This document shows positions 1 to 64,000 of a stretch of DNA of 64,000 nucleotides, in pieces. The first letter of the stretch is position 1; every line of letters starts with the position of its first letter. A program made the position numbers and the translations under genes. The notes under the pieces were generated by a model. The model saw nothing but the letters and a program-made list of their open reading frames with translations, searched no databases and had not been told where the DNA came from. Source of the DNA: an uncultured Flavobacteriaceae bacterium (GTDB lineage Bacteria; Bacteroidota; Bacteroidia; Flavobacteriales; Flavobacteriaceae); NCBI GenBank assembly GCA_937929935.1, contig CALFUL010000013.1, forward strand, positions 1 to 64,000. Direction: 5' to 3'.

Positions 1-670
1 AGTTCGTGTCTTATTTACTTGGATAAAATCTCTATTAATAGCATTTACACCAGATATATTTCCTCTATCACGAGAAGACACATCATCTGACCAAGAAATA
101 TCGCCATTGGTTTTTTCAGATATACGTGTAAAACCTGTTTCAACAGGTGAACTTTCAGTACCTAAATCATAGTTATATTCATCAGTAGTTAAGTCTACAA
201 CTACCGCAGATGGTTGCTCAACAGAAACGATACTCAATCTGTTCCATACCCAATTGGCATCGCTACCTCCTAGATCTGAAACTTCAATATTAAGTTCACC
301 ATCGGTTACTTCAACAAGATCTGCAGTAACATTAGTAAAACCACCTATTGCGTTATCTACATCGCCATCGATAAGAACGCCTTCCATTTTTACAGACATA
401 TTATCGTGTGCAAACTTTGCATCACCCATAATCATGCTAACTTTCCAAAAACCGTTCGCTATCTTATGTCTTAGAGTTCGTGTCTTATTTACTTGAATAA
501 AATCTCTATTAACTTCATTTACACCAGATATATTGCCTCTATCGCGTGAAGACACATCATCTGACCAAGAAATATCGCCATTGGTTTTTTCAGATATACG
601 TGTAAAACCTGTTTGAACAGGTGAGCTGTTCGTACCTAAATCATAGTTATATTCATTTGCAGCTAAATCA
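1..670 (-). repeat. In-frame tandem repeat, period 474 bases (158 residues)
   Basis: Bases 1-196 and 475-670 are nearly identical, at a constant offset of 474. Both encode the segment containing TGFTRISEKTNGDISWSDD followed by RDRGNISGVN. The intervening part (FWKVSMIMGDAKFAHD...) completes the first module; the second continues beyond the left edge. The period is a multiple of three, so this is a duplicated protein module. Confidence 0.85.
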
Positions 671-2250
671 ACCACAATAGGTTTAACAACATCAACGTAA
701 ACAGCACCAAAATCAGTAAGTCCAGTCTGGTCTTTTACGGTGTAGTGAAAAAAATCGGTGCCAACAAAACCAGCTACTGGTGTGTACATTAATTCGTTTC
801 TTCCTCCTGGTCCGGTTCCTCTAGAAATACTTATGGTTCCCCCTTCAAAACTTACGCTATCTAATAATTCAACTTCAATGACATCATTATTATAATCGTA
901 ATCATTTTCAATAACATCAATGATAATATTTGATTCTGACTGTAATAATTGTCTTCTATCATAAGCTCCAAAAGGTTTTATGGGACCTAGATTAGTTAAA
1001 ACAGTGCCTGATGCTGATTTTGAATTCTTTGTTTTAATAATCTGCTGCGCTTCTTCTGTAGCTAATCGTCCGATATTATGTTTACCTGAACCATGCATGA
1101 CACTAATAAAACGATTCTCACCTCCGGCAGTATTAGCACCAGTTTTCACCCTTGGTCTTGCCTCATAAAAAATACCTGTGCTTCCAACATGGTTTAATGA
1201 CCATGAATGCCCTAATTCATGAACCCCCGTACCATTTGCCCAACTACTAGGACCATTACTACCAGAGGTAGCATACCTTCGACTTGTAGCAACTGCATTA
1301 ACCCAAGCTAAACCAGATGGGTTAGATTTAACATGATAAATAGCCAGGTCATGAGTATTACCAACTTCTGCAGGATTATTATTCCAATAATCACCAAAAG
1401 CAATAAGACCGTCAAGTGCTCCTGACGCTGCTCCTGTAGAAGTCACAGCATCTCGTAACGGGTCTGTATTTTCATTTGTTCTAATAATAACGGTTCCTAA
1501 TTTGTGCTTTATTCCCGTAGCATGTAAAAAACGTGCGTCTAAATTCCCCACAACAGATTGCGCCATAGCTTGTGCAAGTGCCAAGTCACCATTGTAAGCG
1601 GTGCTAGACAAAAAAGATCTAGACCCTATTTCTACACCAATTTCATATTCTAAAACAGTTAATGGTGCTGCTGAATTTGAAACGGCTTTAGCTTGTACAT
1701 TTCTTACTCCTTTTTTTGCGTTTAACTTTGTTTTTTTATTGTTCTTTTCGGTATGTGTCGCTGATTTTGAGTTTTTATAAATACTTTTATCATCATTTGG
1801 TATTAAGTCATTTTCTAACTCATTTTCCTTTACCACAATAACTTTATGACGTTTTCTATATTGATCTACAGCTTCAATTTGAACCGTCTCTTTACCTGGG
1901 ATAGACATACTAAGATTAACACCTTGTTTAATCAAAACGGCATTAACTAAAGAGCCAGGATATTCAAGTACATTACCTAAGTAATTACACTCTTTACCCT
2001 TAGCGGTTTCTACTAATTTTCCATTTCCATCATCGACTAGAAATTTAGTATGTTCTCCAAAAATAGTGTTTTTTCTAAGTTGAAGCGTTAGTTTTTCACC
2101 TTCATAGTTTAGCGTTATAGAAAATGTTTCTGGTAAATTTTCTGGAAGCGACTCAATACGAATCTCTTGCTCTTTTTGAGCTTGAGTTTGAGCTATTCCA
2201 AGAAAACAAAAGCATAGTAAAATGAAATACGGGGTAATTGAAAACTTCAT
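1..2250 (-). CDS. Secreted metzincin-like metalloprotease with carbohydrate-binding-like repeats (3' end cut by window edge)
   Basis: The frame is open from an ATG at 2248-2250 to the left edge, giving 750 codons with no stop. The N-terminus is a Sec signal peptide (MKFSITPYFILLCFCFLGIAQTQAQ). Residues 344-354 read HELGHSWSLNH, the HExxHxxxxxH zinc site of metzincin peptidases. A cadherin/Ig-like stretch follows (ESNIIIDVIENDYDYNND), then a module of about 158 residues that starts to repeat before the edge. Secretion by T9SS is inferred from the neighbours because the C-terminus is not in the window. The substrate is unknown; binding modules on a protease suggest action on glycoproteins or on polysaccharide-anchored protein. 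The protease call is firm; the module names are tentative. Confidence 0.85.
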   Translation of the reverse strand, partial: MKFSITPYFILLCFCFLGIAQTQAQKEQEIRIESLPENLPETFSITLNYEGEKLTLQLRKNTIFGEHTKFLVDDGNGKLVETAKGKECNYLGNVLEYPGSLVNAVLIKQGVNLSMSIPGKETVQIEAVDQYRKRHKVIVVKENELENDLIPNDDKSIYKNSKSATHTEKNNKKTKLNAKKGVRNVQAKAVSNSAAPLTVLEYEIGVEIGSRSFLSSTAYNGDLALAQAMAQSVVGNLDARFLHATGIKHKLGTVIIRTNENTDPLRDAVTSTGAASGALDGLIAFGDYWNNNPAEVGNTHDLAIYHVKSNPSGLAWVNAVATSRRYATSGSNGPSSWANGTGVHELGHSWSLNHVGSTGIFYEARPRVKTGANTAGGENRFISVMHGSGKHNIGRLATEEAQQIIKTKNSKSASGTVLTNLGPIKPFGAYDRRQLLQSESNIIIDVIENDYDYNNDVIEVELLDSVSFEGGTISISRGTGPGGRNELMYTPVAGFVGTDFFHYTVKDQTGLTDFGAVYVDVVKPIVVDLAANEYNYDLGTNSSPVQTGFTRISEKTNGDISWSDDVSSRDRGNISGVNEVNRDFIQVNKTRTLRHKIANGFWKVSMIMGDAKFAHDNMSVKMEGVLIDGDVDNAIGGFTNVTADLVEVTDGELNIEVSDLGGSDANWVWNRLSIVSVEQPSAVVVDLTTDEYNYDLGTESSPVETGFTRISEKTNGDISWSDDVSSRDRGNISGVNAINRDFIQVNKTRT

Positions 2251-2385
2251 ATGTTTATTATTTTAAGGAGCAAAAGTATGTTTAATCAATATTTAAATCA
2301 TAACTAATTCGACAAGAGGAAAGGAAAACTGATGTATACCCCTATAAGGCAAAATGTTGGACTATAAAAGTCTATACTATAGAGC

Positions 2386-2411
2386 TACCTCGAGGCAGAG
2401 CCATCGAGGTA
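2386..2411. repeat. REP-like hairpin
   Basis: An 8-bp perfect stem TACCTCGA (2386-2393) pairs with TCGAGGTA (2404-2411) around the loop GGCAGAGCCA. The loop sequence and the CGAGG core resemble the element at 7425-7443, so these look like members of one dispersed intergenic family. Confidence 0.6.
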
Positions 2412-2478
2412 TCAAACGGAAGAAATTTTTAACATTTCATGAAAACTAACCGTTTTCAAACTTTCCTCTAAAACCTAA

Positions 2479-2512
2479 GATGCAGAGCATCGGGGAATTC
2501 TAATGATTAATT
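2479..2512. repeat. REP-like hairpin with CGGGGAATTC tail
   Basis: The stem GATGC/GCATC (2479-2483 and 2487-2491) is followed by GGGGAATTCTAATGATTAA. The tail recurs as GGGGAATTCTATTGATTAA at 7441-7459, also directly after a hairpin. Confidence 0.55.
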
Positions 2513-2602
2513 TAATACTCTTTAAAAACGAAAGTGATAAAAATCAAAATGTTTATTGACCTATCACTTTCTTTAATTTGTTTTGAACAAAATTTTTGAT
2601 TT

Positions 2603-5600
2603 CTACTTTCTCCTAATTATGAATTTTTGTGTTGTTTTCTCCTTCTTTTCAAAATTAGTTATCGTCATCAGGTAAACACCCTCAGGCAATGATGAAATTA
2701 TGATTTTGTCTACATTCTTAGCATATTTAATACGTTTACCCGATAAAGTATGTATCATAAATGCGTAATCTCCATTATGGTCATAACTTAAATTTAAAAC
2801 ATCAATAGCGGGATTAGGATACATTAAAACGTCATTATCATCATCACAAATGTCTCCTAAACCGTCCTTATCCAAATCTGCTTGGTCTGAATTTGCCGTA
2901 TTTACACAGTTATCTAATGCATCGCGAACACCATCGCCGTCAGTATCATTTATAAGATCACAAACATCGCCAATACCATCTTTATCTGTATCTAATTGGT
3001 CTGGGTTAGGTGTAATTGGGCAATTATCATACTTATCAAAAACACCATCGTTATCAGAATCGGTTGGAGTTTCACATACATCGCCTATTCCGTTATCATT
3101 TGAATCTGCTTGATCAGGATTGGGTGTGTTAGGACAATTATCATCCTTATCAAAAACACCATCGTTATCTGCATCTGGTATTGGCTCTATACCCGTAGTA
3201 ATTATAACTTGTACTTCACAACCAAGTTGATTTCTAATAGTATAAAACCCTGTATTTGTATTATCAACAGTAAATGTATGGTTGTCTTGAAATGCATTAC
3301 CGTCTTGATCTATTATTGTATAGGTATTAAGATCAGGTGCATTAATAAGTTCTTGTCCTGAACGAGCGCTAATAATAACCTCATCCCCTTGTGATACCTC
3401 AATTACAGCTTTACCAATAATTGCTTTTCTATTATTTACTATAATTTCTTGAAGTACCGCATTTTCTGCTGTACAGTTTTGATTTGACTCTAAAAGTGGA
3501 CTTGGAGGGTTACAACCAATCCTAAATTCATCTAATTCAAAAATCGCTTCTGTTCTATCGCTAGAGGTACTAAATGATATACTATTCACTTCGCTAAAAC
3601 GATTATTAGAAAAAAGAGAGTAATTTGGACTAGTAATATCAAAATTTTCTTTTGTAGGATTTATCCAAACATTAACATCAACCCCAGCACCCTTATTTAC
3701 ATATTGTACAACTACCCAATACGTATTATTTAGCAATAGAACAGGTTTTGGAATAGTAATATTTTGAATTCCAAATATTTCTCCTCTTCGTTTTCCTACT
3801 CCTAAATCTCTACGATTATCTAATTGCATTTGTAAAGACGAATTACCTTTTGCATTAACATTAAGAAGATAACTACTCCAAATTACGGCTGTAGTATTTA
3901 GTATATTTTCATCAAAATTTCTAGAAATAGTAACATGCTCTTTATTTTTTAAACCGATACGCAAACTATTCCCAAAGGATAATAGGTTATCATAATTAAG
4001 AGAGCCTTCTACTATATTAAGATCCAGTTCTGGATTACTAACAACTGCATTAGATTCGTTAAATACTTTTATATCCCAATTTGATCTAAAGCCAACACCA
4101 CCATTTGCTGTTTCCTTAAAATCACCAGAAGCATATTCAAAGCCTTCATAAGCATCTATATCACATTCTATAATATCACAAACTTTATCATTATTACTAT
4201 CGTTAAGTTCCCCAGTACAATTACAATCTTCATCTACCCGATCATTAATAGTACATTCATTACCATCGTCACACGGACTATTTAGAATACAAGATTCTCC
4301 TTCTGAGTCTTCCGCATTACAAATACCGTCGTTATCTGTATCTGCAAATGTTCCATAACAATTACAATTCTCGTCATAAACATCGTTTATGGTACAGGCA
4401 TTACCATCATCGCATGATAAACCAACTAACTCACAATTGCTTAACTCTGCAGGAGGAGAACAACCTAATCTTAAGTCATCCATCTCAAAATCTGATTTAT
4501 TACCAGTTTCCTGAATGATAACTATTTTTTCTAAACGATTAATAACCTCACTTGAAGTACTACTCATAGTTGGGTTGTTTTCATCAAAAGTATCTGGACT
4601 TGGATCTACCCAAAGATCAATAGTAGTATCACTAGATGTGGTTTTATATCTCGCAACTAACCAATACGTGCGATTATTTTCGACGGGTAATGTCTGTGTT
4701 CTATCATTATATATACCCATACCGCCCGAATTAAATTTACCAAAAGCTAGTCTTCTTCCGTTGACCAAAAAATCACCTGCTCTATCGTTAGCTTTAAATA
4801 AATAACTAATCCAAAAAGTATCTCCGTTTTCTATAGTATTATCAAGATCTCGAAAAATAATAGTCTTACCACCCGTATTCTGAATAAAGCGCAATTTATT
4901 ACCAACGCCAGTAATTAATGGCGTAGTTAAAGAGCCACTTTCTACACTAACCCTATCGACATCTTGCATTGCAGATGCTCCATCTAATGTCCATTTTGAT
5001 TTCCAGTTTTGCCCCGTTGTATCGTTTGTACTTACTAATAATAGATTATCATTAACCCCGTATTCAAAATTATCCTCTGCACCATTAAGACATTCTAAAT
5101 TATCACATACGCCATTGTTGTTAACGTCATTTGTAATACTATTTGGGCAATCATCACAAGCATCTGGTATGCTGTCATTATCTACATCTAAAGTATCATC
5201 GGTACCAGGGCACTGGTCAAGAGCATCACAAACACCATCACCATCACTATCTCCGCTAATACTAATACATGAACATATTTCTATATCTACCCATTGTTGT
5301 TGTCCCGAACCTCCCGTTGCAACTATTTTAATGATGTCGCCCATAAAACTTAGCTCATCTCCTTCTTCCAATGCTGCGTCCCAAAAATCTGCTACAGGGG
5401 CATAAATATCATTTGCTCTTTCTGTTTCTAAACTTTGAGGTTTAGTATCTATTAATCGTGTAATATCCTCAGATTGTTTAGGCTGCCATTGTAATAAAAC
5501 GCCTAAATTACCTCCGCGAGTAGCAAAATGACTATTTGCTGATTCTGGCATATAGCTTAATATAAACTCGTCCCCATATTGAACACCATAATGCCTATCT

Positions 5601-6403
5601 TCTCTAAAATTTTCTTTGCTAACATTTGCAAATTCATAAATGCGGTGTGTAGTACAACTTGTTGGGTTTATTGGTTGCAACGGAATATTTTCCTCATTTA
5701 ACCAACCTACAGAGTATTTAAAATACATGGGAACATCTGCATCTAAACCAGCATCAAATTCTGAACCTAAAAAATGATATGGATCTACACCACCTAAAGT
5801 TTTTCCTGGAAATAAATCATTACCCCCATCAAGACCTTCTGCATGACCTAAACCAAAAGTATGAAGACCTTCATGTATAAAACCTTTGTATTGACCTGTT
5901 CTAATAACAACCGCAGGTAAATTCATTGACCCACTACCATTACCACTAGCAGATGCACCGCCAGCAATAGTTGCTGCTGCATCAAAGTTATAAATAACCA
6001 TGTTATATGTAGATAGGTCATAACCATCAGCCTCAGCTGCAGCAGACATAGGCCCTCTAAAATCATTGTTAATTAAAGTAAAATCGTATACAGGTGTAAT
6101 ATCAAAACTACTTACTGTAGCCTTTCCGTAAGAAATTTTAGTATAATATTCTTTCATTAAACGCTCTGCTTCTGCAATGTTTTCATCAGGAACATTCCAT
6201 GTACGGGTAGCTGGATCAACACCTCTTATCCATAAAACACTACGTTCGCCAAGTACTAACTCTCCACCAGGAGCACTTGGGTTTTCTGGTTGTTGCGGTA
6301 TTCTATTTTGAGAAAATAGCAAAAATGAATTGAAAAATAATACTAGAAAGAAATACTTAAAAATAGTTGTTACGCTAGTAAATAGCGTGATCTTCTTTAT
6401 CAT
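2603..6403 (-). CDS. T9SS-secreted metzincin metalloprotease with LamG-like and thrombospondin-3 repeats
   Basis: This 1266-residue protein begins with a signal peptide (hydrophobic core at residues 16-31, ending FSQ). The zinc site is H177-E-G-L-H181-T-F-G-L-G-H187, a full metzincin HExxHxxGxxH. A later Met within DVPMYFK is a candidate Met-turn. After the catalytic domain come calcium-binding D-rich TSP3 repeats (SDGDGVCDALDQCPG), two copies of a concanavalin-like domain that begins after CLNGAEDNFEYG and CDIDAYEGFEYA, two Cys-rich CDDGNxCTIND segments, four TSP3 repeats near the end, and a type A T9SS sorting domain (YPNPAIDVLNLSY ... FIIRRK). It is predicted to be exported through T9SS and attached to or released from the surface. 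The substrate is unknown. Confidence 0.88.
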   Translation of the reverse strand: MIKKITLFTSVTTIFKYFFLVLFFNSFLLFSQNRIPQQPENPSAPGGELVLGERSVLWIRGVDPATRTWNVPDENIAEAERLMKEYYTKISYGKATVSSFDITPVYDFTLINNDFRGPMSAAAEADGYDLSTYNMVIYNFDAAATIAGGASASGNGSGSMNLPAVVIRTGQYKGFIHEGLHTFGLGHAEGLDGGNDLFPGKTLGGVDPYHFLGSEFDAGLDADVPMYFKYSVGWLNEENIPLQPINPTSCTTHRIYEFANVSKENFREDRHYGVQYGDEFILSYMPESANSHFATRGGNLGVLLQWQPKQSEDITRLIDTKPQSLETERANDIYAPVADFWDAALEEGDELSFMGDIIKIVATGGSGQQQWVDIEICSCISISGDSDGDGVCDALDQCPGTDDTLDVDNDSIPDACDDCPNSITNDVNNNGVCDNLECLNGAEDNFEYGVNDNLLLVSTNDTTGQNWKSKWTLDGASAMQDVDRVSVESGSLTTPLITGVGNKLRFIQNTGGKTIIFRDLDNTIENGDTFWISYLFKANDRAGDFLVNGRRLAFGKFNSGGMGIYNDRTQTLPVENNRTYWLVARYKTTSSDTTIDLWVDPSPDTFDENNPTMSSTSSEVINRLEKIVIIQETGNKSDFEMDDLRLGCSPPAELSNCELVGLSCDDGNACTINDVYDENCNCYGTFADTDNDGICNAEDSEGESCILNSPCDDGNECTINDRVDEDCNCTGELNDSNNDKVCDIIECDIDAYEGFEYASGDFKETANGGVGFRSNWDIKVFNESNAVVSNPELDLNIVEGSLNYDNLLSFGNSLRIGLKNKEHVTISRNFDENILNTTAVIWSSYLLNVNAKGNSSLQMQLDNRRDLGVGKRRGEIFGIQNITIPKPVLLLNNTYWVVVQYVNKGAGVDVNVWINPTKENFDITSPNYSLFSNNRFSEVNSISFSTSSDRTEAIFELDEFRIGCNPPSPLLESNQNCTAENAVLQEIIVNNRKAIIGKAVIEVSQGDEVIISARSGQELINAPDLNTYTIIDQDGNAFQDNHTFTVDNTNTGFYTIRNQLGCEVQVIITTGIEPIPDADNDGVFDKDDNCPNTPNPDQADSNDNGIGDVCETPTDSDNDGVFDKYDNCPITPNPDQLDTDKDGIGDVCDLINDTDGDGVRDALDNCVNTANSDQADLDKDGLGDICDDDNDVLMYPNPAIDVLNLSYDHNGDYAFMIHTLSGKRIKYAKNVDKIIISSLPEGVYLMTITNFEKKEKTTQKFIIRRK

Positions 6404-7014
6404 AATTTTATTGTAAGCAGGTTAATTTTTTTATTCAAAAATGGTTTGGGACATCTAAGAATTCTGATAATTCACCTAAAAACGATCTTCTTTTAATATG
6501 TGTTTTAAAATTATTAGGCGAAATACTAATTACATGATAATAAGAACAATGAAATCATATAATTAGTATAAAACAGATCCTTTTAAATTTAAACTGTGTA
6601 TTCATTCGAACTTTTCTACCACAAAACTGTCATTCTTAGTTTTAAAAGAACATTAAAACTGGTTAGAGAACAGTAAACATGAGTAATATATTGCTGAAGA
6701 TCTATCTATTGTTTTGTAACACAAATATGGCCAAGTACCATTATAATTTTACGAAAAAACATCAAAAACCATTTCTTTATTGGCCGTAGTATCTCCAGAT
6801 TTAAAAAAAAAATCCGTCACCTCGTTTATCAGCAAGGGCGAATTTTTCATCAGTACTGCTGCTTTTTAATGAGAATTGTTTACATCATAACAACTTACCA
6901 CATCTTCTTCTAAGGTCTCTATTACTTCAAAATTCGATTTCAAAATTATAACAGTAGCCTTTGTGTATTTTGAATGAGAATAAAAATTATTTTGTAATAC
7001 TACTAGAACGTTTC
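6404..7014. other. Gene-free stretch with two possible short coding remnants
   Basis: No complete gene is visible in these 611 bases. On the minus strand, 6866-7028 has an open stretch ending LEEDVVSCYDVNNSH and 6749-6850 an ATG-to-stop frame of 33 codons ending ANKEMVFDVFS. Both read like real protein but neither is long enough to identify, and the first overlaps the end of the broken hemerythrin in another frame. They may be decayed 3' ends of genes from the nitrosative-stress cluster. The promoter of the 2603-6403 gene should lie near 6410-6600. Confidence 0.3.
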
Positions 7015-7419
7015 CTATTCCCAAAACACATCTGTTTCGTTTTCGATGAATTTGTATCCAAGATAATCAGCAGCTATCGATTCAAGTTGTTCTGAAGTTG
7101 CGATTCTTTGTAGTTCATTTAGAAGTTCTAGTTCCTCATATTTAATATGATACTCCAACTCCTTTTCAATTAGATACAACTTTTTAACCAAATCATCGGA
7201 ATTACAGAAAAGATCATGTAGCATTTTATGTGCTATAATAGCTTTTTCTACAAGTCTATGATGTCTACCCCTTATAGGCAATACCTCTTTTTCTACGTTC
7301 TCAAAATATGGAATAAGATGGTTTTTAAAATACCAATTCACATACTTCTCGATGCGTTTTAGGTCTACTCTTTTTGATAGTCCTGTTCTAATTTTCCAAC
7401 ACAGCAACAGCGCGTGATA
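7015..7419 (-). pseudogene. 5'-truncated hemerythrin-like gene, paralog of 8165-8650
   Basis: From residue CWKIRTG onward the product aligns with the intact hemerythrin at 8165-8650 (CWKIRTGLSKRVDLKRIEKY against CWKIRTGISKNVPLERIKRY), and both end in the same way (FIENETDVFWE against FIENQTDMFWK). Upstream, the frame keeps only YHALLL before an in-frame TAG, where the intact copy has about 28 more residues, including the first iron-ligand histidines (REHHHG). The break lies beside the hairpin repeat at 7425-7443. The first available ATG gives 130 residues (7407). A short product could be made but would lack ligands, so I read it as a broken tandem duplicate. Confidence 0.7.
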
Positions 7420-7424
7420 CTACA

Positions 7425-7459
7425 CCCGAGGCAGCCCCTCGGGGAATTCTATTGATTAA
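7425..7459. repeat. REP-like hairpin at the breakpoint of the truncated hemerythrin
   Basis: The stem CCCGAGG (7425-7431) pairs with CCTCGGG (7437-7443) over the loop CAGCC. It is followed by the tail GGAATTCTATTGATTAA shared with 2493-2510. It sits exactly between the lost 5' part of the hemerythrin copy and the ferredoxin gene. Confidence 0.6.
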
Positions 7460-7494
7460 ATGTATAATAATGCTACATACACAATCGAAATTCC

Positions 7495-7800
7495 TCAGAC
7501 TATTTTAAAAACTAGCTTATCCAACGCTGCCGTAAGAGGAATTTGGCAGGCAAGCCTTACATCTTTACCCGCCTCATTCATTTTTGACAGCGTCTCGATT
7601 TCATCCACGCCCATTACTTCGGTAATGGTACCTTCTAAAATTTGTACGCGACAGGTACCGCACCAAGCTCTTCCCTTACATTCTCCCCAGTCTTCTAAAT
7701 ATTTATCAAAGAGAAGTTCCATCAGACTATAATACTCATTAGGTTTAAAAGTAGCTTGTCGCTCTTCGTCAAATTCATCAAAATATGTTAGGCTATACAT
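7495..7800 (-). CDS. 2Fe-2S ferredoxin (adrenodoxin-type spacing)
   Basis: This 101-residue soluble protein has the four cluster cysteines C41-x5-C47-x2-C50 and C85 in a ferredoxin fold (GECKGRAWCGTCRV ... RLACQIPL). The C-x5-C-x2-C spacing is that of vertebrate or adrenodoxin-type [2Fe-2S] ferredoxins. It is the last intact gene of the minus-strand nitrosative-stress cluster, so an electron-carrier role for a di-iron or heme protein there is a reasonable inference. The partner is unknown. Confidence 0.85.
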   Translation of the reverse strand: MYSLTYFDEFDEERQATFKPNEYYSLMELLFDKYLEDWGECKGRAWCGTCRVQILEGTITEVMGVDEIETLSKMNEAGKDVRLACQIPLTAALDKLVFKIV

Positions 7801-7832
7801 CTGATAATAGTATCAATTTTAAGCTCAGGTTT

Positions 7833-8117
7833 CTAAAACAGGTGCACGATAATTATCGTGGCACTCAGTAGTACACTTACCAATAAGGTATTAAAAGCGA
7901 ATTTGTTAGTTTGTTGTGAAAGCACGGCTCCATTAAAAAACATACAGGCTATAGTCACAAAAAAAAGTTGAGTTAATAGTATTACTTTAGGTGGATCGCT
8001 CATAAGAATTACCAAAACGGCTACCGAACCTAGGCAGCTTTGACCAATAATGGCGAACGATGCATACATCATTTGTTGTTTTCCGTATTCTTTCAATAAA
8101 TTGTTGTAAAGTGTCAT
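7833..8117 (-). CDS. Small three-helix membrane protein, unknown function
   Basis: The product has 94 residues with about three hydrophobic segments (approximately 17-38, 44-63 and 72-93) and little soluble sequence. I do not recognise the family. It lies between the ferredoxin and the hemerythrin on the same strand with gaps of 32 and 47 bases, which suggests co-transcription with the cluster. Confidence 0.7.
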   Translation of the reverse strand: MTLYNNLLKEYGKQQMMYASFAIIGQSCLGSVAVLVILMSDPPKVILLTQLFFVTIACMFFNGAVLSQQTNKFAFNTLLVSVLLSATIIIVHLF

Positions 8118-8164
8118 AATTATTTTTTTTAGTTTTTATTATTATTCAATTCGTTTAACTGAAT

Positions 8165-8650
8165 TTATTTCCAAAACATGTCTGTTTGGTTTTCTATAAA
8201 TTTTTCTTCGGAATGGCATTCCGATATTAACTTTAGCTGGCCTGGGGTTGCAATTTTCTGTATTTCAGTAAAAAGAATACGCTCTTCAAACCTGATATGA
8301 CCTGCTAATTCTTCTTCAATTTGATTTAATTTTTTATGCAATTCTTCTGCACTTTTAAAAAGACGAAATAATCGTCTGTGCTCTGTCATAGCTCTTTTTA
8401 TAAGCTTATTGTCTTTTCCTAGAATAGGAAATATCAATTTTTCCTCTAACTCAAAATGAGGAATCAGATGGTTTTTAAAAAACCAATCTGTATACCGCTT
8501 TATTCGCTCTAAGGGAACGTTTTTAGAGATACCCGTTCTAATTTTCCAACATAACAGTAACCCGTGATGGTGTTCACGACTAACCTGCTGCAATGCTTTA
8601 TCACGCTTTATGGGAGCAGGATTAGAAACTGAAGCCCTCTTACTTGACAT
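8165..8650 (-). CDS. Hemerythrin-like domain protein
   Basis: This 161-residue protein has a hemerythrin HHE pattern: H27-H28-H29, H61 and H65 (KNHLIPHFELEE), H91 (TEHRR), H118 and E122/E123 (GHIRFEE). Such domains bind a non-heme di-iron site that can bind O2 or NO. Its start codon region overlaps the 3' end of the ScdA/RIC gene by 11 bases, a sign of translational coupling. A truncated second copy lies at 7015-7419. A role in NO or iron handling is inferred from the family and the neighbours. Confidence 0.85.
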   Translation of the reverse strand: MSSKRASVSNPAPIKRDKALQQVSREHHHGLLLCWKIRTGISKNVPLERIKRYTDWFFKNHLIPHFELEEKLIFPILGKDNKLIKRAMTEHRRLFRLFKSAEELHKKLNQIEEELAGHIRFEERILFTEIQKIATPGQLKLISECHSEEKFIENQTDMFWK

Positions 8651-9371
8651 CGGTCAGTTCTTTTTCTAATTGCTCAGATTTTGGAAAGAGCATATTATTC
8701 TCCAAATGAATATGCTCATGTAGGTCAGCCTCAAACTCCTTTAGTAAAGAAAATGCAACATGAAAAGTATCGCAAGCATTCACTGGAGGGGTATAGTCAT
8801 TACTCAATGTACGTATTTTTTGAAATCGCTCTCCTTCGTCAATATGATCTTCCATCATTACTTGAATGGGACTTTGAATGGTATCGAACTTAAATTTCAT
8901 TAATGGGCTAGCATCCTTTTTTGCCCTTACCATTTTTCGAATTGCAGGAAAAACCATCAACTCTTCTTTCTTCATATGCATCGCTAATTCGGCTCCTGCA
9001 AGCTTAAATTCTTCTTTTATTTCGAACAATTCAGGATGAGCTACTCCATGCCGAATGCAAAGTTTTTCTAAATATTCATTTAGTACGGGAATGGTCTTCT
9101 CGACGTACCTGTGATGCTTTTTTTCTATATAGTCTGTAAGTAAGTCTAAGGGCCAAGATTTAAAATCGGTACTATCAATTTTTTTAGAATTCTGTACCTC
9201 TTCTACCTTTTGTAAAAGAATACTAGCACTAAGATTATTTTCCTTAGCTACTTCTACAATATTTCGGTTTCCTTTACAACAGAAATCGATGTTATGGTTT
9301 TTAAAAATTTGCGCTGTTCTGTAATCATCTACAACTATTTCTCCGATATTCTTTTTTAAAAGATTATCCAT
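8640..9371 (-). CDS. scdA: Iron-sulfur cluster repair di-iron protein (RIC/ScdA/YtfE family)
   Basis: The 243 residues match the two-part ScdA layout. An N-terminal ScdA_N/DUF542 domain carries the adjacent cysteines C31-C32 (IDFCCKGN). A C-terminal hemerythrin-like domain has the expected histidine and glutamate clusters (KKHHRYVEKT, HMKKEELMVFP, MMEDHIDEGE, LHEHIHLENNMLFP). The family restores Fe-S clusters damaged by nitric oxide or oxidants, in the cytoplasm. It lies 7 bases downstream of a cupin gene and shares its likely promoter, which carries the repeated 23-base motif at 9729-9751. Confidence 0.92.
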   Translation of the reverse strand: MDNLLKKNIGEIVVDDYRTAQIFKNHNIDFCCKGNRNIVEVAKENNLSASILLQKVEEVQNSKKIDSTDFKSWPLDLLTDYIEKKHHRYVEKTIPVLNEYLEKLCIRHGVAHPELFEIKEEFKLAGAELAMHMKKEELMVFPAIRKMVRAKKDASPLMKFKFDTIQSPIQVMMEDHIDEGERFQKIRTLSNDYTPPVNACDTFHVAFSLLKEFEADLHEHIHLENNMLFPKSEQLEKELTDVK

Positions 9372-9378
9372 ACTACAA

Positions 9379-9678
9379 TCAGTTTTTAAAATTTATGGTT
9401 CCGTTTGAGGCCATGACTGCAATAGCTTTAAAATTTAGCTGTACCGATAGGCTATGTTCTGCATTAGCGGGAATAATAAATACTGTGCCAATCGCCAACA
9501 CATGCTCCGCATCAGGCATTTTTAATATTGCTTTACCTTCTTGAACAATAATCGTTGTTTCTACCGTACTATGATGTAGAGGAATCTCCATACCAGCCAA
9601 TGCATTCACCTGTAAAACTTTAGTGTGTTCACCTACTACTAAAGGTGACATTTCGGGTTTTTGAATTTCTTTTATCAT
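9379..9678 (-). CDS. Cupin-domain protein
   Basis: This 99-residue single-domain beta-barrel protein has the cupin pattern: motif 1 around GMEIPLHHSTVETTIIVQEG and motif 2 around GTVFIIPANAEHSL, with metal-type histidines. The ligand is unknown. It is the first gene after the internal promoter region 9679-9758 and precedes scdA by 7 bases. A second, different cupin lies at 10108-10455 in the same cluster. Confidence 0.8.
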   Translation of the reverse strand: MIKEIQKPEMSPLVVGEHTKVLQVNALAGMEIPLHHSTVETTIIVQEGKAILKMPDAEHVLAIGTVFIIPANAEHSLSVQLNFKAIAVMASNGTINFKN

Positions 9679-9728
9679 TTTTATTTTTTTATGTATTATC
9701 TAAGTGTTTGCGACAAAATAGTATTAAC

Positions 9729-9751
9729 GATATTATTACCTTTTTATCTTT
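9729..9751 (-). promoter_or_regulatory. Candidate NsrR/Rrf2 operator, copy 2
   Basis: These 23 bases are identical to 15062-15084, upstream of the cbb3-like gene. The site lies in the short gap between the DUF59 gene and the cupin-scdA pair, 51 bases before the cupin start, where a second promoter would sit. The outer part (GATA...TATC) is an imperfect inverted repeat. Confidence 0.55.
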
Positions 9752-9758
9752 ATATGAG

Positions 9759-10067
9759 TTATAAGAAACCAAGTTCGAACAAAGCTTCTTCGCTCATAAG
9801 TATTTTATCCCAAGGTGGATCCCAAGTTAAATCAACTTCGGCCTCTGTTATAAATTCGAGTTCTAAGATTCGGTCACGAACCGAATCAACTATGTAACCC
9901 GCCATAGAACAAGAAGGGGATGTGAGTGTCATTAAAATATCTACCTTGTTTTCTGTTGGCATTTTTAAATCATAGATAAGACCTAAATCGTAAACGTTGA
10001 CCGGAATTTCTGGATCAAAGACCATTTTAATCTTATCAATTATCGCCGTTTCATTTTCTTCTACCAT
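9759..10067 (-). CDS. DUF59/MIP18-type Fe-S cluster assembly factor
   Basis: This 102-residue protein has the DUF59 signature: DPEIPVNVYDLGLIYD at the N-terminus, a single conserved Cys in TLTSPSCSMAG, and the DPPWD segment near the C-terminus. The family (SufT, PaaD and MIP18 types) helps maturation of cytoplasmic Fe-S proteins. Its place beside scdA suggests rebuilding of clusters after nitrosative damage. This looks like a cluster-specific copy; no suf genes are in the window. Confidence 0.87.
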   Translation of the reverse strand: MVEENETAIIDKIKMVFDPEIPVNVYDLGLIYDLKMPTENKVDILMTLTSPSCSMAGYIVDSVRDRILELEFITEAEVDLTWDPPWDKILMSEEALFELGFL

Positions 10068-10107
10068 ACTACTCCGTTTTTTATTCTGAAATATCTAGGA
10101 TTGTAAT

Positions 10108-10455
10108 TTATTCGGTTCCCGTTTCGATCTCTTGCACTCTTTCAATCTTATCTTTTAAGGATAAAGAAAGTCGCACGATGCTATCTTCTAAAGCTCTTAA
10201 ATCGTGCAGCACGTTTCCTTCTAGTGTAATTAAATCTCCATGAACTAAGTGTTTCAACTCGCCATGCACTCCAAAATCTATTTTTCCTTGAAATATTTCT
10301 ACCACGATAGGAAATGGTGTTTTATGAGATTTCATGATTTGACCTTTTTTAAACACGATACGTATTTCTTTGGTAGCTGCTGATTCAAAAAGTACCGATA
10401 TCGCCGGCTTATCGGCGTTGTAAACTAAGTCTTCTACTATTGATGCTATTTTCAT
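10108..10455 (-). CDS. Cupin-like protein
   Basis: This 115-residue soluble protein has a cupin-like strand pattern (VFKKGQIMKSHKTPFPIVVEIFQG and LVHGDLITLEGNVLHDLRAL). Single histidines stand at the usual metal positions, and the fold call is better than any functional call. It is separated from the 4-TM protein by 12 bases and from the DUF59 gene by 40, consistent with one transcript. Confidence 0.7.
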   Translation of the reverse strand: MKIASIVEDLVYNADKPAISVLFESAATKEIRIVFKKGQIMKSHKTPFPIVVEIFQGKIDFGVHGELKHLVHGDLITLEGNVLHDLRALEDSIVRLSLSLKDKIERVQEIETGTE

Positions 10456-10467
10456 TTGTATTATTTT

Positions 10468-10908
10468 TTATGATTCAAATTTTTCAAAAGCCTTGACCGA
10501 GTATATAATCAGGGCTGTAATTTTTACTACTTCTAAGACCACATAATAGAGATGCATATACGATTGCTCCACTACCCCACCTGAAATTACGGTATCCGCA
10601 CGATGGTCAAGTTGCGGAAGAAAATAGAACGTTTGTACTATCAAAATCACTATCGGAATTTTAAGCCAAAGACTACGTGCAACAGTTTCTTTTCTATGGA
10701 GTGCAAGTTGTACTATGATGAGTAGCGCAAGTACCCATTCTACCTTGTTCAACGCGAAGAAAACCAACTTTCCGATACTCAACCCAATCGGTAAACTAAC
10801 TCCTTCAGCTTGAAATTTTAACCAAGCCTCCATAAAACTAATCGCCCCTATAAAGCCAATCCATAGCAACGTAGAGACAATTAAAACAGGATGTTTGACA
10901 ACACGCAT
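10468..10908 (-). CDS. Four-helix membrane protein, unknown function
   Basis: The product has 146 residues and about four transmembrane segments (approximately 8-27, 42-66, 80-97 and 118-138). Polar features between helices include E27 in MEAWLKFQ and the segment LPQLDHRAD. I do not recognise a specific family. Its start overlaps the stop of the truncated hemoglobin gene (TAATG), so it is translationally coupled to it. It may serve the respiratory or heme part of the cluster. Confidence 0.75.
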   Translation of the reverse strand: MRVVKHPVLIVSTLLWIGFIGAISFMEAWLKFQAEGVSLPIGLSIGKLVFFALNKVEWVLALLIIVQLALHRKETVARSLWLKIPIVILIVQTFYFLPQLDHRADTVISGGVVEQSYMHLYYVVLEVVKITALIIYSVKAFEKFES

Positions 10909-11300
10909 TAGATTAACGGTTTTGAATTGTTCTGACGATAGTGGGCAATCTTATATTGAAACATTTCTGCCATTTTCCCCGCGCGCCATTTTGCTTCTTC
11001 GGCTTTTTCTCCCGTGAAATTTTCATCTAAAGTCTCAAAAAACAAAGCGAGCCATTGCTCAAAATGTGCTTTCTCAACAGGTAACTCTGCATGCGGCATA
11101 AAAGGATTACCATAATAACTGCGGTCTCCTAAAAGTATGGTTTGCCAAAAGGTGTACATTCTCGCCATATGCTTTGGCCATTGGTCTTGTATTACAGCAT
11201 TAAAAACATCTTTTAATACGGCATCTTCTTGTACTTTGCCGTAAAATGTATCGACTAATACCTTTATATCTTCTTTGGTGTTAATTGTTTTTTTCATCAT
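10908..11300 (-). CDS. Group III truncated hemoglobin
   Basis: The 130 residues have the truncated-globin pattern of group III: WPKHMARMYTFWQTILLGDRSYYGNPFMPH, then HFEQWLALFFETL. The histidine of that last segment is the probable proximal heme ligand, and an aromatic-rich distal pocket precedes it. Related proteins bind O2 and NO and are tied to nitrosative stress in some bacteria. The gene overlaps its upstream neighbour by 4 bases (ATGA) and its downstream neighbour by one, so it sits inside one operon. Confidence 0.88.
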   Translation of the reverse strand: MMKKTINTKEDIKVLVDTFYGKVQEDAVLKDVFNAVIQDQWPKHMARMYTFWQTILLGDRSYYGNPFMPHAELPVEKAHFEQWLALFFETLDENFTGEKAEEAKWRAGKMAEMFQYKIAHYRQNNSKPLI

Positions 11301-11722
11301 ACAAATGAGGTATAAAATTCAGGACTCCAAAAGAAAATCAGATAGAAAAGTGCAAAGGCAACAAAAGATAGTATTAATGCCCAAACCCAAGCCGGAATGG
11401 CTTTTGGGGTTTCTGACCCACGAATTACGAATTCGTCATTGGTTTCGCTTCCGTATGCATTTATAGTAATGGGTATCTGTGTATCTACCACTTCATTTTG
11501 ACCCAGCCCGACAACGGAAATCATAGGGCCATTTCTAACCTCAAAATCGACCTCTTTTAAGCCTTCTACCCCTTGTGATGACTTCGCTACGATTTTAAGC
11601 TTGTGCTTGCCATCTGTAATTTTCGTGGTATCTAAAACAAATTTTACCGGTGGGGAAAATTCAGCGAAAGGCTGCTCCTCCTCATCTAAAAATACCTTTA
11701 TGATTCTATTATCTTCCATCAT
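11297..11722 (-). CDS. Unknown protein: Ig-like domain with C-terminal membrane anchor
   Basis: The 141 residues form a beta-rich domain (about 5-90) followed by one transmembrane helix (approximately 112-134, WVWALILSFVAFALFYLIFFW) and a very short tail. There is no signal peptide. The topology is therefore uncertain: a tail anchor would place the Ig-like part in the cytoplasm. I do not recognise the family. Tight spacing to both neighbours suggests an accessory role for the oxidase encoded upstream, comparable in position to small Cco assembly subunits. Confidence 0.7.
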   Translation of the reverse strand: MMEDNRIIKVFLDEEEQPFAEFSPPVKFVLDTTKITDGKHKLKIVAKSSQGVEGLKEVDFEVRNGPMISVVGLGQNEVVDTQIPITINAYGSETNDEFVIRGSETPKAIPAWVWALILSFVAFALFYLIFFWSPEFYTSFV

Positions 11723-11724
11723 CT

Positions 11725-12003
11725 TTAAAAGTCTTTTTTCAGCACAATGTTTTTAACATGCTCAGGGTTTGTTTCTTTTGGCTTTATCAAATATTTAACG
11801 CTGTAAAAAAGCGTAAAGCTTACAATAGCAACTGCCGACCATGTGATGATATAATCTATGGTTCCTGTCGGACCAGTACCGTGGGTGATGTTTTCTAACA
11901 TCTTGGGTTGGTTCTTTTTACAAAGATCACACGCATAACTACCGTACTGAAAACCTATAATTAATAGGATGGCAAATAGATTTTTTCTTTTCATTTTTTC
12001 CAA
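11725..12003 (-). CDS. Small membrane protein with an exported CxxC motif
   Basis: This 92-residue protein has an N-terminal signal-like helix (LFAILLIIGFQYGSYA) followed at once by CDLCKKNQP, then a second transmembrane helix (about 50-70) and a charged cytoplasmic tail. The CxxC would face the periplasm and could bind copper or heme or act as a thiol pair. That is inference; I do not recognise the family. It overlaps the preceding small gene by 13 bases and so belongs to the oxidase operon. Confidence 0.7.
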   Translation of the reverse strand: MEKMKRKNLFAILLIIGFQYGSYACDLCKKNQPKMLENITHGTGPTGTIDYIITWSAVAIVSFTLFYSVKYLIKPKETNPEHVKNIVLKKDF

Positions 12004-12227
12004 TAATTGTTCGCAGCTGCGATGGTTTGAAATTCAGTAGCAATGACGTTCGCCGAGGCAATTAGCATTGCTGGGTCTTCGGCATAAATAGGGCGCAATC
12101 TCTTCTTGACTTCCGGATCAGATTGTATTGCTCCTACAGATTTTCGAGCCAATGTAATCGCCAAGGCTCTACCTTCCATTGGTGTTTCTGTCAGCAAACT
12201 GGGCAAATAATTCTCTTTTTCACGCAT
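11991..12227 (-). CDS. Small soluble protein of unknown function in the oxidase operon
   Basis: The product has 78 residues and is predicted helical, with no membrane segment, no signal peptide and no cysteine. A central segment reads LARKSVGAIQSDPEVKKRLRPIY. It starts 4 bases after the CcoO-cytochrome fusion gene and overlaps the next gene. The tight packing supports a real gene. I do not recognise it. Confidence 0.65.
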   Translation of the reverse strand: MREKENYLPSLLTETPMEGRALAITLARKSVGAIQSDPEVKKRLRPIYAEDPAMLIASANVIATEFQTIAAANNYWKK

Positions 12228-12231
12228 CCCT

Positions 12232-13239
12232 TTATTGGTTTAACTGCATTACAAAATCCCGTACGCGCTTGATGTCACTTTCCGTCGTCGGAGCAGCATT
12301 GTTACCCCAACTACTACGTTCGTGGTTTACAATAGCAGAAATTTCGGCATCACTCAACTGTTCCGCAAAACCAGGCATTTGGCCATATTCACTGCGGGCG
12401 TCATAGCCTTGTAATATGATTTTTACCATAAAATCGTAATCTGTATCCATTACAACGCTACTACCTGCCAAAGGCGGAAAAGCACCTTTTAAACCCTGCC
12501 CGTTTTGTTGGTGACAAGCAGCACAGGTTTGCATGTAAAGGCTTTCGCCATCCAATTCTGCTGATGATGCACCTCCGCCATCTGATTGTTCTTCTTTTTT
12601 CAATGCTGGAATAAAGCCTATCGATGAAGCATCTGGCATCGGAGTCTGTTTTAAAGATTGCAAGTACGCCACCAATTGCAGCGCTTCTGTTGTGGCAATA
12701 ACCTTATTGCTCTTCTTATCTAAATAACTATCTGGCACGGGTACGATAACATCATTGTCTTTTACCAGAACAGAATCCACTTCCTCAAACATCCAAGGGT
12801 ATGAGGGCATAATCGATGCTTTTACTACGGTTCTTGGATTGTATAAATGCAATAAATGCCATTCTTTACCTGGTTGTCGTTTTCCTATGTTAGTCAAATC
12901 TGGACCTGTTCTTTCGCTTCCTAGTAGTGAGGGCGACTGCCGCCAAACATCCATCCGTTTTTTGCTGTAATAATAATCGGATGGTAAAGAAGGGCGGTCT
13001 CCCCAAACCTCATCCATGGCAATATTGCGCACTTGCTGCGTATGGCAGGCCATGCAATTTTCAGCTACGTAAACACGCAAGCCTTCTGCTTCGTTTGCAG
13101 TAAATCCTACCTGGTCAGGCAAGGGCTCGTAATCTTGCATCTGAAATGCAGGTAAAACTGCGATTCCTAGACTCAAAGTGGTAAATACCACTAAGGCCGT
13201 AACTACTAAATTTCTATGGTTCTTATGAAAATCAAACAT
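12232..13239 (-). CDS. Diheme cytochrome c: CcoO-like domain fused to a class I cytochrome c domain
   Basis: This 335-residue protein is anchored by an N-terminal helix (residues 9-30). The first heme site is C62-M-A-C65-H66 in the context CMACHTQQVR, the signature of CcoO (cbb3 subunit II); M144 in IMPSYPWM is a likely axial ligand. After a flexible linker (about 212-228), the second site is C239-A-A-C242-H243 (CAACHQQNG), with M288 in YGQMPGF as probable ligand, resembling a CcoP cytochrome domain. In standard cbb3 operons CcoO and CcoP are separate. The protein should sit in the periplasm and pass electrons to the subunit I encoded 13 bases upstream. Confidence 0.87.
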   Translation of the reverse strand: MFDFHKNHRNLVVTALVVFTTLSLGIAVLPAFQMQDYEPLPDQVGFTANEAEGLRVYVAENCMACHTQQVRNIAMDEVWGDRPSLPSDYYYSKKRMDVWRQSPSLLGSERTGPDLTNIGKRQPGKEWHLLHLYNPRTVVKASIMPSYPWMFEEVDSVLVKDNDVIVPVPDSYLDKKSNKVIATTEALQLVAYLQSLKQTPMPDASSIGFIPALKKEEQSDGGGASSAELDGESLYMQTCAACHQQNGQGLKGAFPPLAGSSVVMDTDYDFMVKIILQGYDARSEYGQMPGFAEQLSDAEISAIVNHERSSWGNNAAPTTESDIKRVRDFVMQLNQ

Positions 13240-13252
13240 GTGTTTCGCTACT

Positions 13253-15043
13253 TTAAATTTTTATAGGTTCTGTTGCTAGTTCTTTGGATGGAATGACTTC
13301 TTTTCTACGCTTTACCATGTAGTAAAAGTTATACGCGAATATTAAATGTGAAAGAAACATCAACGAACCACCTACGGCACGCCACACCCAAAAGGGCTTC
13401 ATTAATATTACAGATTCTATAAACGCATTGCCATCGACCCAACTCAAACCTTTTAAAGTACCACCTGCCATCATTGACATCATGTAGGCGAACAATCCTA
13501 CAAAAGCCATCCAAAAGTGGGCGCCTACAAATGCTTGCGGTGGCTCTTTTCCTGTTAGTTTTGGCAGAAGGGAATAGATACAGGCCCATAGTAAAAACGT
13601 AATGATACCATACATGGTGATATGAGAATGGGCTACGTTAAAATCAGTGAAATGCCAAACATAATTCGTGAATCTAAAAGCTTGTAGACTACCTTGAGTA
13701 GAGCCGACAAAGTAAAAAACGACTCCGACTAAAAAGAACGGCAAAACATAACTTTTAGAGATGTTGCTCCACGTACCTTTCATGGTCATAAAGAAATTGG
13801 TGGTGCCAGCAACTACGGGAATAAACATACCTGCACTAAAGACAATAGCCACTGTTTGTAGCCACCATGGCAGCGGACTAAATACGAAATGGTGCGTTCC
13901 GATAAGGGTATAGAATAACATTTGCGTCCAAAAAGCCAGTACTCCCAAGGAATACGAATAAATAGGCTTATTTAGTGAGGATGGTAAAAAGTAGTACACT
14001 AATCCCAATGTAAAGGTCATAAACCACATCCCCACTCCTTGGTGCATATAATACCCTTGTATTATGGTTTCTCCCAAACCATCTTGGTAAAAAGGCAGAT
14101 ACGCGATAATCGTTAGAATAATCGTCCATCCCAAGGCAGCCAATAAAAACCAATTGGAAATATAAATTTCTGAGATCTTTCGTTGCGCTACAGTTTTATA
14201 AAAATTATGAAATGTAATGATAAGGCCAATAGCGAATATGGCCATAACGGGCCAGATAAACTCACGATACTCCCCTCCTCCATTATTGAGACCGCTCATC
14301 AAGCAAAGATTCCCGATAGCGACAGAGGCATTAAATAATACTAACGCGCGTTTCGCATTTTTATAACTGTAGATGACAGTATTTGATGTTCTAGCCACCA
14401 CAAAATAGCCCAAGCCTATCATGGCCATTGATACCCAGCCCCAAAATACGGTATTGGTATGTACGGGACGTAATCTACCAAAAGAAAGCCATGATTGACT
14501 ATCCATTTCTGGCCATACGAATTTCATACCTAAATATTGACCTACTAGTGCGCCAAAAACAAGCCAAAAAACCGATGATCCTAAATAGGATATAATTATT
14601 TTTTTTAACGGCTCGGGAGTCTCTACGTTGAGTGGTGTTTTTTGTTTCTCATCAAAAAGAGGGTTGTCTGGGTCATTGGTCACTTTTTGAATCAAACCCT
14701 TTCTATCAAGTACAGCCTGCTCTTTTCCTAATTCCGTGCCAGACAATTTATATTTTAATGACTTTTTTCGATTTTCAAGAATCTCATCTATTCCTTCCTC
14801 ATCTAAGTCCAAAAGCTCGTCCGAAAAAGCAATATCTTTTTTTTCTATTTGAAACTGTTTGTAGCGGTCGATATACCCATTAAATCTAATAAGTAATATA
14901 ATTGATGCCACAGCAAAAACGATGAAGATCAAAATAAACGTACCGATAATACCTGGATTTTGAATCCAATTTTCTGTAGTTACTACTTCCGTTTGAATTA
15001 GCGTGGGTAGATTTAAAAGCGACGCTAGGGGTTGATGATTCAT
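13253..15043 (-). CDS. cbb3-like heme-copper oxidase subunit I (CcoN-like), possible NO or O2 reductase
   Basis: The 596 residues comprise an extra N-terminal helix (31-53), a cytoplasmic acidic linker (about 55-145), then a 12-helix heme-copper core. Visible ligands are H195 (low-spin heme, GRLRPVHTNT), H334 (CuB, YYMHQGVG), H384-H385 (CuB, IGTHHFVF), and H472 and H474 (hemes, VAHSHITMYG). Y378 lies six residues before H384, where cbb3 oxidases have their cross-linked tyrosine. The NorB glutamate position (H+4) is Gly338, so classical cNOR or qNOR is not supported. The setting (Rrf2, RIC, truncated globin, hemerythrin) points to NO. Chemistry is open: a specialised high-affinity oxidase or an NO reductase from the cbb3 side of the superfamily. 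Confidence 0.85.
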   Translation of the reverse strand: MNHQPLASLLNLPTLIQTEVVTTENWIQNPGIIGTFILIFIVFAVASIILLIRFNGYIDRYKQFQIEKKDIAFSDELLDLDEEGIDEILENRKKSLKYKLSGTELGKEQAVLDRKGLIQKVTNDPDNPLFDEKQKTPLNVETPEPLKKIIISYLGSSVFWLVFGALVGQYLGMKFVWPEMDSQSWLSFGRLRPVHTNTVFWGWVSMAMIGLGYFVVARTSNTVIYSYKNAKRALVLFNASVAIGNLCLMSGLNNGGGEYREFIWPVMAIFAIGLIITFHNFYKTVAQRKISEIYISNWFLLAALGWTIILTIIAYLPFYQDGLGETIIQGYYMHQGVGMWFMTFTLGLVYYFLPSSLNKPIYSYSLGVLAFWTQMLFYTLIGTHHFVFSPLPWWLQTVAIVFSAGMFIPVVAGTTNFFMTMKGTWSNISKSYVLPFFLVGVVFYFVGSTQGSLQAFRFTNYVWHFTDFNVAHSHITMYGIITFLLWACIYSLLPKLTGKEPPQAFVGAHFWMAFVGLFAYMMSMMAGGTLKGLSWVDGNAFIESVILMKPFWVWRAVGGSLMFLSHLIFAYNFYYMVKRRKEVIPSKELATEPIKI

Positions 15044-15059
15044 TTATATAATTTTAAAT

Positions 15060-15084
15060 AAGATATTATTACCTTTTTATCTTT
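15060..15084 (-). promoter_or_regulatory. Candidate NsrR/Rrf2 operator, copy 1
   Basis: The imperfect palindrome runs from AAGATA (15060-15065) to TATCTT (15078-15083), 17 bases upstream of the cbb3-like start. Bases 15062-15084 recur exactly at 9729-9751. The AAGAT/ATCTT ends resemble the half-site ends of the known E. coli NsrR consensus, and an Rrf2 gene lies directly upstream. Binding is inferred. Confidence 0.6.
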
Positions 15085-15100
15085 TATTGTTGTAATTTTT

Positions 15101-15535
15101 TTAGCGTTTTAAAAAGGTCAACCCGACTTCTAGTCCCGTTGCCAATTCAAACAGACTTGTATGCTGTAACATTTGTGCTAACTCATTGCGAACAACTGCG
15201 AACTTCTCGTGAAGCGGACAAGGTCTTTGAGCATTGCACTTCTTGAGACCCAAGCCACAGCCTTCATAAATAGAACTGCCATCGATGGCAGAAACAATAT
15301 CACTTAGTTTTATTTCGTCAATTCTGTTCTTCTCTATTTGAAACCCTCCTGTGGGGCCTTTTACAGAATCGAGCAAACCGGCTTTTGCCAATTGATGTAA
15401 TGTTTTAGCTGTAAAAGCAACTGGCGACTCTATTTCTTGTGCTATGTCTTTTAAACTTACTCGCCTACCCTGCAATGATTGTAGCGCAATGTACGAGGAT
15501 GCTTTTATGCCATATTCACAAGCTTTTGAAAACAT
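15101..15535 (-). CDS. Rrf2-family transcriptional regulator, NsrR-like
   Basis: The 144 residues show the Rrf2 winged-helix domain (residues 1-75, VSLKDIAQEIESPVAFTAKTLHQLAKAGLLDSVKGPTGGF) followed by three cysteines C93-x6-C100-x5-C106 in GCGLGLKKCNAQRPCPLHE. That spacing suits a [2Fe-2S] or [4Fe-4S] cluster as in NsrR and IscR. With scdA, a truncated globin and hemerythrin downstream, NO sensing is the best inference. It lies upstream of, and on the same strand as, the cbb3-like gene. A perfect 15-base palindrome overlaps its own promoter region. Confidence 0.9.
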   Translation of the reverse strand: MFSKACEYGIKASSYIALQSLQGRRVSLKDIAQEIESPVAFTAKTLHQLAKAGLLDSVKGPTGGFQIEKNRIDEIKLSDIVSAIDGSSIYEGCGLGLKKCNAQRPCPLHEKFAVVRNELAQMLQHTSLFELATGLEVGLTFLKR

Positions 15536-15541
15536 ATACTA

Positions 15542-15556
15542 GTATTAATTTAATAC
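15542..15556. promoter_or_regulatory. Perfect palindrome upstream of the Rrf2 gene
   Basis: GTATTAA-T-TTAATAC is a perfect 15-base palindrome 6 bases upstream of the Rrf2 start codon. It could be an autoregulatory operator. AT-rich composition makes chance occurrence possible, and it does not match the 23-base motif. Confidence 0.35.
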
Positions 15557-15671
15557 AAATGTAGTTTTATTTTTTAATTATGACAAATTTGTCAGAATTA
15601 AAAACCATTTTGGAATCATGTGTAAAAAGCTGGTCTTCATAAAAATAAGCTTTCCCCTTACCTTTTAATAA

Positions 15672-17717
15672 CTATCCCTTTTTCGGAGCAGTAAAGTAAA
15701 AGCAAGTGCCCTTTTCTTCGTCGCTTTCAACCCATATAGTACCTTTATTCCTTTCTACCATTTCTTTGCATAATGCAAGTCCGAGCCCTGTACCTTTTTC
15801 GTTATCCGTACCATAAGTAGATACATTTGCGCTGTTGTTAAAAATTTTTCGCTGGCTCTCTTTGGTCATTCCAACACCATTATCTTTCACTGAAATTATC
15901 CAATCTTTATCCCTTAATTTAGATTTAATGATTATTAAGCCTTGATTAGGTGTAAATTTTAATGCATTGCTTATCAGATTGCGAATTACAATATCAATTT
16001 CGCTGGCATCAACCCACACCATGGTGTTTTTAGTTATTTCGTTAACTACTTGAATTGACTTTTTAGTCGCTACTTCTGAGAGCAAATTGATATTCTCTTG
16101 TACAATATTATCAATGCTTACCATCGATGGCTTCGTTAAATTCCTTTTCATTTGGTTTTGGCTCCATGAAAGTAAATTATTCAACGTAAATGATATATTT
16201 TCAATATTAGAACCCAATCTAGGTATAAAAGTTAACAGCTCTTTTTCAGTTACATTGCCATTTTTATAAAATTCGATCAGCCCTTTAAAAGAATTAATTG
16301 GTGATTTCAGATCATGAGCTATTATTGAAAACAATTTGTCTTTTGTGTGGTTGATTTCTCGTAACTCATATTCTTGTGTTTCTAATTTTTCATTTTTTAG
16401 GTTAAGTTCTTTATTAAGAATTTCCTGCGCTCTTTCACTTCTTCGAATCAGCATTGTTATTATAATCAAGACCAATAAAACCAACAAAATTAGGTAGATA
16501 TAGTTCTCTTTTTTAGCTATTTCTTTTTCGTTACTTGCAATCAAACTTGATTTTTCCTCTTCATATTTTAATTTGGCCTTAAGCATTATTAAGTTTTTTT
16601 TACTGTCATTTTGAGAAAGGCTATCAGAAGTTTTTTTGAAAATTTCGTAATATTCAAGAGACTTCTCGAAATCATTATTTCTTTTGTAGACGGAAGAAAG
16701 TGTTTGGGCTGCATTCCGAATTTCATCATATTCTTTTAATTGTACGGCTAAACCATAAGCTTGTTTCGCATAGTTTTCTGCTATTTCATAGTGCTTCAAA
16801 CCTAAATTTACTTCTGAAAGACTGTGAAGCAAGGTTATTTGAGCCCTTTTATCCTCGACCTGTTCTTCATGAAGTGCTCTACTTTTATTAAACCAGATAA
16901 GCGCCTCATTATATTTTTTTTGCTTTAAGTAATAAGATCCTTTAGTCGAATATGCATACGCAAGCCAGTCCATCATGCGTTCTTTTTTAAATACAGCAAT
17001 ACTTTTGTCGATGTAGGACAATGATTTTTGATAATACCCCATTTCAATTAAAAGGGTAGCGAAATTACTATTAGTGAAGGCAGTCGAGATTTCATTGTCA
17101 AGCACAAGGTTTGCCTCTTCAGCCATCTGGTAATGATGAAGTGCTTCTTTATAATTTTTCTGTAAAAAATACATATTAGCCATGTTTTCATTCAAAATGG
17201 ACTGCATTTTGAGATTACCTAGGGCCTCAGCTAATTCTATTGCACTAAGGTATTCTTTAAAAGAACTGGCTAAATCTCCCTGATAATTGTATTCTATTGT
17301 CAGACAGTATTTTACTTGTAAAATTAGATTATTATCTTTTAAACTTGTAGCCTCTACAAGAGCTTTGTTATAAAATTCTAAGCTTTTCTCATGTGCTGCT
17401 TGGTCAGAATAATAGTCTCCAAGATTCATGTAGGCCATGGCTTTACCTTTGACAAAGTTCATCTCATCACTGGCCATAGCGGCTTGTTCACCTAAAAGAA
17501 GTAGTGAATCTGAATTATGATAACGTAACTGCTCACCTAGTCGCACAAGCGCAGTTACGTAATCTTCGCTTGTTGAATTAAAATCTTTCGCACTCCTAAA
17601 ATCATTTAGTACTTGAATGAGACTATCCCTCGTCTCCTTTTTCTGTGCTTCCGCTTTATTGGAATACATAATAAGTTGAAGAAGAAAAAAAAGTAATATT
17701 TTTCTTGATGTATTAAT
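15672..17717 (-). CDS. TPR-containing sensor histidine kinase
   Basis: N-terminal tetratricopeptide repeats (about residues 40-350 counted from the ATG) precede a transmembrane helix (YIYLILLVLLVLIIITMLI), a coiled linker and the kinase core: phospho-acceptor H452 (SIIAHDLKSPINSF), N box NLISNALKFTPNQG, G1 VKDNGVGM and G2 GTGLGLALCKE. The first ATG is at 17669 (665 residues) but would cut off a clear signal peptide, since the open frame upstream encodes SRKILLFFLLQLIMYSNKAEAQ. No ATG, GTG or TTG lies in that extension before the in-frame TAA. The ATT at 17715-17717 would give MNTSRKILLFF and is my preferred start. No response regulator is adjacent. Confidence 0.82.
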   Translation of the reverse strand: MNTSRKILLFFLLQLIMYSNKAEAQKKETRDSLIQVLNDFRSAKDFNSTSEDYVTALVRLGEQLRYHNSDSLLLLGEQAAMASDEMNFVKGKAMAYMNLGDYYSDQAAHEKSLEFYNKALVEATSLKDNNLILQVKYCLTIEYNYQGDLASSFKEYLSAIELAEALGNLKMQSILNENMANMYFLQKNYKEALHHYQMAEEANLVLDNEISTAFTNSNFATLLIEMGYYQKSLSYIDKSIAVFKKERMMDWLAYAYSTKGSYYLKQKKYNEALIWFNKSRALHEEQVEDKRAQITLLHSLSEVNLGLKHYEIAENYAKQAYGLAVQLKEYDEIRNAAQTLSSVYKRNNDFEKSLEYYEIFKKTSDSLSQNDSKKNLIMLKAKLKYEEEKSSLIASNEKEIAKKENYIYLILLVLLVLIIITMLIRRSERAQEILNKELNLKNEKLETQEYELREINHTKDKLFSIIAHDLKSPINSFKGLIEFYKNGNVTEKELLTFIPRLGSNIENISFTLNNLLSWSQNQMKRNLTKPSMVSIDNIVQENINLLSEVATKKSIQVVNEITKNTMVWVDASEIDIVIRNLISNALKFTPNQGLIIIKSKLRDKDWIISVKDNGVGMTKESQRKIFNNSANVSTYGTDNEKGTGLGLALCKEMVERNKGTIWVESDEEKGTCFYFTAPKKG

Positions 17718-18019
17718 AACTAATAGATTTTTTTTAAAAAAAAATTAAGATATATCTTCAAAATTAAACGGATTTATACTACAATAAAAATTAATGTTGT
17801 GAAATTAGGCAAACAGTATATCTAAAGTTTGGATTTAATTCTTTTTTACGCGATTTGTAATTCTTCGGTTTGTAATTACTGTACCAACTTTTAGAAAGAG
17901 AAGTGCCTCCTTGGATAGTATAGTAGTCCAAATGTTCGTAGAGTCCAATAACAAAACCTCCTATGAAAAGCCTTAGTCCAGTTCTCTAAAGTTATTTAAT
18001 ATTTTCTTTTTTGCCTTAA
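17718..18019. other. Decayed intergenic region holding a gene fragment
   Basis: Apart from the minus-strand fragment at 17791-17985, I see no gene. Homopolymer runs of T and A lie at 17728-17744, just upstream of the kinase. Confidence 0.5.
17791..17985 (-). pseudogene. 3' fragment of an unidentified gene abutting the IS110 remnant
   Basis: Sixty-four codons without a start read as ordinary protein, including LRLFIGGFVIGLYEHLDYY and SWYSNYKPKNYKSRKK, and end in TAA at 17791-17793. The coding character begins at 17985, next to an in-frame TAG and inside the 11-base sequence that also occurs inverted at 18803-18813. This looks like the tail of a gene cut by the insertion element or by later deletion. 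I do not recognise the parent protein. Confidence 0.45.
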
Positions 18020-18813
18020 ACAATCTATTTTTATTTTAATATAACTTGCTCGCAATCATTGTGATACACATTCTTACCTTGATGTTTTCGATAGTAAGCC
18101 TGCATTACTGGGTCGGCTCGTATTGCTTGCCACGATACTTCTACAAAATAACTTCGAAGTAAACGATTAGCTCTTGATCTACAAATCGAAAGAAACGCAT
18201 GCGACTATCAAGAGTCGCTTTTGCTGTTGGGTGTTCAAAAATCATTGCATCTAACCAATTTCTATATTTATGACTCCAATGATCATTATCAAACTCCTCA
18301 GGCTCTTTAATACCGTAATACAGCAATTGCATTTTTATGTAACTCTTAACCCTCCTAAAATCTTTCACCAAATCATTTCTACGTCTGAATAGACTGCGAA
18401 GTTCCTCGCGCTTTCTATCTGGAACTACTATACTCTCTAAACGACCATCTTTAAGTTCTCTAGCAATCAACTGAGCATCTATTTTATCGGTCTTAGTATG
18501 CTTCTCTTTACCCTTTCGATGAATATCTGCTGGGTTCACAACTAAACTTCGCCAACCATAACCTTCAAAACAGCGATGCGCGTAATAACCACAACAACCA
18601 GCTTCATAGGCCGTGGTAACTTCATATTCCTGAAAATGTTTGGAAACATAAGCTTGTAATTGATTTGGGTCGGGCGACATACTAAAAGACTTACCTGAAA
18701 ATAAATCTGTTGCACAATGTACTTTCCAACTTCGTTTGTGAATATCGATACCAATGTATAACTTCGGGTAAGCAGTTTGTTGAGTGTTCATATCTTAATT
18801 GTTTTAGAGAACT
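17980..18813 (-). mobile_element. IS110-family insertion sequence remnant
   Basis: The element holds the 5' part and a piece of the 3' part of one IS110-type transposase on the minus strand. It is bounded by AGTTCTCTAAA (17980-17990) and its exact inverse TTTAGAGAACT (18803-18813). The span is about 830 bases against roughly 1.2-1.5 kb for intact members. Its ends are tentative, since IS110 elements often lack strong terminal repeats. Confidence 0.6.
18020..18791 (-). pseudogene. IS110-family transposase, internally deleted
   Basis: From the ATG at 18791, 216 codons encode the DEDD RuvC-like N-terminal domain (YIGIDIHKRSWKVHC, VTTAYEAGCCGYYAHR, KTDKIDAQLIARELKDG), followed by the helical linker to RFVDQEL. 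The frame then shifts and stops at 18141. In another frame, 18055-18165 encodes part of the C-terminal transposase_20 domain (RSYFVEVSWQAIRADPVM, then YYRKHQGKNV). The middle of the protein is missing, and the last segment ends early (YHNDCEQVILK, stop). The enzyme cannot be functional; the C-terminal catalytic serine region is absent or disrupted. Confidence 0.8.
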
Positions 18814-19171
18814 TTAAAGATACTTGACTTACTGCTTTTTCATGAATGCTATAAACAATATGGGTTTCGTGCTTACCTGCCTGCCGGCAGGCAGGATCGA
18901 AAGGTTTGTGTATTTTTATGTGGTCGCAAAATTGAAAATTACGCGTCAGCGAAATGTTCAATTTTTGCTTTAAACAAGAAAAAATAAAGCTAAACAATAA
19001 GGTTTGGGTTTGTTTGGGAAGCTACCAAATTTTTAAATTTTCCTTTTAGAAGAGAAAAGTAAAAACAAAACATAAAAATTTGGCTCTGTATTTATCCGAA
19101 TCATCTGCATTATTTCACACGCTACTTTTCATATATAAGACGGTTAAAAAACAAGTTTTTTCTTTAAAATC
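18814..19171. other. Intergenic region with palindromic repeats
   Basis: No supported gene. It contains the 20-base palindrome at 18876-18895, and an inverted pair CCAAATTTTTA (19025-19035) and TAAAAATTTGG (19073-19083) around an AT-rich loop. Confidence 0.5.
18876..18895. repeat. Perfect 20-base GC-rich palindrome
   Basis: CCTGCCTGCCGGCAGGCAGG is self-complementary across all 20 bases and far more GC-rich than its surroundings. Similar elements are common as dispersed intergenic repeats in Bacteroidetes genomes. In reading frames it produces the chance peptide PACRQAG. Confidence 0.7.
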
Positions 19172-19453
19172 TTAGGAAACAAGTTGAGCAATCAATTTGT
19201 TATCCTGCGCAGCAAGGGCTTCATGCTTTTGCTGCTTTTTTGTTTCAAACTTTGCATCGTAAACTTCTTCGTTTTTCCATAAGGGGTACACTAGCTGCAT
19301 TTCTACATTTGGCATATCAAAATTTACGGTATGTCGAAAATCTAAAAATATTAAGGAACGTACTAATGCCCTGAGAATAGCATGCATTGGTTTTTTATTC
19401 CTCTTTTCAAACTTTGTTCCCATTGAACCTCTAGGTCCTTTTATGACGTACAA
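19172..19453 (-). CDS. Possible small or truncated protein, unidentified
   Basis: The open frame of 93 codons has coding-like composition in its second half (VNFDMPNVEMQLVYPLWKN, then QKHEALAAQDNKLIAQLVS and a stop). The N-terminal 25 residues are less convincing, and the ATG could be any of three. No known domain is visible. It lies in a decayed region between an IS remnant and tRNA genes, so it may be the 3' end of a lost gene. Confidence 0.3.
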   Translation of the reverse strand: MYVIKGPRGSMGTKFEKRNKKPMHAILRALVRSLIFLDFRHTVNFDMPNVEMQLVYPLWKNEEVYDAKFETKKQQKHEALAAQDNKLIAQLVS

Positions 19454-19610
19454 AGGGCCAAAGACAACACCAAAAAAAGGTGCAGAAGCAGCTAATGGGG
19501 TTGGTACAGCACTCTCTCTTTTCGATGGTGCACACGACGGAGCTACCGCTTATTTTTCGATGGGGATGGTTTTTGACTTTAAACCAAAAGACAAACTTAT
19601 TCACGATTAG
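19443..19610 (+). pseudogene. Possible 3' gene fragment on the plus strand
   Basis: From an ATG at 19443 to TAG at 19608-19610 the frame encodes 55 residues with natural composition (KGAEAANGVGTALSLFDGAH, then AYFSMGMVFDFKPKDKLIHD). It opposes the neighbouring minus-strand frame. It resembles the end of a longer protein, but no family can be named and no 5' part is visible. Confidence 0.3.
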
Positions 19611-20209
19611 ATTTTCAATTGAGATACCTTTCCGCACATAGAACTTCTCCTCATACCGTCGGCTTTCGCCAGAGGGGAGACAAGAGCATAATAAGTGTTC
19701 CATTACTTTTTCAGAGAGAGTTTTTGGAAGAAAAATTAAAAGAAAGTGTATTGCCAAAAACGTCAGCCCTCCAATCCGCTCAAAAATATAAAAATTCTCA
19801 ATCTTTATATTTTGTGACGTTTACCAAAGCAAAGCGTCATAATGCAAGACATTATAGTACAACCTAAGAAACTTCTTGAGTTCTTTTTCCATCAACGGTA
19901 ATCCTCGCATAGAACCTGATGTTTACCGCTTCCAAATTAAGTTTTGGAGTGACGAATACAATTGATAGTCTACTATTTTACAACACTTTACATAGATTTA
20001 AATAAATAAAATGGCAAAAAACACAAGGTCAAAATACCTACTAAAGCTACTTCAATGTACAAAAAACACTGTGATTATCAATTCCCGATTTGTACACCGG
20101 AGCGTTGTTTTTATATGGCTTCATGAGGTTTCATTTGACACCCCTAAAACATAAAACGTTGCAAATCAGTAGATTTGCAACGTTATGCAACCAGATGAAA
20201 CTAGTTAAG
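19611..20209. other. Gene-free region between decayed genes and tRNA-Pro
   Basis: No supported gene. An imperfect hairpin (CTTCTCCTC at about 19644-19652 with GAGGGGAGA at 19672-19680) looks like another dispersed repeat. A 48-codon plus-strand frame at 20010 has no recognisable content. The perfect hairpin at 20155-20184 is annotated separately. Confidence 0.5.
20155..20184 (-). terminator. Hairpin downstream of the tRNA-Ser/tRNA-Pro pair
   Basis: A 13-bp perfect stem AACGTTGCAAATC (20155-20167) pairs with GATTTGCAACGTT (20172-20184) over the loop AGTA. Read on the minus strand it follows tRNA-Pro by 25 bases and is trailed by a T-rich run (TTTTATGTTTT), as for a factor-independent terminator. 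Confidence 0.65.
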
Positions 20210-20284
20210 TCGGGGTGGCAGGATTCGAACCTGCGACCTCCTCGTCCCAAACGAGGCGCGATAACCGGGCTACGCTACACCCCG
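20210..20284 (-). tRNA. tRNA-Pro (anticodon TGG)
   Basis: The minus strand folds as a tRNA: acceptor CGGGGTG/CACCCCG, anticodon stem CCTCG/CGAGG around loop TTTGGGA, and T arm GCAGGTTCGAATCCTGC. The anticodon TGG reads proline codons. No CCA is encoded (the next bases are CTT). Confidence 0.95.
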
Positions 20285-20393
20285 AAAATGAGTGTAAAAT
20301 GTCTAGTAAATATTTAATAAGAAAATCAAACCGGTGTCGCGACTTTCTATCTACTAGATTTATTATTATTTCTGTCTCACGCAGAAATTCTTG

Positions 20394-20482
20394 CGGAGAG
20401 ACAGGGATTCGAACCCTGGGTACCCTTGTTAGGGTACGACGATTTAGCAAACCGTTCCTTTCGGCCACTCAGGCACCTCTCC
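20394..20482 (-). tRNA. tRNA-Ser (anticodon GCT)
   Basis: The minus strand shows acceptor GGAGAGG with TCTCTCC, a long variable arm (GTACCC TAACAA GGGTAC) typical of serine tRNAs, and T arm CAGGGTTCGAATCCCTG. The anticodon loop TTTGCTAAA carries GCT, reading AGC and AGT. It is 109 bases upstream of tRNA-Pro and likely co-transcribed with it. Confidence 0.95.
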
Positions 20483-20588
20483 AATTATTTTAAAGAACAT
20501 TGCTGTTAAGCGGTTGCAAATGTACATTTTTATGTAACCATTATACAACTATTTGCATCACTTTTTTTCTAAAAAGTTTTACTTTTAT

Positions 20589-22634
20589 TTACTCAGGATA
20601 TTCTACCCTTAAATGATAGATATTTGTCAATTTCTGTTTAAATATTTTCTTAATAGCTTCAATTTCTTTAAACGTAATATTTGCATTGACAAATTGATTC
20701 GCAGCCATTTGACCCGCTACAATTTTATCTACAAACTCATCAATCATCATAAAAGTAGGGTTCTTCAAACTTTTTGAAGCCGCTTCTACAGAATCTGCCA
20801 TCATGAGTATTGCAGTTTCTTTTGAAAAAGGTAAGGGACCAGGATACCTAAAATCTTCTTCATTTACATGCTCTTCAATATCTTTTTGCTTCTTATAAAA
20901 ATAATAGACTAAAGTGGTGCCATGATGTGCGCGTATAAAATCAATAACTCGATCCGGAATATTATTTTTTCGCGCTATTTCAATCCCTTTAATGATATGA
21001 TCTATAATGATTCTCGCACTTTCATTAGGTTCTAAATCATCATGCGGATTCATATTAGTTATTTGATTTTCAGTAAAATAGGTTGGGTTATCCATTTTAC
21101 CAATATCATGATACAAAGCCCCTACTCTAACTAACATTGCATTGGCCCCAATTTCATTGGCCGCAGCCTCTGCCAAATTAGAAACCTGCAAAGAATGATG
21201 AAATGTACCTGGTGCCTTATTCGCTAATTCTTTTAATAATTTTGAATTTGTATCAGACAACTCAAGTAAAGAAACATCTGAAACTAACCCAAAAATCTTC
21301 TCATAAATGTAAATGAGGGGCTGCACAAATATGGTCAGCATTCCGTTTAACAAAAACAATCCCAAGGTGTACCATAAAATGGTACTTAAATTGCCTTCTT
21401 GTATGGTATGAAAAGCCAAATAACCTACTAAATAAATAAACGTTATTTGAGCTACTGTAATAAACAAATTGGCTCGCTTATACAATTGAGAAACGGTTAA
21501 AATGGTTACAATACCTGCAATAATTTGAAGAAAGATATATTCAAAACTATTGGGTACTACAAACCCTAAAATTAAAATAGTCAATACATGTACAAACAAG
21601 GCAAGCCTAGCATCAAAAAAAGTTTTTAATAATAAAGGAAGTATACATAATGGCACAACGTATACATAAGCTTCATTATACTTTACCATCATCGTGGTAA
21701 TAAAAACCATTAATAAAATATTAAAAAAGACAAAAGTGACCTTGGTGTTATTTTCATAAATTTTGGGTCGGTATTTTTTCAAGAATAAAAAAAGCATTAA
21801 TAACACCAATGCTACTAAAACAGTGTACCCTATAAGAATGTAATAATAATTATTGCCTGCCCATAATTCTGATTGGTACTGATTACGTAATGAACTCAAT
21901 AATTCAAATTGTTCTTCTTTAACAACTTCATCTTTGGTAATAAGTAGTTTATCTTTTTGAACTGTGCTACCAAACTCAGAAACTTTGGCGATTTGATCAG
22001 CTATTACTTTTTCTGAACGCTCTTTATCATAAAAAACATTGGGTTTTATCAAATCAAAAAATAATTCTTGATAAGCAGCATTGAACATCGAAAGTTGATT
22101 TTTATTTAAAAAATCTTCTATCAAACTTTCAACTTCATTTAAAGCAACTAAATCTCGAAACTCAATGGCCTGCTGAACATCGTTTTTTGCCAAATAAATA
22201 AGGCCTTGAGGCTCATTGCCTGGATTGTTTATAATACCAACTGCGTATAATTGATTTAGAATTTTAGTCCCAGTACTTGATAAGGTTCTTAATTGATTAG
22301 CATTGTAATCATCAGCGCTAAAAACATCAATAAATGCTACATTGTAACGCTCATACACCTCTTTTACTATAGCGCTATCATACTTGTAGTAGTCATCTTT
22401 ATTACTATTAATTAAAGTTCTTTCAACTGTGAGTTGATTCGTAGTTTTTAAAACTGAAAAATCAAAGGGTGCCCTTAAATCTTCATATTGCCATGGTTTA
22501 CCTGTTTCAAATTCGTAGTTGAATTCAGAACCTTTCGGAAAAAAAAAGACAATACTTCCTATACAAAGTGCATAGAGTATGTATTTATAAATAAGTGGTT
22601 GATTCTTATAAAATCTGTCAAGCGTTTTACCCAT
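20589..22634 (-). CDS. 7TM-HD family protein, PgpH-like c-di-AMP phosphodiesterase
   Basis: This 681-residue membrane protein has an N-terminal helix (residues 17-34), an extracytoplasmic 7TMR-HDED domain (about 40-270), seven predicted transmembrane helices (about 275-470), and a cytoplasmic HD domain with the HDIG motif LYHDIGKMDNP and further metal ligands (FHHSL, RAHHGT, MMADSVEAA). Relatives hydrolyse cyclic di-AMP. It is transcribed divergently from the thiolase gene, and a -7-like element lies at 22652-22659. Substrate assignment rests on family knowledge. Confidence 0.88.
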   Translation of the reverse strand: MGKTLDRFYKNQPLIYKYILYALCIGSIVFFFPKGSEFNYEFETGKPWQYEDLRAPFDFSVLKTTNQLTVERTLINSNKDDYYKYDSAIVKEVYERYNVAFIDVFSADDYNANQLRTLSSTGTKILNQLYAVGIINNPGNEPQGLIYLAKNDVQQAIEFRDLVALNEVESLIEDFLNKNQLSMFNAAYQELFFDLIKPNVFYDKERSEKVIADQIAKVSEFGSTVQKDKLLITKDEVVKEEQFELLSSLRNQYQSELWAGNNYYYILIGYTVLVALVLLMLFLFLKKYRPKIYENNTKVTFVFFNILLMVFITTMMVKYNEAYVYVVPLCILPLLLKTFFDARLALFVHVLTILILGFVVPNSFEYIFLQIIAGIVTILTVSQLYKRANLFITVAQITFIYLVGYLAFHTIQEGNLSTILWYTLGLFLLNGMLTIFVQPLIYIYEKIFGLVSDVSLLELSDTNSKLLKELANKAPGTFHHSLQVSNLAEAAANEIGANAMLVRVGALYHDIGKMDNPTYFTENQITNMNPHDDLEPNESARIIIDHIIKGIEIARKNNIPDRVIDFIRAHHGTTLVYYFYKKQKDIEEHVNEEDFRYPGPLPFSKETAILMMADSVEAASKSLKNPTFMMIDEFVDKIVAGQMAANQFVNANITFKEIEAIKKIFKQKLTNIYHLRVEYPE

Positions 22635-22651
22635 CTAAAAAATATCTTCGT

Positions 22652-22659
22652 CAAAAGTA
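22652..22659 (-). promoter_or_regulatory. Bacteroidetes-type -7 element (TACTTTTG)
   Basis: The minus strand reads TACTTTTG, a perfect TAnnTTTG match, 18 bases before the start of the 7TM-HD gene. No clear -33 TTTG is seen at the usual spacing. Confidence 0.4.
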
Positions 22660-22803
22660 TATAAATATACCCGTTTACAATGGTCTTACAAACTCGATTT
22701 ACTTTATGATTACCTTATAAGTCAAACAAGAGGACGAAATAGTGAATGCTAAACGCACTAATTTTACTATTTTCGCTAACATATATTTATAATATTTAAA
22801 AGG

Positions 22804-23979
22804 ATGAATGAAGTAGTGATTGTATCAGCAGTTCGAACCCCAATAGGAAGTTTTTTAGGTAAATTATCAAAGGTGCCAGCGCCAAAATTAGGAGCGATAG
22901 CCATTGAAGGTGCCCTAAAGAAAATCAATCTAGACCCAAAATTGGTTGATGAAGTACTAATGGGTAATGCCGTACAGGCTGGTACTGGTCAAGCACCAGC
23001 ACGTCAAGCTGCTATTTTTGCCGGAATACCTGACACAGTGCCTTGCACTACCGTCAATAAAGTATGCTCTTCAGGACTTAAAACTGTTATGCAAGCTGCA
23101 CAAGCAATTGCTTTAGGAGATGCTTCAATTGTTGTTGCTGGTGGAATGGAAAACATGAGTCTGATACCCCATTATGTTCATTTAAGAAATGGACATAAAT
23201 TTGGACCTACATCACTTGTTGATGGCATGCAGAAAGATGGCCTTGTAGATGCATATGACCAAGAAGCCATGGGAGTTTGTGCTGATGCATGTGCGGTTAA
23301 ACACGATTTTAGTAGAGAAGATCAAGATGCCTATGCAATACAATCTTATGAAAGATCAGCAAGTGCCTGGAAGAATGGAAAATTTGCTAACGAAATAATA
23401 CCTGTAGAAGTTCCTCAACGAAGAGGAGAACCTCTTATAGTAGCTGAAGACGAAGAGTTTAAAAATGTGAAAATGGAGAAAATACCTGCTTTAAGAGCAG
23501 CATTTTCAAAAGACGGAACTGTAACAGCTGCCAACGCTTCAACAATTAATGATGGGGCAGCAGCTTTAGTACTTATGAGTGCTGCAAAAGCGAAAGAATT
23601 AAATTTAAAACCCTTAGCTAAAATAAAATCTTTTGCTGACGCAGCTCACCAACCAGAATGGTTTACAACTGCACCAGCAAAAGCGTTACCCAAAGCAATT
23701 TCTAAAGCTGGTATTTCAATTGATGATATTGATTATTTTGAATTCAATGAAGCCTTTGCTGTAGTTGGGTTAGCCAATATGAAACTTTTAGGCTTAACTG
23801 ATAAAAATGTAAATGTAAATGGTGGTGCTGTATCTCTTGGTCATCCGCTTGGGTGTTCAGGAGCGAGAATTTTAGTAACCTTACTACACATTTTAGAACA
23901 AAATAATGCCAAAGTAGGAGCTGCAGCCATTTGCAATGGTGGCGGAGGTGCTTCAGCCATGATTGTTGAAAGAGAATAA
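22804..23979 (+). CDS. Acetyl-CoA C-acyltransferase (thiolase)
   Basis: The 391 residues match the full length of the thiolase family. The nucleophile is C88 (NKVCSSGLK), and the C-terminal catalytic residues are visible in GGAVSLGHPLGCSGAR and CNGGGGASAM. The enzyme either condenses two acetyl-CoA or cleaves 3-ketoacyl-CoA in the cytoplasm; the sequence alone does not decide between biosynthetic and degradative use. The close downstream gene (21-base gap) encodes an NlpC/P60-like protein, probably on the same transcript. A TATTTTCG sequence at 22768-22775 is a near-match to the -7 element. Confidence 0.92.
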   Translation: MNEVVIVSAVRTPIGSFLGKLSKVPAPKLGAIAIEGALKKINLDPKLVDEVLMGNAVQAGTGQAPARQAAIFAGIPDTVPCTTVNKVCSSGLKTVMQAAQAIALGDASIVVAGGMENMSLIPHYVHLRNGHKFGPTSLVDGMQKDGLVDAYDQEAMGVCADACAVKHDFSREDQDAYAIQSYERSASAWKNGKFANEIIPVEVPQRRGEPLIVAEDEEFKNVKMEKIPALRAAFSKDGTVTAANASTINDGAAALVLMSAAKAKELNLKPLAKIKSFADAAHQPEWFTTAPAKALPKAISKAGISIDDIDYFEFNEAFAVVGLANMKLLGLTDKNVNVNGGAVSLGHPLGCSGARILVTLLHILEQNNAKVGAAAICNGGGGASAMIVERE

Positions 23980-24000
23980 TTAATGAAGCCAAGTAAATAA

Positions 24001-24750
24001 ATGCAATACGGTTATTGCCATCTTAGTGTTATACCTGTGCGGGCAACTGCCGACGATACCGGAGAATTAATTAATCAGCTTTTGTTTGGTGAATTTTTTA
24101 AAGTTCTTGAAGAACGAAAAATATCAAGTAAAATTCGAAATGTATTTGATGGTTCAGAAGGATGGGTTGCCAATTCACAATTCTTTTTAATTAACAATGA
24201 AGATTTTGAAAATCTTAAAAAGAATCAATCAGAATTTTCTACTGATTTAGTATCGTTTACAGCAATTAGTAGTGCTAATCTTTTACCAGTGATTTTAGGT
24301 TCAATAGTAAATGAAACTCCATTTTTAAAGTATTCGTTTGAAGGAAATAGTATTAAGTGTAAAGAAGAAAAGAAAAACCTCTTACAAACTGTTTTGCTGT
24401 ATTTAAACGCACCGTTTTTAAAAGGAGGTAGAACGCCCTTTGGCATTGATGCTTCAGGACTAACTCAAATGACCTATAAAATAAATGGATATGCACTAAA
24501 ACGCTCTGTTTTAGAACAGTCAAGCCAAGGTGAAGCTTTAAGTTTTATTGAAGAAAGTGAACCTGGCGATTTAGCCTTTTTTGACAATAAAGAAGGTGTT
24601 ATTAATCACGTAGGCATTGTGCTAGAAGATAACTATATTATTCATGCTGATGGCAAAGTGCGTATTGATAGAATAGATCATACCGGAATTTTCGATACTG
24701 AAAAAAATCAATACAGTCATAAGCTGAGAGTTATTAAAAAAATAATATAA
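24001..24750 (+). CDS. NlpC/P60-fold protein with SH3 domain, catalytic Cys replaced by Ala
   Basis: The 249 residues hold an N-terminal bacterial SH3-like part (about 1-65), a second SH3-like stretch, and a C-terminal NlpC/P60 (C40) domain. The catalytic-Cys motif normally reads DCSG; here it is D150-A151-S-G (GIDASGLTQMTYK), with codon GCT at 24451-24453. The other usual residues remain: H203 (VINHVGIVL) and H215 (YIIHADGK). Without the thiol the protein should not cleave peptidoglycan stem peptides and may bind them instead. No signal peptide is visible, so export is uncertain. The start follows the thiolase gene by 21 bases. Confidence 0.85.
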   Translation: MQYGYCHLSVIPVRATADDTGELINQLLFGEFFKVLEERKISSKIRNVFDGSEGWVANSQFFLINNEDFENLKKNQSEFSTDLVSFTAISSANLLPVILGSIVNETPFLKYSFEGNSIKCKEEKKNLLQTVLLYLNAPFLKGGRTPFGIDASGLTQMTYKINGYALKRSVLEQSSQGEALSFIEESEPGDLAFFDNKEGVINHVGIVLEDNYIIHADGKVRIDRIDHTGIFDTEKNQYSHKLRVIKKII

Positions 24751-24755
24751 AAAAA

Positions 24756-24785
24756 AACCTGCTGTTCAAACAGCAGGTTTTTTTT
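24756..24785. terminator. Bidirectional terminator
   Basis: AACCTGCTGTT (24756-24766) pairs with AACAGCAGGTT (24769-24779), flanked by A and T runs on both sides. It separates the convergent NlpC/P60-like and TPR genes. Confidence 0.85.
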
Positions 24786-24805
24786 TATAAATCTATTGAT
24801 ACATA

Positions 24806-26068
24806 TTATTCACCTATTAGTTTCTTAAGACGCATGAAATTATCATTATCGCCTAAGGCACCATATATATTTTTCAATTGAGCAAGAATTCCTTGGTTAC
24901 CAGGATTCTCTTTTAGCGCATCTTCTAAAATAGTAGCACCTTGTCTAAACAAATCATCTTTCTGTTGTTTCAAGGCATCATACTTGGCAATATCACTTCT
25001 AGAGTTACCTAAATTATTCATTGAATCAATAAGTCCGTTACCCTCATTTACATAAGTAGTTGAAAGATTAAGTAAGGCATTGATATATTTAGGATTAATC
25101 TCTAACGCCCTAGCGTACGCTGCTCTAGCTTCAGTTAAATTACCTTGCTCCATATTGATAACCCCAATATTGTATTGTAAATCTGGGTTATCAGGCGCCA
25201 TAGCAGATGCTTCTGCCATCATCGATAAAAACTTTTCTTTATCACCTAATTTATAATGAAGATTTGCTTCATTCAATAACAAGTTAACATCATCAGGGCT
25301 ACTTTGTCTAGCCATCTTGTATGCTTCAAGAGCCTTGTCATCTTGACCTAACTGCGTGTATATTAAAGCTGTATTTTTTACAATTTCTGCTTTTTTAGAT
25401 GGTAATTTTTCATCAACTGGATCACTGTATAAAGGAGATTTGATCATCAAATCACGTCTATTTTTATCCATGGTTTCCATTTCTCCTGTTTCGGTATTTT
25501 TCGCCTTGTAAGCCATACCACCACCATCATAACCAACCTCTTGCAATTCATTATACATGCTTAAGGCTTTTTCATAATGCTTTCCATTTACGGCACTACT
25601 TGCTGCATAATACAAATAAAGAGTGTCTTGAGGACTCATCTTGTAACTCAAGTACAATTTATCAGCTGCTTTCTCATAATTCTTAGTGCTATTATCAGTT
25701 ACTGCTGCATTTACTAAATCAGATACCATTGAAGCCATTTGTTGTATTGCCTCAGAGCTATACTTTGCTTTTCCGCTTTTTTCTTCAATATCAATAACAC
25801 TTTTCATTGCGGCGGCAGCTTCTTCAAACAGGCCATCTTGACCATTTGAAGCCATATCAGCAAGTACTTTACCATTTAAGTAGTGGTATTGCGCCTGATA
25901 TTTATCTTCAGCACCAGAAATTGTACCGGCAATACCTTCTAATGCAGTTTTAGCTTCAGCCATATTACCAGATTTCACGGCCTTATCAGCTGCTTTTAGC
26001 TCATTTTTCTGTGCATATGAAACCATTGAAAGGCACATTGCTGAGAGTATTAAAATTCTAGTTTTCAT
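24806..26068 (-). CDS. Secreted or periplasmic TPR-repeat protein
   Basis: This 420-residue protein has a signal peptide (MKTRILILSAMCLSMVSYAQ) and tetratricopeptide repeats through most of its length, clearest at AEIVKNTALIYTQLGQDDKALEAYKMAR and PDLQYNIGVINMEQGNLTEARAAYARALEINP. It lies 39 bases downstream of gyrA on the same strand and is likely co-transcribed. TPR proteins act as scaffolds; no partner or specific function can be read from the sequence. Confidence 0.85.
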   Translation of the reverse strand: MKTRILILSAMCLSMVSYAQKNELKAADKAVKSGNMAEAKTALEGIAGTISGAEDKYQAQYHYLNGKVLADMASNGQDGLFEEAAAAMKSVIDIEEKSGKAKYSSEAIQQMASMVSDLVNAAVTDNSTKNYEKAADKLYLSYKMSPQDTLYLYYAASSAVNGKHYEKALSMYNELQEVGYDGGGMAYKAKNTETGEMETMDKNRRDLMIKSPLYSDPVDEKLPSKKAEIVKNTALIYTQLGQDDKALEAYKMARQSSPDDVNLLLNEANLHYKLGDKEKFLSMMAEASAMAPDNPDLQYNIGVINMEQGNLTEARAAYARALEINPKYINALLNLSTTYVNEGNGLIDSMNNLGNSRSDIAKYDALKQQKDDLFRQGATILEDALKENPGNQGILAQLKNIYGALGDNDNFMRLKKLIGE

Positions 26069-26107
26069 TTTATTAAAATTAAAAATTAAGGTTAAAATTA
26101 TTTTTAT

Positions 26108-28657
26108 TTATTCTTCTTCAGAACTGTTTTTAGCAGTATCTGTTGTTCCTTTATCAATAGCCGTGCCATCTTCAGTATCCACTTCAATATCCATAATATC
26201 AGTTTCTACAATTTCTTCATCATCTTTCATCACTTTAGCAACTGCTGCGATTGAGTCATCTCCTTTAATGTTAATGAGTTTTACACCTTGGGTTGCTCTA
26301 CCCATAACACGTAAATCTTCAACGCTCATTCGAATAGCAATACCTGATTTATTGATAATCATTAAATCATCAGAGTCTGAAACATTTTTAATGGCTACAA
26401 GATTTCCTGTTTTTTCAGTAACTGAAATTGTCTTAACTCCTTTTCCGCCTCTATTGGTTATACGATAATCTTCGATACTTGATCTTTTTCCATATCCGTT
26501 TTCAGAAACTACTAGAAGTTCGTCTTCAAAGTTGTGAACTGAAACCATTCCTATCACTTCATCATCTTCACTTGCTAATCTAATTCCGCGAACACCCGAA
26601 GCATTTCTGCCCATTGGGCGCGTTTTACTTTCTTCAAAACGTATCGCTTTACCTGATTTCAATCCTAAGAAAATTTGACTTGTACCGGTTGTTAATTTTG
26701 CTTCAAGTAACTCATCTCCTTCACGTATACCAATTGCATTGATACCATTTTGACGTGGTCTAGAGTATTGCTCAAGAGAAGTTTTCTTAACGGTACCTTT
26801 TTTAGTGGCCATTATGACATAATGACTATTCACATACTCTTCATCTTTTAAATCTTGAGTACATATAAATGCTTTTACTTTATCATCACTTGAAATACTA
26901 ATCAAGTTTTGAATAGCCCTACCTTTTGAGGTTTTACTACCTTCTGGTATTTCATAAACACGCATCCAGAAACATTTTCCTTTCTGGGTAAAGAACAACA
27001 TATATTGGTGGTTGGTACCAACGAACAGATGTTCAAGAAAATCTTCATTTCGTGTTGAAGATGCTTTTTGACCTACGCCACCCCTATTTTGGGTTTTATA
27101 TTCAGTAAGTGGTGTACGCTTAATGTATCCCGCATGCGAAATGGTAATGACCACTTGCTCATTCGGAATCATGTCTTCCATACTTAAATCGCCACCTGCA
27201 AAATTAATTTCAGATCTTCTTTCATCACCGTACTTTTCTTTAACCTCATGTAATTCTTCCTTAATAATATCCATTCTACGCTCTTTTCTTTCGAGAATGT
27301 CTTTTAAGTCAGCAATTGTCTTGATGATTTCATCATATTCAGCACGTAATTTGTCTTGCTCTAATCCGGTCAATTGACGCAAACGCATTTCAACAATCGC
27401 CTTGGCTTGTATTTCAGACAATTTAAAGCGATCCATCAAGTTGGCTCTTGCTTCATCAGCATTTGAAGAAGCGCGAATAATTTTAATTACCTCATCAATA
27501 TTATCTGAAGCAATGATTAAACCTTCTAAAATATGCGCTCTTTCTTCAGCTTTTTTAAGTTCATAAGTGGTTCTGCGAACAACAACTTCATGTCTATGCT
27601 CAACAAAATAATGAATCATCTCTTTGACATTCAGAAGTCGTGGTCTTCCTTTAACCAAAGCGATATTATTAACACTAAATGATGATTGAAGTGCGGTATA
27701 CTTGTATAGGGTATTAAGAACAATATTCGGAATTGCATCACGCTTCAAAATGTAAACAATGCGCATTCCTTTTCTATCAGATTCATCTCTAATAGATGAT
27801 ATACCCTCAATTTTCTTTTCATTTACAGCATCAGCTGTCTTCTTTATCATGTCAGCCTTATTGACCTGATACGGTATTTCAGTTACAATAATACATTCTC
27901 GCCCTTGAACTTCTTCAAAAGTAGCTTTGGCACGCATAACCACACGCCCTCTACCTGTATGAAAAGCTTCTTTAACGCCATCATACCCATATATAATTCC
28001 CCCAGTCGGAAAATCAGGTGCCTTAATATGCGTAATCAACTCATCAATTTCAATATCATTGTTCTCAATGTAAGCTATGGTACCATCAATAACCTCTGTT
28101 AGATTATGTGGCGGCATATTTGTTGCCATACCTACAGCAATACCTGAAGCACCATTCACTAATAAGTTAGGAATTCTTGCTGGTAATACAGTAGGCTCTT
28201 TTAATGAATCATCAAAATTCAATTGATGATCCACAGTATCTTTATCAATATCAGCTAACATATCGTCAGCAATCTTTCGCATTTTAGCCTCAGTATATCG
28301 CATTGCTGCCGGACTATCGCCATCAATTGAACCAAAGTTACCTTGACCATCAACCAACATATAACGTAAACTCCACTCTTGAGCCATACGTACCATTGAA
28401 TCATAAACTGAAGTATCACCGTGCGGGTGATATTTACCCAAAACCTCACCCACAATACGGGCAGATTTCTTGTGCGAACTTGACGATCTAACACCGAGTT
28501 CATGCATACCATATAGTACACGCCTGTGAACAGGTTTTAAACCATCCCTAACATCAGGTAGGGCACGTGACACAATGACCGACATTGAATAATCAATGTA
28601 GGCAGATTTCATTTCATCTTCAATATTAATGGGAATCAATTTTTCACCTTCCGCCAT
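26108..28657 (-). CDS. gyrA: DNA gyrase subunit A
   Basis: This 849-residue protein is the breakage-reunion subunit of gyrase, which introduces negative supercoils with GyrB. The active-site tyrosine is Y121 (AAMRYTEAK), and the quinolone-resistance region reads [17 protein letters not shown]. The C-terminal half has the six-bladed DNA-wrapping repeats, including the GyrA box-like segment [10 protein letters not shown]. The acidic tail ([19 protein letters not shown]) is typical of the phylum. It is transcribed divergently from clpC. Confidence 0.97.
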
Positions 28658-28916
28658 AAAAAAATCTTATCTAAAATAGTTGTTTAAAAAAGTAAGCCAA
28701 TATACTCAAAATAGAGCCCTTTAACGAGATCAAACTTTTAATTCTTTAACAATTTATCAACACTTTTTGCGTTGTAAATAGTTGCTGATTGTTGGTGTGA
28801 ATTTTCTTTAAATTGTTATTTTTTGCAAAATCAGTCAATAATCTACAATTATAGGTACAGTATTTGCTTTAGATTGTTCTAGATTTACTAATTTTAGTCT
28901 CAATACGGTTTGATAT

Positions 28917-31481
28917 ATGGATGATAATTTTTCCCCAAGAGTTAAAGATGTAATTGCCTACAGTAAAGAAGAAGCATTAAGGCTTGGTCATGACTTCATT
29001 GGCACAGAACATTTAATGTTAGGATTATTGCGAGATGGCAATGGCAAAGCAATTAGTATACTTGATGCACTTGATGTTGATTTAGACCACCTGCGTAGAA
29101 AGGTTGAGATTTTGAGTCCTTCAAATCCAACAATAACAAGTGGTGCACAAAAAGATAAAAAAAATCTTCATTTAACACGTCAAGCTGAACGCGCTTTAAA
29201 AACAACTTTTTTAGAGGCGAAACTTTTTCAAAGCTCATCAATTAATACAGCGCATTTGTTATTGTGCATTTTAAGAAATGAAAACGATCCAACCACCAAA
29301 CTTTTACATAAGTTAAAAGTTGATTATGATGGTGTAAAAGATCAGTTCAAGTTTATGATTACTAGTGATGATGATATTGTTGATGCACCTACATCAGAGT
29401 CATTTTCAAGTGAAGGCGATGATGCAAATGAAAGCAAGGAAAACACCTTTGGAAATACCCCTACGCAGAAAGGGAATAAAAAATCAAAAACCCCAGTACT
29501 CGATAATTTTGGAAGAGACCTAACCAAAATGGCAGAGGAGAATCGTTTAGATCCTGTGGTTGGGCGTGAAAAAGAAATTGAACGCGTTTCTCAAATATTA
29601 AGTAGAAGAAAAAAGAATAATCCGCTATTATTAGGTGAGCCAGGTGTTGGTAAAAGTGCCATTGCTGAAGGTTTAGCCTTGCGAATTATCAATAAAAAAG
29701 TCTCTCGTATTCTCTACGGAAAAAGAGTAGTAACTCTTGATTTGGCCTCTTTAGTTGCAGGCACCAAATATCGTGGACAATTTGAAGAGCGCATGAAAGC
29801 GGTCATGAATGAATTAGAAAAAAATGAGGATATCATTTTGTTCATTGATGAAATACATACTATAGTTGGTGCAGGTGGAGCTACCGGAAGCCTTGATGCT
29901 TCAAACATGTTTAAACCGGCTTTAGCTAGAGGCGAAATTCAATGTATTGGTGCAACCACTTTAGATGAGTACAGGCAGTATATCGAAAAAGATGGTGCTT
30001 TAGAACGTCGTTTTCAAAAAGTGATTGTAGAACCTACAACAGTTGAAGAAACTATTGAAATTCTACAAAATATTAAGGGTAAATACGAAGAACATCATAA
30101 TGTTAGCTATACTGATGAAGCGATTGTTGCTTGTGTCAAGCTAACCAATAGGTATATGACCGATCGCTTTTTACCAGACAAAGCTATTGATGCCTTAGAT
30201 GAAGCCGGCTCAAGAGTACATATTGTTAATATGGATGTGCCCAAGCAGATAGTTGACCTTGAAAAGCAACTAGACGATGTTCGTGAGCTCAAAAATAGCG
30301 TTGTTAAAAAACAGAAGTATGAAGAAGCAGCAAAACTAAGAGATGATGAAAAACGCATTGAAAAAGACCTTGCCGCTGCTCAAGAACGATGGGAAGAAGA
30401 AAGCAAACTGCATAAAGAAATAGTATCTGAAGATAATGTTGCAGATGTTGTTTCAATGATGAGTGGTATACCTGTAAACAGAATAGCTCAAACAGAGAGC
30501 AACAAATTAGCTGAATTACCAGAACTTATCAAATCAAATGTTATAGGTCAAGATGAGGCAGTAGCCAAAGTTGCTAAAGCTATTCAAAGAAATAGAGCCG
30601 GACTTAAAGACCCTAACAAACCCATTGGTTCATTTATATTCTTAGGTCAAACAGGCGTTGGTAAAACCCAACTCGCAAAAGTTTTAGCCAAAGAATTATT
30701 TGATTCAGAAGACGCATTGATTAGAATTGACATGAGTGAATACATGGAGAAATTTGCCATTTCAAGATTGGTTGGCGCACCTCCGGGTTACGTTGGCTAT
30801 GAAGAAGGTGGTCAATTAACTGAGAAGGTTAGAAGAAAACCTTACTCTGTAATCTTACTTGATGAGGTTGAAAAAGCGCATCCAGATGTATTTAATATGC
30901 TTTTACAAGTACTTGATGATGGGTATTTAACTGATAGTTTGGGCCGTAAAATCGATTTTAAAAATGCCATCATAATCATGACCTCAAATATTGGCGCTCG
31001 TCAATTAAAAGATTTTGGTCAAGGTGTTGGTTTTGGTACTTCTGCTAAAAAATCTCAAGCTGATTCACATCAAAAAAGTGTCATTGAGAATGCACTTAAA
31101 AAAGCATTTGCTCCAGAATTTTTAAATAGAATTGATGATGTTATTGTTTTCAATTCTCTTGAAAAAGAAGATATCAACAAGATTATAGATATTGAATTGC
31201 GTAAGCTTTTTGCGAGAATTAAAGATTTAGGATATGAGCTTAAATTAACCACCGCAGCAAAAGACTATATTGCTGAAAAAGGTTTTGATAAGCAGTATGG
31301 TGCAAGACCTCTTAAAAGAGCTATTCAAAAGTATATTGAAGACACCCTTGCTGAAGAAATTGTTAATTCAAAGCTACATGAAGGCGATACCATAACTATG
31401 GATCTTGATAAAAAGAAAGAAGAGCTTATTATTAAAATCAAAAAAGCTTCTAAGCCTACTAAAAATGTAGACGAGAGCTAA
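28917..31481 (+). CDS. clpC: ATP-dependent Clp protease ATP-binding subunit ClpC
   Basis: The 854 residues contain two N-terminal Clp_N repeats (about 5-145), AAA module 1 with Walker A GEPGVGKS at about 240, a UVR-type coiled segment (YEEAAKLRDDEKR), AAA module 2 with Walker A GQTGVGKT at about 576, and the C-terminal D2-small domain. This order is that of ClpC, an unfoldase that feeds substrates to ClpP. No clpP is in the window. A terminator follows at 31505. Confidence 0.95.
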   Translation: MDDNFSPRVKDVIAYSKEEALRLGHDFIGTEHLMLGLLRDGNGKAISILDALDVDLDHLRRKVEILSPSNPTITSGAQKDKKNLHLTRQAERALKTTFLEAKLFQSSSINTAHLLLCILRNENDPTTKLLHKLKVDYDGVKDQFKFMITSDDDIVDAPTSESFSSEGDDANESKENTFGNTPTQKGNKKSKTPVLDNFGRDLTKMAEENRLDPVVGREKEIERVSQILSRRKKNNPLLLGEPGVGKSAIAEGLALRIINKKVSRILYGKRVVTLDLASLVAGTKYRGQFEERMKAVMNELEKNEDIILFIDEIHTIVGAGGATGSLDASNMFKPALARGEIQCIGATTLDEYRQYIEKDGALERRFQKVIVEPTTVEETIEILQNIKGKYEEHHNVSYTDEAIVACVKLTNRYMTDRFLPDKAIDALDEAGSRVHIVNMDVPKQIVDLEKQLDDVRELKNSVVKKQKYEEAAKLRDDEKRIEKDLAAAQERWEEESKLHKEIVSEDNVADVVSMMSGIPVNRIAQTESNKLAELPELIKSNVIGQDEAVAKVAKAIQRNRAGLKDPNKPIGSFIFLGQTGVGKTQLAKVLAKELFDSEDALIRIDMSEYMEKFAISRLVGAPPGYVGYEEGGQLTEKVRRKPYSVILLDEVEKAHPDVFNMLLQVLDDGYLTDSLGRKIDFKNAIIIMTSNIGARQLKDFGQGVGFGTSAKKSQADSHQKSVIENALKKAFAPEFLNRIDDVIVFNSLEKEDINKIIDIELRKLFARIKDLGYELKLTTAAKDYIAEKGFDKQYGARPLKRAIQKYIEDTLAEEIVNSKLHEGDTITMDLDKKKEELIIKIKKASKPTKNVDES

Positions 31482-31504
31482 ATTTTAATAAGAATTTTAA
31501 CCTT

Positions 31505-31537
31505 AAAAGAGTCCCCTAAATCGGACTCTTTTTTTTT
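31505..31537 (+). terminator. Rho-independent terminator of clpC
   Basis: AAAAGAGTCC (31505-31514) pairs with GGACTCTTTT (31523-31532), and the T run continues to 31537. Confidence 0.85.
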
Positions 31538-31665
31538 GCCTTACTCACAGTTCACATTCGAAATACGCTGCTTTTAAACCAATTAGAACCGTATGAACGA
31601 TAAATTGGTCATTAGTCTAATTTTTTTTACCAAAGATAACTTACCGTCTACTTTCGCCTTAGAGA

Positions 31666-32085
31666 ATGAATTTGAGAAAAATGAAAGTGGGTCAAGCAAA
31701 TAAAAAAATAGTAGTACGTGAGTATCGATTAGATTTTGGTACTGTACAAGTTTTCGAAGATTACATTGTTTCAAATTTTAACGAAGGAATCACGGTAACC
31801 TTAGAAAGAGCTTATCAGATTATAGGTATTTCAGAAATACACTTCAGAGACAAAAATTTTGGCTTCATCAGCTCACGCAAAAATTCGTATGCTGTTGATC
31901 CTACCGTGTATGACTATTTCAGACAAATGGATAATTTAAAAGCATATGCCATAGTCTCTAGAAAGGAAATAGATATGCACAACTTTAAAATTGAAAAAAT
32001 GTTCTATAAGAAAGAAATGAAGTTTTTCATAGAATATGAAAATGCTGTTACTTGGGTAAAACGAAAAATAAAGTCAGCAAAATAA
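31666..32085 (+). CDS. Small protein with STAS/SpoIIAA-like features, unknown function
   Basis: This 139-residue soluble protein has no signal or membrane segment. Alternating strands and helices (GISEIHFRDKNFGFISSRKN, then KAYAIVSRKEIDMHNFKIEK and FFIEYENAVTWVKR) are compatible with a STAS/SpoIIAA-like fold, which is only a tentative call. The ATG at 31666 is followed by another at 31681; a near -7 sequence TACTTTCG at 31649-31656 fits either. It ends before the terminator at 32113. Confidence 0.65.
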   Translation: MNLRKMKVGQANKKIVVREYRLDFGTVQVFEDYIVSNFNEGITVTLERAYQIIGISEIHFRDKNFGFISSRKNSYAVDPTVYDYFRQMDNLKAYAIVSRKEIDMHNFKIEKMFYKKEMKFFIEYENAVTWVKRKIKSAK

Positions 32086-32112
32086 AAATATTGAATTGGC
32101 GAACGATAAAAG

Positions 32113-32140
32113 GCTCAAGACGAAAGTTTTGAGCTTTTTT
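32113..32140 (+). terminator. Rho-independent terminator
   Basis: GCTCAA (32113-32118) pairs with TTGAGC (32129-32134) over a GAAA-containing loop and is followed by TTTTTT. Confidence 0.7.
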
Positions 32141-32151
32141 GTTTCTAATTA

Positions 32152-33699
32152 TTACTGATTACCTTGCTCTTCATCAGCCTGTTGAGGCGGCTCAGGCACT
32201 TTAAATAAATCAATAAACGCCATGCCAATACCATCTATAATATCTGAAGCTGTTAATGCTTGATAGCCTGTTTGTTCAACAGCAATATCACCTGCTTTTC
32301 CGTGCAAATACACACCAAAGATTGCCGCCTGTAAAGGCTCATAACCTTGGGCTATCAAAGCTGTTATAATTCCTGTAAGCGTATCTCCGCTACCCGCAGT
32401 TGCCATACCAGGGTTTCCTGTGGTATTTATAAAACCACGATCACCAGAAATAGTAATTGAATGCGCGCCTTTGATAAGAACAATACAGTTGTACTTTTTT
32501 GAAAACGCCTTAGTTTTCTCTAGTTTATCAAAATCATCTTTCCATTTTCCTATGAGTCTTTCTAACTCTTTTGGATGCGGAGTTAAAACCATTTGCGGTT
32601 TCAATTTTTTAAGCAGTTTTTTATTTTTCGCCAAGATGTTTAATCCATCGGCATCAATAACTAAAGGCAAAGTGTTATCGTCAAGAAAATCTGAAAGTGC
32701 TTTTGAAGTTTCCTTTTCCACTCCCATGCCCACTCCTAAACCAATCACTGTTGGTTTAATATCAAATTCTATTTTAGAAATATGCTCATCGCCTTGAGTT
32801 ACAACCATTGCTTCTGGTAAGGCTGATTGTAAAGGTATATTTCCGCAATCTGGCACATAGGCAGTAACCAAGCCAACACCTGCATTTAAACAAGCTCTAG
32901 AGGCGAGTGTAACGGCACCAATTTTCCCCTTACTACCACCAATAAGTAGTGCATGACCATAAGTACCTTTATGAGAGTATTTTTTTCTAGGGATGTAAAA
33001 CGGTAGTACATCATGCTTCCCGATTAAATCATAAGCTGTTGGGGTGGTCATCAAAAACTCAGGATCTAAACCTATGTCAAGAACTTCCCATTGTTCTATA
33101 AATCGCCCTGTATCCGGAAGGAAGAACACCAACTTAGGCGTTTGAAAACTTAACACAAAATTCGACTTAACCACTGCTTTTTCATCCTCAGGAACCCTAT
33201 CCGTATATAAACCAGAAGGAATATCAATTGAAAGAATGAAAGCTTTAGATTCATGCAAATGGTTCATCAAATTAACAACCCACTGGTCAGGGGCTCTATT
33301 CAAACCAATACCAAAAATACCATCAACTATAATATCATCTTTACCAATAGCTGGAAGCTCACAGGCAGAATCTAAAAATTCTGGCCATATTTTTCTTTGC
33401 TTCAAACGCTCTAAATTGATTAAAAAATCTTTCGAACGCTTTTTACTATAGTTCACAACATAAACCGCAATGTTATAACCGTGTTCTTGTAAATGTCGGG
33501 CAAGGGCAACTCCATCGCCCCCATTATTACCTATTCCGCAAAACAAATGAATCTTGACGGGCGCGCCTTGCATGCGCATATGTAACCAGTTAAAAATCTG
33601 AACGGCAGACCGTTCCATCAATACTTCGCTAGAGATTTGCTGTTTCTCAATGGTAAATTTATCAGCAGCATAAATTTGTTCTCCACTAAATAACTTCAT
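32152..33699 (-). CDS. nnr: Bifunctional NAD(P)H-hydrate epimerase / ADP-dependent NAD(P)HX dehydratase
   Basis: The N-terminal half is the YjeF_N epimerase (GIGNNGGDGVALARHLQ, DGIFGIGLNRAP). The C-terminal half is the ribokinase-like dehydratase with LLIGGSKGKIGAVTLA and the nucleotide-binding GNPGMATAGSGDTLTG. Together they repair hydrated NADH and NADPH. I place the start at 33697-33699 (MKLFSGEQIYAADKFT) rather than the upstream ATG at 33726, because the -7 element at 33735-33742 would put transcription start almost on that codon and homologs begin near MKxFS. The product has 515 residues. Confidence 0.93.
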   Translation of the reverse strand: MKLFSGEQIYAADKFTIEKQQISSEVLMERSAVQIFNWLHMRMQGAPVKIHLFCGIGNNGGDGVALARHLQEHGYNIAVYVVNYSKKRSKDFLINLERLKQRKIWPEFLDSACELPAIGKDDIIVDGIFGIGLNRAPDQWVVNLMNHLHESKAFILSIDIPSGLYTDRVPEDEKAVVKSNFVLSFQTPKLVFFLPDTGRFIEQWEVLDIGLDPEFLMTTPTAYDLIGKHDVLPFYIPRKKYSHKGTYGHALLIGGSKGKIGAVTLASRACLNAGVGLVTAYVPDCGNIPLQSALPEAMVVTQGDEHISKIEFDIKPTVIGLGVGMGVEKETSKALSDFLDDNTLPLVIDADGLNILAKNKKLLKKLKPQMVLTPHPKELERLIGKWKDDFDKLEKTKAFSKKYNCIVLIKGAHSITISGDRGFINTTGNPGMATAGSGDTLTGIITALIAQGYEPLQAAIFGVYLHGKAGDIAVEQTGYQALTASDIIDGIGMAFIDLFKVPEPPQQADEEQGNQ

Positions 33700-33734
33700 A
33701 GTTTTTTGTTGCGTTTTAATTAGCAATTACGGCT

Positions 33735-33742
33735 CAAATCTA
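33735..33742 (-). promoter_or_regulatory. Bacteroidetes-type -7 element (TAGATTTG)
   Basis: The minus strand reads TAGATTTG, a perfect TAnnTTTG match, 36 bases before the preferred nnr start. No TTTG is seen at the -33 distance. Confidence 0.4.
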
Positions 33743-33846
33743 AAAATCAATAATTGAATATAGGTTTTAATGGCGAATCGTTAAAAATTCGATCGAAGAT
33801 TTGATTAAGGTATCAAAAGTACTACTTTTACTACTTTATTAGACGC

Positions 33847-33936
33847 ATGCAATTCAATAAAACGAACATAGTTTCTAACTTTTCTACTTCTAATGGCTGT
33901 ACATTTACAACTGCCAACAAAACCCCTTTGGGGTAA
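33847..33936 (+). CDS. Candidate threonine-operon leader peptide
   Basis: An ATG-to-TAA frame of 29 codons lies 68 bases before thrA. Six of its residues are Thr, concentrated in the second half (CTFTTANKTPLG), with one Ile. The stop overlaps the hairpin ACCCC-TTT-GGGGT (33922-33934). Thr-rich leaders control thr operons by attenuation in other bacteria; that this one does so is inference. No strong U-tracted terminator follows, and the hairpin resembles a dispersed repeat also seen at 37457-37469. Confidence 0.35.
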   Translation: MQFNKTNIVSNFSTSNGCTFTTANKTPLG

Positions 33937-34004
33937 AGCTATACATAATACAACTATTTGCCTCTTTAGGCCCTTTTCAAGAAAATTCTCTTTAATTCAC
34001 TGAC

Positions 34005-36449
34005 ATGAAAGTCTTAAAATTTGGTGGCACTTCTGTTGCCACTGCTCAAAACATTAGCCTCGTAAAAGATATAGTTGCTAAAAATACTACTGATAAAACC
34101 ATAGTTATTGTCTCTGCCTTAGGGGGAGTTACAGATGCCTTGTTAGGTGCTGCAAATTTGGCATCAGTAAAAGACGCAGCTTATAAAACCGAAATTAAAA
34201 AAATTGAAGACCGTCACTTTCAAACTATTAAAAGCTTATTTGCAATAAACTCACAAAGTACCTTAATAAGCAAAGTAAAAAGCGAGTTAAATAATCTTGA
34301 AAACTTACTAGAAGGTGCTTTTCTCATTGGCGAAATAACACCTCAACTTTCAGACAAAATTGTTAGCTATGGCGAAATTTTATCTTCTTATATTATCAGT
34401 GAATATTTAAAACAAGAAAATTTAGACGCTACTCATGTTGATAGCAGAACTTTGATTACTACTAATGAACTGAATAAAAAAGCCGTTGTTAATTTTAAAC
34501 TAACTAATGCGAAATGTCAGCAGTTCTTTGCTTCAAATGATCATAAAATTTATATAGCTGGCGGCTTCATTGCATCTTCAGAAAATGGTAGCCCTACTAC
34601 ACTTGGTCGCGGAGGTTCAGATTATACCGCAGCGATTATGGCTGCAGCTCTTGATGCTGATCAATTAGAAATATGGACTGATGTGAGCGGTATGTTCACA
34701 GCAAATCCTAAACTGGTAAAACAAGCCAAAGCCATACCTCATATATCGTATGAAGAGGCGATGGAATTATCTCATTTTGGAGCTAAGGTTTTATACCCAC
34801 CAACCATTCAACCGGTCTTAGCAAAAGGTATTTCAATAGTTATAAAGAACACCTTCAAACCAGAAGATACTGGTACACTGATTACTATAGGAGAAAATGA
34901 TAAAGGAAAATCTGTTAGCGGAATCAGTCATGTAGAGAACATCGCACTTCTTTCTTTAGAAGGACCCGGAATGGTAGGTATACCCGGTATTTCAAAACGA
35001 TTTTTTGAAGTACTTTCTCATGCTGAAATTAGTATTGTGTTGATTACACAAGCCTCATCAGAACATTCAATTTGTATTGGTATTGCTGAAGATAATAGTG
35101 ACAAAGCCGTACAAATTGTCAATACGGCTTTTGAGTATGAAATTGAACGCGGTAAAATTAAAACGGTTAGTGCAGAGAAAAATCTTGCCATTATTGCACT
35201 TGTGGGCGATAATATGAAAAGCCATCAGGGTCTTAGCGGTAAAATGTTCAGCACCCTTGGCAAGAATAATGTAAATATTAGAGTGATAGCCCAAGGTGCT
35301 TCTGAACGTAATATTTCTGCAGTTATCAAAAAAGAAGATGTCAAAAAAGCCTTAAATACGCTTCATGAAGAATTTTTTGAAGAAAATATCAAACAGCTTA
35401 ATCTCTTTGTAATGGGTGTAGGTAATGTAGGTGCCAAATTTTTAAATCAAATCAAGCAGCAAAACATTTACCTTAAAGAAAATTTGAAATTAAATATTCG
35501 CGTTATTGGGGTCTCAAATTCAAGAACTATGGTCTTTGATGAAGAAGGTATTTCTCTAGAAAATTGGCAAAAACAGCTAGCAGCTGGCGAAAAAGCAAAC
35601 AAAGAAAACTTCTTAAAAAAAGTAAATGAGCTTAATTTTCGGAACAGTATTTTCGTTGACAATACAGCAAGTGAAGAGGTTTCATCAACCTATGCTTCTT
35701 ATTTAAGCAACAGTATTTCAGTAGTTACCTGTAATAAAATTGCTTGTTCTTCAGACTTTTCAAACTATCAAAATTTAAAACATTTAGCCCGAACTTTTAA
35801 TGCGCCCTTTCTTTTTGAAACCAATGTTGGTGCGGGTTTACCAATTATTGACACTTTGAAACATTTGATTGCTTCTGGGGATAAAGTTCTGAAAATACAA
35901 GCTGTATTATCAGGAAGTCTAAATTTTGTTTTTAATAATTTCAATGATGAAAACACATTTCATGATGTTGTTATGGAAGCTCAAAAAGAAGGATACACTG
36001 AACCCGATCCAAAAATTGATTTGAGTGGTATTGATGTCATGCGTAAGATTCTTATTCTTGCCCGTGAAAGTGGCAATCAATTAGAAATAAGTGATATTCA
36101 AAACAACTCGTTTTTACCGCAAGAAAGTTTAGATACTACTAATAATGATGACTTTTTTACTTCTTTAAAAAAGTATGAAGCAGATTTTCAGACGCTATAT
36201 GCTAAGGCTGAACAAAAGAATTGCAAGCTCAAATATGTAGCTCAATTTGAAGCAGGAAAGGCGAGCGTAGGTTTACAAGAAATACCAGAAGGGCATGACT
36301 TTTATAATTTAGAAGGCAGCGACAATATTGTTTTGTTTTACACAGAGCGTTATCCAAATCAACCTTTGATAATAAAAGGTGCCGGTGCCGGTGCTGATGT
36401 AACCGCTTCGGGTATCTTTGCTGATATAATAAGGATTGGTAATTTTTAA
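34005..36449 (+). CDS. thrA: Bifunctional aspartokinase / homoserine dehydrogenase
   Basis: The 814 residues combine an N-terminal aspartokinase (KFGGTSVA at residue 4, GRGGSDYTAAIMA), two ACT regulatory domains (about 310-455) and a C-terminal homoserine dehydrogenase with its Rossmann motif (VMGVGNVGAKFL) and the substrate region (GSLNFVFNNF, AGADVTASGIFADI). It catalyses the first and third steps from aspartate toward threonine, in the cytoplasm. Feedback through the ACT domains is known for the family. It is the first gene of thrABC. Confidence 0.96.
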   Translation: MKVLKFGGTSVATAQNISLVKDIVAKNTTDKTIVIVSALGGVTDALLGAANLASVKDAAYKTEIKKIEDRHFQTIKSLFAINSQSTLISKVKSELNNLENLLEGAFLIGEITPQLSDKIVSYGEILSSYIISEYLKQENLDATHVDSRTLITTNELNKKAVVNFKLTNAKCQQFFASNDHKIYIAGGFIASSENGSPTTLGRGGSDYTAAIMAAALDADQLEIWTDVSGMFTANPKLVKQAKAIPHISYEEAMELSHFGAKVLYPPTIQPVLAKGISIVIKNTFKPEDTGTLITIGENDKGKSVSGISHVENIALLSLEGPGMVGIPGISKRFFEVLSHAEISIVLITQASSEHSICIGIAEDNSDKAVQIVNTAFEYEIERGKIKTVSAEKNLAIIALVGDNMKSHQGLSGKMFSTLGKNNVNIRVIAQGASERNISAVIKKEDVKKALNTLHEEFFEENIKQLNLFVMGVGNVGAKFLNQIKQQNIYLKENLKLNIRVIGVSNSRTMVFDEEGISLENWQKQLAAGEKANKENFLKKVNELNFRNSIFVDNTASEEVSSTYASYLSNSISVVTCNKIACSSDFSNYQNLKHLARTFNAPFLFETNVGAGLPIIDTLKHLIASGDKVLKIQAVLSGSLNFVFNNFNDENTFHDVVMEAQKEGYTEPDPKIDLSGIDVMRKILILARESGNQLEISDIQNNSFLPQESLDTTNNDDFFTSLKKYEADFQTLYAKAEQKNCKLKYVAQFEAGKASVGLQEIPEGHDFYNLEGSDNIVLFYTERYPNQPLIIKGAGAGADVTASGIFADIIRIGNF

Positions 36450-36460
36450 GAAACCCTGGC

Positions 36461-36485
36461 TGTCACATCGAGCGCAGTCGAGATG
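36461..36485. repeat. Dispersed hairpin repeat between thrA and thrB
   Basis: TGTCACATCGAGCGCAGTCG followed by AGATG forms a short stem (TCGA/TCGA around GCGCAG). This sequence type is a widespread intergenic repeat in Bacteroidetes. Its final ATG can be mistaken for the thrB start. Confidence 0.65.
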
Positions 36486-36524
36486 CCTGCCCCGAAGGGA
36501 GAAGGAACTTTAATAACCACAGTA

Positions 36525-37454
36525 ATGAACAACGAGATTAAAATATTCTGTCCTGCTACAATCGCGAACATTTCATGCGGATTTGATGTACTTGGGGTTG
36601 CCCTAGATAGTGTTGGCGATGAAATGGTGCTGAGAAAAACAAAAGAAAAGGGTATCAGAATAACTAAAATTGAGGGTCAAGATTTACCCTTAGAAACAGA
36701 TAAAAATGTTGCGGGTGCCTCTGGTTTAGCGTTTCTTGACGCTTGTTCATATGATGGAGGTTTTGAAATTGAGATTTATAAAAATATAAAAGCAGGTAGC
36801 GGAATTGGTAGTAGTGCTGCGAGTTCTGCAGGTGCTGTTTGGGCAATGAATGAGCTTTTAAACAAACCTTTCTCCATTCATGAATTAGTGCCTTTTGCCA
36901 TGCAAGGCGAACGCCTAGCTAGTGGTGTTGCACATGCCGACAATGTTGCCCCTGCCCTATTTGGAGGCTTTACTTTAGTACGCAGTTATGATCCTCTCGA
37001 TGTGATACCCATACCTAGTCCTGATGCTCTTTACGCAACTGTGATTCATCCGCAAATAGAAATTAAAACTTCAGATTCGCGTAAAATATTAAAAACAAAT
37101 ATCTCACTCGAAAACGGAATTAAACAATGGGGAAATGTGGGTGGTCTTGTTGCCGGACTTTTCAAAAACGACTATGATTTAATTGGTCGTTCATTAGAAG
37201 ATCATATTATTGAACCCATACGTTCTATTCTGATTCCAGGATTTGATGATGTCAAATCTGCAGCCATAAATACTGGCGCACTAGGGTGCGGTATTTCAGG
37301 TTCTGGACCTTCAATTTTTGCATTTAGTAAAGGAGAGAATATCGCCAAAAAAGTGGCGCAAGCCATGAAAGAAGTATATGAAAATATTGAGGTCGATTAC
37401 GAAATACATATCTCAAAAATTAATACGGAGGGAATACGGGAAATGGCACCCTGA
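36525..37454 (+). CDS. thrB: Homoserine kinase (GHMP family)
   Basis: The family start is MNNEIKIFCPATIANISCGFDVLG, so I use the ATG at 36525. An ATG at 36483 is in frame but lies in a dispersed repeat and adds 14 unrelated residues (MPAPKGEGTL). The GHMP ATP-binding motif is GSGIGSSAASSAGA, and the C-terminal motif is GCGISGSGPSIFAF. The enzyme phosphorylates homoserine on the hydroxyl in threonine synthesis. The product has 309 residues, the usual length. Confidence 0.95.
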   Translation: MNNEIKIFCPATIANISCGFDVLGVALDSVGDEMVLRKTKEKGIRITKIEGQDLPLETDKNVAGASGLAFLDACSYDGGFEIEIYKNIKAGSGIGSSAASSAGAVWAMNELLNKPFSIHELVPFAMQGERLASGVAHADNVAPALFGGFTLVRSYDPLDVIPIPSPDALYATVIHPQIEIKTSDSRKILKTNISLENGIKQWGNVGGLVAGLFKNDYDLIGRSLEDHIIEPIRSILIPGFDDVKSAAINTGALGCGISGSGPSIFAFSKGENIAKKVAQAMKEVYENIEVDYEIHISKINTEGIREMAP

Positions 37455-37536
37455 CCCCCAAAGGGGGAATTATTAAATTTTCAACTAATAATTAATTCAT
37501 GAATAAACTCCTAAACTAATAACTTATACCCTCAAA

Positions 37537-38829
37537 ATGAACTACTACAGCCTAAACAAAAAAGCCCCAGACGTATCTTTTAAAGATGCTGTTATTAAAG
37601 GGATAGCCCCTGATCGTGGATTGTACTTTCCGGAGCAAATTGCACCCTTACCAGATTCTTTTTTTGAAAATATTGAGGAACTATCAAATGAAGAAATTGC
37701 ATTTAATGCGATTCATCAGTTTGTGAGTGATGAGATTCCGAATGAGAAATTACGAGAAATTTTAGCCAATGTTTTAGACTTTGATTTTCCGGTTGTTGAA
37801 TTAGAAGATGATGTGGCAACCTTAGAGTTATTTCATGGCCCCACTATGGCTTTTAAAGATGTTGGGGCACGTTTTATGGCCAATTGTTTAGGATACTTCT
37901 CAGAAGATGCGACTAATGAAGTAACGGTTTTAGTAGCCACCTCAGGAGATACAGGCGGAGCTGTTGCTAACGGATTTTTAGGTGTTGAAGGTGTTAAAGT
38001 GGTTATTCTCTACCCCAGCGGAAAAGTGAGCGATATTCAAGAAAGACAACTAACCACCTTGGGTCAAAACATTACTGCTCTTGAAGTTGATGGTACTTTT
38101 GACGACTGTCAAAAAATGGTCAAAACAGCTTTCTTAGATGAAGCCTTGTTGAGCAACATGCAATTAACCTCAGCAAATTCTATTAACGTAGCACGTTGGT
38201 TACCGCAGTTGTTCTACTTTTTGTTCGCTTATAAGCAAGCGAAATCGAAAGACAAAAAGATTGTTTTTTCAGTACCCAGTGGCAATTTCGGAAATATTTG
38301 CGCGGGTCTGGTTGCTCAAAAATTAGGCATGCCTGTGAAGCAATTTGTTGCAGCCACCAATATCAATGATACGGTACCTGAATTCATGAAAACAGGTAGC
38401 TATAATCCGAAACCATCTAAGGCAACAATTTCAAATGCTATGGATGTTGGTGACCCAAGTAACTTCATTAGAATCAGGCATTTGTTTAAAGACAATTTTG
38501 AGGCATTAGCTCAAAATTTGACTTCATATACTTTTACAGATGATGAGACTAAAGAAGCTTTAAAATTGATTTATAAGAATTCAAACTACGTTGCAGACCC
38601 TCATGGTGCTGTTGGTTACTTAGGATTAAAAAGCTACCAGTCAACGCATCCTAACACCTATGGTATCTTTTTAGAGACAGCGCACCCTGTTAAATTTTTA
38701 GATGTTGTTGAAGAAACTATTCCCGAGAAATTGGCAATTCCTACTCAGATTCAAAAAGTGATGGGTAAAGAGAAAAAATCCATCCCTATAAAAATATATG
38801 ATGATTTAAAGTCATTTCTTTTACATTAA
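37537..38829 (+). CDS. thrC: Threonine synthase
   Basis: This 430-residue PLP enzyme converts O-phosphohomoserine to threonine. The PLP lysine lies in FHGPTMAFKDVGARFM and the phosphate-binding glycines in ATSGDTGGAVANGF. It is 82 bases downstream of thrB, and a CCCCC-AAA-GGGGG hairpin lies between them (37457-37469). A terminator follows at 38837. Confidence 0.96.
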   Translation: MNYYSLNKKAPDVSFKDAVIKGIAPDRGLYFPEQIAPLPDSFFENIEELSNEEIAFNAIHQFVSDEIPNEKLREILANVLDFDFPVVELEDDVATLELFHGPTMAFKDVGARFMANCLGYFSEDATNEVTVLVATSGDTGGAVANGFLGVEGVKVVILYPSGKVSDIQERQLTTLGQNITALEVDGTFDDCQKMVKTAFLDEALLSNMQLTSANSINVARWLPQLFYFLFAYKQAKSKDKKIVFSVPSGNFGNICAGLVAQKLGMPVKQFVAATNINDTVPEFMKTGSYNPKPSKATISNAMDVGDPSNFIRIRHLFKDNFEALAQNLTSYTFTDDETKEALKLIYKNSNYVADPHGAVGYLGLKSYQSTHPNTYGIFLETAHPVKFLDVVEETIPEKLAIPTQIQKVMGKEKKSIPIKIYDDLKSFLLH

Positions 38830-38836
38830 AACATAA

Positions 38837-38864
38837 AAAAAGCTGCCTTCTAGGCAGCTTTTTT
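38837..38864. terminator. Bidirectional terminator after thrC
   Basis: AAAAAGCTGCC (38837-38847) pairs with GGCAGCTTTTT (38853-38863). It separates thrC from the convergent alginate lyase gene. Confidence 0.85.
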
Positions 38865-38883
38865 ATTATTACATCATAAGTCT

Positions 38884-39936
38884 TTAATTGTCATCATGCG
38901 TGTTACTCAGGCGGTAAAAAGTGGCAATATCACTGTCATCATCATCGCCAGTATTATTTTGAGTGTAAAGCCCTGCTTTAAAATACATCCATTCATTACT
39001 AATATCATAACCACTTTCTAAGTTATTCATATCAACAGTTGTTTCTGCAATGATTTCAGCATCATGATCGCCTCTTCTGATTTTTACAGTAATTAATTCG
39101 TTATCATTAATAATTTCATATGAAAATAGTTCATCTAATTGAATGCCATCGGCAGGCCCATTACCTTCACAATCTTCATCACCTATTATATTAAAAGTCA
39201 CATCATCTCCATCTCTAATTTCATGTTCAAGGTAAATACAACCAAAATCAGCATTAGGTAATTTTCTGTAATACAACCTAGCTGGCTCATCATTATCAGC
39301 ATGAATTTGCCCAATAACCGTTCTTCCGGGGTGTATACCACTACCAGAACTAGTGACTTGATTCACACGTAAGGTCGCTTTTAAGACTCCGTTGCGTCCG
39401 CCATGGTTTGCGTTTTGGGGTTGATACCCTAGCGCCCAATTATTACCGTTTACACCTTGTGTGGAAATACTTTTATTGCCAGCACGAAGCATTTCGCGTA
39501 ATTCTGAACGTGTATATTTTGTGTTTTGACTTGTTTTTGCTCCGCCAATAGTAGAAACAAATCGCATTCCGCCATCAGTATGCGTAAAAAAGAAAGGGCG
39601 TGAATCACTTGTAGCCATAGGGGCCCAATCTAATTCGCCGTGACGTAAAGAAAATCCATCAGTATCAAAAGCTGGCGTATCAATATTCCATTGCGATAAA
39701 TCAAAATTCTCCCAAGGCTCTAAATCGGGGTTTAATCCAAATGCATTTGTGGTTGAATCATCGTCGTCATTAACATCGTCTTCATCATCAACATCGTCTT
39801 CATCTTCAGGATCTACCACCTCTATTTCAGGTTCTTCTGGTTTTTCATTATCTGATGAACAACCTGCAAACAAAAAAATAAAGCATAAGCTTATTAACAA
39901 AAATATTTTTCTTTTAAAAAGAGATATCAACCGCAT
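38884..39936 (-). CDS. Polysaccharide lyase family 7 alginate lyase, lipoprotein
   Basis: The 350 residues show the three PL7 signatures: R143-SELREM-149, Q210-I-H212, and Y318-FKAGLYTQ-326. These cleave alginate by beta-elimination. A lipoprotein signal peptide ends at LFAG-C26, followed by SSDNE and a highly acidic linker (about 34-60, largely D and E), so surface anchoring in the outer membrane is likely. No other alginate-utilisation genes (SusC, SusD, PL17 or KDG pathway) are in the window, so it stands alone here. Confidence 0.92.
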   Translation of the reverse strand: MRLISLFKRKIFLLISLCFIFLFAGCSSDNEKPEEPEIEVVDPEDEDDVDDEDDVNDDDDSTTNAFGLNPDLEPWENFDLSQWNIDTPAFDTDGFSLRHGELDWAPMATSDSRPFFFTHTDGGMRFVSTIGGAKTSQNTKYTRSELREMLRAGNKSISTQGVNGNNWALGYQPQNANHGGRNGVLKATLRVNQVTSSGSGIHPGRTVIGQIHADNDEPARLYYRKLPNADFGCIYLEHEIRDGDDVTFNIIGDEDCEGNGPADGIQLDELFSYEIINDNELITVKIRRGDHDAEIIAETTVDMNNLESGYDISNEWMYFKAGLYTQNNTGDDDDSDIATFYRLSNTHDDN

Positions 39937-40048
39937 CGAAAGTAAATTTTAAGGTACTACAACGAATATAACTTATAAAGTTAAATTTAATTACAGATTA
40001 CATTGTTAAAATCGATAACAAACACGCTATCACTAATTTTCAATCTTG

Positions 40049-40056
40049 TATTTTTG
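40049..40056 (+). promoter_or_regulatory. Bacteroidetes-type -7 element (TATTTTTG)
   Basis: TATTTTTG matches TAnnTTTG and lies 19 bases before the preferred gcvT start. No -33 element is visible. Confidence 0.35.
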
Positions 40057-40074
40057 AAAAAACGAACACCACCT

Positions 40075-41160
40075 ATGAAAAATACTGCTTTAACAAAAAC
40101 TCATGAAGCCCTTGGTGCAAAAATAGTACCCTTTGCAGGTTATAATATGCCTGTTTCGTATGAGGGAATCAATATTGAACATGAAACCGTCAGAAATGCC
40201 CTTGGCGTTTTTGATGTTTCACATATGGGCGAATTTTTAATTGGAGGGCCAAATGCTTTAGCCCTCATTCAGAAAGTTACTTCAAATGATGCTTCAAAAT
40301 TGACCATTGGCAAAGCACAATACAGTTGTTTGCCTAATGAGACAGGGGGTATTGTAGATGACCTAATTGTTTATCGTATTAAAGATGAACAATATTTATT
40401 GGTTGTAAATGCCTCTAATATTGAAAAAGATTGGAATCACATTTCAAAATATAATGCTGAGATCAACGCAGATATGCGTGATCTCTCAGAAAACTACTCA
40501 CTTCTTGCAATTCAGGGCCCGAAAGCTGTTGAAGCAATGCAAGCTTTGACTTCAGAAGATTTATCAGCCATCAAATTTTACAATTTTGTAGTAGGAGACT
40601 TTGCAGGTATTGAACACGTGATTATTTCAGCCACCGGATATACCGGTTCTGGAGGATTTGAAATTTATTGCAAAAACGATGAAGTAAAACAAATTTGGGA
40701 TACCGTTTTAGAAGCAGGTGCAGATTTCGGAATCAAACCAATAGGACTTGCAGCTAGAGACACCCTTCGAATAGAAATGGGATATTGTCTATACGGAAAC
40801 GATATTAATGATACCACCTCTCCTTTTGAAGCGGGTCTTGGATGGATTACAAAATTCACCAAAGACTTTGTCAATAGTGAGGCTTTAGCTAAAGAAAAAG
40901 CACGTGGTGGTGATCGTAAATTGGTGGCTTTTGAATTAGATGAGCGAGGTATACCGCGTCATGATTATGATATTGTTGATGGTCAAGGCAAAAAGATAGG
41001 TATTGTTACCTCAGGCACCATGTCGCCATCGATGGGCAAAGGAATCGGATTGGGCTATGTACCCAGTGTTTTTTCTGATATAGGGAGTAAAATACTCATA
41101 CAAATACGGAAAAAAGCAGTTTCAGCAACCGTTGTAAAACTTCCATTTTATAAAGTATAG
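40075..41160 (+). CDS. gcvT: Aminomethyltransferase, glycine cleavage system T protein
   Basis: The family N-terminus is [27 protein letters not shown], so the start is 40075; an upstream in-frame ATG at 40003 adds 24 unconserved residues and precedes a -7 element. Characteristic segments are [11 protein letters not shown], the catalytic region around [30 protein letters not shown] and [19 protein letters not shown]. The protein transfers the methylene group from the H-protein to tetrahydrofolate. The product has 361 residues, the usual length. The next gene starts 7 bases later. Confidence 0.94.
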
Positions 41161-41166
41161 GTTTAT

Positions 41167-42015
41167 ATGAGTAAAAAAGGGAGAGGGAATTATGATGAAA
41201 GAAAAAGAATACTCATTCTTGGGGGAAGTGGTTTTATAGGAAATGCCATTTATAAAGAACTCTGCAGTTATTTTGATACCTACGGCACCTACAATGCAGC
41301 TCGACGCTCTTTTGAAAAAAATAAACAATTTTTTAAATATGACCTGCAAGAGGATGATATAGTAGTGCTCTTAAAAAAAGTGAATCCTGATATAATAATT
41401 TCAGCATTAAGAGGAAGTTTTGCGGCACAAATTCAGGCGCACCAACATATGATGGAGTACCTGAAAGAAAATAAGTGTCGCCTGCTTTTCATTTCTTCAG
41501 CCAATGTTTTTGATGCTTATAGTAAATACCCTTCTTATGAACATGACAAAACACTGTCTGAAAGTGTTTACGGGCGTTTAAAAATTAAGATTGAAAATAT
41601 GATGCTACGCTTGCCAAAAAATAAGATGGCCATTTTACGCGTACCCATGGTTTTTGGTAATGGATCACCAAGAATTAAAAATATCAAGAAAAGTATCTTA
41701 GAGAATGAACCTGTAGAGGTTTTTCCTAATCTTATCTTGAATGTAACTAGTGATGATCGATTAACACAACAAATACATTACCTTATCAATAGAAATAAAA
41801 CGGGTATCTTTCATCTAGGTAGTAATGACTTGATACATCATGAAGATTTCATTAGAGAAATTGTTGAACGTATTGGCCAATTCAATCCTATTTATAAAAG
41901 AGTATTTACAACAAACAATGATCGTTATTTAGCGGTACTACCAAAAGACAATAAACTACCCAAATACCTACAAATGAGCTATCAAGATATTATTGATTAT
42001 CATATTTTAAGTTAA
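41167..42015 (+). CDS. NAD(P)-dependent epimerase/reductase-like protein (RmlD-type SDR)
   Basis: The 282-residue protein has an extended-SDR Rossmann motif ILILGGSGFIGNAIY near the start, the serine region ISSANVFD, and YxxxK as YGRLKIK. The layout resembles dTDP-4-dehydrorhamnose reductases. The substrate cannot be read from the sequence. It follows gcvT by 6 bases and so is likely co-transcribed, although the functional link is unclear. Confidence 0.85.
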   Translation: MSKKGRGNYDERKRILILGGSGFIGNAIYKELCSYFDTYGTYNAARRSFEKNKQFFKYDLQEDDIVVLLKKVNPDIIISALRGSFAAQIQAHQHMMEYLKENKCRLLFISSANVFDAYSKYPSYEHDKTLSESVYGRLKIKIENMMLRLPKNKMAILRVPMVFGNGSPRIKNIKKSILENEPVEVFPNLILNVTSDDRLTQQIHYLINRNKTGIFHLGSNDLIHHEDFIREIVERIGQFNPIYKRVFTTNNDRYLAVLPKDNKLPKYLQMSYQDIIDYHILS

Positions 42016-42078
42016 ACCTTTTTAAAATCATAATTTCAAGATTCACGCCTTTAGTGAACTAAATTCAACACAAGGGCG

Positions 42079-42176
42079 GGAATGAACATAAAACTAGATT
42101 CCTGCCGGAGTTTATCCTGAGTGCAGACCAATGGCAGGAATGAACATAAAAAAAGATTCCCGTCTTTGCGGGAATG
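42079..42176. repeat. Cluster of dispersed hairpin repeats
   Basis: GGAATGAACATAAAA occurs at 42079-42093 and again at 42137-42151, each followed by AGATTCC. The second leads into a hairpin with stem ATTCCCG (42156-42162) and CGGGAAT (42169-42175). This type of element is common between genes in Bacteroidetes. It lies within the falsely extended 5' part of the next gene. Confidence 0.65.
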
Positions 42177-42193
42177 ACAATAAAATACTTGTT

Positions 42194-42481
42194 ATGGAAA
42201 AATTATCAGAACAACAAATTCATGAATACCTTGGCAAATTAGATGGATGGGAATATGTAGATGGAGCTATTGAAACCTCATTTGAATTCGCAAATTTTAA
42301 AGAAGCCTTTGCCACCATGACGCGCATTGCTTTTGAATGTGAAAAACAAGAACACCACCCAGACTGGAGTAATGTGTACAAAAATCTTCATATCAGATTA
42401 AACACCCATGATGCTGAAGGGGTTACTGAAAAAGATTTCAAACTAGCGCATACTATTGAAGAGATAATTGAAGGGGAATAA
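42194..42481 (+). CDS. Pterin-4a-carbinolamine dehydratase
   Basis: From the ATG at 42194 the protein has 95 residues, the usual family length (MEKLSEQQIHEYLGKLDGWEY). The active-site pattern is ECEKQEHHPDWSNVYKNLHIRLNTHD, with the paired histidines and the conserved D/W. It dehydrates 4a-hydroxytetrahydropterin when recycling the cofactor of aromatic amino-acid hydroxylases. An in-frame ATG at 42131 lies inside dispersed repeats and is rejected. No hydroxylase gene is nearby. Confidence 0.92.
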   Translation: MEKLSEQQIHEYLGKLDGWEYVDGAIETSFEFANFKEAFATMTRIAFECEKQEHHPDWSNVYKNLHIRLNTHDAEGVTEKDFKLAHTIEEIIEGE

Positions 42482-42534
42482 ACTGGTTGGCAGTTGGCAG
42501 TTGGCTAAAATTAGTTTTCCTTTTGAATTTGACA

Positions 42535-42565
42535 CTTGTGTTTGTAGTTGATTTTAGTAAATTTG
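42535..42565 (+). promoter_or_regulatory. Bacteroidetes-type promoter of yebC
   Basis: CTTG (42535-42538, three of four matches to the -33 TTTG) is followed after exactly 19 bases by TAAATTTG (42558-42565), a perfect TAnnTTTG. The gene starts 24 bases further on. Confidence 0.55.
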
Positions 42566-42589
42566 ATTTTTAGGTAAAAAAGAATAAGT

Positions 42590-43300
42590 ATGGGAAGAGC
42601 TTTTGAGTTTAGAAAGGCACGAAAAATGAAACGTTGGTCAGCCATGTCAAAAGCCTTTACACGTATTGGCAAAGATATTGTGATGGCTGTGAAAGAAGGT
42701 GGACCTGACCCAGATTCAAATTCTAAACTGCGTGCTGTAATTCAGAATGGAAAAGCAGTCAACATGCCAAAAGACAATATTGAACGCGCTATAAAACGTG
42801 CGAGTGATAAAAGTTTAGGCGATTATAAAGAAGTGCTTTTTGAGGGTTATGCGCCACACGGTATAGCCATATTAGTAGAAACTGCAACTGACAACAATAC
42901 AAGAACAGTTGCTAATGTGCGTAGTTATTTTAATAAATGTAACGGCAATTTAGGCACCTCAGGATCAGTAGAATTCATGTTTGACCATACCTGCAATTTT
43001 AGAATACCTGCAGAAGGTATTGACCCTGAAGAGTTGGAATTAGAAATGATTGATTATGGTGCTGAAGAAGTTTTTGTTGATGATGATGGTATTTTAATCT
43101 ATGCGCCTTTTGAGAGTTTTGGTGCGATTCAAAAAGAATTAGAAAATAGAAATATTGAAATTTTATCTTCCGGCTTTGAACGCATACCTCAAGTAACCAA
43201 AGAACTCAATGAAGAACAGGTTGCCGATGTTGAAAAGCTACTCGAAAAAATAGAAGAAGATGATGATGTGCAGAATGTATATCATACGATGCAAGAATAA
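42590..43300 (+). CDS. yebC: YebC/PmpR family protein
   Basis: The 236 residues show the family signature GRAFEFRKARKMKRWSAMSK and NPxN-type core segments (GKAVNMPKDNIERAIKRA, GYAPHGIAILVE). Members act as DNA-binding regulators or, as shown for some, in translation of difficult sequences. The acidic C-terminus (KIEEDDDVQNVYHTM) is typical. It has its own promoter and a strong terminator. Confidence 0.95.
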   Translation: MGRAFEFRKARKMKRWSAMSKAFTRIGKDIVMAVKEGGPDPDSNSKLRAVIQNGKAVNMPKDNIERAIKRASDKSLGDYKEVLFEGYAPHGIAILVETATDNNTRTVANVRSYFNKCNGNLGTSGSVEFMFDHTCNFRIPAEGIDPEELELEMIDYGAEEVFVDDDGILIYAPFESFGAIQKELENRNIEILSSGFERIPQVTKELNEEQVADVEKLLEKIEEDDDVQNVYHTMQE

Positions 43301-43313
43301 TACAACTTATAAA

Positions 43314-43352
43314 CAATAAAAAAGGAGGTTTTTCAAACCTCCTTTTTTATTG
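43314..43352. terminator. Bidirectional terminator after yebC
   Basis: The 18-base arm CAATAAAAAAGGAGGTTT (43314-43331) is exactly complementary to 43335-43352, with the loop TTC. It separates yebC from the convergent gene at 43370. Confidence 0.9.
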
Positions 43353-43369
43353 TTTATACTTTTATCAAT

Positions 43370-46300
43370 TTACCTTTTAATAACTATTTGTTTATGATAA
43401 GGCACGCCATATTCATCATGGGCTTTTATAAAATAGACACCGCTTTCAAGACTTTGTACATTTAATAGAAATGTACCATCAATATTCACTTCTTCTGTTG
43501 AAACAGAATATACCAGTCTACCAACTGTATCAAAAACCTCTATGTCATTTGTTAACTCTCTGACCACAGGAGACTCAAAGTCAATCATGGCTTCAGTATT
43601 TGCAGGATTGGGAGATATACTCATTCTGGCTGCTAAAAGAGGTGCGGTAATGGCAGAATCAGTAGTTACCACTAATTTAGGAGCATTCACTGTTTCATCT
43701 GATGCAAAGGCAACATCATTACCGGAACTATGTTTAACAATTAAAGTTAACAGACTACCAGTAGTCAATTGACTGACATCTAGATTCCATGTTTTAGTTT
43801 GTCCTAAAGCATGACCCCCATAAATTGTAGCTAAAGCAGCACCAGTGACTACAGGTTTATTGGCACCAGTTAGGTCGGTTTCTGTCCAGTTTGAATTACT
43901 TCCTAAGAAAACATCAATTTGACCAAAACCCGGGTCACTTGCCACCAACATTTCTAATCTTGCTTCTGTTACTGTTCCTATAAAAGAACTCATATTGAAC
44001 TTAATATAACTTTCACGTCGACCTTCTTCAACCCTCAGGATTGGCCCTAAGGGCTCAGGATTACTAGCACCCTGTAAATAAGTAGCATCAACTAAATCTG
44101 CTTCCGCTTCTTCAATAATATCACAGTTTACCGACGGGTCTTCATCATCAATCAAACCATCACAATTATTGTCAATACCATCACAAATTTCAATTGCTAA
44201 AGGATTAACTAAACTATTAGAGTCATCGCAATCTGAATTATTAGTAGCATACCCAATTTGCATTTCACATGATTCTATACTACTTGATGGGTCTCCGTAT
44301 CCATCACCATCAACATCAGCATAAAAAGTTGTGGTTTCTAAATCTTCATCAATTGAACCGTCACAATCATTGTCTCTACCATCACATAATTCTGGTGCTC
44401 CAGGATAAACCGTAGCATCATTATCATCACAATCTTCATCATCAAAAGAACCGTCACCATCATTATCAACAGGTTCATTTGTGCTAGCTGCTGTAACATA
44501 TAAAACAGGAGCCTGAGCCGTTTCATCAGATGCAAAGGCAACATCATTACCAGCACTATGTTTAACAATTAAAGTTAATTGACCACCAGTAGTCAATTGA
44601 CTTACATCTAGATTCCAGATTTTAGTTTGACCTAATGCATGTCCCCCTGAAATTGTAGCTAAAGCGGGGCCAACCACTACTGGTTTGTTGGCACCAGTTA
44701 GATTGGTTTCTGTCCAGTTTGAATTGCTTCCTAAGAAAATATCAATTTGACCAAAACCAGGATCACTTGCCACCAACATTTCTAATCGAGCTTCAGTTAT
44801 AGTACCTGTAAACTCGCTCATATCAAATTTCAAATACGTCGCACGTCTGCCTTCTTCAACTCGAAGAATGGGCCCTAATGGTTCAGGATTACCAGAACCT
44901 TGTAAATAAGTAGCTTCAACTAAATCTGCCTCACCTTCAACAGGTACTGAAGCTTCAATGACGTTAACTGTTCTAACTACCTCATCTGCCATGTTACCAG
45001 AAGCATCTAAAACATTATATGTCAACACATAGGTATCAATAGTATTTATATCTAAAGTACTATCATCAAAAACAATACTCGAGGTTAAATTACCATCAAC
45101 ATTATCTAAGGCAGTAGCGCCATCATCTATATAAGTAGTTCCTTGAACTAATTGAACTACCTCATCGCCAATTAAGGTAATAACTGGTGCGATAGTATCA
45201 ACAGGAACTGCTATAACATTTACTGTTCTAATTACTTCATTAGCAATATTACCTGCATCATCTGTCACATTATAAGTTAACACATAGGTGCCAATGGTAT
45301 TTATATCTAAATCACTATCATCAAAAACGATACTCGCGGTTAAATTACCATCAACATTATCTAAGGCAGTAGCACCATCGTCAATATAATTGGTGCCTAA
45401 AAATATTTCAACCATTGAATTACCAACTATACTTATTATAGGGGCGGTAGTATCTGGTGTACCAACTTCTATTAGCTCAAAACTAATAGTAACAGGTAAC
45501 CCAACTTCACCAGCCAGTCCATCTTCAGAATAGGCCGTTGCTTGTATTTCATAGGTGCCAACTACAAAGTTCTTGCCGTAAAAATCTCCCAGGTAATCAC
45601 CAAATAAAGTAAATGGAGCCACATTTTCAATAGCATCATCGTTTAATGCCCCAGCTATACTTAATCGTACGCTTTCAACGTCGTCAGTTGTTACTGCAGT
45701 TATATTTAGATTTGTACTAGATAGCGTATTTATAGGTAACTGCATACCATCATATAAGCTAACTATAGGCTGATCAGCATTAGCGTCTACCAATACAAAT
45801 TCTAAGATAGCTAACTCTTCTTGTTCTTCTACGCAATCAGCGTCTTTACCTGCATCAGTAATCTGCCACCCAAAATCATCAATAAGTTTTTGACGAGCTT
45901 CTTCAGCTTCACAGAATTGGCTATTTCCTCCGTCAAATATTACATTAGGTTGCAATTGTTGGGTATTCCAGCCTAATAATGTATTGTCATAATTAGCTAT
46001 ACTCAGTCCGGCTTCAAAAAACATTCCGCGCATTTCAGTTACTTGACTTATATTCCATGAACCTAAATCTTGATCAAATTCTGAGTTTGAAAACATACCA
46101 CCCATTGAAGATACGTTTGAAACATTCCAACCAGAAATATCTTGATTAAATTTACTTCTCTCGAACATTTGATTCATGTTCTTTACTCCTGAAACATCCC
46201 AATTAGAAATATTTTGATCAAAGCTCGAATATGCAAACATAGCCCCCATGAAGGAGACATTAGAAACATTCCAATTAGAAATATCTTGATTAAAGACAGA

Positions 46301-47830
46301 GAATGAAAACATACTGTTCATATCAGTGACATTTGAAACATTCCAATTAGAAATATCTTGATTAAAACTAGATTCTAAAAATAGTGAACCCATATTGACA
46401 ACATTTGAAACATCCCATGAATTAAAATTATTATTTCCAATCAGAGCATAGCAACCAGTAAACATAGAAGTCAATGAGCTAACATTTGTTAAATTTGGTA
46501 CATCTGTGGCTTTCACATCCATATTACCACACTCAAAAAAAGCTGCTACCATAGATTGCCACTCTATATCACCCCATTGATCAATAGCTATTAATTTTTG
46601 ACTATCAGTAGAGTTTACAAATGAAATTCTAGGAAATTCACCCGAAATAGAAACTTGATACGTGCCAGGCTCAGGATACGTATGGGTAACATTACCTGTT
46701 ACTCCAAAATCTGAGGTTCCATTACCCCAATCAACTGTGTAATTATAATTCTCTCCTAAATAGGTTGGAATCGTTATTTGATTGTCAGCAGAAGAACCAT
46801 TATTAGCTGTGTTCCAAGTGGTAACGAATTTTGATTCAGATTCATTACCCTTTAACTTCCACCCCATATCTTTAAAGAAACCACGAGTAATTTCACCAAT
46901 ATCATAATTTGACTCAGATCGGCTTAAAAAAGGTGTCATAAGTGAGTTTTCATTACCAACAGGATAAGTTACCTCGCTCCAATGAGCAATACTCGATCCA
47001 GGAACATAAGGAGAAGGCGCATATAATCGAGGTCTTTGTCCATTAAGGGCTAGTTTGGCATTTATTCCATTGACATATAACCCATTGCTGGTATATAAAG
47101 AACCTACTTGAATTGAATTATCAGGCAAACTGATTAAATCCGTTCCAGAAAAACTCTCAAGAAAAAGAGAATAAACCGCTGGATTGTTCCTTGAGGTATA
47201 TGTACCAGAACCAGTGGTGCTATTATATGACCTATAGGTACTCATACCCAATCCATGTCCTATTTCGTGAAGGGCTAGTGTCACAAAATCAAATTTTCCT
47301 GTTGGAGTGTTACCATCAGTACCATAATACCAATCATATTCATTGGAAAATGTTATTACTAAATCTGATGTTCCTGGGCTTAAATCTATTCCAGCCAAAG
47401 AATTTGCTAAAGCTACGGGATACCAGGTATCTGCAAAAGGAGCATTATCAAAATTTTGCCAATTTAAAGTTGGTCGAGCACTAGCTAAAGTATTTGTGCC
47501 GAACTGAGTAAATCTAACCTCAACTACAATTGGAACCGTAGTTTCAATTTCATTAGCCCAGATATCCAGAGCGTATTCGAAGGCATTTTTGAATTCAGGT
47601 GGTGCGTTGTCAAGATATATTGTTTCAAAAATATTTTGGCTTCTATTAGCTTTTCCAAAATTTTTAAGTTTATGCTTTTTGGCATGCTCGATTCCTTTTC
47701 TTGAATTAGCGTCGAATTCTTTTAATGGACATGATATAATTTCTCCTTTTCGAAATTCGGGTTGACCATTTTGCGAATAAAAAAGAATTGAACTAAGTAA
47801 AAGGTAAAATAAAAGTATATTTTTTTTCAT
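43370..47830 (-). CDS. Giant T9SS-secreted protein: zinc-protease-like domain, BspA-type repeats, DUF5011, duplicated CBM-like domains
   Basis: The start is the ATG at 47828-47830 (MKKNILLFYLLLSSILFYSQ signal peptide); an upstream ATG at 47860 adds 10 residues before the signal and is unlikely. In order: a metallopeptidase-like domain with HEIGHGLGMST (HExxH clear, but the third-ligand position is Thr), a PKD-like domain, BspA/DUF285 repeats of 24 residues (FNQDISNWNVSNVTDMNSMF), the approximately 110-residue recurring domain, two DUF5011 Ig-like domains (FLGTNYIDDGATALDNVDGN), two near-identical DNRLRE/CBM-like domains (LRVEEGRRATYLKFDMSEF) separated by MopE-like Cys/Asp motifs (DEDCDDNDATVYPGAPELCD), and a type A sorting domain. 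It is a probable surface adhesin or enzyme of 1486 residues. Confidence 0.85.
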   Translation of the reverse strand: MKKNILLFYLLLSSILFYSQNGQPEFRKGEIISCPLKEFDANSRKGIEHAKKHKLKNFGKANRSQNIFETIYLDNAPPEFKNAFEYALDIWANEIETTVPIVVEVRFTQFGTNTLASARPTLNWQNFDNAPFADTWYPVALANSLAGIDLSPGTSDLVITFSNEYDWYYGTDGNTPTGKFDFVTLALHEIGHGLGMSTYRSYNSTTGSGTYTSRNNPAVYSLFLESFSGTDLISLPDNSIQVGSLYTSNGLYVNGINAKLALNGQRPRLYAPSPYVPGSSIAHWSEVTYPVGNENSLMTPFLSRSESNYDIGEITRGFFKDMGWKLKGNESESKFVTTWNTANNGSSADNQITIPTYLGENYNYTVDWGNGTSDFGVTGNVTHTYPEPGTYQVSISGEFPRISFVNSTDSQKLIAIDQWGDIEWQSMVAAFFECGNMDVKATDVPNLTNVSSLTSMFTGCYALIGNNNFNSWDVSNVVNMGSLFLESSFNQDISNWNVSNVTDMNSMFSFSVFNQDISNWNVSNVSFMGAMFAYSSFDQNISNWDVSGVKNMNQMFERSKFNQDISGWNVSNVSSMGGMFSNSEFDQDLGSWNISQVTEMRGMFFEAGLSIANYDNTLLGWNTQQLQPNVIFDGGNSQFCEAEEARQKLIDDFGWQITDAGKDADCVEEQEELAILEFVLVDANADQPIVSLYDGMQLPINTLSSTNLNITAVTTDDVESVRLSIAGALNDDAIENVAPFTLFGDYLGDFYGKNFVVGTYEIQATAYSEDGLAGEVGLPVTISFELIEVGTPDTTAPIISIVGNSMVEIFLGTNYIDDGATALDNVDGNLTASIVFDDSDLDINTIGTYVLTYNVTDDAGNIANEVIRTVNVIAVPVDTIAPVITLIGDEVVQLVQGTTYIDDGATALDNVDGNLTSSIVFDDSTLDINTIDTYVLTYNVLDASGNMADEVVRTVNVIEASVPVEGEADLVEATYLQGSGNPEPLGPILRVEEGRRATYLKFDMSEFTGTITEARLEMLVASDPGFGQIDIFLGSNSNWTETNLTGANKPVVVGPALATISGGHALGQTKIWNLDVSQLTTGGQLTLIVKHSAGNDVAFASDETAQAPVLYVTAASTNEPVDNDGDGSFDDEDCDDNDATVYPGAPELCDGRDNDCDGSIDEDLETTTFYADVDGDGYGDPSSSIESCEMQIGYATNNSDCDDSNSLVNPLAIEICDGIDNNCDGLIDDEDPSVNCDIIEEAEADLVDATYLQGASNPEPLGPILRVEEGRRESYIKFNMSSFIGTVTEARLEMLVASDPGFGQIDVFLGSNSNWTETDLTGANKPVVTGAALATIYGGHALGQTKTWNLDVSQLTTGSLLTLIVKHSSGNDVAFASDETVNAPKLVVTTDSAITAPLLAARMSISPNPANTEAMIDFESPVVRELTNDIEVFDTVGRLVYSVSTEEVNIDGTFLLNVQSLESGVYFIKAHDEYGVPYHKQIVIKR
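43683..44945 (-). repeat. Duplicated CBM-like domain, offset 828 bases
   Basis: The DNA around GATGCAAAGGCAACATCATT recurs at 43701 and 44529. The encoded domains (about 140 residues) are near identical, including GPILRVEEGRR, ARLEMLVASDPGFGQID and GGHALGQTK. The 276-residue spacing includes the MopE-like cysteine motifs. High similarity indicates a recent duplication or ongoing homogenisation. Confidence 0.85.
46050..46440 (-). repeat. BspA/DUF285 repeats, period 72 bases
   Basis: Segments such as CCAATTAGAAATATCTTGAT recur at 46271 and 46343, an offset of 72. The protein unit is FxQDISNWNVSNVxxMxxMF. Five to six copies are visible, in frame. Confidence 0.85.
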
Positions 47831-47860
47831 AATAGCTTTTGGTTTTACGCATAAAATCAT

Positions 47861-48147
47861 TCTCGAATTTATAGCAAATTCAATTGATTTACACGTTTTA
47901 AGTACTGCCTGAAAAAAAATGAAAAATACGAGGTGTTAGGGTATAAAAGAATTTTTCATTAAGTGTAGGTAGTAAGTTGGTTTCTAGTATTCTATATTTT
48001 CTTACAAAATAGGGTGTAGACTTTGAAAAACATAGGAAAATATTGATTTTGACGATTATCCGCTTAATTAAATCGATAAACGGGTATAAAATCTTTGGAA
48101 GGAATAAGCATAAAAAAAGGCCCCTTACATAGGAGCCTTTTCTTCTA
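47861..48147. other. Intergenic region between two giant genes
   Basis: No gene is seen in this stretch. It should hold the promoter of the 43370-47830 gene, and the terminator of the gene at 48148 lies at 48114-48141 (AAAAAGGC ... GCCTTTT). Confidence 0.6.
48114..48141 (-). terminator. Terminator of the gene at 48148-51321
   Basis: AAAAGGC with CC (48116-48124) pairs with GG and GCCTTTT around TTACATA. On the minus strand the GGCC-rich stem is followed by a T run. Confidence 0.65.
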
Positions 48148-51100
48148 TTATCGTTTTATAACTAATTGTTTTTGAAGAATTCCTCCCTGCTCATCAAATG
48201 TTTTGATAAAATAATTACCGATCGGAATCGCACCCATATCAAGCATATAAAAACCATTAACCTCAACTAAACTGGCATCGTGTATTTCGAGTATTCTACC
48301 TAGCGAATCATATATGTGAATTGATTCTAAATTAATAGGTTCAGTAAAACTGAGTACTGTTTGGTAACTTGCTGGATTCGGAGAAATTATTAAAGAATTT
48401 GATACCCTTTGACCTAAAGCAGAATCAAAAATTTCAAAATTTACTTGTAATGTTGCCCCTTCTGTACCTAAGAGTCGGTTTTCTGAAAATGGTTGTGCTG
48501 TAATGGTATAGTTACCTGCGGCAAAAGGTTTTCCAAAATAGTTTCTGGCAGGAAAATCGCCAAATATTGCATACGGTCCAACATTCTCAATTCTACTCGC
48601 ATTCATTGCACCACTTAAAACTAATCGTACGCTTTCGACATCATCAGTAGTATTGGCACGTATATTTAATGATGATGGTAAAGTAGCTATATCTATTTGT
48701 AGACCTTCTGTTAGCAATAGAATATCTTCATTGGTTTGAGCATCAACCAATGTAAAATTTTGTACACTCAAAACATTTTCAATAACGTCGAGGGTTTGAG
48801 ATGCACTCGAGCTGCATCCGGTTAATTCATCAGTAAAAGAGTAGTTTATTACATAGGTGCCTGCGCCAATTGAAGGGTCAAAAACCCCATCGCTTACACC
48901 TTGCCCGCTATAAACTCCTCCTTCAGGTAAACCTCCTTCTAGCACCAATACTTCATCAGATACAACTAAGGATTCAAATGCTGTTAAACTTACCTCAGGT
49001 AATTCAGGGTTTTTTATTTCAAAAGTAATTTCAGTTGAACAATTGTTTGCATCAGTTGCAGTAACTGTATATTCTCCTGCAATTAAATCTGAAGCAATAG
49101 TATCAGAAAATTGTGGGTCATGACTCCAAGAATATGTTACTGGCTCTAAAGCACCGCTTACCTGTACCAAAGCAAATCCGTCATCGCCACCACAAGTACT
49201 TAAATCAAAAACCTCAACAAGATTTAATTCAAATAAGTCACAAACATTTACTATCGAAAAGTTGAGCGTCAAGACCTCACTAGCAATACCTTGAGTGCGA
49301 GATTCAGAAAAAGCAGTTGCTGCAATTGTGTACATTCCTAATTCAAATTCTCTACCAAAATAATTACCCCGCGGAAAATCGCCAAACAAAGCATAAGGTG
49401 CAACATTTTCAGTTTTAGAGGCATTGAGTTCGCCCGTCAGATTCATACGTACACTTCTTGTTTTTTCGTTGGTATTAGCTCTAATATTTAGATTCAAGGT
49501 TGGTAAACTGGTGTAGTCAATTTGCATACCCTCTGTCAGTTCAAAAATATCTTCATTGGTATCAGCATTTACTAACGTAAAACTGGTAATCTCAGAATTC
49601 TCATTACGTACATACACAGTTTCAGTTATGGTTGTAGTATTTGTACCATCAGTTACCTGATAGGTTACTAAAAAAGGACCACCAGTCTGAAACGTTACCA
49701 CTGCTTCTGCGCCACTAATTAATGATGTTGTTATACCGTCATCAACAATGTTTTGAATAGAACCCACAATGTAGGGTTCACCAACTTGTAAATCAGTGGT
49801 AAAATCTTCAACATTACCATCAACATCAAAAGTTGGGGGAACTAAATCTTCATCAACTGTAACTGTGACTGTTTGGGTGCACTGTTCAAGATTACCCGAT
49901 GCATCAACTGCCTCCCAAATTATGGTTGTAACTCCAACAGGAAAAGGATCATTCAGCGCGGCATCATCGCTTCTGCTACTCTTTAATAAAGGTTCTAAAT
50001 CACAATTATCAGTTACTTCAGGTTGACTAATATCTTCTATAGTAGTCGAATTTCCGTTTAGTATACTAACCATAATATCAGCAGAACAAATTAGTTCAGG
50101 CTTACTAATATCAACAACAGTTACCAAAACATTTGTTTGCGTACTTGTGTTGCCGTTGGCGTCTAAAACTGAAAATTCAATGGCAACCGGAGTCTCTAAA
50201 TCGTTACAATCAAATTCAGTTCTACTAGCCATATATTCGGCAATTCCGCAATTATCAAAAGATGGTGTCTCAGTGTTATCTAGATCTTGCGGATCGATAG
50301 TAGCAATTCCATTTTCATTTAATTCAACACTAATGTTTTGTGCAATTGCGGTTGGAAGCTCTGTTTCTACTACAATAATTATTTGATCGCATGGTAAGGA
50401 TATATTACCTGCCTCATCAACCACCGTCCATGTTATTATAGTAGTACCTACAGGAAACGAATCAAAAATATCTAAACCATCACTTCGTTCGCCAATAACC
50501 TCAAAATCAGTAGAAACATTATCAGTCGCGGAGGGTTCTAATAGCGGAATCTCAGTTGCGCATTCACCCTCATTATGACCTATTTCAACAGGTTCTGGAC
50601 ACTCGATTACTGGTGGAGTTGTATCTTCAATTTCATCTAATCCAGGAGAACCAATATCATTACCTGAATTACCATGGAGTTCAATACTCGTATATGCTGT
50701 ATTTAAAGGAGATTCAGCGCCTTCTATACTCAATGCCCAATTACTTCCTACAGAATTATCTAAGGCTACATCTGTTAAATAAATTGAAGCGTTGCCGTTA
50801 TCATTAGGCCATCCTTCTTCATTATTTTTATAAACTACTTGTTCAACAGTATTTAACTGTAATTGGTTGTCATTATCGTAACTTTCAAAACTACTCCATA
50901 TTCCTATTGCATCACCCGCACCATTGCCAAGGGCCGACCAATTTGTAACGGCAATGAGATTGACATTACCCCAAACGTCTTTAAACTGATCTGCCGTAAC
51001 ACCATCAATATCAAATAATATAGCAGACTCACCTGCACCTATACTACCAGCTGCTATATTGGGTTCTGTATACTGTATACTACTATTATCATCAATTACA

Positions 51101-51321
51101 TAACCCGCTAAATCAATTGAATTATCTCCATTATTATAAATTTCAATCCACTCCCAATCAGTATCTGAACCACCTGGGTTATACATTATTTCGGTAATAA
51201 TTATATTAGAATCCATCATCTCTTGTTTTAAGAAAGTTGTTTCTTTAGATGGTATTTCTGAAGGCAAATTTGAAAAAGAAAGTACTAGAAAACTCGATAC
51301 TAAAATTATAATATTTTGCAT
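48148..51321 (-). CDS. T9SS-secreted protein with lamin-tail, HYR and SprB-type domains
   Basis: This 1057-residue protein has a signal peptide (MQNIIILVSSFLVLSFS), a lamin-tail domain (IIITEIMYNPGGSDTDWEWIEIYN, about 38-170), HYR domains (about 230-490) with repeated xxATDNV, WTVVDEAGN and WEAVDASGN motifs, a PKD-like domain, a SprB repeat (STCGGDDGFALVQVSGALEP ... YTVTATDANNCS), two copies of the recurring 110-residue domain, and a type A sorting domain (ISPNPASYQTVLSF ... KQLVIKR). SprB-type repeats are linked to gliding adhesins in this group. Surface attachment is likely; the ligand is unknown. Confidence 0.87.
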   Translation of the reverse strand: MQNIIILVSSFLVLSFSNLPSEIPSKETTFLKQEMMDSNIIITEIMYNPGGSDTDWEWIEIYNNGDNSIDLAGYVIDDNSSIQYTEPNIAAGSIGAGESAILFDIDGVTADQFKDVWGNVNLIAVTNWSALGNGAGDAIGIWSSFESYDNDNQLQLNTVEQVVYKNNEEGWPNDNGNASIYLTDVALDNSVGSNWALSIEGAESPLNTAYTSIELHGNSGNDIGSPGLDEIEDTTPPVIECPEPVEIGHNEGECATEIPLLEPSATDNVSTDFEVIGERSDGLDIFDSFPVGTTIITWTVVDEAGNISLPCDQIIIVVETELPTAIAQNISVELNENGIATIDPQDLDNTETPSFDNCGIAEYMASRTEFDCNDLETPVAIEFSVLDANGNTSTQTNVLVTVVDISKPELICSADIMVSILNGNSTTIEDISQPEVTDNCDLEPLLKSSRSDDAALNDPFPVGVTTIIWEAVDASGNLEQCTQTVTVTVDEDLVPPTFDVDGNVEDFTTDLQVGEPYIVGSIQNIVDDGITTSLISGAEAVVTFQTGGPFLVTYQVTDGTNTTTITETVYVRNENSEITSFTLVNADTNEDIFELTEGMQIDYTSLPTLNLNIRANTNEKTRSVRMNLTGELNASKTENVAPYALFGDFPRGNYFGREFELGMYTIAATAFSESRTQGIASEVLTLNFSIVNVCDLFELNLVEVFDLSTCGGDDGFALVQVSGALEPVTYSWSHDPQFSDTIASDLIAGEYTVTATDANNCSTEITFEIKNPELPEVSLTAFESLVVSDEVLVLEGGLPEGGVYSGQGVSDGVFDPSIGAGTYVINYSFTDELTGCSSSASQTLDVIENVLSVQNFTLVDAQTNEDILLLTEGLQIDIATLPSSLNIRANTTDDVESVRLVLSGAMNASRIENVGPYAIFGDFPARNYFGKPFAAGNYTITAQPFSENRLLGTEGATLQVNFEIFDSALGQRVSNSLIISPNPASYQTVLSFTEPINLESIHIYDSLGRILEIHDASLVEVNGFYMLDMGAIPIGNYFIKTFDEQGGILQKQLVIKR

Positions 51322-51550
51322 GATAGTTAGTCTTGGTTGATTTATTTTTGTAAGTATTAACTACTAAATTAATAAATATTTTCTTACTAAATAAATTTAC
51401 CTACAAGAGCATCATGTCATAGTATTACAGTTTAAATGAATTATTTCAACGATGAACTACATCTTTGTTGGCAATTAAGTTGGTTTCTGCACCTTTAGAT
51501 GATATTTGTATTAAAGTAACTTTTTGACCAACTTAAAATAAATTCTAATT

Positions 51551-52054
51551 ATGAGAACCATAGTTATCCTTTTTAACTTTTTTTTAGTGGTTAGCTTCAA
51601 TCAGGTAAACGCACAGAATATGAATCCTGAAAAACTAGAAGATATTATTAGAAAAAATGCAGATACTGTTATTACTAATGGAAACTCAATTCAATTTTTG
51701 TATCAAGACATACCTGTATTTTGTATTTATGATGTAAACGCCAACCGCATGCGAATTATATCACCAATTGTAGAAACCACAAAAATAGAAGAAGAGCAAT
51801 TACTAAATATGTTAGTAGCCAATTTTCATTCAGCTTTAGATGTGAAATATGCCTTGAGTGATGAAATTATATGGTCAGTCTTTATTCATCCATTAAAAGA
51901 ATTATCTGAACACCAAGTAGCAGATGCTATTAGTCAGGTATATTCAGCGAGTCAAACTTTTGGTTCTACCTATTCAAGTACCGACTTGATTTTTCCGGGT
52001 AACACCAAAAAAAGAGATGTCAAAGGAGACGAAAAAAGAATAAGGCGTTTTTAA
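51551..52054 (+). CDS. Small secreted protein of unknown function
   Basis: The 167 residues begin with a signal peptide (MRTIVILFNFFLVVSFNQVNAQ). The mature part shows a helix-strand pattern (WSVFIHPLKELSEHQVADAI) loosely like YbjN or type III chaperone folds, but I do not claim membership. The C-terminus is strongly basic (KKRDVKGDEKRIRRF). It is the only plus-strand gene in the surface-protein region, divergent from the 48148 gene and convergent with the 3149-residue gene. Confidence 0.75.
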   Translation: MRTIVILFNFFLVVSFNQVNAQNMNPEKLEDIIRKNADTVITNGNSIQFLYQDIPVFCIYDVNANRMRIISPIVETTKIEEEQLLNMLVANFHSALDVKYALSDEIIWSVFIHPLKELSEHQVADAISQVYSASQTFGSTYSSTDLIFPGNTKKRDVKGDEKRIRRF

Positions 52055-52062
52055 TAAAAAAA

Positions 52063-52094
52063 AAGCAACACCCATTTATTTATTGATGTTGCTT
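52063..52094. terminator. Bidirectional terminator
   Basis: AAGCAACA (52063-52070) pairs with TGTTGCTT (52087-52094), with an A run before it, between two convergent genes. Confidence 0.6.
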
Positions 52095-52103
52095 CTTGTG
52101 TAC

Positions 52104-55100
52104 TTATTGAGGTATTTCTTCGCCTTGGGTATTAAAGTTTGAAGACTGCAGCGAAAAATCTACCAAAGTAACAAACCCGTCTCCATTAAAATCAGCACGA
52201 GCATCATATCCTGCACTACCCGATTGCAAATTAAACGTACCCGCTAAAACCGAGAAATCTTGAAGCGTTACAAAGTTATCATTGTTCGCATCACCTGCTT
52301 TTAGTTCATCAACTGTACCCGTATTAGGTCCTGCAACTATGGTCAAATTAGTTACTCGTTGTAAGAAATTGGTAGTCTTTACAGCAATTTCATATGTGCC
52401 AACATCTAATCCGTTAAGCGAAAACGTTCCATTTGATGTGCCGGTTGGGGTGAATTGGTATGTAGGTACCGTGGCACCTTGCGCATACACATCAACCGTT
52501 AAATCAGTAGCATGATTGGTTCGCCCTTGAAGCGTATAACTTAAAGTAACATCACCTGTATCAACTGCATTAGGATTATATAGTAAGGTAATAACATTTG
52601 AGGTGTTACTAACTGGTTTATCAGTTGCATATGCACTTGAAGAGCTTACTGCCACTATCTGATTCAAACCGCCATCAGGAGTACCATTATTAAATTGTGT
52701 TACCAAAAGTTGAACAGGAATATCTACTGAACCACCTGCGCCAATTAAGCCGGTATACAAACTTTTACCCATGGCTTCATTGGCGTAATAGGTTGGGTCA
52801 GGCACATTAAAAGGTGGATTACCTTGCGCAATAAATAACCTAGAATCCATCAACATTAAAGACACCACATCACCGGGAGTACCCGTAACTGTTACTGTTT
52901 GATTTAAATCATTAACGGTTGCTTCACTACTGCTTACGCCTGCAACTGAAATAGTAGGTGCAACAAGTACTTCTGAGGTTGCAATTGCCTGACTACCACC
53001 TAATGAACCATCTTCATACATACTTGTAGATACAGTACTATTATCACTAAAAGTTATAGTTACGGTAGCACCGGTAAGTTCAAACCCAGATACTGAACCT
53101 GCCGCACCAGCACCTGGCACTGCTTGAATACTATTAGGATCAATATCTGTAGCAAAAGTGAAAACCTCACCCGGATCAAACTCCGTAAAATCAATTGTCA
53201 TTTTATCAAAACCACCATTTCTAGGTTGCGAAAAAGGTGAAACACAAGCATCTGCAGGCACCACTAAACCAACTGCCGTTGCTCCTGCAGTGGGCACAAA
53301 ACATTTAGCTGTGGCATCACCACCATTTCCTACCGGATCAAAAACCATATCAGGTAATACTGCAGTGCTTAAATCAATAGTCACATTTGTAATCTGTAAT
53401 GCACCTGACGAATTATTCGAGATTTGCAAACTTCCACCAGTAAATGTACTGGTGTCTAAATCGCCATCGGGTGTCATTTCAATGAGTACATTTGGTCCGA
53501 TTATGGCGTTTGGATCAAATTCTAAAACAATCACATTTGAAGCGATACTATTTTCGCCATTCGCTCCATTAGTAACCGCAATGAAGTGATTTAAACCTCC
53601 GTCAGGAGTTCCTGTCGCCCCTGGAGTTTGAGTCAACACTACAGGAATTAAGCCATTACCAGATGCATCTAACTGCAGTGTATATAATTGTTTAGCCATA
53701 GCACGATTTGCCTCAAACAAATCAATATCATAACCAACGCTTGGATTTCCTGGATCGATATACAAACTACCATCAACTCTCAAAAGACTAATAGAAGTAT
53801 TAGGTGCACCATTAACTTCAATCAATTGATTTGCATCAGTTACTAACCTTGAATTCATGGTGCCATCAACTGAAATAGCCGGAGCGATAAGTGCATTACT
53901 GTCTCCGTTTATGATAACATCTGACCCGCCAATTGAACCTTCATCAAATAAACTCGAGGTATATACTAGCCCACTTGCAAATTCAATACTTATTGTTGCT
54001 CCGATTAATTCAAAACCTGAAATAGATCCGGCATCACCGGCGGTTAAATCTCCTTTAATAGTCGTAGGATCCATATCAATACCGAAATTAAACGCTTCGC
54101 CTGGTCCAAAATCAGTGAAATCTAGACTCATGATATCATACCCCTCTTGATCATCTATACCATTATGAAATTGAGTGAATATATCATTACAATCATCTTG
54201 TCCGTTACCGTTTGCTCCAACGGTCAAACCAACGGTCGTCGCTGGTGTTGATCCAGCCGTTAAACATTTGGCCGTTGAATCGCCTGCCGTGCCGACTGGG
54301 TCGAAAACAACATCTTTCATGAAACCAGAAGTCATATTTATGGTCAGATTTACAATCTCATCATCTCCTGTATTGTTAATTATAAATGAATTGTTTCCGA
54401 AAGTAGAAGCAGTTAATCCAGCTCCTGGGGTTACCTGTACTAATGCCGATGGATTACCAATTTCAGTAGCAGTCACATTCCATGTAAATGAAACATCCTT
54501 AGTAATGGCCGGATCACAGGCATCAGTTACACTAACCGTTACTTCATACGGACTATCTTCTGATGCTCCAAGCACTTGACCAACAACACGCTCAGATTCA
54601 GGTACGGAAAGACTTTCTTCATTACCGCTATAATTTTCATGAACCAATAGCATACGATCAAGAGCATGACTACTTGATCTTGCCGATATTAAAATGTTAT
54701 AGGTGCCGGGTGTATCAAAACGTGCATAAATATTATGCCCAGCGTTATCATTTGTAAAAGTTGACCACGTCCAACTTGTAGCACCACTGGAGTAGACTTT
54801 GAACCAACCATTACCCCCTGAACCTTGCGGTACATTACCAACACAATCATTACTATTACTATTTGATCCTTTCGGGCAAACAATGTTACCAGTTGACGTT
54901 TGTTCTCCATAAAAACCATCAGCTTCAATTTTTAACCATGTATCATTGTGATCCGTAGAACTTGTACCGTTACCTACCTGTGTTCGCCATTTAAACTGAT
55001 ACGTTCCTGTTGTTGTTATTTCTACAGGATAGCTAATTAACCCATTGCCTTGTGCATTTAATGATTGTGGGCCTTCCCAAACAATGAAGTCTCCTCCTGT

Positions 55101-58100
55101 TGCACTGGTAGGACTAGTTATATTTGGGGAAGTTGAATTCGCCGCATCTACCCAGTTACCCGGAAGATTATCGGTACTTTCCATTTCTATAACCACTAAG
55201 CCACCATCCTCTATAAAAGCACCTTCCGTACCACTTCCTGTGCCTGCTAATAAGGTTCCAGAAATGACACCTGTAGTTTCGTCAATAGTTAAGGTTTCTG
55301 GTAAATTTTGAGCAGAATAGGTCAAAGGCCCACATGGTGGATTCGAGCCATCGGTAGCTATAATTTGTAAATTGACAAGGTCGCCTTCTACTCCAACCTG
55401 TGCACCAGGATTTGAAACAATAGGCCCGTCAACATTTACTGGGGTTGCATTTAATATTTCAATAGCTTTTATTGAGGGGTTTTGATTTACTTTGATAAAA
55501 TCGATGTTTAGTATTCCATCACTGACAACCACTTCAAAAGTCTCAACCTTAGCGATATTTATTTCAGTACCATCAACCGATTGTCTGTAATCATCTAAAA
55601 CCAATACGTTTTCAATTTCAACATCAAAAATTCTATTGTTGGCTGGATTAGCATTTTCATTTGCCCAATTTTCATTAAATAATAAATTCACTTGAAAAGT
55701 ACCGTTACCAGTCGGAAAGCTCCATTGCATATTATTTGGGTTCGCAGCATCGCTCCATCGTTCTGTTTGGAAAAGTGCATCAGCATAACCTGTATTATTT
55801 TGAACCAATGACACCGTAGTACCGCTAGTTTTATCTACCGCTGGTGCTGTTACGTTGACGTAAGTAGAAGGTGTACCAATATTGGCTGCCCCACCAGCTT
55901 GAAACGCACTTTGATCTTCTTCAAAATCGCCGTTAACATCAGCTAACAAAGCTCCCCCTGCATTCACACGATATACCACTTGCGGAACAGGAGTGCCAGA
56001 AGTTACGCTCGAAGAAATAAGAGTACCGTCATCATACACTACAATTAAATTAGCGGTATCGCCTTCATCAAGACCAGTGTGCTGTATTGAAATAGTTGCT
56101 GTCTCTGCAGGATTTAATAAACGAAATCCTGAATTACCGATAATAGAAAAATTACCAGCATTTGCACCACCCATTTGAATACTGCTAATCAAAATACCAG
56201 TATTACCTGAGCTATGTGATAACGAAACAGTTTCACTACCACCAGCAGGAATTGAAACTGAAGGGTCAATAGTTAATACCCCAGCTACCGAAGGAATACC
56301 TACTGGATTATCTGTGCCATAATACTCCATGTTTTTCATTTTACCGCCTCCACCTTTAGTGCTTGAACCAGCAGCTAAATGAATACCATCTCCTGAAACA
56401 ATGGCTTGTGTACCATGACGTTCGATAAGTAAATCAGCTCTATTTGTCCAAGTACCTGTTAAGGGGTTGAAAGACTCGGTTGTTTTAACTGCATCATTAA
56501 TGGTATTACCTTGAAGATCATCTTCAATTTCGCCGCCAATTACATAGAGTTCATTTTGTAAAACGGCAACTGAGGCTGCAGCTCTTGGGGTAGGTATATT
56601 ACTTGCAGATGGCAAAGTTGACCAAGTTGATGTGGTAAAATCATAAACATCAACCTCAGCAATTAAAGGGTTAAAAGTGCCTCCGGCACCACCAGAAAGA
56701 CGACCACCAGCTACATACATTTTATCATTAACTACCGCCGCATGAAAATGATCTCTTGCCCGCGGTGCATCTGTTAGTGTCGTCCAAAGTCCGGTTGCAG
56801 GATCAAATTCATCAAACCAAGGTATATATCCTCCATTATGGCCAATTGTGTTTCCGCCAACAATATAAAATTTATCATTATGAACAACCAAACCTGCCGA
56901 TCCTCGCTTACGCGTGGTAGGAACTGCAGGACCTTGCGTCCAATTATTTGTAGCTGGATTATACGCCCAAACAAAATCTGCTGGAACTTCATTAGGAAAG
57001 GCATTGTCTTTAAAAGCACCTATAACCCATATCAAACCATTATATTCAACAGCCTGAAAATGGTTAAAGTCTTCTGGTGCTGAATTAGCAATTGTACTCC
57101 ATGTTTTCGCCTGATAATCATATATATCTAAATCAGCGGAATTTTCACGACCACCGAAGAGATAGAATTTATCTCCAGCCTGTACAAAAGAACACTCATG
57201 CCTTGCGGTATAATTTTCATCATCAGTTTGGTCTGCCCATTGATCTGAAACAGGAGCAGGAACGCTTAAAATTTCAATACCTTTTATTGCAGGGTTTTGA
57301 TTTATTTTAATAAAATCAATATTCAAGTCACCATCACTTACTGTAACTATAAAGGTTTCAACTTTGGCCACATTTATATCAGTTCCATCAACAGAAGGAC
57401 GATAATCATCTAAGACTATTTGACCTTCTATCTCTACATCAAAAATTCGATTATTGGCTGGTTGATTATTTTCTCCAGGCCAATTTTCATTAAAAAGCAG
57501 ATTTACCTGAAAGTCTCCATTACCCGTTGGGAAAGTCCATTTCATGTTATTAGGACTTGGATTTAAATTGTAACGTTCAGTTGCAAAAATTGAATTAGGG
57601 TAGCCTGTATTGTTTACAAATGAGCCGGGTAAATTAGCTCCAAAGGTCAAATCTTGAGTTGTAAAATTCACGTAAGTTGAAGGTGTACCATTGACTGCAT
57701 TTCCGCCTGGATTACCAGACGCTTTTTGATCTTCTTCCCAAGAAATGGGTGAGCTATCATTTGATGCTGTCAATGCACCACCACTGTTTACACGATATAA
57801 TACGGTATTACCCGCATTCGGGTCAGTGACAATCCAGTTAAAACTAATTGATTCAGGAATTGATGAAGGTTTGCTTACGGTAACCGTTACAGGATAGGTA
57901 CCTACATCATTTAGATCAGAGGAAATAACCCCCAAAATTGAACCATTTGTATTTTCAATGCTAAGCCCTGGAGGCAAGCCTGTGGCTTGATAGTCAAAAT
58001 TTTCATTGGCATCACCGCCTGTGGCAACAATGCTCAAAACAGGCTCTTGACCTAAACTATTGGTTTGCGTCTGCACTGTCTGAATTGCTATCGGACCACC

Positions 58101-61100
58101 TGAACTTGAACCACCCAATATTGCAATTGCTGAAATTTTAGCGTTATTCGTTATGTTGGTAAAAACAATACTTAAAGAACCATCTGTTACCGTTGTATTA
58201 AATGATTTAATCACGGCATTTGCAGCACCAACATCGGCAAAAATATCATAGTTAGAAAGTTCAGTCGCACCGCCTTCAATATTAACATTAAAAACACGAC
58301 TTCCTACTCCACCTGTTGAACCTCCACCAGGTAATCCAAAAAATAATTCTGCAAAATGTAGTTCAACCGTATAATCTCCATTTGCCACAGGAAATTCATA
58401 ACTGAAATTACCAAAACGTTCTTTCTCATAAAGAAAATCATCAGTAGTATTGCCAATAGCTTGACCTACTTTTGCATAGGTATTTCCTCCCGTAAAATAA
58501 TTATCTGCTTCCCAATCATCTCCATTACTATCGGTATAAGCCGTACTATTTGAATTGATTCTGTACAGTGCACTCAAGCTTTCTATTACATTGATATTAA
58601 AACTCTGTTCCACAAAAAAGCTATCAACATCAGTGGCACGTACTGTAATAATCGAATTGGCTGCTGCGGTTGGATAACTTAACGTAAGAGTAGAACCATT
58701 TAATGTGGCACCAATAGCAGGATTAGAGTTGCTAACGGTAAAGGTTAAATTACCAATACCGTTATCATCATTAAAATAAGAATCAAGACCAATGACATCA
58801 TCGCTAGCACTGACAAATTGTTCTATATCAACTAAGTCTTGTGTTACATATGGTTCTTCGCCAAGGGCATTTAGAAAATCCCAATTCGCGGCAAAATTAT
58901 CATCAGCATCAGCAGTACCAATTATACCTACTGCTAGAAATTGATTATTTAACATGCTTGCTAGAGTGCCACCTTGTATTGTAAATGGAAGTCCAAAATC
59001 AGTAATTGCACCATTATTAATCTGATATTTTACTTCTGCATTACCGGTAACCGGATCAACATTCAAAAACAAGTCAAAACTATTGGTGGTTAATGGATCA
59101 AAACCAATTGACTGAGGAGCAATATAAGTTACCAGACTTTCTGTATTTTCGCCTACTATACTCAATTCATAGTTCTGCCCAATGACAACTTTTACATAAT
59201 TATCTTGAAAACCATCTCCGATATACATTCCTTGTGACTCGGTCAAAGAAAAATTGTGAAAGGGCGGTAACATTCTGCCGTGTATTGTAAAAGCAGCATT
59301 GTTTACACTTATACCGTATTGATAGGCTTTTTCTTGATCATTAGATATTGCATCTCCGCTGGTTTGGTACATTGTTACTGCGCCAATTGCACCACCAAGT
59401 ATATCATCAACATCCGTTGCAGAGGCAGCGGGTTCATCTTGCCATTCTAAATAATTCGGATTCGGGTCTCCGTTATTCATTAAACCGGTAAAACCTAATC
59501 CTAAATAACCCCCTAGGTCAGTACCTAAAAATAGTTCGTTCTCTACTGGCAAATTAAAAACTGTACCCAATTGTAGTGGGTCAAGATTATCATTAATACC
59601 ATCATCATCATCATCTAAATCTAATAAATCTGATACCAAATCACCATCAAAATCATTGGGTTGAGAAGAACCTGAACAAGGATCAGTTTGATTTAATATT
59701 TCATCATTGTTGGTATAACCATCAGCATCATTATCAGCGTTTGGATCATAACCTGCTTCACCAGGTAATACACAAATCACAAAATCATTGGGCTCTAAGA
59801 TTACAATGTCATCACCATTGTAGTTTGCTACCCATATTGTACCTGGAAAAATTTCAGAATCACCAAGACAGTCTACACCTAGCGCATTACCTGCAATTCC
59901 TGTAAATTTACTTTCTTCAAAACCGATAATTGCACCACTGGCATCACGATCAACTCTATGTAATGCTTGACCTTTACCTGCAATTAAATCTCCTTTCATT
60001 ATTCCTCCAAAATTAGAAGCAGTATACTCAGCTATGGCATTGGTGTTGTTACTCCAATTTACAACGATGATATCGTCTGGGCCATCTGGATTAGCTCCCG
60101 GGGTAAGTGTTGGTTGTCTGAAATCAGCATTTTCTGCGTTAATTAAACTGGGATCAACTGGTGGCCAGTTTGCCGGCAATGCTTTCGTCGGATCTGTTTC
60201 TGAATTTGGTGTAGAACCATCTGGATCATAAACCTTAGTTCTAAAATAAGAATCAGAAAATGTTTGCCCTGCTCCACCTGCAGAATGGGTACCTCTTGTA
60301 AATAAACCTGCATTTACATTTGCTCTTACAGGACATGGATGCCCGCCATAAACCGACCCAAAAACATAGGAATTTATATCTGTAGAAACTAAATTTAAAT
60401 GGTCGCTGTTATTGACTTTTGGGTCAAAAGGAGTTGAGTTTGGAGCTTGATCCGGGCCAGTACTGCCAGGTTCACCAGAACGAAAATTATTGGTAATTTG
60501 GCTAGCGTCTCCCTCAAATTCTGGAAAACCACCCCAACCACCATTGGCACCATTATCGGTTACATATATATGACCGTCTTCAGTAATAATATTGTCATAA
60601 GAATTTCGATATCCTGCAGAAAACATTTTTACTGGACTTCCTACTACTAACATTGCCATATTCAATCCGTCATTACCGCCCCAAGGATCATTTATATCAA
60701 TGCCATCATAGCCTGGCGTATCAGGACTTTCAATTCCATTTACATTAGCACGTGTTGGATCATCAAGGGTAGGTAAATCATATACATAATCACGAGAACC
60801 ATCATTTAGAATAGGCAATGCTTCTATAGCATCAAGGTCAATTGCTAAAACAGCACCAGATAATGCATACTCGGTTATGAACGCAAAATTATTCGATGGA
60901 GCCCCTGCATTGGTAAACCCACCACTACTTACAATGAGCCAATCTTTATTTGAAATGGTAATAAATTGCATACCATTTGTGGCGTGGTTTTCTTCTGATC
61001 TGGGTAGCCCTCTAACAATATCAACGGCTTCCCAAATACCAGAACCGTTTTTTGTTAAACGCGTAATCACACCTGAATTCGTGTCTAAATCAACATCTCC

Positions 61101-61553
61101 ACCGTTACCACCAGCACCACGGCGTCTATCACTAGATGAAACATACACCTCTGGATCCGCAGCGGTTCCGGCGACCGTAATACCTGTAACTTGACGATTG
61201 GTTGGACCACCCAAAGTACCATCATCATCATGATTCGGAATCGATTGAACCAAACTTAAAACGTCGGCTGCAGTAACATCATAATCTTGTTGTCCATTTC
61301 TTTGAATGGTATAAATCTTAACTAATCCATTTTCTTCAGCGACATACAAATTACCATCAGGACCAAACTCTAAGGATGTCGCATTATTAACCCCTGTGAA
61401 TCCGTTAAAATTCAAATTACTAGTATCAAAAGATTGAGCAAATAGGCTTTGAAAGCTTAATAGGATACTTAAAATTAACAAAACCCTATGTAACATCTTT
61501 ACGTGACTGAAATCCTCTATGCGAATTCTAATAAGTCTATAGTTATTTTTCAT
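52104..61553 (-). CDS. Giant secreted protein: beta-propeller, three malectin domains, Kelch repeats, C-terminal dockerin-like pair
   Basis: The frame has 3149 codons. The signal sequence MLHRVLLILSILLSFQSLFAQ begins at an internal ATG (61494-61496), which may be the true start. In order: an NHL/sorbosone-dehydrogenase-like propeller (about 40-600), D-rich Ca repeats (about 610-665), a LamG-like region, a malectin domain (from about 1035, ALYRINSNSTAYTDSNGDDW), putative Ig domains, a second malectin domain (about 1270-1430), Kelch repeats (about 1440-1760), a third malectin domain (about 1865-2010), and about 330-residue repeats with DPVG, GDSTAKC and GDATAKC. The end is two dockerin-like Ca motifs (DANNDNFVTLQDF, DFNGDGFVTLVDF) and no T9SS sorting domain. 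Carbohydrate binding is likely. Confidence 0.85.
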   Translation of the reverse strand: MKNNYRLIRIRIEDFSHVKMLHRVLLILSILLSFQSLFAQSFDTSNLNFNGFTGVNNATSLEFGPDGNLYVAEENGLVKIYTIQRNGQQDYDVTAADVLSLVQSIPNHDDDGTLGGPTNRQVTGITVAGTAADPEVYVSSSDRRRGAGGNGGDVDLDTNSGVITRLTKNGSGIWEAVDIVRGLPRSEENHATNGMQFITISNKDWLIVSSGGFTNAGAPSNNFAFITEYALSGAVLAIDLDAIEALPILNDGSRDYVYDLPTLDDPTRANVNGIESPDTPGYDGIDINDPWGGNDGLNMAMLVVGSPVKMFSAGYRNSYDNIITEDGHIYVTDNGANGGWGGFPEFEGDASQITNNFRSGEPGSTGPDQAPNSTPFDPKVNNSDHLNLVSTDINSYVFGSVYGGHPCPVRANVNAGLFTRGTHSAGGAGQTFSDSYFRTKVYDPDGSTPNSETDPTKALPANWPPVDPSLINAENADFRQPTLTPGANPDGPDDIIVVNWSNNTNAIAEYTASNFGGIMKGDLIAGKGQALHRVDRDASGAIIGFEESKFTGIAGNALGVDCLGDSEIFPGTIWVANYNGDDIVILEPNDFVICVLPGEAGYDPNADNDADGYTNNDEILNQTDPCSGSSQPNDFDGDLVSDLLDLDDDDDGINDNLDPLQLGTVFNLPVENELFLGTDLGGYLGLGFTGLMNNGDPNPNYLEWQDEPAASATDVDDILGGAIGAVTMYQTSGDAISNDQEKAYQYGISVNNAAFTIHGRMLPPFHNFSLTESQGMYIGDGFQDNYVKVVIGQNYELSIVGENTESLVTYIAPQSIGFDPLTTNSFDLFLNVDPVTGNAEVKYQINNGAITDFGLPFTIQGGTLASMLNNQFLAVGIIGTADADDNFAANWDFLNALGEEPYVTQDLVDIEQFVSASDDVIGLDSYFNDDNGIGNLTFTVSNSNPAIGATLNGSTLTLSYPTAAANSIITVRATDVDSFFVEQSFNINVIESLSALYRINSNSTAYTDSNGDDWEADNYFTGGNTYAKVGQAIGNTTDDFLYEKERFGNFSYEFPVANGDYTVELHFAELFFGLPGGGSTGGVGSRVFNVNIEGGATELSNYDIFADVGAANAVIKSFNTTVTDGSLSIVFTNITNNAKISAIAILGGSSSGGPIAIQTVQTQTNSLGQEPVLSIVATGGDANENFDYQATGLPPGLSIENTNGSILGVISSDLNDVGTYPVTVTVSKPSSIPESISFNWIVTDPNAGNTVLYRVNSGGALTASNDSSPISWEEDQKASGNPGGNAVNGTPSTYVNFTTQDLTFGANLPGSFVNNTGYPNSIFATERYNLNPSPNNMKWTFPTGNGDFQVNLLFNENWPGENNQPANNRIFDVEIEGQIVLDDYRPSVDGTDINVAKVETFIVTVSDGDLNIDFIKINQNPAIKGIEILSVPAPVSDQWADQTDDENYTARHECSFVQAGDKFYLFGGRENSADLDIYDYQAKTWSTIANSAPEDFNHFQAVEYNGLIWVIGAFKDNAFPNEVPADFVWAYNPATNNWTQGPAVPTTRKRGSAGLVVHNDKFYIVGGNTIGHNGGYIPWFDEFDPATGLWTTLTDAPRARDHFHAAVVNDKMYVAGGRLSGGAGGTFNPLIAEVDVYDFTTSTWSTLPSASNIPTPRAAASVAVLQNELYVIGGEIEDDLQGNTINDAVKTTESFNPLTGTWTNRADLLIERHGTQAIVSGDGIHLAAGSSTKGGGGKMKNMEYYGTDNPVGIPSVAGVLTIDPSVSIPAGGSETVSLSHSSGNTGILISSIQMGGANAGNFSIIGNSGFRLLNPAETATISIQHTGLDEGDTANLIVVYDDGTLISSSVTSGTPVPQVVYRVNAGGALLADVNGDFEEDQSAFQAGGAANIGTPSTYVNVTAPAVDKTSGTTVSLVQNNTGYADALFQTERWSDAANPNNMQWSFPTGNGTFQVNLLFNENWANENANPANNRIFDVEIENVLVLDDYRQSVDGTEINIAKVETFEVVVSDGILNIDFIKVNQNPSIKAIEILNATPVNVDGPIVSNPGAQVGVEGDLVNLQIIATDGSNPPCGPLTYSAQNLPETLTIDETTGVISGTLLAGTGSGTEGAFIEDGGLVVIEMESTDNLPGNWVDAANSTSPNITSPTSATGGDFIVWEGPQSLNAQGNGLISYPVEITTTGTYQFKWRTQVGNGTSSTDHNDTWLKIEADGFYGEQTSTGNIVCPKGSNSNSNDCVGNVPQGSGGNGWFKVYSSGATSWTWSTFTNDNAGHNIYARFDTPGTYNILISARSSSHALDRMLLVHENYSGNEESLSVPESERVVGQVLGASEDSPYEVTVSVTDACDPAITKDVSFTWNVTATEIGNPSALVQVTPGAGLTASTFGNNSFIINNTGDDEIVNLTINMTSGFMKDVVFDPVGTAGDSTAKCLTAGSTPATTVGLTVGANGNGQDDCNDIFTQFHNGIDDQEGYDIMSLDFTDFGPGEAFNFGIDMDPTTIKGDLTAGDAGSISGFELIGATISIEFASGLVYTSSLFDEGSIGGSDVIINGDSNALIAPAISVDGTMNSRLVTDANQLIEVNGAPNTSISLLRVDGSLYIDPGNPSVGYDIDLFEANRAMAKQLYTLQLDASGNGLIPVVLTQTPGATGTPDGGLNHFIAVTNGANGENSIASNVIVLEFDPNAIIGPNVLIEMTPDGDLDTSTFTGGSLQISNNSSGALQITNVTIDLSTAVLPDMVFDPVGNGGDATAKCFVPTAGATAVGLVVPADACVSPFSQPRNGGFDKMTIDFTEFDPGEVFTFATDIDPNSIQAVPGAGAAGSVSGFELTGATVTITFSDNSTVSTSMYEDGSLGGSQAIATSEVLVAPTISVAGVSSSEATVNDLNQTVTVTGTPGDVVSLMLMDSRLFIAQGNPPFNVPDPTYYANEAMGKSLYTGLIGAGGSVDIPVQLLVTQFNNGTPDGGLNQIVAVSSSSAYATDKPVSNTSNVITLLYNPNAVDTGDVTLSYTLQGRTNHATDLTVDVYAQGATVPTYQFTPTGTSNGTFSLNGLDVGTYEIAVKTTNFLQRVTNLTIVAGPNTGTVDELKAGDANNDNFVTLQDFSVLAGTFNLQSGSAGYDARADFNGDGFVTLVDFSLQSSNFNTQGEEIPQ

Positions 61554-61586
61554 TTTATGTTCTTTTTTACTTATAATAAATTAGAC

Positions 61587-64000
61587 TTATCGCTTAATGA
61601 GCATTTGCTGTTGAAATTCTCTGCCTTGGCTATCTACAATCTTGACATAATAAATTCCAGTTTGTAAATCTTGTACAGGAACCTGCTCTAGAGAAATTTC
61701 AACTCCTGGATCTCCGTTAACTACTTTAACTAATCTTCCTGAACCATCAAATACACTAATGGTATTTACCTTTTTCGGATTTCTAAATACGATGGTCGCA
61801 GTACGATTTGTTGGATTAGGAGAGATTATCATTTCTCTTGATTCTCTCTGAAGTGGCGGCAAACCTACTCTTACTTCAAAGTTTAAACTATTGGTACTAC
61901 CAGTGGTACCTGTTGCACCACGTAGAGAATAAGGTGTGCCTGAGATTACATAGTTACCCGTAATTAATTGACTCGCATAATAATCACCTGCAGGAAAATC
62001 GCCGTATAATGAATAAGGAGCTACACTTTCAGTAATACTTTGCGTTAATGCTCCTGATAGATTCAAACGTACACTCGCAACATCATTTGTAGTATTCGCA
62101 CGAATATTGAGATTGGCTGTTGGCAATTGTGATAATACAATACTGGTACCCTCAGTGATGGTTAAAATATCTAAGTCAGTATCAGCATCAACCAAAGTAT
62201 AACTTAAAATCTCAAGGGTTGGTGTAACAACAGGATTTACCATAATAGTGTTTGAAGCACTACTACTACATCCTGAAACTGGATCTGTATAAGAATAGGT
62301 AATGGTATAAATACCTTCGCCAATTGCGGGGTCAAAGACATTGTTTGAAACTCCTACACCACTGTATGTACCTCCTTGAGGAGAACCACCCGATAAACTA
62401 ATTGGTCCGTCAGATTCTAAAACCGCATTAAAAGTACCAATTGTAACCGTCGGACTTGCAGGGTCACTCAATGTTGTTGAAACACTATCGGAACAACCAT
62501 TAACATCTGTAACAGTTACCGAATAAGTGCCCGCAAAAAGACCTGAAGCAGTAGCACTTTGAAGCGCATTATCATGGCTCCATACATAAGTCAACGGTGC
62601 ACTGGCACCAGAAACCGAAACAGTTATTTCGCCTTCATTGCCACTACAAGTTTGAGGTGACAACACTGAACTCAATTGAACATTAATACCCGCAGGTTCA
62701 CTCAACGTAACACTTAGACTGTCAGAACAACCATTGGCATCAGTTACGGTTACCGAATAGCTACCCGCTGATAGGCCCGAAGTAGTAGCACTTTGAAGTG
62801 AACTATTGTGACTCCAAGAATATGTCAATGGAGCGCTGGCACCAGAAACCGAAATCGATATTTCGCCATCACTACCTCCACAGGTTTCAGGAGAAATCGC
62901 TGAGCTCAATTGTACATCAAAATTTTCGCATGGATCGGGTCCGTCAACTACAGAGAAACTCACAATAAGTGTTGGGCCTACTACAGGGTTGGCACTTAAT
63001 GTATAATTTCCTACCGGGAAAGGCTTTCCTTGAATATCAACCCCTATGTCACCAAATACTGAGTGTGGTGATGGACCTTCATTTCTACTCTCAGTCAAAG
63101 GACCCGATAGAATGAAATAAACGCCGCCAGGGTTCAGACTTGAGTCGTAAATAATACCTAAAGGAGTGTTACCAATATTATCTTTACTTATTTGCATTCC
63201 GTTAACAAGCGGAAATAAAATACTATCATCAGTAGCATCTAAAACTAGTAATGGAGAACTATTGTTTTCTGGATTGACTACAAGAGTCGTGGTAGCACTA
63301 CCACTACATCCAGTAACAGAATCAGTATAATTGTAGGTAATCGTATAATTACCAACCCCTACAGAAGGATCAAACGTACCATTTGTTACTCCCGTTCCAC
63401 TATATGTACCACCTTGAGGTAAACCACCGCTAAGAGCAAAAGATACATCTGTTTCCAATACCGCATTGAAAGCACTAAGGCTTACTGTCGGACTTGTTGG
63501 ATCATTTAAAGTAGTTGATACACTATCAGAACATCCATTGGCATCAGTTATGGTTACAGCATAAGTACCCGCTGAAAGACCGGAAGCAATAGCACTTTGA
63601 AGAGAAGCATCATGGCTCCACGCATAGGTCAATGGGGCAGTAGCGCCAGCAACCGAAATTGATATTTCGCCATCTGTTCCACCGCAAGTCTCAGGAGAAT
63701 CCACAGAGCTCAATTGAACATTGATGCCCGTAGGTTCGCTTAATGTTGCCGTAACACTGTCTGAGCAGCCATTAGCATCAGTAACAGTTACCGAATACGT
63801 ACCCGCTGAAAGACCTGAAGCGATAGCACCTTGAAGTGAACTATTGTGGCTCCATGAATACGTTAATGGTGCAGTAGCGCCAGATACTGAAATTGACATT
63901 TCCCCATCAGTACCACCACAAGTTTGTGGAGAAACTGCTGAGCTCAACTGTACATCAAAATTTTCACATGGATCTGGGCCATCAACAACCGAGAAATTCA
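61587..64000 (-). CDS. SprB-repeat surface protein with T9SS sorting domain (5' end cut by window edge)
   Basis: The frame is open to the right edge (NFSVVDGPDPCENFDVQLSS), so the start lies beyond 64000 and the ATG at 63947 is internal. It contains alternating SprB repeats (TCGGTDGEISISVAGATAP ... YAVTITDANGCSDSV), Ig-like segments (SLSAFNAVLETDVSFALSGG), two copies of the recurring 110-residue domain (one divergent), and a type A sorting domain (IISPNPTNRTATIVF ... QQMLIKR). SprB repeats occur in mobile gliding adhesins, so a surface adhesin is the best reading. Confidence 0.87.
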   Translation of the reverse strand, partial: NFSVVDGPDPCENFDVQLSSAVSPQTCGGTDGEMSISVSGATAPLTYSWSHNSSLQGAIASGLSAGTYSVTVTDANGCSDSVTATLSEPTGINVQLSSVDSPETCGGTDGEISISVAGATAPLTYAWSHDASLQSAIASGLSAGTYAVTITDANGCSDSVSTTLNDPTSPTVSLSAFNAVLETDVSFALSGGLPQGGTYSGTGVTNGTFDPSVGVGNYTITYNYTDSVTGCSGSATTTLVVNPENNSSPLLVLDATDDSILFPLVNGMQISKDNIGNTPLGIIYDSSLNPGGVYFILSGPLTESRNEGPSPHSVFGDIGVDIQGKPFPVGNYTLSANPVVGPTLIVSFSVVDGPDPCENFDVQLSSAISPETCGGSDGEISISVSGASAPLTYSWSHNSSLQSATTSGLSAGSYSVTVTDANGCSDSLSVTLSEPAGINVQLSSVLSPQTCSGNEGEITVSVSGASAPLTYVWSHDNALQSATASGLFAGTYSVTVTDVNGCSDSVSTTLSDPASPTVTIGTFNAVLESDGPISLSGGSPQGGTYSGVGVSNNVFDPAIGEGIYTITYSYTDPVSGCSSSASNTIMVNPVVTPTLEILSYTLVDADTDLDILTITEGTSIVLSQLPTANLNIRANTTNDVASVRLNLSGALTQSITESVAPYSLYGDFPAGDYYASQLITGNYVISGTPYSLRGATGTTGSTNSLNFEVRVGLPPLQRESREMIISPNPTNRTATIVFRNPKKVNTISVFDGSGRLVKVVNGDPGVEISLEQVPVQDLQTGIYYVKIVDSQGREFQQQMLIKR
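61900..64000 (-). repeat. Higher-order in-frame repeat, period 1038 bases (346 residues)
   Basis: TGTACATCAAAATTTTC occurs at 62911 and 63949, an offset of 1038. Each unit encodes two SprB repeats, an Ig-like segment and one 110-residue domain, ending SVVDGPDPCENFDVQLSSA. Single SprB repeats recur within it at about 225 bases. At least one more unit is likely beyond the edge. Confidence 0.75.

Follow-up and report, generated by a model that had tools for sequence, protein, structure and literature searches.

A conserved gene cluster of Bacteroidota around a cbb3-side heme-copper enzyme and its probable place in the nitric oxide regulon

Introduction

The heme-copper enzymes nearest to the one considered here are canonical C-family cbb3 oxygen reductases (CcoNOQP) and the NO reductases cNOR and qNOR. 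The cbb3 oxidase of P. stutzeri reportedly converts NO to N2O (PMC8780969), a NO-resistant alternative oxidase under NsrR control is described for Vibrio fischeri (PMC5156696), and bNOR, eNOR, sNOR, gNOR, and nNOR are defined as B-derived NORs (PMC11388526). The locus addressed here belongs to a stretch of 64,000 nucleotides from an uncultured Flavobacteriaceae bacterium (GCA_937929935.1, contig CALFUL010000013.1), hereafter the window. Its first-pass annotation described a compact NO-responsive cluster built around a cbb3-like oxidase rather than a classical NO reductase, assuming either a special oxidase operating under NO stress or an NO-reducing branch of the cbb3 side. Subunit I of this cluster is assigned below to a group designated clade F. 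Among the matches listed in a literature search over titles and abstract openings the cluster is not described; the main PNAS 2024 paper on new NOR families lies outside this coverage.

Results

Gene Organization of the Cluster

From 15535 to 7015 the minus strand carries 16 ORFs spaced by -13 to +87 bp, with overlap in four places (Table 1), in agreement with the one-strand packing described initially. Pfam and NCBIfam matches support the families of the initial gene list, the two cupins under the Pfam cut-off, while HTHP and four small proteins without Pfam match had been missed. Of these overlooked products, p92 and p141 rank with the most constant partners.

Table 1. Features of the clade F cluster in the window and number of the 80 compared F loci possessing a counterpart.
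Feature	Position	Strand	Basis	Loci of 80
Palindromic operator ATTCTGACAAATTTGTCATAAT	15577..15598	.	22.8 bits vs family matrix, sites resembling TTTCGGATAAATTTGTCCGAAA	
TAnnTTTG promoter element TACATTTG	15556..15563	-	Read from sequence	
Rrf2-family regulator with C-x6-C-x5-C	15101..15535	-	PF02082, E 5.6e-24	61
Heme-copper subunit I, clade F	13253..15043	-	PF00115, residues, tree, fold	
FixO/CcoO with second cytochrome c domain fused (two CxxCH)	12232..13239	-	PF02433, PF00034	79
HTHP (hexameric tyrosine-coordinated heme protein)	11991..12227	-	PF11534, E 1e-32	32
p92, CxxC conserved	11725..12003	-	Conserved residues	79
p141, beta-rich domain and C-terminal TM	11297..11722	-	Low-confidence model	79
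Truncated hemoglobin	10908..11300	-	PF01152 (Bac_globin)	55
p146, multi-TM protein	10468..10908	-	No Pfam match	32
Cupin-like protein A	10108..10455	-	PF07883 under cut-off	22
DUF59/SUF-associated protein	9759..10067	-	PF01883 (FeS_assembly_P)	3
Cupin-like protein B	9379..9678	-	PF07883 just under cut-off	13
RIC/ScdA/YtfE di-iron protein	8640..9371	-	TIGR03652	42
Hemerythrin-domain protein	8165..8650	-	PF01814	35
p94, small hydrophobic protein	7833..8117	-	No Pfam match	7
2Fe-2S ferredoxin	7495..7800	-	PF00111 (Fer2)	15
Truncated paralogue of hemerythrin-domain protein	7015..7407	-	51.5% identical to the product of 8165-8650 (130 aa)	

Subunit I consists of an N-terminal transmembrane extension (residues 1-145) followed by the COX1 domain (148-560). 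It scores 266 bits with Pfam COX1 and 250.2 bits with the NCBIfam ccoN model TIGR00780, the cut-off of which is 583.15; the ccoN model is matched by all 33 A4 members, and family models currently name F proteins cbb3 oxidase. The RIC/YtfE protein passes the TIGR03652 equivalog cut-off (218 vs 204.7 bits), and Pfam revealed no separate CcoP or CcoQ among the genes of the window. A signal peptide and one transmembrane segment can be read from the sequence of p92, for which Pfam gave no match. The predicted model of p141 has a mean pLDDT of 68 and no Foldseek match under E 0.001; its structural matches to CopC-like or Ig-like proteins are too weak for use. The terminal paralogue, listed initially as hemerythrin, lacks a Pfam match, and its N-terminus is broken, with an in-frame stop immediately upstream.

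Conservation of the Cluster

The loci used for comparison are the best 80 of 440 relatives from the contig scan, all from Bacteroidota, and neighbor counts are lower bounds taken within 10 kb per side, some loci ending earlier (L123 at 3.3 kb). Within these limits the FixO-cytochrome c fusion, p92, and p141 were each found at 79 of the 80 loci, while Rrf2, truncated hemoglobin, RIC, and hemerythrin genes accompany 61, 55, 42, and 35 of them, respectively. Since the core is retained at 79 of 80 related loci, the cluster is confirmed as real, conserved beyond chance, and common to many relatives. Peripheral members are the cupins, ferredoxin, p94, and DUF59 (Table 1), so it is subunit I, FixO-cytochrome c, p92, and p141 that the cluster can be said to be built around. 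At more distant F loci p92 persists in 11 of 11 and p141 in 10 of 11 cases, and 8 of 11 have RIC, globin, Rrf2, DUF59, or several of these. Globin and hemerythrin neighbors also fit an O2 setting.

Phylogenetic Position of Subunit I

In the careful tree, F and CcoN are reciprocally monophyletic, each supported at 100/100, and they stay separate when long rows (L039, L044, L167, L183, L191, and L192) are omitted. The same rows were dropped for AU tests, and A-family rows are also absent from the long-row-free tree, from the F + CcoN test, and from one of the F + NOR tests. Subunit I is thus placed outside the ordinary CcoN clade and, in free trees, outside cNOR/qNOR, which upholds its description as cbb3-like and distinct from classical NO reductases. 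Of the two outcomes that would have spoken against the first-pass annotation, a firm place inside ordinary respiratory cbb3 oxidases and a lack of conserved synteny in relatives, neither was observed. F represents a separate clade on the cbb3 side of the heme-copper enzymes, recovered here from Bacteroidota, and we hold this assignment to be nearly certain. AU tests reject neither F + CcoN as a single clade (p-AU 0.33) nor F + NOR (p-AU 0.66-0.67, with slightly higher likelihood). The tree rows cover F, CcoN, C2, cNOR/qNOR, and the A-family, and no deep branching order of F, CcoN, and NORs gains firm support from them. The favored sister of F comprises ten of 15 rows of C2 (99/97), the remaining five falling elsewhere, C2 being a label for proteins scoring between F and CcoN rather than a single clade. 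Given the same p-AU values, this sister placement was not accepted as firm.

Sequence identities also separate F from canonical proteins within the family. Across 199 family genomes, nine further F proteins share 64-76% identity with the window protein and canonical ones among the matches listed share 29-33%, with none between. The best solved relatives of F are of the C-family: canonical cbb3 enzymes share its fold with Z of 37.6-39.0 and 25-27% identity by structure alignment, and two cNORs, which belong to the same C-side branch, are nearly tied with CcoN (Z 37.6 and 35.8). Apparent nearness of F to one cNOR (25-63 bits) was considered as a sign of NOR kinship and dropped once all six cNOR rows served as queries: three of them give level medians for F and canonical CcoN, three give a higher median for F, and identity to cNOR averages 18.7% for F and 18.5% for canonical CcoN, placing F no nearer.

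Active Site and Proton Channel

Alignment of 23 F rows confirmed the ligand set noted initially. The six His ligands and Tyr378 of helix VII are present in 23/23, as in canonical cbb3, and the position of NorB Glu, which lies four residues beyond the first metal His, is occupied by Gly (Gly338) in every F row but by Glu in 13/13 NOR rows. The cross-linkable Tyr, invariant in F as Tyr378, is absent from all 13 cNOR/qNOR rows. Departures from canonical cbb3 are equally fixed. The helix Glu present in 13/13 CcoN, E323 of P. stutzeri, is replaced by Gln450 in 23/23 F rows, and the K-channel Ser and His (13/13 and 12/13 CcoN) are substituted in all 23 by Gly367 and Ala370. A new Gln374 appears near Tyr378 in 22/23, and His566 is likewise new. 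Tyr350, Asn416, Thr420, and Tyr444 of the K-channel are retained, so this path may have been rewired and not lost. The structural model of subunit I (mean pLDDT 69) confirms the fold and leaves Gln374, Gln450, and Gln454 without a position relative to heme.

Regulator and Operator

A shared 22-bp palindromic operator precedes the cluster. Sites over 8 bits occur in 46 of 58 Rrf2-subunit I promoters, which are the promoters used for training of the matrix, and in 1.59 Mb 132 sites exceed 13 bits compared to 1-9 for ten column-shuffled matrices. Outside the training set the operator also precedes RIC, cupin, and globin genes (one site of the latter, L121, being marginal at 13.4 bits) and, in one genome (L063), a RIC-qNOR unit. 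TAnnTTTG, a promoter element of the Bacteroidota -7 type, is present in 47 of the 58 upstream stretches vs approximately 6 in shuffles. Another palindrome, GTATTAAATTAATAC, restricted to the window and found in 1/58 promoters, was dismissed. An operator search across the window's own genome gave the window site and sites on contig 29 (one mismatch) and contig 21 (three mismatches), the reversed control pattern giving more matches (6+6 vs 3+3). The contig 29 site is flanked by two ORFs, one presumably translesion-polymerase-like, and nothing was made of either.

All 57 of 57 Rrf2 proteins encoded directly upstream of subunit I contain C-x6-C-x5-C. They resemble NsrR in the Rrf2 fold, three conserved Cys, and an operator preceding RIC and globin genes, but differ in Cys spacing, and the window protein, at 29.8 bits, stays below the NsrR equivalog cut-off (182 bits); the operator of F clusters is presumably unlike NsrR boxes. 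The Rrf2 protein would act as an NsrR-like repressor on the palindrome, in which case NO would induce the cluster; inference from these features strongly supports this assignment. Conserved synteny and an operator common to RIC, cupin, globin, and RIC-qNOR genes likewise favor the NO control suggested earlier from the neighbors, and the F cluster very probably belongs to the NO regulon.

Genomes Carrying F

NosZ was found in 10 of 13 F carriers vs 118 of 382 other genomes (p 0.001), the link being weaker at the genus level (9/11 vs 79/160, p 0.058), and in 23 of 31 named carriers (31 of 32 were searched, L112 being left out; species may overlap between this set and the phylum sample). No enrichment was detected for NirK (3/13 vs 60/382, p 0.44). 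As 12 of the 31 named carriers also possess c/qNOR, called by score and length with a sequence check in 12/12 genomes, F is not a simple replacement of such an enzyme. At the 80 loci nosZ lies within 10 kb in five cases, qNOR in five, and either of them in nine. That NosZ genomes might have F as their sole NOR was weighed as proof and discarded: qNOR is present in only 9 of 118 F-minus NosZ-plus genomes (cNOR being outside this count), so the combination of NosZ with no NOR proves nothing. The cbb3 assembly gene ccoS is missing in all F genomes without canonical CcoN (G000, G051, G073/G609, G138, G438, and G482). In the window's own genome, 85% complete, NosZ, NirK, and qNOR were not found, and aa3-type COX1 is the only one besides F.

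Discussion

Of the two options considered at the outset, we lean to the NO-reducing branch of the cbb3 side. The most likely reading, to which we give about an even chance, is that F is a NO-induced, cytochrome c-fed enzyme removing NO by its conversion to N2O; the chance that its principal task in the cell is NO reduction is likewise about even. Electrons would enter via two cytochromes c of the FixO fusion and proceed through low-spin heme b to the heme b3-CuB site, where NO would be reduced to N2O. F may thereby remove NO at the membrane, with truncated hemoglobin and hemerythrin acting on cytoplasmic NO and O2 and RIC serving iron-sulfur and nitrite/NO chemistry. In NosZ-bearing genomes the N2O formed could be respired, while in the window's own genome F would serve pure detoxification. 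More tentatively, and with a chance of about one in three, F may constitute a further class of cbb3-side NO reductases, Tyr-retaining, probably CuB-containing, cytochrome c-fed, rewired in the proton path, and widespread in Bacteroidota. On this view it may stand between cbb3 oxygen reductases and cNOR/qNOR, as a sister lineage or a transitional one. From cNOR/qNOR F differs by Gly in place of NorB Glu, by the presence of Tyr, by a FixO partner where these have NorC or a fused quinol domain, and by its position outside the NOR clade in free trees, even though a joint clade reaches p-AU 0.67; the regulated neighborhood, as with the RIC-qNOR operator, is common to both in some genomes. Compared to canonical cbb3, which shares the CcoO/FixO partner, the F cluster has CcoO fused to one cytochrome c and other small partners, and it stands in a separate clade and, very probably, a NO regulon.

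Owing to invariant Tyr378 and Gly at the NorB Glu position, the active site of F looks built for O2. NO reduction is further opposed by the missing NirK link, by a sequence no nearer to cNOR than that of CcoN, and by the weaker NosZ link among genera. The main rival sees F as a NO-tolerant oxidase, an O2 reductase that NO switches on so that electrons still flow when aa3 or cbb3 enzymes are poisoned, and it deserves a probability slightly under one third. It accounts for the full set of His ligands retained with Tyr378 in 23/23, for a genome having only aa3-type COX1 besides F, and for the occurrence of F without canonical CcoN, and it has a precedent in the NsrR-controlled oxidase of Vibrio fischeri (PMC5156696). 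It is opposed by replacement of the Glu and of two K-channel residues, which canonical CcoN keeps without exception or almost so, by the absence of CcoS wherever CcoN is absent, and by a setting of N-oxide chemistry apparent from NosZ enrichment and from qNOR or nosZ within 10 kb at 9/80 loci. The same enrichment, suggesting N2O rather than nitrate as the product, disfavors a joint O2/NO chemistry, in which F would oxidize NO with O2 or supply globin and hemerythrin as a microaerobic NO scavenger. We know of no precedent for this in the heme-copper superfamily and regard it as improbable, even with globin at 55 and hemerythrin at 35 of the 80 loci, Tyr378 kept, and no link to NirK. Least credible, and very improbable, is an ordinary cbb3 oxidase that has drifted and adjoins NO genes by chance or through general stress grouping: matches to NCBIfam ccoN and Pfam COX1 and the F + CcoN p of 0.33 would suit it, but F and CcoN are reciprocally monophyletic, the signature is fixed, the core is kept at 79/80 loci, and the cluster shares one operator with RIC, globin, and qNOR genes.

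The F cluster may be a hitherto unrecognized route of NO removal. Should F reduce NO, Bacteroidota at present counted as devoid of a NO reductase would turn NO into N2O, many of them possessing an N2O reductase as well, and genome-based predictions of N2O sources and sinks would change; F would then offer a natural oxidase-type site, with Tyr and without NorB Glu, selected for NO, making determinants of O2 versus NO reduction testable through residue swaps. If F is instead a NO-tolerant oxidase, it would show a route of a cbb3-like site around NO inhibition. On either reading the operator yields a predicted NO regulon for these bacteria.

Group C2, cbb3-like proteins 33-37% identical in the phylum sample, shares with F the Gln in place of CcoN Glu (15/15) and differs in keeping the K-channel Ser (14/15). 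At the C2 loci (nine examined of 12 found) there were no p92, p141, RIC, or globin genes. A C2 example from Azoarcus adjoins a SCO gene.

Subunit I and Its Place Among Heme-Copper Enzymes

Published NO reductase (NOR) classes comprise the C-side enzymes cNOR and qNOR (PMC11388526; reference set also PMC12569097) and, on the B side, bNOR and eNOR together with the proposed sNOR, gNOR and nNOR (PMC11388526). Subunit I of the cluster, whose COX1 domain covers residues 148-560, has CcoN subunits as its nearest solved relatives, also by profile search, and its structure model, of middling confidence, matches CcoN (Z 37.6-39.0) and two cNORs (Z 37.6 and 35.8) in what is nearly a tie. In the tree of 67 rows, the clade holding the window protein (F), canonical CcoN, and cNOR with qNOR are each recovered at 100/100, and the separation of F from CcoN persists after removal of long rows. 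Ten of 15 rows of C2, a label for cbb3-like proteins scoring between F and CcoN and not one clade, group with F at 99/97, the remaining five being placed elsewhere. Union of F with CcoN is not rejected (p-AU 0.33); neither is union of F with NOR (p-AU 0.66 and 0.67), at slightly higher likelihood, and the topology leaving canonical CcoN outside NOR, F and C2 (p-AU 0.74) likewise has slightly higher likelihood. F falls outside the tested definitions of cNOR and qNOR and is neither an ordinary cbb3 nor a known NOR, these two being the known classes compared; it may lie close to the branching at which NORs departed from the cbb3 lineage. Cytochrome c-type NOR likeness by sequence was dropped as an argument, since F and CcoN are about equally distant from cNOR (mean identity 18.7 and 18.5%, respectively); this slightly lowered the probability that F represents a further NO reductase class on the cbb3 side, which we now entertain tentatively. 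One C2 subgroup (L053 and L055; loci L219 and L220), with Rrf2-like genes next to it, outscores every F row against one cNOR, at 67-69 bits, and may represent a further regulated branch that lies closer to NORs.

All 23 F rows keep the six His ligands, Tyr378 and His566, and carry Gly338 where 13/13 NOR rows have Glu. Equally invariant are Gln450, Gly367 and Ala370, the equivalents of which are Glu (13/13), Ser (13/13) and His (12/13) in CcoN; Gln374 (22/23) corresponds to Leu or Ile in all CcoN, and residue 454, one turn past Gln450, is Gln in 14 rows and Glu in nine. Tyr350, Asn416, Thr420 and Tyr444, which we take to be the remaining K-channel residues by P. stutzeri and V. cholerae numbering, are likewise invariant in the 33-row F alignment; since they are kept, the channel seems to have been rewired and not merely lost.

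Distribution and Assembly

Among 199 genomes from the family, ten carry F. One of these is the window's own, and the F proteins of the remaining nine share 64-76% identity with the window protein; canonical CcoNO proteins, next among the matches listed, reach 29-33%, the gap being empty across these 199 genomes. Within the genus only the window's own genome out of 14 carries F, and in the phylum sample of 395 genomes F (at least 50% identity) is present in 13, own included, and C2 (33-37%) in 12. The closest named relatives, among the best 80 of 440 found, come from Croceitalea (88%, same core region) and, outside the family, from Roseivirga (83%). This distribution probably reflects gene transfer or repeated loss. 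Consistent with its patchiness, an open reading frame upstream of the cluster, presumably resembling an IS110-type transposase, lies near genes for tRNA-Pro and tRNA-Ser.

The assembly protein of canonical cbb3, CcoS, was found in 22/33 genomes searched, including the F carriers that have canonical CcoN. It was not found in the window's genome, G051, G138, G438, G482, G073 and G609, all carrying F and lacking canonical CcoN (G073 and G609 are apparently one species), nor in four genomes with neither F nor canonical CcoN. As F occurs in genomes without CcoS, it seems independent of this protein. This would accord with another route for the metal but is no evidence of iron at the B site.

Gene Cluster and Conserved Partners

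The minus-strand run consists of 16 open reading frames with intergenic spacing of -13 to +87 bp and four overlaps, in the order Rrf2, subunit I, FixO-cytochrome c, HTHP, p92, p141, truncated haemoglobin, p146, cupin A, DUF59, cupin B, RIC, hemerythrin, p94, ferredoxin and a truncated hemerythrin paralogue. The first-pass annotation had named its genes correctly, leaving out HTHP and the small membrane proteins. The terminal tandem paralogue matches the full hemerythrin at 51.5% over 130 aa; it may be decaying, because its His-rich N-terminal start is absent behind an in-frame stop.

Coordinates of features in the window and in other records
Feature	Record	Position	Remark
Cluster, 16 ORFs	window	15535 to 7015	minus strand
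Operator copy	window	15577-15598	directly ahead of TAnnTTTG element
Hemerythrin	window	8165-8650	
Hemerythrin paralogue	window	7015-7500	
Transposase-like ORF	window	18141-18791	
tRNA-Pro, tRNA-Ser	window	20209-20482	
p407	L064	18946-20169	contains HTHSHIALLGW
PF03301 relative	L121	7706-8617	
NrdD/NrdG	L106	18283-20403	
COX1-like pair	G462, contig 4	72878-76340	open frames of 580 and 508 aa

Neighbours were counted up to 10 kb either side of F in the best 80 loci, taken from named records; because some loci are cut short, the counts are minima: FixO-cytochrome c, p92 and p141 in 79 each, Rrf2 in 61 (directly upstream in 57), globin in 55, RIC in 42, hemerythrin in 35, HTHP and p146 in 32 each, cupin A in 22, ferredoxin in 15, cupin B in 13, p94 in seven and DUF59 in three. 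Eleven more distant F loci retain p92 (11/11) and p141 (10/11), and eight of them have one or more of RIC, globin, Rrf2 and DUF59. p92, p141, RIC and globin were absent from all nine C2 loci examined (of 12 C2 found), two of which have an Rrf2-like neighbour. Being seen at F loci and at none of these nine, the RIC-globin setting belongs to F and not to C2.

Operator and Regulation

A 22-bp palindrome of typical form TTTCGGATAAATTTGTCCGAAA lies upstream of Rrf2; it exceeds 8 bits in 46/58 promoters, the same 58 on which the matrix was trained, versus 0-3/58 in twenty letter shuffles. Scanning 1.59 Mb yielded 132 sites above 13 bits versus 1-9 for ten column-shuffled palindromic matrices. Sites outside the training set precede RIC genes (L063, L103, L117, L131, L133), cupin genes and globins (L084 and, marginally, L121). 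In Gramella sp. AN32 (L063) the operator stands before a RIC-qNOR-p407 run directly preceding the Rrf2-F unit, and in two Algoriphagus loci (L112, L117) the F operon diverges from Rrf2-RIC-p407-NosZ. Because RIC, globin and qNOR are among the linked genes, NO is the predicted signal. The RIC protein of E. coli, YtfE, is reported to be a nitrite reductase releasing NO and proposed to act together with NO-consuming enzymes (PMC9052748).

Association With Denitrification Genes

In the phylum sample NosZ accompanies F in 10/13 carriers versus 118/382 others (p 0.0011), or by genus 9/11 versus 79/160 (p 0.058); qNOR is found in 3/13 versus 34/382 (p 0.11), and NirK over the cut-off is not enriched (3/13 versus 60/382, p 0.44). 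Among 31 named carriers 23 have NosZ and 12 c/qNOR. Fifteen of these 23 lack c/qNOR, which is of no help, since qNOR is likewise absent from 109 of 118 NosZ genomes without F. Within 10 kb of F, nosZ and qNOR each occur in 5/80 loci, one having both, and Algoriphagus provides three of the five nosZ loci. In the window's own genome (85% complete) no NirK, NosZ or qNOR was found; besides F it has only an aa3-type COX1. In another F carrier, G462, two more unclassified COX1-like proteins share contig 4 with nirK and nosZ.

Proposed Function

These findings are best explained by an enzyme induced by NO and fed by cytochrome c that removes NO, a role to which we give about an even chance. Reduction of NO to N2O is reported for a cbb3 oxidase (PMC8780969), and the NorB Glu would thus not be needed for this chemistry. 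The chief rival, an oxidase tolerant to NO, is possible rather than probable; its strongest point is the invariant Tyr378, which speaks for O2 chemistry, and it has a precedent in the NsrR-controlled alternative oxidase reported for Vibrio fischeri (PMC5156696). Joint O2/NO chemistry appears unlikely, and an ordinary cbb3 is highly improbable, as the changed Glu and channel residues argue against such a function. These estimates, based on regulation, synteny and residues, were unchanged by the failure of the cNOR-likeness argument. Among the papers listed in literature searches, none describes this cluster as far as title and abstract start show.

Further Observations at F Loci

The membrane protein p407, without Pfam match, adjoins F, RIC, qNOR or NosZ in 12/80 loci, and weak COX1 fragments in other carriers may belong to its family. 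Relatives of tryptophan 2,3-dioxygenase (PF03301) of about 300 aa, presumed to be a heme protein in an NO setting, are near F in 13/80 loci. In 6/80 loci (L106, L103, L109, L112, L116 and L118), the anaerobic ribonucleotide reductase genes NrdD and NrdG are no more than 10 kb from F.
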